From Leucogyrophana mollusca (taxonomy: Eukaryota > Basidiomycota > Agaricomycetes > Boletales), in the NCBI GenBank assembly GCA_021014945.1, contig MU266369.1, positions 1-64,000 on the forward strand: DNA of 64,000 nucleotides. The letters are read 5' to 3'. The notes under the pieces are model-generated. The model was not told the DNA's origin and made no database searches. It worked only from the letters and a program-made list of their open reading frames with translations. Both the position numbers and the translations under genes were made by a program. How positions within the stretch are numbered: the stretch's first letter is position 1; every line of letters starts with the position of its first letter. This document shows positions 1 through 64,000 of the stretch, in pieces.

Positions 1-236
1 CTTGCCGCGTCTACTACCGCATTCCCAAAAAGGGAATAAACACATATGCTAACCTTCCGGCCTTCCTCTGGCCTGTGCAACGAGTTTTTGAGCTATAAAG
101 ACGACGTTTGGACATCTGGAACCTCACCACTCTGGCCTTTTGGCTTAGATCAAGTGTAGTATGGGTGATCTATAGGTTTTGTAATCCTAAATGCAGTAAT
201 TACCCAAAAGGGGAAGCTTGGACAAATAGATGATGC

Positions 237-317
237 ACAAATAAACATTGCTCGGGAGTCTCCGCAAACAAACAAAGACAATTGTGGCACGAGCAAACAA
301 CGCTCGGGAGTCTCCGC
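237..317. repeat. Short direct repeat, period 52 nt
   Basis: Two copies share the exact 16-mer GCTCGGGAGTCTCCGC (250-265 and 302-317). They also share a looser A-rich leader of about 13 nt (237-249 and 289-301). The copies are 52 nt apart. No function is apparent. Confidence 0.75.
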
Positions 318-420
318 GGTCGGCTAATGCCGCCAACTCCAGCGCACTGCGTTCCACTTTGCACAGGCAGCTCACATCAGCCAGATCCACAACCATGTGG
401 CGCCCAGTCACAGCACGCCC

Positions 421-1074
421 CAACAAGCCCTTCCACGTGCGCCGCACGGAATTCGACGTTATCGATAGGACAACCCACACCTGTGTACGGTCTCCATCTA
501 CGATGACTACAATCCAAAGATGCGCTGGCGGGTTACTCGGTTTGTCTGTCCACCGGCCCTTTAGCATTTTACACCAGCAGTTCACACCGCACATTACACC
601 CCCCACTCCAATCCACCAACATGCGGCACCCCGGTACACCCCAAATAAGCCCAGCAAAGGTGCGCCACAAAGAGTTCTCCATCATCGATAGGATCTTGGC
701 TCCGCTACCGAATCCCACTCAGAAAACCGCGGGTCAAGCACTACCCGCCACCACGACGGCAAGTGACGCCATCTCCAGCGATTGGACTCCGGCATCCCGA
801 GGTGGTCGAGAAGGCTGGAAAGGTGCAGTCAGGGTGGAATTCGAGTAGGCGGCTAGTACATGGGTCAGCAGCAAGGAGAACTTGTTTCCGGTTGGCACCT
901 CGGGCACCACCAGGCGCGTCACTACCTGGCACCCTCACCTCAGCAGCAGGCTCCTACTACCCTCCCGTCACGCTCGTCACGCGCCGCCAGCGACATACGG
1001 TACAGTACACTCCCAGCCCCCTCACAGCGCATTCCAACAAGGCCTGGAAAAGTGCGTCACAAGGAGTTCGGGAC
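421..1074. repeat. Three dispersed imperfect repeats of about 40-75 nt
   Basis: Copies lie at about 421-470, 642-693 and 1035-1074, spaced 221 and 393 nt. The core reads as an A-rich CAACAAG/CAAATAAG start, a GTGCG(C/T)C(G/A)CA block and a GA(A/G)TTC or GAGTTC block. The first two copies also end in ATCGATAGGA and share a leader like ATCCAC(A/C)A(A/C)CATG(T/C)GG just upstream. Translated on the + strand each copy gives a V-R-(R/H)-(T/K)-E-F core. They may be remains of a repeated coding or mobile unit, but no family was recognised. Confidence 0.55.
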
Positions 1075-3442
1075 CAAGCGCCTTTGTTAATAGCCACGCC
1101 TCGCACGGCGTCTCACAGACTCACCTGTTCACATATGCAGCACTTGGTTATAGTTCCGTCATTCCGCCCCATTTATTTACTGACTCTTTGATGGCATTGT
1201 GGAAGCGCCTCGATATAAGGGAGCAATCCGGGCACCGTATTCTCAGTGATGTCACCAAGCGGATTTCCAACATGTCAACTAACTTAGAAACCACCGCCGA
1301 ACTTCACAAACGCTGGGTTTATACAAAGAAGCCCAACGTCTTCGCTGGTTTGTTAGTGTTCATCGGTGGCGACCAACCACCTGAGGGCTGGATCGAACGT
1401 CCACACCCGACATCGCCTTTGTTGCATCCACGAAAGATTTCTCGATACTCTTCTCGCTCACTCATCCTTTCCTCACAGGCATGTTTCCTTTTTGGGAATT
1501 TGGCCCCCAGATCAGGCGTTGAACGTGAACTCTCAATCTCGGCGCCCACTGCCAGGGCTCTGTTGGTGAAATCTCGTGCCACTTCCTTTCTTCACCGCTG
1601 GGTCTGGCGTTGAAATATCTTCTGTTTTATAGTTTAACCACTATAATGGAGGCACCGCCTCTATTCTTTGGTTATTAAATTTTTGCCGCCCTTGTTCCTT
1701 TGAGCTCTGCTTGCAACTCGAAGGACGTGATGACCTTGCCACTGCACTATCGGCTTGTGTCGTCGGGGGAACTTTTTTTATAGTTGTCATCTCTCTTTGT
1801 TGTGTCGCTATTTCATGGTCTCTTGACCATGCATGGGGCTTAACAAACGGAAATGATAATTAATCTATTCTGCACTCTTACTTGGCTACATGCAAAATTA
1901 ATCCGGGACGGTTAGCGTTGCTCGGATTCAAAGTCCGCTCGATGTGTAAATATTTGGTGTCTCTATTGATTTGCAAACCACTGTAATATTAATACTTAGC
2001 AAATACTATCACTGGATCAGTATTGTAATGCTTTTGCGAAATCTCGAATAACGCAACAACCATGATATCATCACCCTGGCGTTCAGCGCCATCGCGCGCT
2101 AAAATCCTGGCTACCTGAGCATATCTTGCGAAGTTGCAGTTGACTCACTCATATTGCATAATTTTCTCAATGAAATTAAATTGAAATTGAACAAGACCCT
2201 TTTTTGCCATAAAAGGATATGCATTATGAGCGAGACAACTGTTTGCAACTCACAGTTTGCCAAATCGGGACTTGGTTAACTGCGAGAAAGTATGTCAACT
2301 ACACCCAAAGGTCCTTAGCAGACTCGAGGTTCGATATCGATGCTGCGAGTGCTGTGTCACCCCACCGCCTAACACGCCACCGTGTTGCTACTTACCCCGA
2401 GACTCGCAGTCGAGATTCGTAGTCGAGGGGCAGGTCCCCGAAGCCACCCTTTCTGCGCATGCAGCAGTCGCGAACCAAGGAACCTTTGCGACCAGGCGGG
2501 TGGCCGAGGCATGTTGACCCATCGCTCCAGCGACGCCAACATTGTTATGCTCCCATTTCACCATTTGAACCTCCCCCGACGAAGATGTGGGCTACGCGCT
2601 TATCGAGCTGCGGTTTGCTCATCTGAACCCCGTGTGTCCCCTTCGTCACCGTCCCGCACTTAATGCCGCGTTGGCGGCACGCACGCACCTGAAAGACGCG
2701 TCCTATGGCAAAGTGTTGCCTCCCGACTCTCGGGTGACGCTCGCATTCTCAGCGGAGAGACGAGCTGCGCACACCGAACAGCCATGTGGTTGGAAAACAT
2801 TCAAACAAGCCGAACTGTTCCCTCATACGCTTCTAGGCCCACCACCCGGAGTCCACAAGCATGCATGCTGTGTTAGTTCTCTGATTCTACTCTATTTGTG
2901 ACCGGGGGACACCCGTAATTCGGAATTCCAGCTCGTGGCTTTTTTGTTCTGAGATCATCTTCCTTGGGACTAACATCCGCATGCCACAGGACGTCGGTGC
3001 TCAGGGTAAACTCTACCGCTCAAAACGCACGGCCGGGGCTGAGCTTCGGAGGCGTGCGTTTTGGCAGGCATCTATCCTGTTAGTTCGATGCATTTGCTGT
3101 TCACCCTTTCTGTACCTAGGATACTCGTCCGCCTGGACCCCGAAGACTAAGCTGCTCACTGAGATGGGCTTTTGCTGTTCATGACGAAGAGTGAGGCCTT
3201 AGATCTGAAAGCGATGTCTCTCAGATTTATGGTGCACGGTTTGAACTATCAGCTTTGATCCCGATCCTCCCATAGAGTGTGAGGACGAATATTGAGAGCA
3301 TCCAGACGCCAAAAGAGCATTCAAGCAGCTAACCAAAGAATGGAGTTACACAGATCACAAGAACAACCTCACAAAAAGCAATCGACAGGTGACTCCCTAT
3401 CATAAAGTTTCACCCTACATCAAACTCGGGTACTAGCTCTCA

Positions 3443-4203
3443 TTAAGCCCCGACCAACGCCAGCAGTGCAAGTATGAGGGCCGCGTTCGCAAAGATGTGT
3501 GACACGCTACGTATTGAACTTGCATCCAGGACATACGCTGGAGCCCAGACGCCGACCTTGACGGCAACATGTAGCGCTAACGCAGGCAACACCACTGCCA
3601 CTACTGGCGACGCGTCGAGGGTAGGAACCCCAAGAGATGTGGATGGTGGCAGTGAGACCGCCGCGAACACCGCCGTTATGGTATACGCTGAGGACATGTC
3701 AGCGCTATCAGAAAATACCACAAAGGACAGCATACCAGGGAAGAAGTCATACAAGGCGTCATGAGTTGCTATTACGCGATGTGGCAACCCGCCTCCTAAA
3801 CTGTACTTGTGGAGACGTGGTTCTGCGTAGAAGTGAGAACCTTATCGATGCAGAGAGTTGATCGAGGCGAACACTAACCTTGGTTATTATAAGGGAGATG
3901 ACTTGAGCCAAACTGCGCCACAACCGAGAGCACACTGCTGAGAACGTAAACAGCGAGGTAGTAAAATAGAGACATCGCCATAAGTAGCCTTCGGGCATCG
4001 AAATCGCCTACATCACTTGCACCGTGTTGAACGATGCCAGAAGCAATACTGAATCGTGTGAAAAGTCCCGACAATTTGATGAACGCAGGCAAAATGTGGT
4101 TCGGTACGAGTTGGGTCGAGGTCACAATCCACCGCGCAAGGATGAATAAGAGAGCATAGGACGCGAAGAGAGCTAAGCAAAATACACTAGACCAGCCATA
4201 CAT
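3443..4203 (-). CDS. Unknown multi-pass membrane protein
   Basis: A two-exon model, join(3443..3822,3879..4203) on the minus strand, gives 705 nt and 234 residues, in frame across a 56-nt GT-AG intron (3823-3878). The protein is very hydrophobic. Likely membrane segments fall near residues 5-25 (starting MYGWSS), about 65-95, and several Ala/Val-rich stretches in the second half, ending ILALLALVGA. An in-frame TAA lies just upstream of the chosen ATG, so no coding exon joins directly there. I recognise no family. The protein shares no obvious motifs with the DUF6533 proteins 10 kb away. That it is expressed is inferred only from the clean open exons and splice sites. Confidence 0.55.
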
Positions 4204-6414
4204 ATATTAGATTTGCTGTCTCATGCGAATGGCAGATTGTCAATGGACTCACAGCTGATGCCCTGCTGATGGCTTCAGGGGATGTTGAGGCTGAGTTTTC
4301 TGCTCATCTGAACGAGAAACAGGATGTGATACGTTTCCCTCTAGTTGCGTTTCTCCCATTTTTATTTGCTAGGAGTCGTGGTGGACTGTCGCAAGGAGCG
4401 CCGTCGTAACGTCGTTTCGGCCACAAGGAAACCACCGAAGCGTTTCAGGTCGGCCGAGCGCGGCGGACAAATAGACCGACGGCCATTTCTTATTTCTGCG
4501 GTGCGACATCTGTAAAGGTAAGGAATGATAAAGAACTGGTCTCGCGATCGGAAGGCGTCAGTCACGGTATCATCATGACCTCCCCTAAACCTAGTACAGG
4601 GAGTATATAAGGCCTCGAGGCCACTTATCATCTTTTCTTCGGGAACTTTGCTGTGACCCACGGTCTGAGATCGGCTACGTAGGCTGATGGTACGTCGAGA
4701 ATTGCCCCTCGCCCGCCGATAGCTCTAATATGTTTACAGTCAATCGTTACTGGCCTTCCTTTTCCTCCCTTGAATCCCGGGTCAACCCAGGATTAGGTGT
4801 TTAGGTTAAGCGCGCCGAACGAGTCGACTGCGCAGCGATCTGTTCAGGTTGGTCACCTCCTTCTCTTATTATCTCAGCGAGTTTCGACGGGCTGATCCGT
4901 TGCCGAACAGTCGTCTTCGACGGGGGTCTGCCACGCATGTGGCCTCCGTACGGCACAAAATTCTACTTCACGGTTGGCTTCGATACTTTGCCCGGTACTG
5001 TTTGGCTTCGCCTTGGGGTTTTGCCAGCCTGATGCGCTGCGCAACTACTCACTTGCTTCTGCCATCCACGAGGGGCCCCTTTCGATCTACCCCGTATGAA
5101 CTAGTTTTACAGTTGCTGTACGTCCAAACAAATAAAATAACCCAGGTCATCAGTCTCGGAGGGTAGTGTACATGCCATCTGGGCCTACTTATCATATGTC
5201 AATGTATGATTCGTAGCATACTTTTTTCGAATTCCAGTCGACTTTGAAGCTTCCGTTATCTTACTCCTCGAGGCTCCGCCATTTACGCTGGGTGCACTGC
5301 TTGACCAACTCTGCACCATCTGGACTTCAGCGATCCAAAACATCTGCCAAAGGTCATCGGGGAGCCTCCACTCACACCACATATTGTAAAAGACAATCCA
5401 AGATTGAGAAAGACGCTATGTATATCTGCGCAAAGTCTGTATTGAATAATAGCTATCAACGAGTCGTGTCGCGCCTGACCTGACCAGAGGTGTAGACTAT
5501 GGAACAAGACAAGGGACTGGTGTTGGATCGTAACGGTAATCGTAAACTCCCTCCCTATAAATATCTCCTACAGTTGTCGTTGACGTGGGTTTTCATCGTT
5601 GCGTTTGCTCTATGATCCTCGACAGTCCCTCCGCCCCTTCTTCTGCCCACCTGGTTAAAGCCGTGGTGTACCCCAGACCTGACCAAGACGCGGCGCCCTC
5701 TTTCATCCCACTCACCTCCATACAGATTATTGAACCTGAAAGGAAGGGGGGCCAAAAGGACAACAAATGGCAAGGATAAGACGGGAGAAAAAGGAAAAGT
5801 AACGAGCGGATATGTTGGCATGACGAGAAGATACTATGGACGATGGTGATGAGGAAAGTAATGGTTGGAACGGGGATTGGAATGTAAAGTGGATCCGACA
5901 AGATAAGACCAATCAGTACCGTGTACGGGCGCTGGGTGATGATGAGATATGGCGTGCAAGTAGGAAATAGGCGGCCGTTCCTCACTCCCGACGGGAGACA
6001 AGAAAGCGACGTGAAAAGAAATAAGCGTCCGTACTATACATAAAGGAAGGCAATTGCGAGCGTCGGGGATGGTGGTGTAGCCGCGGTAAATATCGACGCG
6101 CGAAACGGTCCTGGGATGAAGAAGGACCATGACCTTTGAGGACATTTGCAAGAAGGCGCTAGACCGGGGTGCCGAAAGGAAGGATAATGTGCAGGCTCGC
6201 CAATAGTGCTCGTAAAACCTGGCGTGCCCCAACTGATATCTCCGACTTGATTTCGCGACCTCGTAAGCTGACCCGAATGGACACCAACGACCGACCACCT
6301 ATAACACCGTATCCAACAGCGACCGAGCTATCTCTGCAACTTCCCTCCGCCCCCAACCTCGGTCGCACTCGGGGCGCGCCGCGCACAAACTAAAACAGGC
6401 GTATCATGAAGCGT
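4204..6414. other. Intergenic region, no supported gene
   Basis: This stretch separates the unknown membrane gene from the 3' end of casein kinase 1. It has a TATA-like GTATATAAGG at about 4606 and, in 5.6-6.0 kb, a strongly pyrimidine-rich minus strand typical of fungal promoter or leader sequence. Minus-strand open frames of up to about 150 codons at 5.6-6.3 kb are low-complexity and match nothing I know. A divergent or antisense transcript is possible but not supported. Confidence 0.4.
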
Positions 6415-7679
6415 TTACCAGATGTCACCTTCTCTTCCGCGAGTAGCACCACGTTGTTGACCGACAGCACCAGGAGCAGCAGTCTGTTGAGCCTGGCGAG
6501 TGTGGGATCGGAGCCTACAAATGATCAGTGTCAGCACACTAGAAGCAGAACAAAATGTCGATTTTGCAAACCTACATCCTGTCGCTCGTCCTGTGCTCCT
6601 CCTCCTCCTGGACAACCTTCCTCCTTCCAGCAGTAGCCTTCTGGCTGGTGCCAGCGCTGCCATCATCGGGAGCGCCCCTCTGGACGCTCCAGTCGAAGAC
6701 GTAGTCGTACTGGAAGCCTTCGCGGACGAAGAGGTCGCGGAACAGCTTACGAAGGTAAGAATAGTCGGGTTTGTCGTCGAAGCGAAGAGCACGAGTGTAG
6801 TTTAAGAAGATCCCGAACTCGTTGGGGAAACCGCGGCAGAGGAGATCGGTGGGAGTCGTCATCTTCTTCTCCATGATCCTGTCATACTTCTGCTTCTTGG
6901 TGGCGGCTTTGAGACCCTGCCAGGGGAGGGCACCGCGGAGGAAATACATCAAGACGTATGCGAGCGATTCGAGGTCGTCGCGGCGAGCCTGCTCGACACC
7001 CAAGTGGGTGTTGATCGAGGTGTAGCGGGCCGTCCCGGTCAAGTTCTTGTTCTCTCTGTATGGGATATGCAAATGGGTCTTGGGGTCACGGAACTTCTTG
7101 GCAAGACCAAAGTCAATGACGTTAACTTGGTTGCCACGCTTTCCGATACCCATGAGGAAGTTGTCGGGCTTGATGTCGCGGTGGATGAAGTTGCGGGAGT
7201 GGATGTACTCGATGCGAGAAATCTGTAGCGGCACTGTCAGACGGACATCATGCGCAACTCCGGAAAACTCACCAGCTGATCAGCTAGTAGCAAGACAGTC
7301 TTGAGGCTGAATTTACGGTTGCAAAAGTTGAACAGGTCCTCGAGGGAGGGCCCAAGGAGATCCAATACCATCGCATTGTAGTCACATTCCGTTCCGAACC
7401 ACCTCACGAACGGAACGCCAACGCCACCGGCGAGGGTCTTGTACACCTTGGACTCGTACTCAAGCTGGGGGTGCTTGGCTTTAACGGATTCAAGCTTGAT
7501 GGCGACTTCCTCGCCAGAGATGATGTTGATTCCAAGGTAGATGTCACCTGCGACAGAATGAGTCAAGAACCGAGAAAGAGAAATAGAGACGCACCGAAAG
7601 AGCCAGACCCGATCTTCTTGCCGAGTCTATATTTTCCGCCAACTCGGAGGTCGAGCCTGTGAGAGGAGTTGTCTGCCAT
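6415..7679 (-). CDS. Casein kinase 1 (delta/epsilon, Hrr25/Hhp1 type)
   Basis: Ser/Thr protein kinase of the CK1 family; Hrr25/Hhp1-type members act in DNA repair, vesicle traffic, ribosome maturation and cell-cycle control. Four exons, join(6415..6514,6576..7222,7273..7547,7595..7679), give 1107 nt and 368 residues. The start MADNSS is followed by the glycine loop [10 protein letters not shown], split by intron 1 inside its last Gly codon. VAIKLE carries the ATP-site Lys, IHRDIKPDN is the catalytic loop and [10 protein letters not shown] carries the DFG motif. The CK1 signature [14 protein letters not shown] follows. After the kinase core (to about residue 280) comes an Ala/Gln/Arg/Gly-rich tail ending REGDIW. 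That tail is partly encoded by the last exon, reached through the 61-nt intron 6515-6575. No C-terminal Cys prenylation box is present, which fits Hrr25-like rather than Yck-like enzymes. Confidence 0.95.
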
Positions 7680-9607
7680 TGGAAATGAGAAGGAAGGGTG
7701 ACGAGACGGGACTGTCGAGGGAAAGGAGGTTAGTAAGGGTATAAATGCAACACCGCAGATGCAGGGAGGATAAAATAGTGATCAAGGGCAGGAAAGCGTG
7801 TGTATCAGACGTCGTGGCTATTACACTTATGTTCACAGCGGCTGACGCCCCACTGATGCCTCCGGAAGCCGCTCGCGGTGCGTAATCGCTTATAAAAAGC
7901 GATAAAGCGACTGGAGTCCGAGGCTTCGTGAAGCAGATAGGCCGGAGAAGCGGATGAGAGTGTGGGGCTCGATACTGAGCTTGCTACAGCAAACGTGGTG
8001 GCCTCGAGGCGCTTAAAGCGTTCTGATTGACGTGTATGCTGCAAAAACGGATGGAAAAAGCAGAGAAAACTCACCGAGACTGGGGGGAAATAAGGCTTGA
8101 ATATGTGGTAGAAATAAGAAAGCGAGGAGATGAGAGGAGCAGTAAAGGAACAAGAGAAAGGGACGAGACGGGGAGCTTGGGGAGAAACAACACTGATGGT
8201 CCGTGGGAACAAAGTCACTGCCTGGAGCATAGCGGAGTTTCAAAGCGCAGCGGCACGCTTTCTTCTTGTATGTACTTTACACAATTTCTGATGCCTGGAA
8301 GCTCTCAAAAGACCCTGGTTTGATCCATGTTCTTGTCCTGTTGGCTGCCCTGACCGCACAGACGGACGTCTTGTATTTTTGGGCGCTTTTGTTCAGTATT
8401 TTTCTCTTTGTTCGTTCTTGTTCATAGGACCGATCATTCAGGAATCTGGGCGCACATGTAACTTCCCCCCGACGTGTTCGCTGCATGGTATTATTTTCCG
8501 GCTACCGCCCGAGATGCCTGGGTTTGTGCTGACACCATGACGGTCCTGGGCCACTTCATATGGTCTTGCTGTATCGTGCCTTCACTCATTTGCCACTGCC
8601 ATCCTTTTTCCATGCTTGCCATCATTCCCTAAAGATCTATTCGGACCACCACGATCGGCCCGCATTGAATCCCTTTCTATCCGCCTTCCAGGAGGACTTT
8701 GTGGAAGTTAGTAGATCGGGAGCTGCCCGAATAACGTGCTGTTGTAAAATGTAGGTTCCGATATCCACATTTCTACAGGGAAGCCTTGAATGGGTGTTTT
8801 TGTTATCCCCTCTAGTGGCAATAATCCCTCTGATTCCGTAGCATCTGTACACGATGATCTGTGCAAGCTTATACTTGGATGATCTGACATGACACAGCAT
8901 TGTATCGTTTCGTACAGACGCAATACTATGCCTCTCCATTCCGCATATCCTTGCACGCTCAACATGCCAGTTCTTGACACTCAACAGGAATTACGAATGG
9001 TCCCATGTTCAGCCTAGCTGCTTCCATAACAAGGAGGACGGGTTGGCGTGGTGCGGAGTCGCTCTCGTTTGGTGCCCACTATTTTGGCGGGGTGAAGTGT
9101 GGTGCCAGGTCCAACCGTGTCCACGCGAATCTTCTTAGTGTGAGATCGGCGGTGTACGCCCTCGCATCCAATAACCCGTGGGTTCGTGCGAGATGCTCAT
9201 GCACTGGCTCGGGTTGTGATGGCTATCTCCTTGCACAGAAACCGGGAGTCATTGGGCAGGGCAGACTGGTCGCATCAACAGGAACAGATAGATAGATGCC
9301 TGGGCATCGCTATGTGCCAGAATAAATAATTTCTTGCCCAGCGTCGGCGTGATCGAAAAAGCGGCCTATGAATACCTTGAATACTAAATTAGGGACAGTT
9401 TGATTGTTGTTCCTCCAGCCCACACTTGTTTCTTCCAAAGCGACCACGTCGTTCCTCCGACAACCGTCTCTCTTTTTTACAGGGATTCCTGTAGCCTCTC
9501 TTTGCCAGACCTTCCTTTTCATACTACCCGTTCTTTTTTTTCAGAGTCGAAATCGAACCTGAACTCAGGCGCCAGTTTTGCCCAACTAGATATTTTCGGT
9601 CGAACAC
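7680..9607. other. Divergent intergenic region between CK1 and chitin synthase
   Basis: About 1.9 kb separate the divergent starts of CK1 (-) and chitin synthase (+). The CK1-proximal 550 nt are pyrimidine-rich on the coding strand, and a TATA-like TTTTTATAAGC lies about 210 nt upstream of its ATG. It sits inside a small inverted repeat, ATCGCTT/AAGCGAT, near 7885-7904. The chitin-synthase side is CT-rich from about 9418 to 9560, as in many fungal leaders. No protein-coding gene is supported. Confidence 0.5.
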
Positions 9608-12600
9608 ATGGCCTATCAACAACACGACCCATACTACTCAGCCCAGACCAACCAACACGCCCCCTACTCGCCCGTGCACTCCGGAGCTGCCCCCGATTAT
9701 CCTCCGGGGACAGCTATAACCCAGAACCAATATGGCGACTACGAGACTCAGTGGGACAGCAAGTCAACCAAATCCATGCAGAGCAGCCAATACCACGGTT
9801 CTCAGGTCCATCTCAATCCCCAGTATGAGATGAGCCAGGTCAACATCCACCAAGGCGTCCCTCCTGTACCGACAATGGCTTATCATGCTTATCAACCGGA
9901 CTATCCACCTCAGCCAGATTACCCACCCTTGCAGGCAAGGCCGGGCATGCTGAGGGAAATGAGCACCGGATATTCGATGGCGAGGGAGAAATTGATGAAA
10001 CGCAGATCTGTCCGTCAGGTCGAGCTCCAGCACGGAAACCTGGTCTTTGATGTCCAAGTACCATCCCATATCGTTCCCAAAGGCATGTCCGATGTCGAAG
10101 AGATGACCAAGATGAGATATACCGCCGCCACGTGCGACCCCGACGACTTTATGCGAAGCAGATACTCTCTCCGCCCATATTTATACGGTCGTCACACCGA
10201 GCTCTTCATCGTTATGACAATGTACAACGAAGATGAAGTCCTCTTCGTCAAGACCATGAACGCGTGAGTTTCGATAGCCCATATTGTTTTTGTCGCTTCT
10301 CACGCGGCATTCTTAGTGTTATCAAGAACGTGGCTCATCTTTGCAGTCGTACTCGCTCCCGGACATGGGGGCCTGAAGGCTGGAAGAAAGTTGTCGTTTG
10401 CGTGGTTTCTGATGGGCGTAACAAGGTTAACAAGCGCACTCTTCAAGTTCTTACGCTTGTAAGTCCGCTAAAAATGCCCCGTTGTCGCCAACTCACGTGG
10501 TTACTCAGATGGGATGCTACCAAGAGGGCATCGCCAAGGATTCCGTCGGTGGTAAAGATGTCACGGCCCATATCTTCGAGTAAGTCTGGCTGGGTTGTCG
10601 CGTCAACCGCTTGCTAATTTTACTTACGTGTAGGTATACTACCAACGTTGTTGTTACCGACACGGGTGAAGTGTCGTCAGGAGCATGTCCCGTTCAAGTC
10701 TTGTTCTGTCTGAAAGAGCAGAACAAGAAGAAGCTCAACAGTCACCGCTGGTTCTTCAATGCGTTTGGTCCTTTGATCAAGCCCAACGGTCTGTCTCTAA
10801 CCTTGGTGTACGAATTTATATTTGCTCACTGAGGTTGTAATTTTCTAGTCTGTATACTTTTGGATGTTGGGACTAAGCCTACTGGCACTTCCATCTACGA
10901 ACTGTGGAAATGTGAGAGATCACAGTGCCCTTTCCGCCCCCTTGTTACTTATCTCCTTCACAGGCTTTGACAAGCATTCTAACGTTGGAGGAGCCTGTGG
11001 AGAGTGAGCCAAGCTAATCTGTATTGGCGAATTTGTGTCTTATATTTTCCTTTCAGAATTTGCGTTGATACAGGGAAAGCATGTTCTTTACTTCTCACCA
11101 GCCCTCTTGCTGCCTCGCAGAATTTCGAGGTCTGCCAGTACCACCTTTTGCGCCCGGCTCGATTCTAATTTGCCCAAAATTCTAGTACAAAATGTCAAAC
11201 ATCCTGGACAAGCCACTCGAGGTTAATTCAGTCCCTTGATTCACTGCCTTGATCTAATCTAACGTCCCTTTCAGAGTGTCTTCGGGTACATCAGTGTCCT
11301 TCCTGGTGCTTTCAGCGCGTATAGGTACAAAGCCCTTCAGAACGGACCTGACGGCAAAGGTCCTCTTGCATCCTACTTCAAGGGAGAGACATTACACGGT
11401 GGAGGCGCTGACGGTGCCGGACTGTTCGGTACTTTTGATTTTAGTCGTTTGCCCAGAGTTCAAACTGACCAGACGATCAGAACGAAACATGTATCTGGCC
11501 GAAGATCGTATACTGTGCTTCGAGATCGTCACCAAGAAGCGCGAAGGTTGGATGTGAGTTGGTAAATACATTTGCATCTGATTCGTGTCTCATAATCTGC
11601 CAGCTTGAAATACGTCAAGAGTGCTAAAGCCGCCACCGATGTCCCCACAACCGTGAGTGACGCCTCGTCTCCTATCCCTATCTTGCTTTATTTTGCTAAC
11701 AACGGGCGCTTAAGGTTCCTGAGTTCATCTCCCAGCGTCGTCGATGGCTCAATGGCTCCCTCTTTGCCTCCTTCCACTCCACTATCTTTTTCTACAGGAT
11801 TTGGACTTCAGGGCAGAACCCCATTCGGATGCTCGTGCTCCAGGTCAGTACAGTGGTCATCGTGCTAGGGCACGGAAGTTAACCCTTCGAACTCCAGATC
11901 GAGTTCATCTACAATGCGGTGCAGCTTGTGTTTACTTGGACATCACTCGCGAACTTCTACCTCGCCTTCTTCTTCGTGAGTTCGGGAAGCGTGCGCACCC
12001 TCAGACGTCGATGTTAAGTTTTCTGCTATAGTTGGTTTCCTCCGCAACTACCCAGGGTCAGAACGATGCATTCAACTTCCTCAGCGCAGGTGCTGGACAA
12101 GACGTGTTCGAAGTGTTCCTAAAGGTCCGTGATAATATTGGACAGCCAACCCACCATTTAATATATACCTCACTTTCATTCTCACAGCTATATATCGCCC
12201 TCCTGTTTGTTGTCACGGTTTGTTCCCTCGGTAACCGGCCTCAAGTGCGTTTACAGCTTATCGCACCCCCGCTTGCGCTTACCACTGCTGCTTCTCTAGG
12301 GATCGAAATGGACATACGCTCTGGCCATGGTACTCTTCGGCCTGTGTAACGTTATCACCCTCTGGTGTGCGGGCTTTACCGTCTATCTGGCCGTTCCGCA
12401 TACTGTTGCTGGATGGAAGGATGTTCCTCAGTAAGTGCTTTGATCTCCTCACCCTAATTCTATTCTTTGAACGCCCAACAGCCTTGTCGCGACAAATCAA
12501 GCCTTCCGAGAGATTGTCATCTCCCTGGCTGCGACTTATGGCCTATACCTATTCTCGTCGTTTATGCACTTTGAGCCGTGGCACATGTTCACGTCGTTCA

Positions 12601-13386
12601 TCCAGTACATGTTCCTGCTGCCAAGTTGTGAGTGCTCCTTGCGCTTTTTATCGAGACAGATCATTAATTCAAATCGCTAGATGTCAATATTCTGAGTGAG
12701 AACTAACTCTTTTCCTCCTTCGAGCGATGCTGACTGTCGAGAAGTGATGTATGCCATGTGCAATCTGCACGATGTTACCTGGTTAGTCCTATCCCTCGCC
12801 TCCTTGGTTCCAGTTCCCGACTATGTATCGTTAGGGGTACGAAAGGTGACAATGGCTCTGCTAAGGATCTCGGTGGAGCCAAGAAGGTCAAAGGCGAAAA
12901 CGGCAAGGAATTAATGGAAGTCGAGCTGCCCACCGCTCGCGAAGACGTGGACCGCGTCTGGGCTGCGTCGCGTAGCGCACTTAAGATCAAGCCCCCGGAA
13001 GAAAAGGAGCATCGTGACGCGGCGACCAAGCAAGCTGACCACGACCGAAACCTTCGTACCAACGTTGTGCTGGCCTGGGTTGGGACAAACATGTGCGCAA
13101 ACTTTGTTCGGCGGCATTTGGCGACAATCAACTGATAGTGTTTTGTTCAGGATCATGATCGTTGTCTTCACATCGAATGCGTTCCTGAACTGGGTTAACA
13201 CACACATTGAGAATTCCCCCAGCAGTAATTTTAATCCCTATCTGAGTTTCCTTTTCATTGCCCTGTACGTCTGTGCTCTCACGCATTTCGTCCTTGATAC
13301 TGACCATATCACCCAGCGCTGGCCTTTCCGCCGTTCGATTCGTTGGCTCTGCGCTGTATCTCATTTTCCGACTGTTTGGATTCTGA
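9608..13386 (+). CDS. Chitin synthase, division 1 (class I-III type)
   Basis: Integral plasma-membrane glycosyltransferase (GT2) that polymerises UDP-GlcNAc into chitin. I resolve 22 exons: 9608-10263, 10317-10458, 10509-10579, 10634-10788, 10849-10911, 10964-11003, 11057-11129, 11186-11221, 11275-11428, 11481-11553, 11604-11652, 11715-11843, 11898-11975, 12032-12124, 12188-12244, 12300-12430, 12482-12627, 12681-12695, 12745-12781, 12835-13092, 13151-13264 and 13317-13386. They total 2640 nt, or 879 residues. The N-terminus is a Pro/Tyr/Gln-rich tail, then the chitin-synthase N domain ([10 protein letters not shown] near residue 145). Catalytic motifs follow: [22 protein letters not shown] and the hallmark QRRRW. 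The C-terminal half has about seven membrane helices and the conserved LHDVTWGTKG loop. The acceptor before exon 19 (12745) was chosen for frame; 12742 is an alternative. The exact class cannot be settled by eye. Confidence 0.95.
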
Positions 13387-14427
13387 GACATTTTCCCTGT
13401 CTGCCGTTCTGTACTTCTCCAAGAGTTGATCTCTTTTTTGATCTTGGATCGTGTGCTTCATTCGTTCCAACGTGTCTCAGTAAAGCGTAATTATGACTAC
13501 ATATTCTGGTGTACTTCTATGATACCTGTTCGTTGTTGTGCCCGACCGTCCTTCGGACGATTTATTAGTACTACCCGTTTGCTGTTGGCTGACAGAGCTT
13601 CGAAGTTGAGCGCTGAGCAGGCATCACTTTGAGTGTGAAAGCTCGTCACTGATCTGATGGTTGGGCGCTGGCGCTTCTATGTTTGGCTACTTGCCACTAT
13701 GGGAACGATTGTCCGTGGTCAACCATGATCGAGATTTCTTGCTATCAGATCATCCTGTTCACGCTCTGCTTTCCATACTCAACTCTAACTCAACTCTAAC
13801 GGGACGTAGGAATGGTGCGCACCACAAGAAAAAGCTCCCCCAGTTTGGCGACCATCACTGAGTACTGAGTCTCGGCGACGTGTTCCCAACGAGGCGCCTG
13901 GATAGCCTATGATAGTACGCGGCCACGCAGCCTTAAGCCGTACTTTACTTTCATGAAAGATGAAATGTCGAATGCGGCCCAGGATGCTCCAATCTGACAG
14001 CCGCATCAGTCTTGCTCAGGTACAAAGTACCGAACTATCTTGGGCGCTGTGATCACTCTCTGTCCAGTTGTTTTGGTGACCTTTCCTGGTTGGCAGCGGC
14101 GCATTAGTTCCAATTAGCAGAGCAACCTGGCGGGTCCCCGCAGAGGGTCCCGAAGTACCGTGTTCGCATCATAGCCCGACAGAGTCTCAATCACCACGAG
14201 GTTCCCAGTGTCTATAAAATGCTGATCTCCTCCCCACATCTCCCAGGCATGGTCACTACCACATCAAAGTTATCTATGCGAAAGCGCTAATCTGGACGAA
14301 TCTATGAAATTTCCAAGCTCGGCGCTCGCAGTGCCTCGGCCGCATTGGAGGCACTGGCCTCCTATATCTGTAAGAAACTCGCGGTAGCCGCGCTGACCGC
14401 TCTTTGTCGTTTGTTCCCTCTACACCC
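13387..14427. other. Intergenic region between chitin synthase and DUF6533 gene A
   Basis: No gene is supported. A small tandem duplication of CTCAACTCTAA lies near 13779-13800. A TATA-like element precedes gene A. Confidence 0.4.
14212..14219 (+). promoter_or_regulatory. TATA-like element upstream of DUF6533 gene A
   Basis: CTATAAAA lies about 210 nt before the ATG of the first DUF6533 gene. Position and match to a TATA box are the only evidence; the transcription start is unknown. Confidence 0.35.
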
Positions 14428-16070
14428 ATGGAGGCCGAAATCATCAACGATGTCTACATCCTCCAGGTGACGAGAATGTCCCAGCGTGAGTTTCTATAAC
14501 TACTCCAGTCGGCGAGGCTTAATATTTGCGCCGCAACCAGTTGCAGCCGCCGTAATCATCATATACGATCATGGTTTGCCCCCTTCCTCCTTTTTCGTCA
14601 CACTGGGTCGCTCAACGGTTCTGTGATCCTGCAGTTCAAAGCATTGACAAAGAGGTACCTGTCCGGATATACTCGCAATAGTGTACACAACCCCACTGAC
14701 TCGCACCTCTGTAAGGTCGCTTTGATATGGGTACGTCACAATTGTGCATCTGAGGCTTCAACCTGTGACACCATGTGAAGAGGCGGCCGGGTTCACTCGT
14801 CTCCATATTGTACTTCGTGGTACGCAACTTTTCGCTCGAAATGCTTCTCACCCCATGCCCAATATAAGCAACCCTCAGAATCGATACGTCGGGGACGCTA
14901 TCATAATGTAAGCTACAGCATCTTCAGCTCAAAGCACCCTTCTGATTCCTTTGTTGCTAGTATCAGCGCTACTTGTATGTCCCTGCGATTTGTATGTGAG
15001 CTCTGGATTAATAGTTCGCAGTATTTCTTAGCACGTCATTTTCTGCCAACGTGAGCATTCGCATTCCCGCTTGTCGTCATTTAACGCCGCCTTTATAGAT
15101 GTAAGTCCGATCAGAAATGCACAGAGAACACTCGCACATAAACTACCATTTTCACAACTATTGTAGCTGTGAGCTCTTTTAATACCCTCCTAGATGCTGC
15201 TGATATAATCCTAATGCTAGGTCATATACTATTTCAATTTCAAGTTTGGGGACCATTTGCGTCCGTCTGGTCTACGCAAGGTCTGTACGCTGGATTAACT
15301 ACTTTACAGGATGATTTAACATCAGAACTCCCCCTTGTCTTCGTTTCTGTAGCCATAATGCAGCTTCGCATCTACGCTATGTACCGGAAGTCTAAAAAGG
15401 TTCTTTTTCTTACAGGCATATGTTTTGCCGCGGAGATAGCAGCTATAGCGGTGGTGCTAGTCATGCACTTTGCTCAGTCGCTTTCGTATACGAACGAGCC
15501 GATCCCGGGATTTCATATGTGCGGCACCTCGAACATCGGCAAAAACTTCACCGCGATCTACATTCCAATTTTCTGCTTCGAATTCCTCCTTTTCACGCTG
15601 GCACTATCGGTTGTTTTCAGAAATATGGCCAGGACGCGGCGCATTCCCGGCATGTGGAGGCTCCATGCGACCATGGAGATGATCGTGAAGTCCAGCACCA
15701 TATACTTCTTCGTGTGAGCTCGCATTTTGGTGTGTAGGACCCTGATGCTGACAAAAACTCTCTACCAGCGAAACTTCTGGGTGTGCCATTGCGACTGGCA
15801 TGTACCTCGGACTTCCTGTGAGTCCCATCATACGCTTGCGAATAATTTGATGAACGACAATTGGTGTAGTCAATCTACATCGAAATAGCAAATGCATTTC
15901 TTGTTGCTACTACGGTTGTCCTTGGGAGCAGGCTCGTTATTAACACGCGAGACTTTTACTCCTCTTCACAAGTAGAGGAACACGAAAGCCACGACTTCAG
16001 GCCCCTGATCCATCCTTCAGGTGGTAATGTGGAAATGTCGGTGTTGAGGGAAGACGATGGGGAAGTTTGA
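14428..16070 (+). CDS. DUF6533-family multi-pass membrane protein, paralogue A
   Basis: Member of the basidiomycete DUF6533 family of seven-helix-like membrane proteins, function unknown. Fourteen exons: 14428-14485, 14541-14573, 14635-14654, 14716-14730, 14781-14819, 14879-14907, 14961-14974, 15022-15050, 15099-15100, 15167-15168, 15221-15280, 15353-15713, 15769-15817 and 15870-16070. They total 912 nt, or 303 residues. The DUF6533 start has MEAEIINDVYILQ, an IIIYDH motif, KEVALIW and NRYVGDA. Later come FQVWGPFASVW and MQLRIYAMY, then hydrophobic helices with a Cys-containing loop. The tail is soluble and acidic. Exons 9 and 10 are each only 2 nt (AT and CT). They are needed to keep frame and to encode the Cys shared by all four paralogues just before the Phe-Gln-rich helix. 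Gene B, 850 nt downstream, has the same structure. Confidence 0.85.
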
Positions 16071-16917
16071 CACGCTTTGAAGTCGCAGGTATTATTCCGG
16101 GGACGTAGTAATCAGACTTTGTTTGGCTGTACATGATTTGCAACCTAGCACTATCAGGATGTGTCACAGCGTTATCTGACTTGCTGACGAGTTCGACCAT
16201 TGATTATGAAAGATCCTCGGGCACACACGCCCTATTCGTTAACTTTTAACTCGGCCTCCATCTTATATTGGCTTCAACGACCTCAGGGGTTCGTACAAGC
16301 TCCTCTAAGCTCTTTCATCATTCAAGACCAACTTGAACCACGCGCAAAGTGTGCACCACTTTACTACCAGCCTAATCCGGGCTTAGGGATGACTTGCATT
16401 GACTCCGAACTGCGTGCCATGGAGATTACAAGTCCGACAATGATCCTTCATATCTCACGATTTGCGCCGATGAGTTTGGGTCATCTTTGCACGAGCGCCT
16501 TCAAGCGAGACCACGACTCACCAGGACTCACCACGATGTTGAAGGAGCTTCCCACGTGGCATACCATATGGTGACTGGCAGACGACATGGGGTACGCGCC
16601 ATGAATCTGGTGTCCCGAGGAAGTCGGCACTATTACGTGAAAACCCTCAATATACACACTCTGGTCCTCCTTCCGAGTATTCAGGCTTCGATCAATTCGA
16701 CCTTTCGGAACAACGTGAGATCGCGATACGATAACTTCGCGTAAAAGTATGCAAAAGTTTGGTTAGGGCAACTCCACATTCTAGATTATACCGGGCCCGC
16801 AACCTTCGATGCGTCCAATAGCCGTTTGTTGTTCGTTACAACCTCGTGCCAACTTGCGAACCACTTGGTGGTGGCGATTTCTGCAGACGCAGCCTGACCG
16901 ACACTTTGTGGTTGTCC
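16071..16917. other. Spacer between DUF6533 paralogues A and B
   Basis: About 850 nt with no supported gene. Short open frames are present on both strands without recognisable motifs. It presumably holds the A terminator and the B promoter. Confidence 0.4.
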
Positions 16918-18588
16918 ATGGAGGCTGAGATCCTTGAGGATGCACGGATTCTTCAGGTCTCAAGGTTGTGTCAGCGTCAGTGAATATTTTTCTTCTCTCC
17001 TCCCCATTATTGATCACCGCCCGACCTGCAACTTTTCTTTAGTTGCAGCTGCAGTTGTCGTCATCTACGATCATGGTTCGTCTTCGTCGCATTCGCATAT
17101 GAAATGAAATAACAGAAGTGTTTCTGCGGATAGTGTTAACGTTCCATGATGAGGTGCGGGTTCTGTTCTGTCGTCTCCATAGCACTACTCATGCATCTCC
17201 TTGGAAGGTTGACTTTATATGGGTACGCCAAGATTACTTGCCGACCTCTCATCTCCCTTCTTACATCGAGTATAAATGCAGAAGCGGCCTAGCTCTCTCG
17301 TGACAATTCTATACTTTTGGGTGAGTGGACATCCCTCTGTCCTGGCGTCGATCGTCAGTTCAAGTTATTCGCAGAATCGATATGTGGGGGACGCCATCAT
17401 CATGTAAGTCAAGTCAGTTGTTAATCTGTCGTACAATCTTTCTTACGAGTCTGTGACAAGCATCATTGCCATATGTAGGTCTCGTCCTTCATTGCCCCGC
17501 GCTTGTCGGGCCCCCTGACAGCGTAAATTTCAGTATTTTGCAGCACTTCGTTTTCTCCCGAGGTGAGTTCCCCAAAGATCATGCTTCGTCGGAGCTCTCC
17601 AACATTGTTCGTTTTAGACGTACGTTTTACTTTCTCCATAAATGGAAGAGACGAAAGGCAGTTAATTCGAGATGACTCTCCTTGATTCAGTTGTGAGGTC
17701 GTCATGCATAATTTCTAATGCAACACTCATCATATGTCTACCAGGCCACATTTTGTTCCAATTTCAAGCGTGGGGACCGTTCGCGTCAGTTTGGGCTACA
17801 CAGGGTGGGTGAGGTTTACTTGCTCTTTCACTAGCTTTGACTTATTCTAGCCTATCATAGCTATTATGCAGCTCCGCATTTATGCCATGTATCAAAAATC
17901 TAAGAAGATACTCGCCGTCACGGCTGTATGTTTCGTGATGGAGATAGCCGCAATATCAGCCGTGTTGGCCACGCATTTTGACCACACACTGTCTTACACC
18001 ACCGAACCTATCCCAGGAGTCCATATGTGTGCCACTTCAGCAATTGGCAAGGCTTTCACGGCCATATACATCCCTATCTTCTCTTTCGAGCTCCTGCTTT
18101 TCGTTCTCGCGATCACGGTCGTCTTCAAGCATCTATCACATACACCACACGTCCCCGGCCTTCGGAGGCTACAAACGACAATGAGGATGCTAGCTCGCTA
18201 CAGCACGATTTACTTCTTCGTGTAAGCTCTCTTTACCTTCTCGAGAAGAACCTTCACCTGAGCTCTGTTACCAGCGAGACAGCCGGCTGTGCCATTGCAA
18301 CTGGAATGTACCTAGGGCTTCCTGTGAGTCGGAGACTCTGATAATACTCTTGTTGGTACTCATGATTGTTGCCAAACGTAGCCCGTTTATATAGAAGTCG
18401 CAAACGCATTTCTGGTACCCATCACGGTCATACTTGGAAGCCGTTTTGTCCTCAATACCCGAAGTTTTTACTCTTCCCCGCAATTCGGAGAAGATGACAG
18501 CACCGCATTGGGATCTATCAGCTTTGCTCAGCATTCAGGGATGGTGGAGATGACTACATTCACTAGAGGTGGTGAGACACAGAGTTGA
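16918..18588 (+). CDS. DUF6533-family multi-pass membrane protein, paralogue B
   Basis: Close tandem paralogue of A. Exons: 16918-16975, 17043-17075, 17134-17153, 17218-17232, 17282-17320, 17375-17403, 17461-17474, 17534-17562, 17618-17619, 17691-17692, 17745-17804, 17861-18221, 18275-18323 and 18382-18588. They total 918 nt, or 305 residues. The first thirteen exon lengths equal those of A exactly, including the two 2-nt exons (AC and TT here); only the tail exon differs (207 against 201 nt). Conserved words are MEAEILEDARILQVSRL, VVVIYDH, DEVDFIW, NRYVGDA, FQAWGPFASVW and MQLRIYAMY. Several membrane helices and a polar C-terminal tail follow. Function is unknown; membrane location is inferred from hydrophobicity. 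Confidence 0.85.
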
Positions 18589-18756
18589 CCCGCCATGTAC
18601 CGCATCTATACGATATCTACAGACAAGGCTGGCGCAGTACATCGAGTAATAGCATTGCGCTCAACGTGGCTTATTCCATAAACAAAAGGTGGTACTCGTC
18701 GTCGTCATATCTTACACGCTTGACTATGACGTCGACGAATAATTTCTAAAATTCGA

Positions 18757-18764
18757 TATATAAG
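18757..18764 (+). promoter_or_regulatory. TATA box candidate
   Basis: TATATAAG lies 47 nt upstream of the ATG of the membrane hydrolase-like gene, inside the short spacer that follows gene B. The spacing fits a compact fungal core promoter. Confidence 0.45.
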
Positions 18765-18811
18765 CCTCTGCCTCCTCTTGAGCTTTTCCTTACCCCGAAA
18801 TACAAACGACA

Positions 18812-19649
18812 ATGTGGATTGCACACTTTGCACCAGGCCTTGTGGCCAAACCGTTTGCGCCTGGCGTTCCTCTTTCACTCCTGGCTCTTGCGGGTGCCAT
18901 CCCCGACGCGACCTTTTTTATATTGAACTTCTTCGGCCTCGAAAGCTTTTCTGTCGATCCAAAATTGATGCGCCGCGGATGCTTCCCCTATGCCACCGAT
19001 TACCCTTTCAGCCATTCCCTTGTCGGGATGGCCGCTCTCGGTGCGTGCATCCACTGTCCGAAAGTCCAGTTGACCTAAAGTGCGGTAAAAGGGCTCGCGC
19101 TGACAGCGGGGTACACGCTGATGACACAGCGGAAAGTAACGCCGAAAGACCAGGCAATATTATTGGCAGTGACACTCAGTCATTTTCTGTTCGAGGTGCC
19201 ATCCCATCGCGAAGGTAGCTGCTCGATCGCCATCGTTTCTACGTGGCTTTCTGACACAGGGGCTCTGTAGATGTGAAGATTACGCCGATGGACTCCACCA
19301 ACCTTGGTGCAGGTCTCTTTGACCGGCCCTTCGTGTTGTTCCTGCTGGAGTCGCTGCTTTTCCTCGGAGGCTTATTTGTATACACGACATTCGCACCTCT
19401 TGCAACAAAGCTAGGTTACAAGCGCGCAGGAAACATGAACCGCCTGTGGGGTATCATTGCGTTCATGATCGTTCAGCAAGCGCATTTCTGCTTTGGGTCG
19501 TGAGTAACCCCGTTTTCTGGAGGCTATGAAGCGGTTTCCTCACGTATTTCTGTAGAGCACCGACAACTAACACAAAATGGATTCACGCACCTGTGTTCCT
19601 TTCCGAGATATTGCTGGATAGCTGGCTGATAGGCAAACTCGAGTCATAG
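18812..19649 (+). CDS. Bacterial-type membrane metal-dependent hydrolase-like protein
   Basis: Four exons (18812-19040, 19092-19214, 19271-19499, 19556-19649) total 675 nt and 224 residues. The protein starts MWIAHFAPGLVAKPFAPGV, followed by a hydrophobic helix with IPDA, then YPFSHSLVGM and LSHFLFEVPSHREDV, then NLGAGLFDRP and two further helices. This order of His/Asp-bearing motifs between four or five membrane segments is what I know from bacterial proteins annotated as membrane-bound metal-dependent hydrolases (YdjM/DUF457-like). In that family the conserved His and Asp residues are presumed metal ligands. Enzymatic activity is not proven for it. The gene has normal fungal introns, so any transfer is not recent. 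Confidence is lower for the function than for the gene. Confidence 0.7.
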
Positions 19650-19955
19650 AGGACTTCGTAGGACCAATAAAAGTGTAGGATGTTCTATCCGCAGTCCATT
19701 GTAGCAGAAAGAGTTTTTAAATGACCCACATGCTTTTCACGATATTGGGACGTAGAATGTCTGACTATCCTATCATTGCAGAGGAGAAACCTCTGGTTCA
19801 GGTCACCACTGAAGCGTTCGGCATTCGCCGGGACCTATCAATCCACCGTGGTCCGTGATCCAAATTCCCATCCATGCTAATTCGGCATGTACTAGAGGTT
19901 CCACGATGAATGTTCCGCAATTGTGGTGTTCGGCTTCTACTTCACCAGTCCTGCG
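19650..19955. other. Spacer, 306 nt
   Basis: Short spacer between two genes on the same strand. It contains an AATAAAA-like signal near 19668, a plausible poly(A) element of the upstream gene. Nothing else is recognised. Confidence 0.35.
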
Positions 19956-21320
19956 ATGTCCAGGAATATTCTGGTAACTGGCGCGACCGGGAAACAAGGA
20001 CGCGCTCTTATTGAAGCCCTCCAACCTCTGAAGACTACAGACGACAACCCAAGTGCTAGGTCCTTTCGCATTCTCGCGCTCACCCGCAAGGCAACGAGTC
20101 CAAGTGCAGAGCAACTTGCGAAGCAAGAGCACGTTCAGGTTGTTGAAGGAGACCTTGACTCCATAGAGTCTGTTCGAAAGATATTCGAGGATGCCAAGAG
20201 TATAGGTGGGATTTGGGGTGTGTACTGTGTGCTTGCATTCCCAGGCCTCGGAGCATGCGCAGACGGAGAGGAACGTCAGGGAAAGGTGAGGTTCTTCCTA
20301 ACCTGACCACGTTTGCTTTGTTCAAAGGTTGCTTGGTCCAGGCATTGGCCGACCTGGCACTCGAGTATGGTGTGTCCGTATACATATACTCGTCTGCAGA
20401 ACGAGGTGGGGAAGCGAACGACGAGCACGAAAAGCTCTCTGGCCGTGCAAAAGTTATGGTTGAGCGACACGTCAAAAGTCTTGGTGAAAAGGGGCTCTCG
20501 TGGACGTGGGTCTTACGGCCAAGTTTTTTTATACTTGGGGTAGCTCTCTAGCCTCCATAACTCGCTAACTGACGATCACGGTATTTGTTGCAGAATAATG
20601 CGCCCCGGGTTCTTTCTCGATAATTATGAAGGATTTATTGGTTCGATCACGGTCGCTGTAATGAGAAAAGGCCTCAAAGCCGACACGAAACTGGGGGTTA
20701 TTGTGCGTAGACATTCTTCGCACGGATGTTCATTAGGGTGACTTGTATGCTCGCTTTCGCACATGCATTAGGCCTCAGATGACATTGGCCGCGTCGCCGC
20801 CGCGGTATTCCAAGTCTGTTTTACCCTTCTGCATACCTGTGTCCTCTCACTCATGAGCGAGTTACGAGCAGGAGCCTGAGAAATACAAGCACCAGGAACT
20901 TGTGGTGATCTCGGACATGCTTACCATGTCCGAGCAAGACGATGCCCACAAGCGAGCCACGGGGAGACCACTTCCAGCTATCCCAGGTATACTTGCCAAG
21001 CTCCTGTTAATGATGAATAAATCAACAAAGGAGTTGTAAGTGTTCATATTCTGGAGATGATGGTCGACTAACAAATTCACATTGTCTTCCTTGCTTTTTT
21101 ATTTTTCAGATGCGAGCACTTTGAGTCTCTGCACACCGCGCGTGTGAGCGGGCAGCACGAGAAGTGCGAGTCCCAAATGCAAAAAGCGCGAGCTGCACAC
21201 CCGGAAATGAAGACCGTTTATGATTGGGCAGTTGCGACGAAGGACAGTAACGCCAAGGAGGCGCAAGGGAATGGGTGGAATCAAGTGTCTATTTGGAAGA
21301 TGGTGACAGGTAAACTGTGA
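19956..21320 (+). CDS. NmrA-like NAD(P)-binding protein
   Basis: Six exons (19956-20285, 20342-20505, 20594-20702, 20772-20813, 20872-21035, 21110-21320) give 1020 nt and 339 residues. The start MSRNILVTGATGKQGRAL carries the dinucleotide-binding Gly motif of atypical short-chain dehydrogenases. Later landmarks are VEGDLDSIESV, YIYSSAERGG, LSWTIMRPGFFLDNY (split by an intron) and DIGRVAAAVF. These are typical of the NmrA-like family, whose members are redox-sensing regulators or isoflavone-reductase-like enzymes. The Tyr-x3-Lys catalytic pair of classical dehydrogenases is not evident, so a sensor role is possible. It is convergent with the next gene, leaving 116 nt between them. Confidence 0.85.
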
Positions 21321-21436
21321 GACTAGGATGCACATTGATAGAAGCCCTTGACCCGAGTACAATAAATGTCAGATACCCATCCCGATGTTCCTGCTGCTAA
21401 TGCCTCATTGTTATGCTACTTGGCTGGGAGCATTGT

Positions 21437-23176
21437 TCAACTTTTCGAAGGCCAGCTATCATCATTGACGCCAAGCGCGTGCAGAGGGATAGCTTCGTCC
21501 ATGTCGTGGTTCCTTGCACCTGGCTGCACGCCACCAACCCACACTCCGTTACGAGCCCTGTGTCCCCGAAGGCTGAGAGCAAGACGAGAGCCAGTTGTTA
21601 CAACGACAAAATCAACGAGTGGAACGGATATTCCTTGGCCGTAGATCGGCTGGTTTTGAGAGGAGGTGAGGATGGTGTTACAAAAGGTGTTACAACTTGG
21701 ACAGCAGGCTGGTCTATACGCACAGAAAGGGCCAGCCAAAGTATGATGAAGATGATCGTTATTGCTAGATTGCTAAGGGAAATTCAATACAGTATCTAGA
21801 ACGCGGGGAGCAAAATCCACGTACATAAGGAAGTAAATCAAGCTGTCTCTAGCTAAGACCCTCATCAGCGAGTTCATCCGGCGCTCGGTACCCCCTAGAC
21901 GTATTACTTCCAGGATATTCTTAGCAGAGATCCGAGCCGCGAGAATAAACAGGAGGAGCTCGAAACAGACGATGGGGACATATGTCATCACCATAAAGTT
22001 CCCTCGAATCCCAGTTGCGACACATAATTGCCCGGTAAAGACTGTGATGCTAGTCACTACCAACACACGATGTAAATCGGGGTTCGTGGCATGAGGAATC
22101 AAGACCCACTGGCGAACGAGCTATGAGGACCGACGTTTAACCACAGAATTACTGCCGTGGTAACAATTTCTGCGAGAAAGCAGACGCCTAGAAAAGCCCC
22201 AACCCGCTTGGACCGGTGGTACATTGCAAAAATACGTGGTTGCATGATACCTTGTTGTCGCAGGTCGGGAAGCTATGCAGGTGAACGAATAGAGTCTTGC
22301 TCACTTTGCACGACCCATACATTAACCAGTGTTCCCCAGGCTTCGAATTCGAGCAACTTGTAGCCTGGCGTAAAATGTAAACCAACTGACACCTTTCAAC
22401 GGACATGACGAGGGGACTTACACCTACGCTGACACTATGAGATGGTCTACGACAATGATGAAATGTGCAAGAACGTACAACTAGTCGTCGGCATACAGTG
22501 AGCAGCAGAAATTTACAAATTCAGTAGATGCCAACTGACCTTGGTAGACAGCGCAGTACTGACGGAAACTGACATTATGACACCACTATCAGAGAACACC
22601 TTGGACGTGGGATTCGTTCCGTACCAATAGTCCCAGCGCTGTAGTATGCCGGGTCAGGTGTGGCAATCATTCATAAGCATGCGACATACATGAGCATCGC
22701 GTTGCCCATGTATCGGTTCTGTGGATGTCATATTACGCAAGATAGATCATAGCCTTTTGCGGGGACGTACCACAAAGTATAGTAGTGTCAAGGGAGAGAC
22801 GGTCCCTATCTGCAGCGAGTGAGCGAAAGAAGATGCCAGGAGGCCAGTGGCTTGTACACACCCATATCAACTCCACCTTGCATAACTGTGCGTAAGTTGT
22901 TTCATGCCAGACGCAAAGAGGATGCCCACCTCTTTTGATAATGTTTGGGCTGGGTATTCGTTAAGGCAAGACAGGCATGTGACAGTAATAATCGGAACGA
23001 ACCGTGATCGTAGAGCACGATAGATAATGCTGCGACTGTAGGTATCAAATTTGTGTCCGCAAAGATGCATCAGTGAATCGACAAAGCCGATGCAAGAGGA
23101 GCGACTAGCCTGAGAAGAAGGAAGTTTGCTGGAGAGCTCCCAGATTGCTTACCGTTGTTGCAGCTTCCGGATCCAT
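21437..23176 (-). CDS. DUF6533-family membrane protein, paralogue C
   Basis: Minus-strand paralogue most similar to D. Landmarks: first exon 23110-23176 (MDPEAATTVSNLGALQQ), second exon 23003-23035 (VAALSIVLYDH), a KEVELIW junction near 22860, and NRYMGNA near 22700. A 46-nt exon follows at 22540-22585, then 2-nt exons at 22479-22480 and 22422-22423. The next exon starts at 22364 with YKLLEFEAWG. The C-terminal exons end WPSKS at 21437. The first intron (23036-23109) appears to use a GC donor, because an in-frame TAG follows at once if it is not removed. An upstream ATG at 23291 was rejected because its product does not match the family start, whereas 23176 aligns with D. Other family members have an intron inside the 46-nt exon. 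Function is unknown. Confidence 0.75.
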
Positions 23177-24418
23177 GGGTGATATGTACAACGCGCGTTG
23201 TAGGTGAAAGAATATAGGGGAGATAACTGAGTCGTAGATCGAATTTTAAGTATGTATCAGCCTTGCCGCATCCGATTGCCGCGTCTTCCATCACGAGAAC
23301 AGCGCCAAAGACATGACAGGATGCAATTTGTGCAACAAATGATATGATGGACCGATGGTTGTTTTGGATGAACAGCGGTCATCCCGGTAACTGATAAGAG
23401 CACCATTAAATTGTAGAAGGTCCTCAACACTTTCATGAAGCGTACGAAGTGTTGCAGGGCCCATAAACTTGAACGGCGCGTACACGGCCCGCGATACACC
23501 AACTTGAAGGGACCGGGGTATGGATAGGCCCTCAGACAACTCGAAGGCAGACTTGAAACACCTATCAACCTGTGATACATCAAGGAACCAAAACGTGTCA
23601 AGCGAGATATGGCCAGATACAACTTGATACGCACTGTGCCAGAATTAGATGCGCTTTGTGGCTGACCAGGACGATCACATGCGTTACCAGTAATCAGATA
23701 AGAACAGTTGGTTAGCATGACGGCCCGGCAGTAACTGGGTAAATTTGAAGATGACAAGTGAGAGAATCATAATAAGAAGTAGCCACCCATAATCAAGAAA
23801 CACGAACACCAAGAGAGCGCATTCACTTGAGTCCACCTAATCGAATAAGCCGACAGATATAGACATTGTTGCCTTATATTGGGCCATCGTGCATCATGCT
23901 TTATGTGATGCTGGGACCAACTAGGTTCCCCACCCGAGCTATGCTTCATCTCCTAGGAAGTTGTTAGGAAGCTGTGCTTACCGCGTCTAATTAAAACGAA
24001 AGCCTTCGAGCGACTCGTGCGCAATTCAATATCTCCGCCACCCCGAACGCCCCTCCCTGAAGAAACCAAGGGAGGAGCTCTTTGCATGCTTGAACAATGA
24101 GTATAACCTTCGAAAAAAAACTGACATCGTAATACGGGTCGCCATGCTTTGGATGTAATCCCTTTAAGTCTTCATGCTGCATGGATGGCTGGGCAGCGTA
24201 AGAGGTATGAGTTCCACGTACAATAGTGCGAGCTACGTACCGAATGGGGGGAGGTCAATGCGGACGGGAAAGGATGGCATGAAGAAAGTTTCCTTAAGGA
24301 AGCGGCCGACAAGTGAACAATTACGCGTAAACAGGGCACTTGGTTGTAGCCCATTCTTGACGAGGCTCGCCTATCAGATGCTAGATATATCTACCTAAGT
24401 GTCGGAGCCGCGTGGGCT
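23177..24418. other. Spacer between DUF6533 paralogues C and D
   Basis: About 1.24 kb. The minus strand at 23.29-23.75 kb is open over a fair distance in two frames, but I cannot build a gene or name a domain. A motif CCAGAAT(T/C)AGA(T/C)GCG near 23640 recurs upstream of paralogue D near 26468, so this may be upstream sequence copied together with the gene. No other feature is supported. Confidence 0.4.
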
Positions 24419-26139
24419 TCATGAAAGCTCGCAGCCTCTGATATCGAGAACATGTAGCGGAATCCCTTCACTGGTCGGACGAATCCCTGTCCCCATCCCC
24501 CCCTTTTCAACCTGATGTCCAGCGCGAGCCCTGCGTGTCCGTAGGCTGAGGACCAGGCGAGAGCCAGTTATGAAAAGGACGGTATCGATGAGGGGGGCGG
24601 GTACGCGCCCGTACACTTCCTAGCTTAGGTGTGAGCACGTATTACGACTGGGCAACGAGCTGTGCCTACAGGGAGGGCCACCCAGAGTGCGATGACGACA
24701 AGCATCAACACAAGATTACTGTTGTACGAGTCAATCGATATTCCATGCTCCAAGAGCGGAAGCCACGTACATAAGGAAGTAGACGAAGCTGTCTCTAGCC
24801 AGAACTCTTGTAAGTGAATTCGCCTGCATCGTACCTCCCAGATGTATCATTTCTGAAACATTCCTGACAGATACACGAGCCACAAGAGCGACCAGGAGAA
24901 ACTCGAAGCAGACAACGGGAACAAAGGTCATCACCATGAAACGATCCCGCATCCCAGTGGAGGCACATATTCGGTTAGCATTGACCACGATGCTCGTTCC
25001 TTCATTTCGGATTCAGCGGCATGCAAATATGTAAGGAAATGGCTCGTGATACTGTAAAGATGAGCTTACCGGTGAATGAACTGTTGGGACCGAGGTTTAG
25101 CCACAGGATCACCACGGTGGCCGCGGCTTCTGCTATGGAGCATAACACCAGTAGAATCCCGACCTTCCTGGACTGGTGATACATTGCAAAAATGCGCAGT
25201 TGCATGATACCTTGTTGTCACGGGGTGGATTTCAAAATGGTTTGTATGAGCACAACTCAACGAACCTTGCACAATCCATACATTTACCAACGTCCCCCAC
25301 GCTTCAAATTCGAGTAAATTATAACCTGACGAAAGGATCAGACGAATCCGACTTCTTCAACAACAAAGTACGAGAGGAAACTTACATCTGCGTTATAATT
25401 GTGAGACGACATTGGGAGCTCACGGGAATGGAAAGAATAAAAGGGATTGAGAACGTACAGCTAAGCTTCGTAATGACCATCAGGAACTTCACATAGCCAG
25501 CAAAACACTATGTACCTGGACAGACATCGCATGGCAGACGGAAACTGGTGCAGCGAGATTGTCAGTAGATATATGCTTGGATCTGTGACTCGTCCCATAC
25601 TGATAGTGCTACCACTACAACACGAGAGGTCAGATGCAATACTTTCGCATTTTAATCTAATATATGACTTACGCAAGGACAGTAATGCCCAGATACCGAT
25701 TCTGTGCATGGTACAAGTCGGTTCGTGCACGGATCATGGTCGTGGGGGCATACCATGATATATAACAGTGAAATGGGGGAGAATGGACCTTTCTGTATTC
25801 GTTGAGCACGGAAAGACTCGTTTGTTGGGGCTGTACACACCCATACTAAGTCCACCTGAACAAGGATTATGAAGCCATTTAATTGCAGATGCGTTACATG
25901 GGCGCACCTCTTTTGCGAAATTTTGAGCTGCACGTATGCATGGATTAGAAAGGCGGGCGAACTAGGAATAACGATAACGAACCGTAGTCGTAGAGTCCGA
26001 CAACCAAGACTGCGACTGTGTATTGGAACAATTAGCAACACAGTCGACGAAAGGAATACGAAGAGAACTGGCCTGAAAAATAGCCTATCTGCTGTAGAGC
26101 TTTCAAGTCGTATAAAATTTCAGAAACCTCAGCATCCAT
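24419..26139 (-). CDS. DUF6533-family membrane protein, paralogue D
   Basis: Minus-strand paralogue of C. Landmarks: exon 1 at 26073-26139 (MDAEVSEILYDLKALQQ), exon 2 at 25983-26015 (VAVLVVGLYDY), then KEVDLVW and NRYLGIT. A 14-nt exon lies at 25601-25614 and a 29-nt exon at 25516-25544, then 2-nt exons at 25459-25460 (CT) and 25386-25387 (AT). The next exon begins at 25325 with YNLLEFEAWG. MQLRIFAMYHQSRK follows near 25200, then several membrane helices and a basic, Gly-rich C-terminal tail ending GCELS. The first intron (26016-26072) starts with GC, as in C. Membrane topology and family are clear; function is not known for any member I am aware of. Confidence 0.75.
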
Positions 26140-26805
26140 GGTTGATACACGCAAAAACTGCGCTGTGTTGCGGGTAGAAGGACACTGGACCTTCGGATCC
26201 TTAACCTGGTTTTATACCTGACAACCGTAGATCACATCTTCATCATGATACAGCCCGCGGGATTGCGGCCTGATACAGGATGGAGGCATCCGGAGCGGTG
26301 ATGTGTTTGTATTTGAAGTTGTGTAGCAAGCGTGTTGTCGAAAATACGAAGCCTTTGCACAGCAATAGGTCATACGCATGGAGGCGGACTCCGTGACGCA
26401 TAGTATCATCGGTTTGAGATAATTTCACCACAACAGAAGGCAGAAAGATGATGAACTCAGTACCACTCCAGAATCAGACGCGACGTGCATTCGTGGCTAG
26501 GTCGAAGGCTGAGCAGGTTCAAAGTTGAACCTAGGTTCATCAAGGCTGATTCCAGAGGCCACGCATGGTCATCCTAAAGCCTGAGCCAGTCTTGTAGAGG
26601 TTTCTGTTCGTCGTAGCCATAGCGTAGCCTCCGACTGGAGGCATATTAAAATATTGGTCACGGTCCAGTTGGATCAACAGCCAAAGCAAGGTCTGTAAGA
26701 GTCGGCCAAACAAAGAACCAAACAAAGCTCTCGCCTTGACCACGTCGCGCACCGCTCTGCAGAGGGAAGGGAAACTTTGTGCTGGTCCGTTGACCGTCAA
26801 TAACC
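26140..26805. other. Divergent promoter region between paralogue D and coatomer gamma
   Basis: About 670 nt between two divergent starts. No gene is supported. It carries the copy of the CCAGAATCAGACGCG motif that is also found upstream of paralogue C. Confidence 0.4.
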
Positions 26806-29800
26806 ATGGCGTACCCTTCAAAAAAGGAGGAGGAGAGTGGCCTCAGCTCTTACTACAACAATAAAACCACAATCATCCAAGAGGCTCGCGTTTTCAATGA
26901 TTCCCCAATCAGTCCCCGGAAATGCAGGGCATTGCTCACTCGAATAGTCTACTTGCTCTACATTGGCGAGACTTTCGGTGCGCAGGAGGCGACTACCTTG
27001 TTCTTTGGCACGACCAAGCTTTTCCAGCACAAGGACGTGCGTAGCTATTGCCCACATTCCGAACACGGGTACTTACTTTGGAGATGCAGAGCGCCTTGCG
27101 ACAGATGGTGTATCTCGCGATCAAAGAACTGGCCACCACGGCCGAAGATGTGATCATGGTGACGAGCAGTATCATGAAGGATATGCAACCCAACTCGGAG
27201 GTCATATACAGACCCAACGCCATCCGTGCTCTTTGCCGAATCATTGACGTGAGTTGCCCATGAGAAGGTCTGCAATCCTCGCTCACATCTTCTTAGCCGT
27301 CCATGGCGCAAGGTGTAGAGCGGTTCTTCAAGGCTGCAATAGTCGATCGTACGCCGTCGATTTCGTCTGCCGCCCTCGTTTCTTCGTACCACCTTTTCCC
27401 TCATGCCAAAGACGTTGTCAAACGATGGGTGAATGAGGCTCAGGAAGCCGTGAACGCGAAATCATCGCCGTCTTTCTTCACCGGGTCATCTGGCGGATAT
27501 CTAAACTTCGGCTCAGGCAGTGGATCGGCAAGCGGATATCAACCCATTCCTTCAACTAGCTACATCACCCAGTATCATGCACTCGGCCTCCTCTACCTAA
27601 TTCGTCAGCAGGACCGCATGGCCGTAACCAAGATGATTCAACAACTCGGCGGCGGCAAGTCTGGCGCTGGCACAACTCTTAAAAACGCGATGGCTCTCTG
27701 CATGCTCATCCGATATGCCGCCAAAGTGATGGAGGAAGACCCAAAGTATGGCCTAAGAATATGTCTTCTAGGGATGCACTGACTCTTGCGCAGCATGCAG
27801 AGACAAATTCTAGATTTGCTCGATGGCTGGTTGCGGCATAAGAGCGATATGGTTAACTTTGAAGCAGCCCGTGCTATCTGCGAAATGAAAAACGTCAGTG
27901 CCTCGCAACTTACTAAACCGATAGCAGGTATGTCTCTCGTAGCTGCCTGAAACCACACATTTGACAATTTGGAAATAGTTCTGCAGCTCTTCTTGTCCTC
28001 GCCGAAACCCGTCCTGAAATTCGCAGCCACGCGTACTTTGGCCTCTTTGGCGCTGTCGCATCCCGCGAGCGTGGCTACCTGTAATGTAGACATGGAGAAC
28101 CTCATTGCTGATCCCAACAGAAGTGTGGCCACGTACGCCATCACCACCCTGCTAAAGGTGACATTACTCTTCGATTAACTTGATACGTCAATACTGACTA
28201 AGTTTTCTAGACTGGAAACGAGGCCTCCGTTGACCGCCTCATGAAACAAATAACTGGGTTCATGTCGGAGATCAGCGACGAGTTCAAGGTCATCATCGTT
28301 GACGCCATCCGCTCCCTCTGCCTCAAGTTCCCCGCTAAGCACGTTTCGATGCTCGCTTTCCTCTCAGGTGTTCTCCGTGACGAAGGTGGATACGACTTCA
28401 AGCGTGCAGTGGTCGAGGCCATGTTCGACATGATCAAGTTTATTGCGGACTGCAAGGAGCAAGCACTTTCACATCTCTGTGAGTTCATCGAAGACTGCGA
28501 GTTTACAAAGCTCTCCGTGCGCATCCTCCACTTGCTGGGCATGGAAGGACCAAAGGCTCCTCAGCCCACAAAGTACATCCGCTTTATCTACAACCGCGTC
28601 GTTTTGGAGAACGCGACAGTTAGAGCTGCAGCGGTATCGAGTTTGGCAAAATTCGGCGTGAACGCTGCGGATGCCGGGCTACGAAGAAGCATCAGCGTTC
28701 TCCTCAATCGGTAGGTCTGGTTCTTATTTGTCAAGTAACTTTGAGGCTGATCACTCTCGCCAGCTGTCTAGACGATGTAGACGACGAAGTCCGCGACCGA
28801 GCTGCCATGTATCTCGGGATCTTCAAGGAAGCACCCCTAGTCGACACATATGTCAAAGAAGGTTGGTCGTTTTGGCGAAGACATCTTATTAATGAAGATA
28901 TCTAACCTAACAATAGAATCCGTATATTCGCTCGCTGCCCTCGAGTCGAAGCTCGTCGCGTACGTCAACGATCCCGACGCCAGCGAACAGCCCTTCGATG
29001 CAGCATCAATACCAAAGATCAGTCGAGCGCAGCTCGCTGCTGAGTCGACCCGTCCGTCATTTTCACCTTTATGGAGATTTTTCACTGACACAGGCACAAA
29101 GGCCCGAGTACTTTGGATACCATTTCCGCCCCAACTGCCAGGAAAACTACAGCATCACCTCCACCTCCGACAGCTGCGGAGACACAGTCCGCCTATGCTC
29201 AACAACTTGCAGAAGTTCCTGAGATGGCTTCTTATGGACCTGTGCTCAACAGCAGCACGAAGCCTGTTCAGCTCACCGAGACTGAAACAGAATATCAGGT
29301 CAACTGTGTCAAGCATATCTTTAAGGAGCACATTGTATTCCAGGCAAGTGCTAATCGTCGTGCAGATCTCCGTGTGACTCACCTAGACACTCAGTTCAAC
29401 GTTTCAAATACCCTCCCTGATACTGTCCTGGAACAAGTTGCTGTGGTCATGCAGCCACAAACCGAGTCTGGACTGACCGAAGATTTCATCATTCAAGTTG
29501 ATTCACTCACTGCCTCGACCTCCCCTGGCATCGCCTATGCGTCATTCACGAGAGAAAATCCAGAGGAATATGTAACAGCGTCCTTCCAGTGTGTTCTCAA
29601 GTTCATCAGCAAGGAGCTAGACCCTTCGACAGGCGAACCGGAAGAAGAGGGTTACGAGGACGAGTACCAGCTGGAGGAGGTCGAATTGTCCGCTGGCGGC
29701 GACTACATTGTGCCCAGCTATGCATCGTTCTCGTCCGAGTGGGACCGGCTGCGATCAGGTGCCACCGCTACCGAAACCTTCTCACTTGGTGCCATGGAAA

Positions 29801-30167
29801 GCATCAAAGGTGCGTTCAATCGATCTCTATGCTGTGAACAACTACTGATCGCTCCCTCACCTACCTACTGCGATTCCACGCTGCTGTGACTCTCACCCCA
29901 TACTTGCCCGTTTATGTCAAATTCACAGCGGCCTGTGACTCGATCATCGAAGTGCTCAATATGGAGCCTCTGGGTGGCACAGAATCACCGAGCTCAACAT
30001 CCGTGCACACGTTGCAGCTTTCTGGTCTGGTAACCGGTGGTGGCGGCAAGGTGCTTGTGCGCTGCCGAATGACGTTCTCGAGAGGGCAGGGTGTGACACT
30101 CGAGCTAGGAGTGCGCGCAGAGAAGGAGAGTACGTGTGCTCTGGTTCTCGCGGCCGTCGGAGGTTAG
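26806..30167 (+). CDS. SEC21: Coatomer (COPI) subunit gamma
   Basis: Gamma-COP of the COPI coat, which drives Golgi-to-ER and intra-Golgi vesicle traffic. Eleven exons (26806-27036, 27084-27248, 27297-27745, 27794-27927, 27979-28157, 28211-28710, 28764-28861, 28917-29051, 29102-29343, 29395-29809, 29929-30167) total 2787 nt and 928 residues. The N-terminal half is an adaptin-type helical solenoid: [38 protein letters not shown] and MERQ-like [12 protein letters not shown] flexible Ala/Pro/Thr linker sits near residue 610. The C-terminal appendage contains [28 protein letters not shown] and the platform ending near LVLAAVGG. A 51-nt segment (29344-29394) that is open in frame is better read as a GC-AG intron, because it would insert 17 unfamiliar residues into a conserved strand. 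Confidence 0.95.
29344..29394 (+). other. Probable GC-AG intron in coatomer gamma
   Basis: The exon ends CAG and is followed by GCAAGT, the consensus GC donor. A branch-point-like TGACTCAC lies 20 nt before the acceptor CACTCAG. Removal joins HIVFQ directly to FNVSN, as in other gamma-COP proteins. The 51 nt are a multiple of three without a stop, so gene finders would tend to leave them in. Confidence 0.75.
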
Positions 30168-30752
30168 CGATTCAGAGTGTGGAAGCCTGTCCGCTGTGCT
30201 GGGGTACATATACACATACTCTACCGTGTCATATGGCTGCGACCTGGATGCAAGCGTTGCAACTAGAGGTATAATATTTCGCTACATTCTCATGTGCTGG
30301 CTGGGTCGCACGAGCGCCTGGGACTGAGCACCGGTGCCGATACTCGATATCTTTCTCCCCGGTTCAGGGATCTCACGTCACACTAAAGTCAACTGGGAGT
30401 GTAATTCCAGGATCCGAGAGGAGTAAGTTGTTAGTGCTGGAACAAAAGGCTCAGGGAGACTGCCACCAAAATCAGCAGATCTCCGAAGCCGACCGGTTCT
30501 AGAATGGAATGAATAATGCGCGGTTGTGTGTGATGGGTCTCAGACTGGAGCTCTTATAGTCGTAAGATGGTTGCAGCTTTTACATGATCCCTTAGCCAGC
30601 GTTTGTACGATATCAATCGTACCATTCTCTGCGCTTGACATATATCTCGGCCGCTCTTGCGTACAACTTCGTGCCCCAAACTTGCTCCATCCTCCCAAAC
30701 GCCCAAGTATATTATTTGCCAGAGCGCCGAATCCAACGGCACATCCTCTAAC
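30168..30752. other. Spacer before pantothenate kinase
   Basis: About 585 nt between two same-strand genes. No gene or RNA is recognised; it presumably holds the 3' UTR of coatomer gamma and the next promoter. Confidence 0.4.
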
Positions 30753-32707
30753 ATGCAAGCCCCATCGTTACCTACACCGCGGGTCATCCATCTAAACACA
30801 AGAGGTGCTGTAATACTTGCTGAGGACTCGCCTGAGGTGTGTAGCCTTCTTGCACGTCGCGCTCTGGCCTCGGTCTCACAGATCGCTGCTTTCTATAGAC
30901 CCGTGACAGCCGGGGGATATACCTCCCAAATTATATTGAGCCTGTGTCACACATCGCCGTGGATGTGAGTCTTATTTGTTGGTCGCCTGATGTCCTCAAG
31001 CTTAGAAGCGCCTAATGACAGATCGGCGGCTCTCTTGCCAAAGTAGTCTACTTCACTCGCTCACCCGAACCTCCATCTTCACCCTCAATTGTTGCGACCC
31101 GAGGCAGTAGCTGTGCGGTTAGCAGCTTCTCAACACCCAGCCCTGGCTCCCCGTCTACCTCACCCCCGCGGATCTCACCTCCTATTCCTCCCAGCTCATC
31201 ACACATAAAGAACGGCACCTTGACGCCTTTGGTGTTGGAATCGCACAACCATAATGGCAGCAGCAGCTTCTTCAATGGTAACTCGCAGACGGGCACACTC
31301 GATACCGACCTACTCCGTTCCACCATGCTCCGAACCAGCACCGTACACCACGTACCGGGTGGATCACTCAATTTCGAGCGGTTTGAAACTGCTAACATCG
31401 CGGAACTCATCTCGTTCATATCTGAACTCATCACGCGCTCCGCACACGCGAATGGTGTTTCGATAGAGGAGATGCGACGTGGGGTAAAGATCATGGCAAC
31501 GGGCGGCGGCGCACACAAGTTTGGCGATATCTTTGAGCGGGAGCTCGAGGTTGAAGTGAGGCGCGAGGACGAGATGGAGTGCTTGATCGAAGGAATGAAA
31601 TTCATGGCGATGATACCCGAAGAGGTGTACTATTTCTCAGACGAACTCATCCAAGAGGTGTCGCATCCGGGGTCAGGCAGAGGCCCATTGACGAAGGGAG
31701 TATTGGGCAAGTCTGGACCCAACGGCAATGCTCATCCCAGCACAAGCTCTTCAAGTGCAAGCGATCATGTAAACGAACCAGTACTCGAGCGTCCTTCACC
31801 GAATCCACCTCAATATGCCGTTACGTTCGAATCGGGCGAGCCTTCCGCACACCTTCCATGTTTGCTCGTAAATATCGGCTCTGGGGTATCGATCATCAAG
31901 GTCGATGCGGATGGCAAGTTTGAACGTGTGAGCGGGACGAGTCTTGGTGGTGGAACTCTGTGGGGTCTCTTGAGCTTGCTAACTCCCGCACGGACATTTG
32001 ATGGTACGCCCTGTGCATAAACTCACCGGATTCCGTTGCTAATCTACCCACATCTGGATTATTAGAAATGCTTGCACTATCGGAGCAGGGCGACAACGCG
32101 ACTGTCGACATGCTTGTAGGTGACATCTACGGCACCGATTACAGTAAACTTGGTCTGAAGTCCACCATGATCGCGAGTTCCTTCGGAAAAGTCTTCAAGA
32201 ACCGCGGAGAAGGCAAGGCAGAAGGCGAACGCGGGACGTTCAAAGCCGAGGACATTAGTCGAAGTCTGCTGTACGCGGTCTCGAACAACATAGGGCAAAT
32301 AGCGTGTGTATAGCTGATAGCTGTGTTTCAAAAGTCTGCAGCTAACACGCGGACATCTCTGGTTCATAGGTACATGAATGCCGAGAAATACGGCCTGGAT
32401 AGAATATACTTTGGAGGGTGCTTCATTCGGGGTGCGTGTCGTTTCAATACATCTGAGCCATTGTTTTACACACGTTGCCCTTAGGACATGCAGCCACCAT
32501 TACTACCCTGTCCTATGCCATCCGATTTTGGAGCAAAGGGACAAAGCGTGCGCTGTTTCTACGACACGAAGGCTTTTTGTGCGTATTGGTTCCTGTGACG
32601 AGATATTAAAAGGGCTCACTCGTCATTACAGAGGTGCTACTGGTGCATGGATCAAGAACATCGATTCAGACGGTGCTGATAGTGCCTCACCTGTTTCGGA
32701 ATCGTAA
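30753..32707 (+). CDS. CAB1: Pantothenate kinase (eukaryotic type)
   Basis: Catalyses ATP-dependent phosphorylation of pantothenate, the first and usually rate-limiting step of coenzyme A synthesis. Seven exons (30753-30836, 30899-30964, 31022-32003, 32066-32303, 32370-32431, 32485-32578, 32632-32707) give 1602 nt and 533 residues. ASKHA-fold motifs are in order: HIAVDIGGSLAKVVYFTR (phosphate 1, near residue 48), IMATGGGAHKF, NIGSGVSIIKV and SGTSLGGGTLWGLLSLL. YAVSNNIGQIAYMNA and IYFGGCFIRGHAATITTLSYA follow. Two Ser/Pro-rich insertions (after residue 60 and near residue 250) make it longer than the yeast enzyme of about 370 residues. The fungal and animal enzymes are typically inhibited by acyl-CoA. 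Confidence 0.95.
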
Positions 32708-33752
32708 TTGACTTCCCCTACATCATATACTTTACATCATGAGCTGTCTCCCTACTATCTAGCGCACTTATCTATCAAGCAACCCATGACTTCGCACCTG
32801 TAACTGCCGGAAAGCCGGATTTGAACTTCATCTGTTGCCTCAAGGTCTTTCTGTGGGGGGCTTCACATGCATTCTATTTATACTGCTCAACTGCTGTACG
32901 GCTCGGCATAGCTATCATCCCAAATTTGTAGATAGGCAATGGCAGGGAATCCGCATACAATGGAGGATGAGACGCCCAGCCATACCAGCTATGCACACGG
33001 GAATGAATGGCGACTGAAGCTGAGCCTATCATATGACACGTGAAACAGATTGCAACGTGCGACCTGCACGCTAGCTTAATTAACTAGGATCGATGCGTGG
33101 TGTTGAGTGAGCACTTGCACTGGACGAGCCAATTTAAAACAGGTCGTTCCAAGTACTGTACAGGGCCCATGATGCAGATCGCCGTCTTTGCCCCCCAAAA
33201 TCCTAGGTGCCAAGGAGTGGCGAAATCAGACCAGCCTTTTGACTGATTGGGTAGCGCTGTGTCGATTGCCGCCTCGATATCCGGAACATTGCGGCAAATC
33301 GAAAACCACCAGTCGATTCCAAGGCGGCTTTGCAATGAGATGGGTTTCGTGTTGTAGGTAGGGGATTATGAAGACGAGAAATGCAAGAGTAGGATAGATA
33401 AATGAGTTTTTATCTCCAGCTGATCGTGAAATGAAAGCGACATCGCCACGTGAAACAGACTCAGTCTTGTGAACATTTCTCGGACAGCGTGAGGTCGTGT
33501 CCCCGAGCAAAAAAAGCGCAACTATGAGCAACAATAAACTCGCCCGGAACAGAATGGCTAGTATAGTTTACGGCGCACGATTTCAGCCTATGCAGGTGAA
33601 GATGATAAGCGGGGAAACTGAGGGAAACTGCCCCTCACAAATGATGCAAATGAACAATATTCCCACGGGTGCTGATCTAGCAGGGTGGGTTAAAAAGGTG
33701 CCGATAATGGATATTAGCAGGACTCGATATACAGGGCCTTTGTCATGTCACC
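32708..33752. other. Spacer, about 1 kb
   Basis: No supported gene. Open minus-strand frames at 33.08-33.53 kb show no domain. A compact promoter for the homeodomain gene is expected in the last 200-300 nt. Confidence 0.4.
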
Positions 33753-36215
33753 ATGAATTTCTCTCCTTCACCGCATCCCATCGACATGCAGCCCCCTTCC
33801 CCTCCTTCCCCTCCTTCTTCTCCAAAAACAAAGCAGAGAAAGCCTTTCGTCTTCCCCGAGGATGCTCTCGGGGACGACGAACATATCCCCCACATAAAGA
33901 CCCTCGACGACGAAGGGAAAGGTTCTGCAAAGTCAGATAAATCTCAAGATACTGACGGCCAAGACAAATCGTCCGCTCCAAAGAAACCACGCCATCGTCA
34001 CAGTCCAGCTCAGCTCGCTGCTCTAAACGAGCTTTTCGACAAAAATGACCATCCTAGTTTGGATGATAGATCAGAGCTGGCTGAGAAGCTTGGGATGTAA
34101 GTACTCAATATACCCTGCGTCGGCGTTTTTCCAAACCGCATCCACTTTACTTTTTTTTTTTGCGTGACCCGTCCTGATACATGGGGCTGTTTTTGTAGGG
34201 AAACCAAAACCGTGAATGCATGGTTCCAAAATAAACGAGCTTCTACCAAAAAGAGGAACAAGGGCACAGCACCCGCCTCTTCCAATGATCCTGCTTCGAA
34301 TGCAAGCCCATCTGACGCCCCGTCTCAAAAGGGCGCTAAAGGCTCCTCATCTACTAGCCCATCGATACCAAATCTCCTCAACTCCCCGCATACTCCTGGT
34401 CGCTCTAGTGGATCACATACACGCCAGACCCACTCTCGCTCACACCCATCATCATCATCATCATCTCGCAGGTCTAGGCAGAAAGTTCTCCAACTTGACG
34501 GCCCTCTTACAGACCGTAGCTCCGCGAGCAGTAAATCAGCTTCTCGCGGCGAAGGAGCTCTTCAGAGCTCATTCTTCGCCGGACCGCCCGAGTTCTTCTC
34601 GTCGCAGGATCGCTTTGTCTCCGAGAACCGCTTTCCGGAGCCTGAAGGCGGCCCACCTTTTGCGCCCAAAGGAGAGATTGAGGGCGCTCGGTTCCTATCA
34701 GAGACGGACAGCCGCTTTGTGTCCGAAAATGACGGCGCCAGCGATGGTGCTCCACCCAGGAAAGCTCGTGGAGAGCCCATACGCATGCGTACCTCTCCTG
34801 AGCAGGCAGAGGAGCTACGGCGTGCATACGCCGTCAACGATCATCCCACTCGCGAGGAACGAGAGGAACTTGCAGACAAGATAGGAATGTGAGTAGTGAT
34901 ACTTTTCGTGTTTCTTTGCTTGCATTATGCAGTGTAAAACCCGAACCCGAAATCTGGGTAGATGTGCTGTGCCTTTATTTCGTATATTACTTACGTCATA
35001 TTAATTTTGCTAATCCAACACTCGCCACAGGCGTTATCAAAGCGTAACGAACTGGTTCCAGAACCAGCGCAGCCAGGCCAAGAAGAACAAGGACGAATCG
35101 CCCGCTTTCACGCCGTCTTCGTCCGTCGCCCCTGACTCGTCGAACTCCACTGGTTTTTCCACGGGTACACGGCTCCCCACACCAGAGGAGGATCCGCGAC
35201 CGCAGAGGACATATTCAGGTTTCCCGCCAGGAGCGCAGCATCCTTCTCTACCTCCTATTTCTTCTGGCCGCCCTCCGCTTCCTCCATTGCTGCCCCAAAT
35301 CCACTTGTCTCCTCGTCCTGATGTCGATCCTTACGCCACTGTCAAGGCAATGGCAACTCCGCGCAATAGATTATCCCTTCCTCCATCTCTTCACCCTCGT
35401 ACGACTTCACCTCGTACGCGGAGAAGTGTAACGCCATATGCGAGAGAAATAAGAAACATCGGCAACGGGAATGCTCCCGATGGCAACACAGTACAAGGCG
35501 GGGGCGAAGAAGGGTCGGCTCGCCCTCGGCGATCGCGCCCCGAGCCTTACCAATTAGATGCGTTGAAGAAGCTTCTGCAGCACACGGCGACGCCTTCAAT
35601 CGAAGAACGAAGTGCAGTAGCGCTTGAAGTCGGGATGTTAGTATCATCGTGTTCGTCTGTACCCTCCCGCTGACCTCTCGCTTTAGGGACATCGGAAAAG
35701 TGACGAACTGGTTCCGTAACATCCGACAGACCGCCCGCAAGCGTGCAAAGCGAGCAGGCGGTGCGCGTCTTCGTGGTCGCGGAGGCCAGTCTAATGGCTA
35801 CGAGCGCGCGGGTTCATCAGACTCCTCTTCTCCTTACGAGGACGAAGGGGATGCAATGGACCTTGATTTTGGTGATGACATGGACATGGACGAACGGAGT
35901 GAGGATGAATACCAAGAAGCAGTCACACCCTCACCCGGACTGTCCCCTTCTCCACCTCCCGCTAAGCGATTCCGATCACACATACCGCTTCCGATGGCTC
36001 GTAGTGACGGCAGTATGGGCGTGGAAAGTATGGGTGTCGGTCTCATCGAACCCGCAGCCTTCTCGGAACTCGAGAAGGCCGTGGGGATGTCCAATGTTAG
36101 ACCGGCGAGCGACGTCAGCCTGAGCGTTAGTGGTGTGGGAGGGGTGACCTATTCCGGGGTCAGAATCGAGGACGCCTTACTGTTGTTAAGTTTCCATCAG
36201 CATGCTGTGCATTAG
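33753..36215 (+). CDS. Triple-homeodomain transcription factor
   Basis: Four exons (33753-34096, 34199-34888, 35031-35636, 35687-36215) give 2169 nt and 722 residues. Three separate homeodomains are visible: about residues 77-137 (helix 3 VNAWFQNKRA), 305-368 (VTNWFQNQRS) and 508-570 (VTNWFRNIRQ). Each keeps the invariant W-F-x-N-x-R of the recognition helix and basic residues after it. All three introns are phase 2 and fall in the same Met codon (GM) that precedes helix 3, so each homeodomain is split identically. Linkers are Ser/Pro-rich and disordered, with repeated RF(V/L)SE words between domains 1 and 2. An acidic stretch after domain 3 may be an activation region. Nuclear DNA binding is inferred. 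It does not look like the mating-type HD1 or HD2 proteins, which carry one homeodomain each. Confidence 0.9.
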
Positions 36216-36856
36216 ATTGTTGGTGAGTCTCGTTCCACTCCTAGTTTTGATTGATGCTGAATGTTGGTGTAGACTACCTGTACACGCGTTTATTTGAGCC
36301 TGGGCTAATTTTATTCATACACGAGCAGCCCGGCCCAAGGAACCCGACCACCACTGTGTTTCGTATCATTTGCATGTCACTCCCTCAACACCACGCATAC
36401 CGCCAGACATTGCTTCATTCATATGTACCTGATGTTATTGATTAATTGCGATTCCATCGTCATTCATTTCATGTACTCACAGACAGATGCCTCAGGTGCA
36501 TCGGTCCCGCTCTGCTTCATGCTGCATATATTACTTATTTTCATTGTCTGCCTTTATACTCACGAGATGTTACATCCTGCCAACTGGCCGTCTTCTACAC
36601 AGCTGTATGCTCTTGATAACCATTCCCCTACGATTGTGTCCTGTTACATTAGCGAATTCTGCTAAATGTATGGTTTCTTGGCCAAGTCCCTATCGACGCG
36701 TCTCGTATGATCCGTATCGCACGTGACTGAACTGAATACGACCTGAGCCGGAGCGGAAGGAGCTTGTACACCTGCTCATAATAGCCGGGTTCACATAATC
36801 ATCCTCTACCATCTAACAGAACAAAGGGCGGGCATTACCCCGCGTTTCAGGACACA
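36216..36856. other. Spacer between homeodomain gene and MCC alpha
   Basis: About 640 nt without a supported gene. Short AT-richer stretches fit 3' UTR and promoter sequence. Confidence 0.4.
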
Positions 36857-39800
36857 ATGATACCCTCGAATCGTTCAGCTTCGCACTCCCTGCGTCGCAT
36901 TTCTGCAGCTCAGCCAGCCTTGGCTCCTCTGGCGAGTTCGGGAAAGAAGTTCGCCAGATCATTTCAGAGTCGCGTACCGGCTGTAGCAAGCGTCCCTCCC
37001 AGAGCACGGAGCTTGGTCCAACCCACGACTGTGTTTCCTGCGAGAGCACTTGCCACTACTAGCTCAGGTAAGGTGCCTGTGTTTGCGGTTGCTGAACGGT
37101 TTACTCACAGTTCATCGGTGGATAGGTTCCCTGTCGAACTCTGCTTCGCGTAAACCTCACTTCGATAAGATTTTGATAGCAAACAGGTAATCACCTACGT
37201 GACCTCACCAAGGCGTTTCGCTGACAAGGCCTACACCCTAGAGGAGAGATTGCATGTCGTGTCATTCGTACTGCCAAGAAACTAGGGATAAAGACAGTTG
37301 CTGTGTACAGCGAAGTAGATGTACATGCACTCCATGTCCTCGAGGTGCGTCCAAATACAATCCCGCGATATTGCGCACAATAGTAATAGAGTTCTCTAGG
37401 CCGATGAAGCGTATTGCATCGGACCTGCCACTTCCTCGGAGAGTTATGTACGTGAACTCAACCTAATTGACACCATAGCTTCCTCAAGATCGTTCCCATA
37501 GCTTCGTATGGATAAGATAATAGATGTTTGCCATCGGAGCGGAGCTCAGGTCGGTGGATTCTACCCTATGATCATTATAGAGCCAGCCTTTTGAACTCTA
37601 CCTGTTGCCCCACAGGCGGTGCATCCTGGGTACCATTTCCTCCACCCATGGTTAACAATATGTACTGAACTGGCTTCTAGGTACGGTTTTCTGAGCGAGA
37701 ATGCGAAGTTTGCGGAGCGGCTTGCAGAGGAAGGTATCGTCTTCATTGGACCACCTTCCAGTGCCATTGTCAGCATGGGCTCAAAGAGGTCAGCATTACA
37801 TATCCCCACCAGTATTCCCTTTAGCTCACGCCTGGTTGCCGCAGCGAATCAAAGAATATCATGTTAGGTATTAACGTCACTCCAAGTTTAGCATGGCCGG
37901 CTAACGCGTTTTGGCACGATGCAAGCTGCCGGAGTTCCCTGTGTTCCAGGATACCACGGAACTGATCAAGATCCACAGCTTCTCTTCAAAGAGGCTGAAA
38001 AAATAGGTACGTCACGACAGGGGCCTACCAGGGAAAGAGCAGGCTCAAAACGGAAAATCAAGGTTTCCCAGTCTTGATCAAGGCCATCCATGGCGGTGGT
38101 GGTAAGGGCATGCGGACTGTCCACTCTCCTGCAGACTTCCAGGAGGCTCTTGAATCTGCCCAGCGCGAGGCTCGCAAGTCTTTCGGGAACGATGACGTGT
38201 TAGTCGAGAAGTACATTATCCGACCAAGGCACGTAGAAGTACAGGTGTTTGCAGATACCCTGGGTGGTGTTGTCAGCCTCTGGGAGCGAGACTGCTCGGT
38301 TCAGAGGAGGAATCAGAAGATTATTGAAGAGGTAACGCGACATCTTCCCTTCATTTGATTCTGTGATCCATCCCTCTCCCGTAGGCACCGGCGCCTGGCC
38401 TGACACCTGAACTGCGAGCGGACCTCAGCACCAAGGCTATTGCTGCGGCCAAAGCAGTCAACTATGTCGGAGCTGGCACCGTCGAGTTCATATTTGACAA
38501 TGACACACAAAAGTTCTACTTTATGGAAATGTGCGTCACCATCACTCTCTACCGCATGGCGCACTTATACAGTCGTTTATTAGGAATACGAGGCTTCAAG
38601 TTGAGCATCCTGTGACGGAGATGGTTACAGGGCTAGACCTCGTGGAATGGCAGCTCGAGGTATACTTGGGAACTTGGCGTCTAATCTGCGTTCCTTACAA
38701 TACTGTTTTCAACCACAGGTGGCTGCAGGGAACCCTCTTCCTCTTCTTCAGTCGTCCATACCCCTCGTCGGACATGCTTTCGAGGCCCGAATCTATGCGG
38801 AAAACCCTCGAAATAACTTCCTGCCAGATTCTGGTCCGCTCTTGTACCTCTCAACCCCAACGCCGACGCATGTCTTTGCTCCAGCACTGCCTCCTCTGAC
38901 ACCCCCCGTTGCGTCGGCGGACGTGCTCACCTCTCTTGTCCCTTCACGCGAAACTTCTGCCTCTGTGTCACCGTCACTGCGCCTCGAGCAAGGATTTGCA
39001 CAGGGCTCGCAGATTGGTGTCTTCTATGATCCTATGATTGCAAAGCTCGTGGCGCACGGGCGTGACCGCACTGAGGCTCTGCGTATGCTTCGCAAAGGAT
39101 TAGAAGAGTACAAAGTCGTTGGTGTTTCCACGAATGTAGAGTTCTTGCGAACTTTGGCAGGAAACGATGCTTTCATCGCCGGCGAGGTGGAGACAGGGTT
39201 CATTCCGGTGTGTGGTCTCATTCAACTTGTCCCGATTATATGTTTATCTTACATTTATGATGTGTAGAAACATTTTGACGAATTGTTCCCTCCTGTTTCG
39301 GATCCTTCTCCAGAACTTCTAGCCCAAGCTGCCTTATTCGTCGCATTGCGAGAGCATCCCGATCGGTCAAGCAGTATTTCCACACCATGGACGTCTCTCT
39401 CCTCCCGTCGCTTCGGTGGCGACGTGTACGAGCGCGTCATCACCCTCCAGAAAGATGAGGCTTCCGCAGAGCCCGTCACAGTGCACATCAAGTCGACGTC
39501 TCCAGGCCAATTCGATGTTGTAGTGCAGACCACAGAGTCAAACGCTACTTACAGCTCTGTCCCAGCACGCTTGATCTCTTCAACAACACTGAGCACGACG
39601 CTGGACGCCGTCTCCCTTGAGACGACCATTGTCTCTCAGCCACCTCCCCCTGCGGTCCCTGCTTCGCTGTCCACTAACAGTATGGAGCGTCTGCACGTCT
39701 TCAGCGGAGGGCAGAAAACTACATTGGTCCTTCCATCGCCAAAGTGGCTTCTTTCTCTTGGTGGTGATGTTCTCAGTGCTAGCAAGGGAGCCCTCAAAGC

Positions 39801-40005
39801 GCCCATGCCCAGCTTGGTAGTGGAGGTACGTGTCGCAGTTGGTGATAAGGTAGAGAAGGGCCAGGCGGTGGTTGTGCTAGAGAGTATGAAGACCGAGACT
39901 GTGCTGAGGGCAGATACTGCAGGCGTGGTCAAGGCCGTCGGATGTAAGAAAGGTGAAATGGTCGAGGAGGGGCGTGAACTAGTAGACATCGAGGAAGACG
40001 TGTAA
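36857..40005 (+). CDS. Methylcrotonoyl-CoA carboxylase subunit alpha (biotin-containing), mitochondrial
   Basis: ATP-dependent biotin carboxylase subunit of the mitochondrial leucine-degradation enzyme. A Ser/Arg-rich N-terminus without acidic residues in the first 70 positions looks like a mitochondrial presequence. Conserved motifs follow, split by many introns: [30 protein letters not shown] (the intron 37635-37680 cuts the Gly-Tyr), [13 protein letters not shown] and [22 protein letters not shown] and [20 protein letters not shown] complete the carboxylase. The C-terminal biotinyl domain has [13 protein letters not shown], where the Lys would carry biotin, and ends VDIEEDV. In most biotin enzymes the site reads AMKM; SMKT is a variant I associate with filamentous-fungal MCC. 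Pyruvate and acetyl-CoA carboxylases are excluded by the lack of carboxyltransferase domains. It is convergent with EXO84, 82 nt apart. Confidence 0.92.
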
Positions 40006-40087
40006 GGACGAATCTATACCATGTAATAAGGTGACAGTTCGGTGCTACAGTGAATGTATTAGGATGCAATGCTAGTGTACATGTAGG

Positions 40088-42705
40088 TTAAAACATCCCC
40101 TCTCTCTGTGGAATAGCCACAGGGGGCGGACGCTGCGTAGTGCTGCCGGGTCGATTTGATGATCGAGGTGGGGGCGCAGGGCTGGCTCGGGCAGACCTTG
40201 GTGGTCGACTAGACGTATCCGAGTCCCTCGACTGCGCGCCCGGACGAACCGGCAGCGGCCTAGCAACAGGGGAACCGGTTGGGAGAGGTGGGACGGGGGG
40301 TACGGGTGAAACCGTTGAGGACAGCTGCGGTGTCCGGGAACGAGATGGAGAGGGCGGGGGAGGCACGAGTGCAGAGACGGTCTGCGAGAAGTGGAATGGC
40401 ATGGGCTGAGCTTTGTCTTTTGGATTCTCTACCAAAAGCTCATCTAGCAAAAATCGGAAGTCGAGCCCAAATTCTTGGAGTAGCTACAATGGTTTGTGAA
40501 TTTTCCATACGTTACTTTGAGAAAAATTAGAAACCGAACCTTTTTGCTCTGATTATAGGTGATCCGCAGTGCCTCTTCGACAGTCCGCTGTTCGACATCG
40601 GAGATGTACACCTGCTTCCTGAACATTTCTGCATACATTTCGATCTGCTTCTTCGCCCAGTCGATAAAACCTGTCAAGCCGATGGATTAATGCCTCACGA
40701 TTAGGTGGCAAGCAGATAGAAACACGCACTACTTGTCATCTCGTGCTCCACAAATCCTGCAAGGAACCAATCTGCAGTGTGCTTAATCCCCGTAAACACC
40801 ACCATCGCAAGATCATTGATGTACATTCCCACATGGCCCTCAAACCTAATGGCTCGTACGTAGGAGCGCAGGCTTTCAGAGCGTGCAGCTAGGAACGTAC
40901 TCCGAGCCGCGGCACCCGCATTTAGTCGGAGAAGGTGCGAAATCAGGCTAACAACAGTGCTCTTGCGGTTAGTAGGTGAGGACAGAGCCTCGAGAAGTGC
41001 TGAGGTGAGAGAGGCAGTGAGGGTAGTAAGCTTCGTCGCGAGTAAAGGAGTTGTTGGAAGTTTTGCTTTGCCTTGATCATGGGGTCAGATATGCATTCCC
41101 AGAAGAGGGCATGAGCATGCATGCCTTGTTCGATGAGCGTCACGGCTTGATCCCACTCACGAAGGGCGATTGCTACGGTTAGGTCGTCGGAGAAGTCACC
41201 AACCCAACGAGCATCACGCTCAGCCTTGTCTTTCGCGCTGCTGCCCTCGACACCAGCCTTCTGAGCAAGTTCCGCCATCCAATCTGGTAGTGGTGGCATC
41301 TTGTCAGGATTTAATGCAAGTGACGTGCGCTACGGCCGCGCAATGGTTCAACGTGCAAGGAGCGAAGACGGAGCTGGAACGCTTACATCGCCGGCACCCC
41401 CCACCCACAAGCTCTTGCGACGCTCGTGCTCACCTTCACGCTCTTTCCGCTTCTTCACGGCAAGCTCTTCCGCTACTTGGCGGAACTGACTAAGGAGTGC
41501 CTTTTTATCCGAAGCAGTCTCCGTTCTGTACACGTGCGTTTCCTTGCCATGCCTAACCTTGAACACGTTTGTCATATCTTGAGCCTCAGATAAGTGTGTG
41601 CCCTCCTGGGTGTATGAAACGACATCTCACTGGGGGTGTCTTTCGTGTCCAGGACCAGCATTTCGTTGAGCGGCCAGCACCTTTCCGCGACGAGTTTCCC
41701 ACTCTCTGCATTGTTCCTGCGCCGACGTTTCGCAACCAGCACTGCATCGTCCAAAACAACGAACTTGACAGTGTTGTTCACCTTGTAAGTCGCCGCGTTG
41801 AGGGCAAAGATTCCGTCCATCTCGGAGATGACATGACGCCCTGGCGTTGTTGGTGCGAACTTTGCGGATCCCTCGATTTGGGCGTGCAGGTTCTGCATTT
41901 GATTGGCGTATAGGACACGAAGATCGGCGATGGAGGAACGGACGTTGCGTCTCCGTTCTGGGAAAGGAATAGGATGAGTTGAGTGGAACCAGGGTGTGTA
42001 GGTGGGGTTTACCAGCAACAGACGCGGATTCATCAATGTGTAAGAGCGACGGCATGCTCTTCCATTCCGCTAAGCTCTCCTTGAGCTCAAGCATTTCATT
42101 CTCCAGCACGCTTATTTCTTTGGATATGAGCACGAATTCCGCATAGCTACGAGGCGGAGGTCTATCAGCGTCCTGGTGATCCAGACTGAGTTCAGGAACC
42201 ATACTTCTTGAAGACGTTTCGCTGTAGTTCCACGGCAGTGTCGTCCTTGGATGACCGCAGAGATGACTGCAAGGACTTGAGTTCCGCCTCCGTAGAGTTC
42301 GCCAACTTGGCCTTTAGGTCTGATTGGCCCACGCATCAGAGTGAGTGCGTAAACCAGGGGAAGGTGCGATGGGTACGCACAAACATCGGGGTCAAACTCA
42401 TCCGCGTCGAGAAGTTTCTGATCAGCAAGTTTGTAGTCTTCTTTGACCTGTTCACTGCCCTGGACGATCTCGTCCTGGTCACGCACAGCTCCGGGCCTCA
42501 GACCGATGGGTATGGTGGGTACAGCGGGCACAGAAGCGTCAGTCGGGGATGATATTTCTGCATAGCGCAGGGACATGCGCTTCTTTATTTTATCGTCCAC
42601 CGTCGATTTGCGGACATTCTTGTTGACCTGCTGCTTTGCGAGCTTGGACGGCTGTCTCTTGACCTGACGAGACTCGGAGGGTCTCCGCGTTCGAAGAGAC
42701 TGCAT
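40088..42705 (-). CDS. EXO84: Exocyst complex component Exo84
   Basis: Subunit of the octameric exocyst that tethers secretory vesicles to the plasma membrane at growth sites. The minus-strand gene starts MQSLRTRRPSESRQ at 42705 with a basic, Lys/Arg-rich tail. A coiled-coil exon follows (LENEMLELKESLAEWKSM), then a PH domain with VVLDDAVLVAKRR and RCWPLNEMLVLDTKD. A helical part follows with VRHGKETHVYRTET, LPDWMAELAQKAG and VAIALREWDQAVTLIEQG, which opens the C-terminal cullin-repeat-like domain. The tail is strongly Pro/Ser/Arg-rich and ends QREGMF. About nine exons are implied. Not every internal boundary was resolved, and the segment 40.68-40.95 kb was read only in part. Confidence 0.88.
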
Positions 42706-43204
42706 GGCACGGATACGTCCCTAACACAGATGCTCGGCAGGTCTTGTATGATGGGCGTAAGAGCGTTCTAAATTATGCAGGGCTTCAGGCGCCTCTGGTC
42801 GGGTCCGGTGGATAAGATTTGAGGAAACGAACTAGGTTCAAGAATGGACAAGGGCGTCAAAACGAACCAGTTCGGTGGCTCTAAAGGTTCTTTCCGTGTG
42901 TCACTGCCAGCTGAACCTTTCTTTCCTCTACGATGTTGCTTGGGCAATAGGCGAGCAACGAACAACAGAGTATCCCAGGAAACATCACAGGCGATCTACA
43001 GGAATAATCCAGGCGCTAATTCCACGAGACGACGACCGTGTGTAGCATTATTGGGGTGCCCTTAGAGCGTGTTCCCATAATTAACACACGCTGCGATATT
43101 GCTGGTGCAGGCTTATATATCTGCCAACAGCCACGAAGTCTTTCGCTGCGACAAACGCGGCCATAGCGATCTAAAACTTCATCGCACTCCAATACCCGCC
43201 CCCC
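42706..43204. promoter_or_regulatory. Divergent promoter EXO84 / SKT5-like
   Basis: 500 nt between the two divergent starts. The pair links a vesicle-tethering gene and a chitin-synthase activator. No TATA box or named site was recognised. Confidence 0.4.
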
Positions 43205-44906
43205 ATGTATGGCACTCAGGCCCAATCACGGCCGAATTCGTTCTACACACCAGAGTTTGCCAATGGCGACAATGGTTACTACCAGCAGCAGCAGCAGCAA
43301 CCAGATTATCTCCCAGAACCTCGTAGACCACACCAGTCACACTCCATTGCGCACTCACCCCACGCTTCGCCCCAACAGCTTGATCAGCACTACGATGCAG
43401 ACGACCAAGAGCCACCGTCTCCACAGGATGGAGACGACTTCTTTACCTCACAGCAGGCCAATAGCTTCAATCAGGTGCCCCTTCGCTCAGTCCCCACCGG
43501 CAACCAGTCCGTACGCGCACCCTCACCACCGCAGGGTCCCATTCTAGACCATTCACACCTCCGACCAGGGAACCAGGCATCCCTCCTCTCATACGAACGC
43601 ACACTAGAGCTCTACCGTGCCAATGCAAAGAAAACACAGGATCCTGACCTTCAGTTCGAATTTGCCGTATTCATGATCGACGCATCAAAGTCATTCCCCA
43701 TTCCCGCACCGACACCTGGAAATGTTATGGACATCGAAAAGGCGATCGAGAAGCGCGAGGGCCTCGTACATGAGGCCACATCACTGCTCAAGCGGCTCGC
43801 AGATAGAGGGCACCCAGCATCACAATACTTCCTCGCGGATTGCTACGCCAACGGCCTGGGCACAGTAAAGAACCGCCAAGACTTTGATCGCGCATATCCC
43901 TTGTTCGTGCTCGCCGCCAAGCATGGTCATCCAGATGCTGCTTACCGCGCTGGAACGTGCTGTGAGAATGGCTGGGGTTGCCGACGGGAGTCCGCCAAAG
44001 CCCTGCAGTTCTTCCGTAAAGCCGGTGCCGCGTTACATCCCGGGGCAATGTATCGCCTTGGCATAGCGGAGCTAAATGGTGAACTGGGCCTATCGAAACG
44101 CCCCCGTGAGGGTGTCAAGTGGCTGAAGCGCTCTGCTGAACACGCAACGGCAGAGTTCCCACACGCCCTGCACGAGCTTGCACTTCTCCATGAAAGCGGG
44201 ATTTACAACATCGTGTTTGTGGATATCGAGTATGCGGTGGAGCTGTTGGCGCAGGCTGCGGAATTAGGCTATGCTCCGTCCGCTCACCGGCTAGGGGAAT
44301 GCTACGAGTATGGAAAAATGGGGTGTCCACAGGATCCCGCACTATCCATACACTATTACGTGCGCATCCGATTTCAAAAGCTGACAAAAGATACGATTGA
44401 CACATGATATCCGCAGAACATCGCCGCACAGCAAAACCATCGTGATGCCTGTTTCGCACTGACAGCATGGTATCTCGTTGGCTCTCCCGGGGTACTCCCA
44501 CAATCTGACACGGAAGCATACCTATGGGCGAAGAAGGCTGCAGATGCAGGCCTCGCGAAGGCGATGTATGCCGTGGGTTACTTTTTAGAAGTGGGCATAG
44601 GTACTGCGCCAAATATGTCTGAGTGAGTTTAATTTTGTCTCAATTGCTCATCACGAATTACATAGCCCGTGCCCGCCGTGGACCATGCTTCATGTTGGGT
44701 TTACGCTTACCCGTTTATTTCATTGCAGGTCAATCTCGTACTATAAGAAAGCAGCCGACCTCGGAGACAAGCGCGCCGCCCAGCGACTGAAAGGCTCTCC
44801 GAATGCACCAATGCCACATCCGGGCGGTCCAGGGTCTGTGATCAACAGAGATGGATCAGATCTCGCCGGGGGCAAGAATGCCAATAAGGATTGCGTTATC
44901 ATGTGA
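43205..44906 (+). CDS. Chitin synthase activator, Skt5/Chs4 type (Sel1 repeats, prenylated)
   Basis: Three exons (43205-44359, 44417-44622, 44729-44906) give 1539 nt and 512 residues. The N-terminal 150 residues are Gln/Pro/Ser-rich and disordered. Then at least seven Sel1 repeats follow, recognisable by A-x-x-x-L-G-x-x-Y/C-x-x-G words such as ASQYFLADCYANGLGT, AAYRAGTCCENGWG, AMYRLGIAELNGE, SAHRLGECYEYGKMG and AMYAVGYFLEVGIGT. The protein ends KDCVIM, a CaaX box predicted to be farnesylated, matching yeast Skt5/Chs4. That family recruits and activates the Chs3-type (class IV) chitin synthase at the bud neck or hyphal sites. The division-1 chitin synthase in this window is therefore not its expected direct partner. 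Confidence 0.93.
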
Positions 44907-45136
44907 ACGTGACCTCCCTGTTGTCTCTTCATCTACTTCTCGCTCGTATGTGCATACGGGGATTGGACATTTGTACATTGCTGCCGTTTGGCGTGGATCG
45001 GACAAGGACTTGCAAGATGTGGATATGATGTGTCTCTCATTGAACCCCCATTACATGCACGCTCGTTAGTTAGGCTACTTAGCACCACGTTAATTATCTA
45101 CCTACACATTAGATATCCTCCCCTTCGTTGATACTC

Positions 45137-45723
45137 ATGATAGCAATGACAGCTGTCCATTGCGAGATCGATATCAAAGACCGTGGTTCAACTTCTGGAC
45201 CTGAACATATCAGAACACTTTCAATCTGGATCCACCACAACCGCCAGATTTCTACCAGCTTCTGGCCCTGCAGCGAACTGCGTCAGCTAGCGATGTCAAG
45301 CTAGCATACCACCGAGCTCTTCTTCTCTGGCACCCAGACAAGCGTTCAGCACCTGCAAGTTCGGCGGACGTCCCAACTGCCGTCGTAGATATTGCCCTTC
45401 TCAAGGAAGCATATAATACACTCTCGCACACCCCTACACGAGCAGCGTACGATGCGCTCCTGAACCAGAGACATTCGTTCACCCAGAGCGGACCAAGACC
45501 GGCACAGGTCATCTCTCTCGAAGATTTCGCCGAGACGGAGGCGGAGGGCGATGGTGATCACCCCATGATGATATGGACTTATAGTTGCAGATGCGGTGGA
45601 CTATATCGTATCAACGAAGAGGATATGGAAGCGGAAAGGCACATGGTTGGGTGCACGACTTGCTCAGAGGTGGTCTGGGTGGGCTACGAGATCGCTGAAG
45701 ATGAGGGCGGAGATGAGGGATAG
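45137..45723 (+). CDS. DPH4: Diphthamide biosynthesis protein 4 (J-protein with CSL zinc finger)
   Basis: Dph4 is a J-domain cochaperone and iron-binding electron carrier needed for the first step of diphthamide formation on elongation factor 2. The main exon is 45214-45723: DFYQLLALQRTAS opens the J domain, LLLWHPDKR holds the HPD motif, and LKEAYNTLSHTPTRAAYDALL closes it. The C-terminal DPH zinc finger has SCRCGG and VGCTTCSEVVWVGYE, giving CxC and CxxC ligands. The start is uncertain. An 18-nt first exon, 45137-45154, joined through a 59-nt GT-AG intron gives 528 nt and 175 residues in frame; a second ATG at 45146 in the same exon is equally possible. It is convergent with the DNA methyltransferase, 84 nt apart. 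Confidence 0.88.
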
Positions 45724-45807
45724 GATTGCGACCCGGAGGCTAGCGTTTACCCGGTCTATACATTTGACAGCCTTATTATACTCTACAGACTGGCCCGATG
45801 TCAGCCC

Positions 45808-48800
45808 TCACTCGACCTCCATGGCATCTTCCTGGTCCTTGACCCATTTTGCGATCAGAGCTGATCGAAGCTCACGCCCCAAAGCTATAGATAATTGCCA
45901 GGGCACCGCGTTCCCGATTTGACGATGCATCTATACCAAAGGAATCATTCAGTACCCAACGTGGTACCGATGAATTATACGAGTGTCTTACCCTCTTGAT
46001 CTTATTGTCCTTCGAGTAAAACACGAAATGGTCCGGGAAGCCTTGAGATCGTGCCAGCTCGCGCACTGTAACGACACGTTTGCACTGTGGGGCAAAACAC
46101 GCTTGGGGAACAGGTCTACAAGCGACGAAGCAGTTGAGACGTACGTAGGGGTTTAGGACTCGGCATTGTTTTGCACTCGGGTCTACATTCGTGACTGTCG
46201 TCTGAAACCAGCCGTCTTTATCCATTCTTCCATAAAGCCCTGTAACAGAGTCGGTCGAAGGCTCAGGCAACAAGAAAACAACAGCAACAAGAAAACAACA
46301 CGCACCCGGCCGGAAACTAGCTTTGGCAATCGCAGAGGTGGGGTTGGCAAAGTGCCATTCCCAAAGATCAGGGCGCAATCCTAAATCACGGAGCGTCAGA
46401 GGATAAGCAAACTAGACACAACGGTGCATACTTCTATAATCTGCATTCGCTTCCAAGGGAATGCTTACAACTCTGAAGATCACCGATATCTCGGGGCACA
46501 ATGCTGGGTCACATGGAGATATACTCACCTCTCAACTTTTTTTGCGTCATATGTTCGCGTGTAGTGCTGCAGATCGCTGGAATTTTTTTCGCGGCACCAC
46601 TTCTGGAAGGATGTCCTCGGCTCATGTTCGTACTCGACATCTGGACCGCGGAAACCACAAAGATTCTTCTCCGCATCGCAATTCCTTGTAGGTACTGTTT
46701 GTCGCCGGCGTTCTTCCTCACGCCGTCCCTTGGCATCTCTGGGAGGCCGTGGGTTTTTCCTAAGGCCAGACTTTGGTCAATACACAGAAAACGATGTCAC
46801 CACGGATCGGCTTGCCAATCGTAGCGAAGGAGATCGCTAATCGCATCGTCAATGCTGACGAAGCGATGAGGTGCCGTGCCATTCATGGTCCTGATGGGCC
46901 GGATGTGATGTCCATTGGGCAGTTTGATCTGCAGTGCGTCTACTAACGGAAAGTCGTGCGAGGGCTGTGGAAACTCCGGAAGAGGGTGGCCAGGTTTCGC
47001 CGCAATGAGGAAGAAACGAACGCGAGTTTGTGGTGTGCCATAATGCGCAGCCTGAAGCAAGGCGAAGCGGACTTGGTAGCTAGAAGAAGTAAAAGAGGTT
47101 GGCAGGATTCCGCATCTCAATATAAAGCCAGTGTATACTTCATGTCAAGCAATGCTCGTAGCACAAATTTGAGGCCACCCATTTCGATACCGCCCTCGAT
47201 CTTGAACTCTCCAGCCTGGCGTGCTTTGAGTCTGAAAGCTAGGAACCCACGGACGTTCTCAAAAATACAAATCTTTGGCTGCATGAAATCGATCCAGGAT
47301 AGAACATTGAGGATGAGACTGCTCTTGGGGTCGTTGGCCTTCCGGTACATGTTCAGTTGCGAGTGGGATTGACTAACAGGATACTCTCAATCACATCCCG
47401 ATGATAAAATGTTGGATCTCACCACGGGAAACCGGCGAGGATGCAATCGATATCACCTGGCTTAGGGGGTGCAGGGAGACGATCACCTTCAATCGAACGG
47501 AGTTCTTCAACATCGTGACCGGCATGAGCCTTGATGGCGTGGCGGAGCATCACGTTCGCACATTGATTGTAGACCTTGGTATCTCTGGAAGCGTTCTTCC
47601 TGGAGCAAAGGTTTGAAGCAACGGCGGCTGAAGGCCGAAAATCGCTCACCTCAGCGACTCCGCAGCACTTGGACATATTTCCACAGTATGAGTGACCTTG
47701 ACACACCCCGATAACTCGAGGGCTAATCCAAAAGCACCGACCCCGCCGAACGGATCAAACGCTCGGAGGGGTTTGTTTTTCGATAGGAACTCCTTGGTCA
47801 GGTTGAGCTGCTTGACGTTCCCTGAGACACAGGATTTGCACACGAGGAGATCACTTGGCTCCAGGCGCTGTCTTTCATCCCATGTACGCACATTTAACGA
47901 AGGGAACGAGTACTTGGCAAAGAAATGTCGAGGAGATATAGAAAGCCAGGTTTTAAGGTCGGCTTCTGGAATCGAGGCTGATACATAGACATAGCAGACG
48001 CCGATCAACTCTGAAACAGAGAACGTCATTTGGTCGTTCGTCACAAAAAGATGTCGCTGGTGTTAGATGAGTACCACAAATTGCAATTGGAGAGTGCTAA
48101 ACCGGACCTCATCCTTGAGTACACGGGGCGGGCGAATCCCTAACTTATCGATCCGCCCAAAGAGCTTGACCCGCACCTGGATTTCATCGCTCTCATGATG
48201 AGACCGAGGGATTATAACGTCCACGATGTGTCCGATATGGCATGGTCCTTCCTCGGCTTTGATAAGCACGGAGTCATTGACGTGATAGTTGATGCCATTC
48301 CAGGCTACACCGTTAGGAATGCTTTGCCCGTGTAGCTGCTCATTCCTTTCCTCGACTAGCAAGCATGCGGGACAGTTATTTGGGGGATGTTCGCCTGTTC
48401 CTGATTGCAGCCTTTCGGGGGTAACCTCCATGAAAGTTGCTGTCGTGTTGTCGTAGACAAACCTAATAAACCAAGATTAGCCAGCGGCAATGGTGGGTAG
48501 AGACACTGCAAGTACTTGTAGAAGAAGTCGAGAGGCGTCATCCGGGGCATTTTCTCTTGAGATGGATCAAAGAAGTGGACCATAACTCTGTCTACGACGA
48601 GCGTAAAATCGATAGTACTGCATATATCTGTAAGGAACAGCTCCTGTGGGTCATTAATCTCTTGCATTGCGGTCTTCGAGCTGTGCTCGAACCACTGGGC
48701 ATGTATGGTCTCGTGCTCTTCATTGATGGATACGATCTTACCGAACCTGCAAAGATCATTGGCTCAGAACGCCAGCAGGGTCAAAGAAGGTATCACACAC

Positions 48801-50337
48801 CAAAAATAATCGGCCAAAGTGGCATTGGGAGGTATATCTCGGGGATCGGGTATATTTGGCGCGGCTCTGCCTTCGTTCTGGCCGATTGATACCAATATGA
48901 CATCGCCAAGCTTGTTCAAAAGGTTTCAAGATGCTTTCAGCAAACTGAAAAAACAGATCTTTACCGAATATGTAATAGCATCGATGATTATGCTCTTGAG
49001 CCAGCGTGAACGGGGCCTGAGCCGTTGTTCCGGCCTAAACTGTATTTTTCTGTTCCTCTTCGCCGATTTCTCCACAAACGTCCGGAGACGCCGTATTAAT
49101 AGGTCCTGCTGTGGTGACGGCGCTTCCGGCTTCGGAGGTGGTCCCACAATACCAAATTCTTCCCTGAAAAGTCCAGCAGCCAATTTTGCGATACGAGGAG
49201 TCACTCGAGTCTGCTCGACTTTCCCTTTCCCAGAGTCCGCTGGCCGTCGCGGGACAGCTTTGATTCTTCCTTTCGGAAGTGGCGGAGGTTCACGCAGAAG
49301 CAGGTGGCGAATGACAGTCGAGTTGCGCAAGCCCTCCGAGTTGGCTAGTTCCTCTAGTACGGTGTTGAGTCTAGGGACCTACAGATCATGAGATAGTGCA
49401 GTATATAGAGGCGCGTTCACTTACGATAGACCACAGATCGCCTTCAGTGAGGGGATGATCCACTACAGTTACTTTCAGAAAATTCTTAAGAAAGTCTTTG
49501 TACTCTTTGTTGGGTGTATTTAACCCGCAGAAGACTACTTCTTGCATTATCTTGAGTGGCTTGTAAAATTCACGAAAATAACGACGATATCTTCTTGACG
49601 GTCCTTGCAGCTCGTAGAATGCATTGTCTGTTTCGACGAAAACCGGGCTGTGCTGCAATAAAAAAGGTGGTACCAAGGCAAGGATATGCACTCACTCGTC
49701 TTCCTTGGTGTAGTCGATGCTATACCGAAGTAAAGTTGGAAGTCGGATATATTGTAGTTCGTCGTCGTCGTCCAGGTCCTCTTCTTGGCCTTCGTCCTCT
49801 TCATCTTCGAAGGTCGGGAAAACGGCACCTGCCCCTTCAATAAGGTGGTGACGAGCACCCGGATCGTCCTCGAGGAGAGCAAGGGAAAGCATTTCCATCG
49901 ACTCTGTCGGGTCGAAAAATGAAAAGTCGCGAAGAATTCTTACAGGCTTCGAATCATCGTCACCATCCTCAGGATCTTCACCGACAACAATGAAATCGGG
50001 GTTCTCCAGAATCTCAGCCGGTTTGGGAGAATATTGCCTCGCTGTTTTCGAGTCAGCCTTCGGCAGTAATTCGACTGATCAGTTGGGTACGGACCGCTCC
50101 TTGGGCGCGCCTCGTCCATGTTGCGACGTTTCCTACCCTGGATTACACTTAAGGACGGAACGAGGCGGATCCAGACGTGGAAGGTGACGAGCTTACTCTG
50201 GCATTGTGATCGTTAGCAGTATCACGAGCCCTTTTGCGATTGGAAGCGTCCGTGTCAACGCTGTCGCCCTGCGTTTCTTCCGCAGCGAGCTCGGGGAAGC
50301 TGACCTCGAATGCTGTAGGGCGACGACGAGGGGGCAT
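45808..50337 (-). CDS. DNA (cytosine-5)-methyltransferase, DNMT1 type
   Basis: Maintenance-type C5 methyltransferase. The minus-strand gene starts MPPRRRPTAFEVSFPEL at 50337. N-terminal landmarks are VRILRDFSFFDP and MEMLSLALLEDDPGA, with an acidic Asp/Glu run, matching the replication-foci (RFD) domain. BAH-like segments lie at about 48.6-48.1 kb (WNGINYHVNDSVLIKAEEG and HIVDVIIPRSHHES). The catalytic domain follows. Motif I is AFDPFGGVGAFGLALE and motif IV is AGFPCQSHSQLNMYRKAND. The PCQ Cys codon is built across an intron (TG|T, donor near 47418). Motif VI is CIFENVRGFL, motif VIII lies near YGTPQTRVRFFLIAAKPG, and motif X is MHRQIGNAVPWQLSIALGREL. The stop is at 45808. All catalytic motifs look intact. 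Many introns; boundaries in 48.9-49.4 kb are only approximate. Confidence 0.9.
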
Positions 50338-51187
50338 GGTTATTTTCACTGGAGTTGTATTGTATTGTACTTGTAACCGCGATGCACATTCAGGATTCCA
50401 GGCGACGGATGGCTCGGACGTGACTGCCCCGTAGCGCACCCTGTGGATGAAATCCTAGCATGAACTTCCCGCCTCGGTCGAATGTTATAGGTGTTACCGC
50501 TGTGGTAGGTGGTTGAGCTAAGGCTCCAGAGCAGGTGAATCTTGAAATAATGGAATGCCTGTCAATTGACTTGAGCGTCAAAAACTTTCCCGCTGTGGGA
50601 CTTAGACTTGTAAGTACATATTTGCAGCTTCGCGAGTCTGCGAATTGCCAGCTTGCTTCTTTTCTTGTCTTTGACTTGACGCTGTTCGAGTTTGTATCTA
50701 AATCTCCTTGGGTCCATCCCGCGAGGTTTAACTAGAGAAATATCTTCAAAGCAACAGTAAAACCATCAATCCGACCATGAATTTGTTATTTAATACTCTA
50801 CCCTACGTGTGTTCGGAATGGTACATGTTATTGTTGGAAAAATACAGTACAAAGGAGCCAATCCTTGAATTCTACCCTACGTGTATTGGGAGAGCGTTAC
50901 AAGTGTTATTGTTGGAATTGCATAAGAGATGGAACGAGTATCAAAAAGACAGCGACGCTAAATGTAACAGCTTCAAGTGACTGCATGGTGAATTTATCAG
51001 CGATGAGCAAGGGGGTGGAAGCACACATTAACAAAATCCCCTCGCGTAGCATAGGTAACAAGTGAACAAAAAATGAGAACTCACGTCTACGAGACGAAGA
51101 CATCCGGAGGCGAATATGTTACAACCAGCGTAAGCTGAAATCCGAAACCAAGAGGGACTTGAAACAAGATAAGGATATCTTCAGCCG
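50338..51187. other. Spacer between DNA methyltransferase and Hog1
   Basis: About 850 nt; no gene supported. It contains one imperfect direct repeat (listed separately) and AT-rich stretches consistent with a promoter for the methyltransferase and the 3' UTR of HOG1. Confidence 0.4.
50797..50920. repeat. Imperfect direct repeat, period about 74 nt
   Basis: Two copies of about 45 nt start with TCTACCCTACGTGT and end with GTTATTGTTGGAA, at about 50797-50839 and 50871-50918. The middle differs by small insertions. No function is apparent. Confidence 0.6.
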
Positions 51188-52998
51188 TCATTTGGCTGAG
51201 GGAGCCGTTCCTGAAGTCGACTCTGGTCCTGCTAATGCACCCTCGGGTATACCGCCAGCGGTGGTTGTTGCCTCGCCGACTTGGTGGAAGTCTGTACGAG
51301 TAAATCCACCTTCAGTCCCTCGTGATTCGCACATGGAATCAGAAAGGCTCACCTAAGATCTCACTGTACATCATGACCTTCCAGGTATCTACCGGAAGAT
51401 CGGCATCATTGAAACTCCAGTCAAATTGTTCAGCAGCGACGGGCTCGTCGGTCGGATCGTGATAGGGAGCGACATATTCGTGCGCGAGGGACTCCGTAGC
51501 GTCTATTCGTTTCCGTGGATCGAAAACTAGCATTTTCTCCAGCAAATCCAAGGCTAATACCAAAGCAACGTGACCATCCAATCACATCATAAGAGATCGC
51601 ACTGACCATCCTCATCTGTGGTGCGAAGCTTTTGACTGAATGGAACACGCTCGCGTTTTGGTAAACTCTGCACAAAACGTAGCGTCTAAGCACCAAGATA
51701 ATGATGGTGAGAATTTCTTCAAGTCAAGATATTGGTGTATGTGACCCACGTTTTCGCTCGCAATTGTCTCAATGACATCATCGGGAGGGGTGCCTAAGAG
51801 TTCCGTAATAATAGAAAACTGATTCACATCTAAACGCGAGTAGGGGTTCGGATGGGCCCGGGGTACGATGTGATGCGAAGACGTACGGTCTTTCCCTGGA
51901 AATAGAGGCTTTCCTTCCAGCATCTCTGCAAATATACAGCCCGTGCTCCAGATGTCAACAGCGACGTCATATTTTTGCCATGTCAGCATGATTTCTGGGG
52001 CGCGGTAATAACGTGTTGAGACGTATCCCGTCATCTGCGGGTCTTGAATCCGCGCCAGGCCAAAGTCACAAATCTACACGAGGCAGTGACATCAGCGAAC
52101 AGTGTGTACCCAAAGTCAACGAACACACTTACCTTCAAATCACAGTTCTCGTTGACAAGAATATTACTTGGTTTCTGGGTCAGGTTGTGAGACCAGCTCG
52201 TGACAAGTGTAAGTTTCGTCTTACAAGATCACGATGAACAACACCCGCAGAATGAACATATTTCAGCCCTCGCTGAGTTCGAACGAAATAAATCATTCAG
52301 TTGTCGGGTCAATATTTCCGGCAACAATGCTCACCAGGATCTGGTATAGGAAGTACTGAATGAACTGCTTTTCCAGCGGACGAGATGTAAGGAGGCGGTG
52401 AAGATCCGTGCCAAGCAACTCGGTAACAAAATAACTGAGAACGGACGATGACGACAAGTTCGATCGAGGACAAGGGTAAGCTCACAGGTCCTCCAGAGGA
52501 GAGATGAACACATCGCTCAAGCTAATGATCTACAGTGATATCACGCGTACGCCGAGCGTAATTAGCAATGCGATGCAATCGAATGAAGCCAGGATTCTTA
52601 CATTCTCGTGTTGTATGTGTTTGAGCAATTTCAGCTCGCGATATGTTCTCTTGCTCAAAACGGGCGTGCTGAACGGTTTCATTATCTTTTTGATCGCAAC
52701 CGACGATCCCGTCAGCTGGTCCTTGGCGGAGCTGTACTTTCATGAACATCGTGAACATCTTGGCTTCTGTCACTACATACCATACCAGCCCGAACGCCCC
52801 TTCCCATCGTATCCGTCAGATATTTGTCAAAGCAAACATAAGGAGACACGAAACTCACCCATGCCCACTGGTTGAAGATCAACATAGCGAGTGGTGACCT
52901 ATAAATTGATAGGATGTTAGAGCTGCCTAATCTTGTTGACGGATCGCACCATGCACCTCAAAAGACGTTCCAAAAATGCTAAGCTTGACGAAAGACAT
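51188..52998 (-). CDS. HOG1: Stress-activated MAP kinase Hog1/Sty1
   Basis: p38-type MAP kinase of the high-osmolarity and general stress pathway. The first exon encodes [14 protein letters not shown], joined to [13 protein letters not shown] and [15 protein letters not shown], the canonical Hog1 N-terminus. [14 protein letters not shown] carries the ATP-site Lys. [18 protein letters not shown] gives the T-G-Y activation loop specific to p38/Hog1 (Erk-type enzymes have TEY). [21 protein letters not shown] and [14 protein letters not shown] lie in the C-lobe. The common-docking region reads [18 protein letters not shown]. The tail ends SGTAPSAK at 51188. About ten exons are implied; the 52.05-52.5 kb part holds several short exons that I did not fix exactly. 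Confidence 0.94.
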
Positions 52999-53733
52999 CG
53001 CGAAAGCCTTCGGTTCGGAAAAGACCTGAGCGGTCTGAAGGGACGATTACTAACAAGCACTATGAGTGAACAAAGTGTCCGCGTTGCGTGCCGGGGTTAT
53101 AGATGGTTGAGGATGGAGGGAGCAGATTCCGAATCGCTATTAGTTTTGTGGCTACCAAATTGGAAAAATCGAGAATGCCGCAGTAAAATTCCTGCCAAGG
53201 TGGTATTGGGGTCCTCACTACCCCTGGTACCAAAATACCCTAGCGCGGTGCGCGATTGGAGGCCGTTGAAGGCTATCGAATTGATATCGCAGGGCAAGGG
53301 CAAACTCAACGTGAAGGTGCTAGATATTCAGCGCCTTGGCCACGTTCCCGGCCCTTGGCGTCCACCATCCGTTGCAAAAGGGGGATCTAGGTTTTCGAAC
53401 CCGAGCATAAATTGGGAGTGACCAGGGTCTCTACAGATCTGAAAGTCGCAAAGAAAATTTCCAGGTCAAGGAGCAGCCCGGATTTTTTATCCGCTCATGC
53501 AGCGATATCGTGCACAGAAACACAGAAAAGCAGTGAAATTGCGAAAGCATTGCGCAGGCCTGTGCATATTCTTTACGGGACCGCGGGGAAGGTCGGAAGT
53601 AACCAGGCCTGAGAAAGACATGCTTGGTCTTCCGTCTCCCAGGCTCAGTCAGCGCCAACCCATCGACCCTTTCTGCGACCTTATTCCCCCACACACCAAC
53701 TGAGTGTTTATCTTGAAGGCAAACGTATCCGTC
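52999..53733. promoter_or_regulatory. Divergent promoter HOG1 / cytochrome b5 reductase
   Basis: 735 nt between the two divergent starts. Open frames here, including one of about 160 codons on +, lack homology and overlap the HOG1 5' region. No specific regulatory site was identified. Confidence 0.4.
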
Positions 53734-55087
53734 ATGTCTTTTATCCGAGCAGCCGCTGTAGCGCGGTCCGTGGTATGGGATAAGTTTTGCTGGGTGTTTC
53801 CCGGACTATAGTTCATATTTGGTTGTAGGCCGCAAGCAGTCGCCGTTACTCTGCGCAGGCGGCCGCACCAAAGTCCAACCTCCCACTATATCTTGGGGGT
53901 GCAGGCGTGCTTGGCTTAGGAACGTACGTGTATCTCGGGTTTGGAAAGGAAGAGCCCAAAGCAGCAAAAACTGCCACGAAAGATCTCAAGAGCCCTCTTG
54001 ATCCGCAAAACTTTGTCAATTTCAAGCTCAAGAAGGTGGAGCCTTACAATCACAACACGGCCAAGTACGTGATGCGTCATGCTGTTTTCTACGACTACAC
54101 CTAGTGAATTTACTACCATAGGTTCATCTTTGAGCTCCCAGAGGGCCATGCTTCTTTACTTCCTATAGCTTCTTGCGTCTACCTCAAAGCAGAGAATCTT
54201 TTGGATGCGAAGGGGAAACCTGTCTACCGGCCTTACACCCCCATCTCAGCCTCAGATGCTGAGGGGGAGCTGACTTTCATCATAAAGAAGTATGAGACGG
54301 GCGTGGCGTCGAAATACATCCATTCGCTGAAACCTGGAGACACTCTCGCTGTCAAGGGTCCCCTTCCAAAATGGCCATACAAGAGTATGGTGTTCGATGA
54401 ATCAGGTTACGACGATAGCTGACCTATGGCCTTCAGTTAATGAGTTCGAGACCGTTGCGTTGATCGGGGGAGGTAGCGGAATGTGAGTGCGTGCTTCCAT
54501 CTAAAGGTGTAATAGCTACACGCTGCCGTCGCAGTGCCCCGCTTTTCCAGATCTTGCAGCATGCGCTTCCGGACAAGACCAACAAGACAAAGTTCAAGTT
54601 GATTTTTGCCAACGTTACCGAGGAAGATATCCTGCTCCGTAAGGAGCTGGACGACTGGAAGAAGAAGTACCCAGATACCTTCGATATCGTGTATGTTCTT
54701 GACAAACCAGGCGACAAATGGAAAGGTTAGTACTTTCACACGGAATTGAAGTCTAGTGCTCATCGTCCTTGCTTAATCAGGGCCCAGCGGCTTTGTCAAT
54801 GCTGATCTCATCAAGCAGCACGTTGCTCCTGCTTCGGTAGGGGACAAAGTGAAAGTGTTCATCTGTGGTGCGTTCAACTATGCCCTTTCATAACACGGTA
54901 TTGACCAGAATCAATAGGCCCACCACCTCAAATGGCGTCGATCTGTGGCTTGAAGGATGGTATGAAGCAAGGTGCGCTGGGCGGAATCCTGAAAGAGTTG
55001 GGCTATACAGAGGATCAGGTAAGATTGACGCCCTAGTTAGCAACTTAATGGATACTGATGTAGTCCCGATAGGTCTTCAAGTTCTGA
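53734..55087 (+). CDS. MCR1: NADH-cytochrome b5 reductase, mitochondrial (Mcr1 type)
   Basis: FAD enzyme passing electrons from NADH to cytochrome b5 or other acceptors. Eight exons (53734-53772, 53829-54064, 54122-54384, 54437-54482, 54535-54725, 54781-54867, 54918-55018, 55073-55087) give 978 nt and 325 residues. The start MSFIRAAAVARSV with SSRRYSAQ looks like a mitochondrial presequence. One membrane helix follows (YLGGAGVLGLGTYVYLGFG), as in outer-membrane or intermembrane-space Mcr1. The FAD domain has RPYTPIS and a GxxS/T-like region (ETGVASKYIHSLKPGD). The NADH domain has ALIGGGSGI, NVTEEDILLRKELD and CGPPPQM, and the protein ends VFKF. The CGPPP codon is split by an intron. Confidence 0.95.
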
Positions 55088-55422
55088 GGAGTAGCTTGTG
55101 CGTAGATACCTCCGTAGAGCAGGATAGAATACTTGCCTTTGATCCTACCGGGACAGATTCTTGATGACTAAGCTCTGTCCTCTTGTCCTAAACCTGAACT
55201 CCTCAACTCAATAATTACGCGTACTAAACTTGCCTGTCGCAATCGGCCTATTCTGTTCATACATTTCTTGAAGGCATCTGTCCCAAGAAGCTATTTCATG
55301 AGTCTGATCTGACTGGACGAAGCTCTGTTTGAACGCGATTAACGAAAGTCGGTCTGATTCCATTGCTGCGCTTCTCCCTGAGATCACTTGTAATTGACCG
55401 TACGCTCGTCCTTATTTTCAGC
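55088..55422. other. Spacer, 335 nt
   Basis: Short spacer between same-strand genes. The last part before 55423 is open in the frame of the next gene but has no upstream ATG in that frame, so it is taken as 5' UTR. Confidence 0.4.
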
Positions 55423-58400
55423 ATGGACAATGATGATACCATTAAGGCTCGTCGTATCTCGGCGCCGCCAGTAGTTGCGTCGACAAGTGAGGCACTTAAA
55501 GCACCTGGCCCCATTCCTCCAGCCAGCTTCTACGGATCAGGTTCTACTAAGAATCCGCCGCCTCTCCCATCTCGTCCTAAAAATGTCGGTTCATCTCATA
55601 CGAAGCTTCAAGCTCCATCTACCCCGCCCCCAAACTACCATTCTTTGGATGCAAGCCCGTTTCGTGAACCCCAACTAGTAGAGGAGGACCTTATTGGCGA
55701 AGACCGTGTCCCTGACCCCATCCCGGCGGACGATACGCAAACGAATGCATGGGCCAACACGACAAATAACGCTGAAGGCACATGGCAGCCATCCACAGAC
55801 AACTGGGGAAACGGAGAAAGCACTTGGTCAACACTCTGGGATGGTAACACCAATTGGTCGGGCGCCTACGGCTCCGACAATGCTGGGGCACTATCTTCCA
55901 GTAAACTCGTTAACATCGATGGGCGAAGCTTAGAGGAGGAGGAGAACTGGTGGGATGCCTCAGTGCGAGAAAAGAACAGGCGACCTGGCCCAGGGATATT
56001 ACCCCCGGTCCTGGCTGAATTGCTGCACAACACTGATCACTCATTATTCTCGGTGAGCGTGTCTCCGCCAGATCTCAAGCCTTCGCAATCTCCCCAACCT
56101 TCGCAAGCGGCACAAGGGACACCTGAAGCTCCCCCAACTGTGACGCCACCCACTGCCGATGAGTTGACCCACTCGATACCTCACGCGAACGTATATTACT
56201 GTCGGAAACACAACGGCTGGGTTTTCTTACAATGGAAGTCATCCTCTATACTCCCTCCCATCGCCAAATCTTTTCAATCAGGTCATCCATTCCCCGACCA
56301 ACATTCTCGCAGACGCACCAACTCGTGTGTCGGAGACGCTGAGCAGCCATTTGGAGCCGTCAACAAAACCCACCACTTCCATTTGTACGAAAAAGCTGTA
56401 GATGCTCGCAAGCTTAATCCTCCTTTCGTTCGTGCCGAATGGGAGCGTGCAGCACAAATGAAGCAGAAGCGAAGGAGAATCACGTCTATCAACATGGGGG
56501 ACGTCGATGTGCTATCCGATGCGATGAGGACAGAAGACAAAATGGACGAAGACGTTCCGCAAGATGAAGAGGAGGATCTTCTTGATCTCTATGTCTGCTG
56601 CCAGTGCTCCGTGTATTGCATAGCCTCCGATATCATCCCTGGCGTTATCCCTTCAAAATACGTGGAGGATTTCACAAGGGACCGACTGAACAATCCTCCC
56701 CCGGGAAAGAAAGGAGAGGAATCTGTGATGGCTGGCTGGGAGACGCTGGTTACGTAGGTCCCCTTTGTTAATTCCAAGGGACGCCGCTCATTCAGTTAAC
56801 AGAATTGTCCAGAAGAAGCTCTGGAAAGGCGAAAATCGCTCCTTAACCATTGGCGGAAAGGCCTTCCAAAGCAAGATAGGATGGAATCCTACCGTGTGAG
56901 GACGCACGCCAGCTCTTTGGATGCTAGAGATTGATCGTTTTGCAGTCGCACGATTTTCGAAGACTGTTTAGGTTTTAGGTTGGTTACCTTAGACGGTCCC
57001 AATGGCGCAGGAGAGCCGTCAATATCCCCTCCCGGGACCGACCCGGGTAGTGCAATGCGCACCAAGTGGCTTCGCTTTTGGGTAGAGGCAAGTGCCTGGC
57101 TGGTGGATTATCAGCGCCGTTTCCGTGTGTATATAATCGGACTTACATTCCTGACTTTGTCATACTGACGTTTTGTAGCTACCGCGCTTAAACAGTATGT
57201 CTCCCAGCCACTATGGGTCAAGATTGACAATGCTCGGGAAATGTATCAGATGGCCATAGGAGCTCACCCAGATCAAAGTGAGCAACTCGGAGTTAGCTGG
57301 TGTCTAGTAATGTATGGTTGCTTGCACAGTTCCTCGAGGGTCAGCGCCACACTCACTCCAGACCTACGAACCTATTCGAGGAGCGTGGAAGGCTCTGGGG
57401 TTAACGCCTACCACATACACCTGGGGTAAGTCTCTCCTTTCCTCTCTGGTAGCTGCCACTCATCCCACCCAGAGTTGCTTGCGTTCGCATATATGGCCCA
57501 GTGCCGCTGTGACCCCTACCATACACCCGCATACTTCACGCACTTCTACAGCATCGTCAAAGCGATGCAAGACCTTGGCGATATCCCCCCACATGAGCTA
57601 CAGAACATCGTTATGGAGGAGCGTACTCGCGGTCGATTCACCGACGAGGACCTCCTGAATGCGTCGAAAGCTCTGGGCTTTGGGCAGGATGGGCCCCTGT
57701 CGGTTGAGTTCGAAGACGACGTGCCTGACGAATTTATCATGCAAGCATGGAGGGATACCATCCGCAGAGCATGGAGGGACCCCCAAGATGGCCCCCAGCG
57801 CCAGAGAGACGCCAATGATGGGTTCAGGATTATTGCGGAGTCGAGAGGCAGCGCGCAACTGAGAAAGCTGTGGTCGGATTCGACCAAGAATCAGATGGAT
57901 CCTTCGCGTGCTTACTCTCTCCTGGAGATTCCACAAGAAACCGAGGATGAAATGCTGTTGACAGTCTACGGGATGCGGGCAAGTTTATTTATTGATTTCG
58001 ATTAAAACTCTCACGAATCAGTTGAATAGGTAGAGGAACAGCCGTCGCAGCTGGATAAGATGCGGGAAGCCCTCGCCACTATCGCTGAAGTGAGAGACAG
58101 TGCCCGGTTGCGTCGTTTCTTAGAATCAGGCATAGATCGTAAACGAAAATTTCCCCTTTTCTTTTCGGGCTTCCGTTGACCACAGGGTTATAGCTGGCGA
58201 TCTTGTTCCCCCTATGCGTGCGGATCTTCCACGCGGACTTAACCAACTTGGAAACACATGCTATCTGAATTCGTTACTACAGGTAACTCCGTTTTTGCGA
58301 GGTCTCCGGCACTTACTGAAACCCTTTATCAGTATTTTTACACAATAAAGGACCTACGTGATGCTGTAGCGCCGATGGCGAATACTGACGTGAAGGCGCT

Positions 58401-60366
58401 TGAAGAGGAGAAATTTTCAGACGATGAGCTCCAGCGACATCGTGTTGGAGGCAGGTTAGTAACCCGCAGAGAAATTCTCCGATCAAAGAAGTGTGAGTTT
58501 TTGACACCTTTGAAACAACCAGCATTTAACACTCGTCATAGTTGTCAGCCAACTTGCCGATCTGTTCTGGCAAATGGAGTATTGCGACACGGCAGCCATT
58601 ACGCCGACTATGGACTTAGCCAAGCTCGCTCTGGTCACCTCCAGGGACGAAGAAGACGAAGAAGCCGATAGAGGTGGCACCGACTCGTCGAACGACACAG
58701 ATGCGACACTTGTCGAAGATGGGCCGGCGCGACTGTCCCAGGCGGACTCGACTAATTCAGTTCTTGGTAAGCGTCTGCGCGACGATCCAAAGCCGATCGA
58801 GATGGATGTAGATAGCCCAACATCCCCCGCATCTGTTGTCGGGGAGGGTGGATTTGTCATGGTTTCGAAACCATCGTCGCCTCGGAGATCGAAGTCTCCA
58901 CGCTTACTCGCCGACGGCAGTGGCTCTGGTTCGAAGGTCTCCCAAATCAACTCTGGGGTCTCTGATGACACGGAGATGCAAGACAGCAGCAAGGCCGTAG
59001 TGGCGGAAACGAGGAAAACGCCTCCATCATCTACGCGCAAGCCTACTGTCTCCTCGGATTCAGTCATGATGTTTGGTACGGCTGGGTTCGCACTTAGACA
59101 TTTTTTCCATTGAACGCTCTTGTCAGGAAAACAACACGACGTTTCGGAGTGCATGGATAACTGCATGTTCCAGATTGAGATAGCACTGCTGAAGTTTGAT
59201 GGCTTAAACGGAGTAGAAGACAAAGACAGCAGCATAGTCAAGAGGTGAGTCCTGCCGCTAAGCCCTTGGATTCGCTCGTGACATCGAGCGTGTGTAGGCT
59301 CTTTTACGGCAAGATACGGCAACGCTTGACACCGATTGCTGAAGAGCGCCGATCTCGACTTTCTGTACACGAGAAGGAGGATCTGTTTTCGAATCTGCCC
59401 GTTAACGTTGCCGAAAACGGGTTTGACATATACGATGGGCTCAGTGGCTACTTCGACGATGTTGTCGAGTACGAAGGGAGTAAAGCTAAGATGGAGGTAA
59501 CGCTGGTTGACTTGCCTCCACTATTGCAAATCCAGCTGCAGGTGACCTTCCCGCCCGCATCAAAGTCATTTCGTGGTCTTATAGATTTCATAGCGCGTGC
59601 AATTTAACCGCGAGACGCTCCAACCTTACAAGTCTCAGGCATATGTCAGATTTGGGGAGACAATTTACATGGATCGTTTCCTCGATTCGGCCGACCCCCG
59701 GAAGAAGATGAAGTCCAAAGCCCTTCAGGCTGAACTGAATGCTCATCGAGAACGCTTGCGGTTGTTGACACAGGACAAGGTGGGATCCCGAATTCGGCAT
59801 GTTTTGATAGGTTAGCTCACAAAGACCTCAGCATGCACCCTTCATCGACGCACTGGATCACACTCTTGGTTTCCTTGCCAAGCAAGAGGGCATTGTGCTA
59901 CCGGAAGTTAACGAAGACTTTGTAGCTCAGCTGAATAGCGAGCAGGATCTCGTGAAGGCAGAAATCGAGGAACTTCGCAGCAGTATCGCGAGACTCAAAG
60001 AGGAACTGGAGGCGGTATGGAAAGACGACCGGAATGTTCCCTACGAACTCACATCAGTCTTCATCCACCGGGGCTCATCGCCATCTTGGGGCCATTATTT
60101 CTTCTATTCTCGTCACCTACCCGAAAACCCCGACGCATGGTTCAAGTATAACGACTCAGAGGTATCAGAGGTACCGAAGGATGATGTACTGGCGGATACC
60201 ACCGGCTCTACGGCCAACCCATACCTAGTAAGTGTGTACCTTTCACTATCATCCGACACTGCTGATTTTATGTCGATGGTAGTTGGTATTTGCGCGAAAA
60301 GGGACAGATGTGGTCCAAACCGTGAAACGATTTGATCCGATGAGTCTTGAGGAGATTGATGCTTGA
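55423..60366 (+). CDS. Ubiquitin carboxyl-terminal hydrolase, Ubp2-like
   Basis: Large cysteine deubiquitinase. The start MDNDDTIKARRISAPP is followed by about 250 disordered Pro/Ser/Trp-rich residues. A conserved Ubp2 N-terminal part follows, with NVYYCRKHNGWVFL, FHLYEKAVDARKLNPPF and a CCQCSVYCI cysteine cluster. The catalytic Cys box GLNQLGNTCYLNSLLQ sits at about 58228-58281, just before an intron. A long Ser/Asp/Glu-rich insertion lies within the catalytic core (58.6-59.1 kb), then GKQHDVSECMDNCMF. The His box is SSPSWGHYFFYSRHLPEN near 60085. The protein ends DPMSLEEIDA. Yeast Ubp2 opposes the ligase Rsp5 on K63 chains. The core order and the split catalytic domain fit that family. Over ten exons; not all boundaries were fixed. 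Confidence 0.88.
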
Positions 60367-60601
60367 ATTCTTACTCGCGATGTTCATTGGGTTGTATGTT
60401 GTATGTCATGTCGTCACCTGGACAGTATTCCCTCGCCTTTCTATCCCTACACAGTTACACTATTGCAACCGTTTAAATCTTACCGAGAGGGGAATATGGA
60501 CAGACTCACACAAAGATATCATCAACCAGCCCTAAGGGATTTTGGGGATACCATAAGGACCGAATGGACATTGGAGGACAAGGACTGATCATTTACCAAT
60601 A

Positions 60602-60907
60602 TCATGATGGTTTGCTCTCCGATGTGACTTCCACCCCAGGGCGGTGAGAAGGGGAGGTACTGGAATCACCCGGCTGGCACGAATTCCCTTTGTGCTTGTT
60701 CTCCAAGGTCGTCAGAAGCGAATCCAGAGTACCCAGGATATCGTCCAATCGATCCTCTACACCCTTGGCTACGCCATCTGCGCTCTCTAGGCGCGCCAAA
60801 AGTTCGGAGAGATCAGTTTCTTCGTTGGCGTTCAGGTTGTCACGAGAAAGTAAAGTGTTCAGACGAGCAATATCAGCATCTAGGTTCCCAGCCTGTCCAC
60901 CATTCAT
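60602..60907 (-). CDS. Small coiled-coil protein, unknown
   Basis: A single-exon frame of 101 codons starting MNGGQAGNLDADIARLN. Residues about 8-70 have a regular heptad-like spacing of Leu/Ile (ETDLSELLARLESADG, VEDRLDDILGTLDSLLTTLE) and high helix-forming, acidic content. The last 30 residues are Ser/Pro-rich and disordered. It lies divergent to the THO subunit gene with 136 nt between the starts, a normal arrangement for a real gene. I recognise no named family. Short coiled-coil subunits of larger complexes have this look. Confidence 0.6.
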   Translation of the reverse strand: MNGGQAGNLDADIARLNTLLSRDNLNANEETDLSELLARLESADGVAKGVEDRLDDILGTLDSLLTTLENKHKGNSCQPGDSSTSPSHRPGVEVTSESKPS

Positions 60908-61043
60908 ATTTGCGGGGGACTGGTTGTTTGTGAGGTCGTTGAAAGGGATTTGGATACAGGCTTGGGACAGGCGCTACATAAATCACAGGACACAAATCGA
61001 GATTCGGCATTTCGGCAGCCGTGCAAGCTTGAAGCCAACCTCG

Positions 61044-63629
61044 ATGAGCTCGCAAGCACAGAGTCTGCAATCCTTGCTGAAAGCATTTCCTTCCCGCCCT
61101 TTCGAACAGCAGACCCTTGATACACTCGTTGACATTGAAGTTCGCAGCTTCAAGGGCAATTCACCAGCAGAAAACATCAAGAGTAGCTGGGAGTATTTGC
61201 TCAAGAACGAGATATTCACTCTAGCGGTATGTACGCCTTTCAGACGTTCCTTGTTTTCATTTCTAACAAAAATTAGGCGACGGAGGGAAATGCACTCAAG
61301 TCCGGGAGCACCGAATACTACGATGGTTTACGAGACAGACTGGATCTAGTTCTGACTTTCACTGAGCACGGTTCGTGCAGTTTCAGCTTCCTCAGAGGGT
61401 ATATTCATTCCCGCGTTTTACATAGATGCCTGCGAACCCGCATTCCCTTTTACCGTGCTTCAGGACTTGCTAGAGACCCAAACCATCAGCTCTTGTTCCC
61501 ATATCTTCTCATGGATTGAAGAACGCGCATCTCGCCTAACCAAAGGCATGGTCCCGCAGAAAGGGAAGGCTCTGATTCTTCTTCGGACTTTAAATGATCT
61601 GCTACGCCGACTATCCAAGATGGGGACAACTACTTTGTTCTGCGGTCGAATATTAACCTTCCTCAGCGGCGTGTTTCCGCTCGGTGAACGGAGTGGCGTG
61701 AACTTGAGAGGTGAATATGGACCGATGTGGGAGAGGGTCAAAGACGCGGAGAACAAGGACGAGGACATCGTTATGGACTCTGTAAAGGCATCTGAAAGCA
61801 GCGGCGACAAAATGGAAGTTGACGAGGTCAAAACGGAGACTGACACGAAGAAAGCACCCACGGGAGGTGACGACAAGAAAGATGGTATGTCTTCTGTTCT
61901 CGCACAGGTTTTGTGCTGACCCTCATTATAGGCTTCTACACGATCTTCTGGTCTCTACAACTACCCTTCTCTAGGCCACCGCTTTTCGCAAGTACCGGTA
62001 CATTCGAAGAGTTCAAAGAAGCGGTGGATAAGGTACTACCGGTCATCAAAGAAGCGTCTTCGAAAGAGCGCCTTATGATGGGCAACAGGTCTGCCTCTGG
62101 AGTGGCCGGGTCGTTGAAGAGAAAGAGGGAATCGGACATCAGGGAGGAAACAAATAACAGCGACTACTTTTTCGCGAAGTTTCTAACTAGCCCCGATCTT
62201 CTCGAGCTCGAGGTTTGTTAGGTATGATCCGCCTATCATATAGTCTCAATAGCTTTCTTTCTAGATTGCCGACACTCACTTTCGCCGCCAAGTTCTCTTT
62301 CAACTCCTGATTGTTTTGAATCACCTCCTTTCATTCACCAAAGCGGCCAAAGCTGTTTGGTCGACACCTCGTAACCGCTCCCTGCAGATGGACTTCACAC
62401 TTGAACCTGCAGACGCACAGTGGGTCCAAGAGGTCATAGCGAAAGCCTCGGCAGAACTGCGTTCAACAGCACCCAATGGACCTACTTTCGCGGATACCGT
62501 GAACGTTATCCTCGACCGGGAGAAGAATTGGGTCAAGTGGAAAAATGACATGTGCGCACCGTTTGACCGAGGACCCTGGGCAGCCGAGGTGGACGGACGA
62601 AAAGTCGGGCTTGAGGAAGCGACGAGGGCAGCGCGAGCTAAAAGACGGGAAGAACCAGAAGATTGGGCATACAGTCTAGGCTCGCAGCCCTTGACGGAAA
62701 TCTGGGAGATGGGCTATCGAGACCTGAATGACCTCCACAATCCCTTCCAGTTCAGTCTTTCTTGTTCCTACACGTTCCACCGAGGAGCTTTTTGTGCTTA
62801 CTTTCGATCTACAGAGCCGGCGATGTCAAAGATTTCGTAAAGAAAGTTAAACAAGAAGATGCTCGTATAGATATGCGCAAGAAAACGCTAGCCAGGAATG
62901 CTGAGCGGATCGCACAAGCGCGAGTGAAGGCTGCTGCACCTCCTAAGGAGCTTGCTGCACTAGAACCTCTCTCCCAAGAGATCCCAACTCCTGTCTCCGA
63001 TACTCTCAAGGCAGACCAGTCTCTCATTACGCCACGCCCTATACCATCCGCCACGAGCTCTCCTCTACACCCTTCCCTTCCTGCGAAACCAGGCTCATCA
63101 CCCTCCAAGTCCATATCGGACGCAGGCACTTCTAGTCCAGCACAACCTGTCGTACCTGTGCCTGCACCCGTGCCGGCTCTGAGTCTTGGAGCTGCGCCTG
63201 CACCAGTAACCGCTCCATCTCCTGCGCCACGGCCTGCGCCGGCCCCTCCTACTGACGACCAAATCCTTAAATTTCAAGAGGTGCGTATTGTGTTTACCCG
63301 GGTTATTATATTTGACAGACTGGTTCCCAAAGAACAAACATCGTTGGTCATGGTTGGCTCTTCGAACAGCACGGGATCAACATTTGCAACACTTCGGTAA
63401 GATCGGAACGGGAGATGTCACTCTCCTTGCTCAAGAGATCGATGCGGAGAAGGAGCGGGAAAAGGAGCGGGAACGGGAGAAGACTCAGAAAAGCGAGGAG
63501 ATGATGCCAAGCATGAGCACGGAAACTGCGATTGGCGTAAATGAAGATCCTGGGCACAGCAGTTCTATGGTTCCTGTGGCCGCGGACGAGGGTAAAACTG
63601 GTGATACAGCAGGGATCCAGGACGGGTGA
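61044..63629 (+). CDS. THO complex subunit 1 (Hpr1/THOC1)
   Basis: Component of the nuclear THO complex, which couples transcription to mRNP assembly and export and limits R-loops. The start MSSQAQSLQSLLKAFPSRPF is followed by helical segments: FTVLQDLLETQTISSC, WIEERASRLTKGM, ALILLRTLNDLLRRLSK and TLFCGRILTFLSGVFPLGERSGVNLRGEY. The last is the most recognisable Hpr1/THOC1 block. FYTIFWSLQLPFSRP, FFAKFLTSPDLLELEI and QVLFQLLIVLNHLL follow. A long Pro/Ala-rich linker (63.0-63.25 kb) precedes WSWLALRTARDQHLQHFGKIGTGDV, and the tail is a Lys/Glu/Arg-rich run. About eight exons; the stop is at 63629. In this family the C-terminal part is often disordered, as here. Confidence 0.9.
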
Positions 63630-63947
63630 CCGATATCAGATATACTTTAGACCGTCCTTTTTGCGAGACCTGACAGCTTGTCGTAATTACTTGTTTTCTC
63701 TCGGCGTTGAGCAAGTCGCGTCCTCGACTTTCAGTGCAAACTGTAAATCCTTGTCCGTCACTCTTTTTACTCACCATAGGGCATACTTACAGCTGGCATG
63801 GTGCAAGACTTGGCGGTTGCAGCGGACCGTTGACTAAACCAATCGGGTCACGACAGCAACACTTCATTTTTCGAAGCCTTGATCGCGATCGATAAATACT
63901 ACGGGGTCCCTTTGTCCTCTTTCTGCCAACTTGTAATCGACTTAGCA
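63630..63947. other. Spacer after the THO subunit gene
   Basis: About 320 nt without a supported gene. Confidence 0.35.
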
Positions 63948-64000
63948 ATGTCCACTGAAACAAGTCTGCGAGTGCGTTCAGGCTATGTACTCCTTGATCT
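63948..64000 (+). CDS. Possible gene start cut by the window edge
   Basis: An ATG at 63948 opens a frame MSTETSLRVRSGYVLLD that is still open at the last base. It follows a normal spacer length and a pyrimidine-rich stretch. Seventeen codons are too few to identify a product or to be sure it is coding. Confidence 0.25.
   Translation, partial: MSTETSLRVRSGYVLLD

What the first reader, a model, noticed from the sequence alone, without database searches (positions are those of the whole stretch)
15022..25544. Two consecutive 2-nt exons conserved in all four DUF6533 paralogues
In each paralogue a 29-nt block ends in phase 0 and the next long exon begins in phase 1, so something must supply one nucleotide modulo three. 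In every copy the gap holds exactly two AG|NN|GT units: A at 15099-15100 (AT) and 15167-15168 (CT); B at 17618-17619 (AC) and 17691-17692 (TT); C at 22479-22480 (TT) and 22422-22423 (GT); D at 25459-25460 (CT) and 25386-25387 (AT). Their four bases restore frame and give N-I-C-H, E-T-C-H, K-L-C-Y and Q-L-C-Y, with the Cys conserved before the F-Q/E-F-x-A-W helix. All twelve flanking introns are 48-71 nt, the normal size here. With these exons the full A and B models close at 303 and 305 residues. Exons of 2 nt, two in a row, are far below usual microexon sizes, and I know of no description of this in the family. Serial (stwintron-like) excision is an alternative mechanism that could use the same sites.
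Basis: partly seen in the sequence, partly recalled or inferred. Interest (0 to 1): 0.9.

Follow-up and report, generated by a model that had tools for sequence, protein, structure and literature searches.

The report
Two consecutive two-letter exons in fungi
In a large family of receptor-like membrane-protein genes of a wood-rotting fungus, four letters that help to code a conserved cysteine appear to stand alone between introns as two exons of two letters each; nearly all public models read here miss them, while apparent transcripts of related fungi carry the amino acids these letters would give.

Summary
The window is contig C43 of Leucogyrophana mollusca (Boletales). A, B, C and D close as intact models of 303, 305, 314 and 309 residues. 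It is family-wide: of 33 copies examined in this genome, 32 have two consecutive 2-nt exons at the same place and phase, although introns of 18 representatives are diverged to randomness. An ungapped spliced alignment to other species' proteins, with no exon-length prior, picks 2+2 in 24 of 33 copies; shuffled gaps give it in 18 of 2400. The bases rebuild a Cys codon in 23 of 32; those 23 also have a loop cysteine, the other 9 lack both. Seven intron-free ORFs on transcript-sized contigs from relatives read N/D/E-T-C-R there. Public L. mollusca models mostly miss the pair; three use a donor 4 nt downstream. No L. mollusca cDNA, nor DNA of the transcript species, could be read; splicing order is inferred. 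Exons of 1-2 nt are known; a family-wide tandem pair was not found in the searches made.

The parts
14428..16070 (+). Gene A (DUF6533 membrane protein, 303 aa), exons 58,33,20,15,39,29,14,29,2,2,60,361,49,201 nt
15022..15050 (+). A: 29-nt exon, ends in phase 0
15099..15100 (+). A: first 2-nt exon AT
15167..15168 (+). A: second 2-nt exon CT (T is first base of the Cys codon)
15221..15280 (+). A: 60-nt exon starting inside the Cys codon
16918..18588 (+). Gene B (305 aa), same exon sizes as A except the last (207 nt)
17534..17562 (+). B: 29-nt exon
17618..17619 (+). B: first 2-nt exon AC
17691..17692 (+). B: second 2-nt exon TT
17745..17804 (+). B: 60-nt exon
21437..23176 (-). Gene C (314 aa), exons 67,33,20,15,39,29,14,29,2,2,60,141,232,49,213 nt; first intron GC-AG
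22540..22568 (-). C: 29-nt exon
22479..22480 (-). C: first 2-nt exon TT
22422..22423 (-). C: second 2-nt exon GT
22305..22364 (-). C: 60-nt exon
24419..26139 (-). Gene D (309 aa), same exon number as C; first intron GC-AG
25516..25544 (-). D: 29-nt exon
25459..25460 (-). D: first 2-nt exon CT
25386..25387 (-). D: second 2-nt exon AT
25266..25325 (-). D: 60-nt exon

Best explanation
The four genes, and 28 more of the 33 copies examined in this genome, contain two consecutive constitutive 2-nt exons between three ordinary short GT-AG introns. The four bases are coding: the first three form one codon (I, T, L, V, M, F or W in the Cys-bearing copies) and the fourth is, in those copies, the T of the next codon, TGY (Cys), so that two neighbouring codons are assembled from four exons. 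Shown here: presence, frame, conservation across the copies and coding content. Inferred: that the mature L. mollusca message includes them; that each intron is recognised as a unit (intron definition; 48-97 nt); and that the three are removed one after another, because a 2-nt exon leaves no room for splicing complexes on both sides at once. After one intron is gone, the NN simply becomes the end of a larger exon with an intact donor behind it. Donors after the 2-nt exons are somewhat closer to GTRAGT than others, perhaps making up for the missing exon context. The rebuilt Cys lies at the start of a predicted helix and probably pairs with a Cys in the following loop of a distantly GPCR-like protein; the disulfide is an inference from conservation, joint absence and position, not observed.
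For: Sites, frame and closed models. The ungapped aligner, with a profile of 8 segments from other species and no exon-length prior, picks 2,2 in 24 of 33 copies, against 18 of 2400 shuffles; each of 8 further copies has exactly one geometric 2+2 path. With exons under 8 nt forbidden the score is lower in 23 of those 24 and tied in 1, C150. Introns of 18 representatives: median identity 0.532 against 0.531 shuffled, 459 comparisons. Last base of the second microexon is T in 28 of 32; TGY restored in 23 of 32. All 23 have a loop Cys; none of the 9 others has one in the loop segment read. Uninterrupted relatives in the same genome: L003 SNDTCH, L011 SIDACR, L017 SDSTCH, L022/L023 DPHKCR (five of 14 rows, chosen by eye) and L007 AETCH. 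Intron-free ORFs of 320-326 aa on contigs of at most 1.25-2.2 kb (P0003, P0005, P0006, P0008-P0011) read N/D/E-T-C-R, and P0034 (378 aa, 1.4 kb) D-L-C-R. Purifying selection: A-B dN 0.23 with dS saturated, C-D dN/dS 0.25. Matches to GTRAGT positions 3-6 in A-D: mean 3.4 of 4 after 2-nt exons (n=8) against 2.7 (n=40). Model of P0008: Cys84 in the first turn of helix 81-113, Cys161 in the loop before helix 168-199.
Against: No L. mollusca transcript was found. The transcript-like ORFs are from other species whose DNA could not be read, so they show which residues are in the message, not that they come from two 2-nt exons there; six published models (P0014, P0015, P0017, P0020, P0021, P0022) read S-C at the end of what looks like a retained intron, which suggests that in those species the second 2-nt exon is fused to the next exon, while P0007 (N-S-S-R) and P0025 do not fit that. 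Three public L. mollusca models use a +4 donor instead. Nine copies lack the Cys. C293 could not be parsed; C159 carries an in-frame TGA; C150 has no ordinary donor after its 14-nt exon and its aligner score ties with a parse without 2-nt exons. The aligner is ungapped, so it presumes the coding length of the other species' proteins. Branch-site-like YTRAY motifs are no more frequent than in other introns (6 of 12 against 21 of 42). Published models P0040 and P0041 (Galerina, Gymnopilus) lack the first Cys but keep the loop Cys.
Confidence: 0.9

Rival explanations
1. One intron of about 170-190 nt with its donor 4 nt further downstream: the 29-nt exon becomes 33 nt and supplies the one base modulo three; there are no 2-nt exons. 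Several public models use this (K-V-S-Y in C, Q-V-S-Y in E, K-V-S-D in C34).
For: Frame is restored; public L. mollusca models P0042, P0043 and P0049 read this, and the Hygrophoropsis models P0037 (T-V-S) and P0056 (P-V-S) look alike; 14 of 32 copies have GT at +4 and 14 have GC. In C291b the +4 reading also gives a Cys (E-V-C-Q).
Against: A GT at +5/+6 is part of the donor consensus GTRAGT itself. 4 of 32 copies (D, C155b, C80a, C22) have neither GT nor GC there. It does not explain the AG|NN|GT pair in 32 copies. It turns the Cys into Ser in C, E and C34. In the eight copies in which it was the aligner's best parse without short exons (A, B, C7a, C7c, C34, C291b, C155a, C287) it scores lower than 2+2. 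The seven transcript-like ORFs read T-C, not V-S.
Confidence: 0.05
2. Nested (stwintron-type) excision, or recursive excision with zero-length exons, in which the sites are intermediate splice sites but not all four bases are kept.
For: Adjacent AG|NN|GT sites allow intermediate steps; the first microexon is GT in 5 of 32 and the second in 13 of 32, which creates overlapping donors.
Against: Loss of either NN breaks the frame; T as fourth base (28 of 32) and TGY (23 of 32) are conserved; no splice element is interrupted by another intron, which is the definition in the abstracts listed.
Confidence: 0.03
3. The copies are decaying pseudogenes and the exon pairs are chance.
For: C159 has an in-frame stop; two regions (C40, C80b) show no upstream exons in the stretch read.
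Against: A-D are open over 13-14 introns with low dN/dS; a 2+2 parse arises in under 1% of shuffled gaps.
Confidence: 0.02

Closest known systems
Single-nucleotide exon of Fusarium CYP621A (PMC12940212; passages and discussion section seen)
   Same: Fungal ultra-small exon inferred from frame and an intronless relative, missed by annotation, inside a conserved motif
   Different: One exon of 1 nt in an ascomycete P450, with read support; here two consecutive exons of 2 nt in basidiomycete membrane proteins, in 32 paralogues, without reads from the species
1-nt exons of plant APC11 and VPS55 (PMC4674806, PMC8831610; passages seen)
   Same: Ultra-small conserved exon; one-after-another removal proposed; misannotated
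   Different: Single microexon, plants, experimentally confirmed
Adjacent plant microexons of 5 and 12 nt (PMC8831610, PMC11096116; passages seen) and human RPS24 microexons of 3, 18 and 22 bp (PMC11162997; passages seen)
   Same: Microexons in a row
   Different: Longer; the RPS24 ones are alternatively spliced; none is a pair of 2-nt exons
Stwintrons (abstract starts in the listing, e.g. PMC5639578)
   Same: Complex fungal intervening sequences needing several splicing reactions
   Different: Here no splice signal is interrupted and the bases between introns are kept as coding exons
Microexons of Phanerochaete P450 genes (PMC1184071; passages seen)
   Same: Basidiomycete multigene family with small exons and small introns
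   Different: Shortest exon reported there is 6 bp

Membership tests
Microexon (ultra-small, constitutive) | Internal exon far below usual size, bounded by canonical acceptor and donor | tested here: met
   AG before and GT after all 64 units in 32 copies
Microexon (ultra-small, constitutive) | Needed for the reading frame and coding a conserved residue | tested here: met
   Four bases restore the frame in 32 of 32; TGY in 23 of 32
Microexon (ultra-small, constitutive) | Included in mature mRNA | tested here: inconclusive
   Residues present in transcript-like ORFs of other species; no L. mollusca reads
DUF6533 (PF20151) | Match above the Pfam gathering score | tested here: met
   A 50.6 and B 62.8 bits, cut-off 24.1; C and D not scanned
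Stwintron | An internal intron interrupts donor, branch or acceptor of an external intron | tested here: not met
   All three introns have their own uninterrupted GT and AG in 32 of 32; branch sites not mapped
Class A GPCR (resembles, not filed as) | Seven helices with a Cys at the top of helix 3 and a Cys in the next outer loop (recalled definition) | tested here: inconclusive
   Model mean pLDDT 71.9 with eight helical segments; the 50 listed Foldseek matches are nearly all class A GPCRs, TMq 0.35-0.48, best E 5.4e-4; disulfide not tested

The most novel reading that the evidence does not exclude
The tandem 2-nt exons are an old, selectively held feature of a large basidiomycete family of GPCR-like receptors: the cysteine codon that closes an extracellular disulfide is built from separate exons, which forces an ordered three-step splicing of that spot, and use of the donor 4 nt downstream yields an in-frame isoform that usually lacks the cysteine, so that splicing could switch the receptor's disulfide on or off in copies where that donor exists.
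Probability: 0.12. Interest if true: 0.85.

Novelty: new variant of a known kind. Interest (0 to 1): 0.66.

Why it matters
Two 2-nt exons in a row, kept at one site in dozens of diverged paralogues, are a natural test of how the spliceosome handles exons too small for any exon-bound factor, and of whether removal is strictly ordered. They also explain why published models of this family fail at just this point: of 11 retrieved L. mollusca models with sequence on both sides of the site, only P0044 reads there as 2+2 splicing predicts. A gene finder with a minimum exon length will fail on such genes, here a family of membrane proteins related by the DUF6533 domain to SNB1, which is needed for fruiting-body patterning (PMC10949477, title and one passage seen).

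Tried and rejected
Single intron with a shifted donor, nested excision and pseudogene decay: see rivals. Chance: rejected. Recent duplication carrying the sites along: rejected by intron divergence and silent-site saturation; some copies are nevertheless close to each other (C7a/C7c, C291a/C155a, C493/C278), so 32 copies are not 32 independent events. A copy in which one of the three introns is lost: none among the 32 parsed; a possible fused form in other Boletales is only read from published protein models and is left as a lead. Two more regions were looked at and dropped before the count because they show no upstream exons in the stretch read (C40; C80b). Searches list 93 and 83 matches (exons, not genes); I examined 33 copies and the 2 dropped ones, so other copies in this genome remain unread. 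The aligner's profile does not suit the C236-type group; those copies were judged by geometry, with exon ends set by eye. One search's pattern gave 14 rows, of which five fit the family and nine are matches elsewhere in the loci. Branch-site motif count gave nothing. Literature: the word searches, of which I saw listings and some passages, showed no description of two consecutive 2-nt exons; most subscription journals are not held, and Volfovsky et al. 2003, cited in PMC12940212 for 2-5-bp exons, is not held.
Full report
What was checked. The window is contig C43:1-64000 of a 32.3-Mb assembly; public proteins encoded on a contig of the same length (154,809 bases) are from Leucogyrophana mollusca, Boletales. 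A and B close at 303 and 305 residues with identical exon sizes up to the last exon. C and D close at 314 and 309 residues, with a GC donor for their first intron. A and B match PF20151 (DUF6533) at 50.6 and 62.8 bits, cut-off 24.1.

Family-wide test. Searching the genome with the exons from the site downward in A and C gave 93 and 83 exon matches. I examined 33 gene copies from these lists, A-D included; two other regions, C40 and C80b, showed no upstream exons in the stretch read and were dropped; the rest of the lists was not read. An ungapped spliced alignment was run against a profile of eight protein segments from other species, without any prior on exon length and with splice-site tables from A-D that leave out the introns flanking the 2-nt exons. 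It chose two exons of 2 nt before the 60-nt exon in 24 of 33 copies, 23 of them with the full 29, 14, 29, 2, 2 layout. With exons under 8 nt forbidden the score fell in 23 of the 24 and tied in one, C150. Of the other nine copies, mostly a diverged group that the profile fits badly, eight have exactly one geometric 2+2 path between gap ends that I set by eye; C20b and C63, already counted, have two. C293 stayed unresolved. So 32 of 33.

Chance and descent. Shuffling the gap between the 29-nt and 60-nt exons, 100 times for each of the 24 copies, gave the 2+2 parse in 18 of 2400 and any geometrically possible 2+2 path in 46 of 2400. The introns of 18 representative copies are no more alike than shuffled ones (median identity 0.532 against 0.531 in 459 comparisons), although some close pairs of copies exist. 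Silent sites between A and B are saturated while dN is 0.23; C-D dN/dS is 0.25. I conclude that selection has kept the sites.

What the four bases encode. The fourth base is T in 28 of 32 copies, and with GY of the next exon it makes Cys in 23 of 32. Relatives in the same genome that have no introns here carry the equivalent bases in one exon (S-N-D-T-C-H, S-D-S-T-C-H, S-I-D-A-C-R, D-P-H-K-C-R; A-E-T-C-H); I matched these by eye. Copy B reads E-T-C-H. In all 23 Cys-bearing copies a second Cys lies in the loop before the next long helix exon; in none of the nine Cys-less copies is there one in the loop segment read. The nine may be one or few lineages, so this is not nine independent events. 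A model of the relative P0008 (mean pLDDT 71.9) puts the first Cys in the first turn of helix 81-113 and the second in the loop before helix 168-199; nearly all of the 50 listed structural matches are class A GPCRs, at modest TM-scores of 0.35-0.48. SNB1, another DUF6533 protein, is described as a predicted seven-helix plasma-membrane protein (PMC10949477, passage).

Transcripts and annotation. The protein search returned ORFs of 320-326 residues on contigs of at most 1.25-2.2 kb (P0003, P0005, P0006, P0008-P0011). The genes here have 13 introns of about 55 nt, and published Suillus models show introns too, so I take these uninterrupted ORFs as spliced RNA; that the source label 'lgn' means the Logan assemblies of public reads is my own reading (a listing names such a resource). 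All seven read N, D or E, then T-C-R, as inclusion of microexon bases predicts; P0034 reads D-L-C-R. The published Suillus brevipes model P0007 reads N-S-S-R where the otherwise very similar P0008 reads N-T-C-R. Of 11 public L. mollusca models with sequence on both sides of the site, P0001 and P0013 (B and A) are frameshifted across it; P0042, P0043 and P0049 use a donor 4 nt downstream (V-S in place of x-C); P0045, P0048, P0051 and P0058 are otherwise wrong or skip the site; P0046 has the second 2-nt exon only behind retained intron sequence; P0044 reads R-V-C-Y as expected, but its DNA was not among the loci held.

Against the reading. There is no L. mollusca cDNA. The DNA of the transcript species was out of reach, so their exon layout is unknown; six published models from Suillus, Paxillus and Melanogaster read S-C at the end of what looks like a retained intron, hinting that the second 2-nt exon is fused to the next exon there, whereas P0007 and P0025 do not fit. 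In C291b the +4 donor would also give a Cys. Two published models, from Galerina and Gymnopilus, lack the first Cys but keep the second. C159 has an in-frame TGA and C150 an odd donor.

Mechanism. Introns of 48-97 nt with their own donor and acceptor fit intron definition. Simultaneous assembly on both sides of a 2-nt exon is implausible; successive removal, as proposed for the 1-nt exon of APC11 (PMC4674806, passages), is the simplest route. Donors after the 2-nt exons match GTRAGT better than others in A-D (3.4 against 2.7 of 4 positions), and in the 32 copies the means for introns 1, 2 and 3 are 2.4, 2.9 and 3.4. Branch-like motifs are not enriched. The order of removal is not shown.

Place among known things. 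A 1-nt exon in Fusarium P450s (PMC12940212, passages and discussion), 1-nt exons in plants (PMC8831610, passages), adjacent plant microexons of 5 and 12 nt (passages), and the 3-, 18- and 22-bp microexons of RPS24 (PMC11162997, passages) are the nearest. The word searches made (listings and some passages seen) show no pair of consecutive 2-nt exons. I file it as a new variant of a known kind.

Noticed in passing
window 23036-23109 and 26016-26072 (minus strand): First intron of C and D has a GC donor (GCTAGT, GCCAGT) at the same place in both.
   Followed up: partly
G000:C7:91.6 kb (copy C7b) and G000:C150:64.3 kb: C7b uses a GCAAGT donor after the exon with the RY motif; C150 has ATAAGT where the donor after its 14-nt exon is expected.
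   Followed up: no
window 14.4-26.2 kb, all four genes: Each gene also carries exons of 20, 15 and 14 nt, the same sizes in all four.
   Followed up: partly
public proteins P0001, P0013, P0042, P0043, P0045, P0046, P0048, P0049, P0051, P0058: Ten of 11 published L. mollusca models with sequence on both sides of the site do not read there as 2+2 splicing predicts.
   Followed up: yes
model of P0008: DUF6533 proteins look distantly GPCR-like: eight helical segments, class A GPCRs as nearly all listed structural matches, at modest scores.
   Followed up: partly
G000:C43:146-152 kb: Three more C/D-type copies lie on the same contig as the window, outside it.
   Followed up: yes
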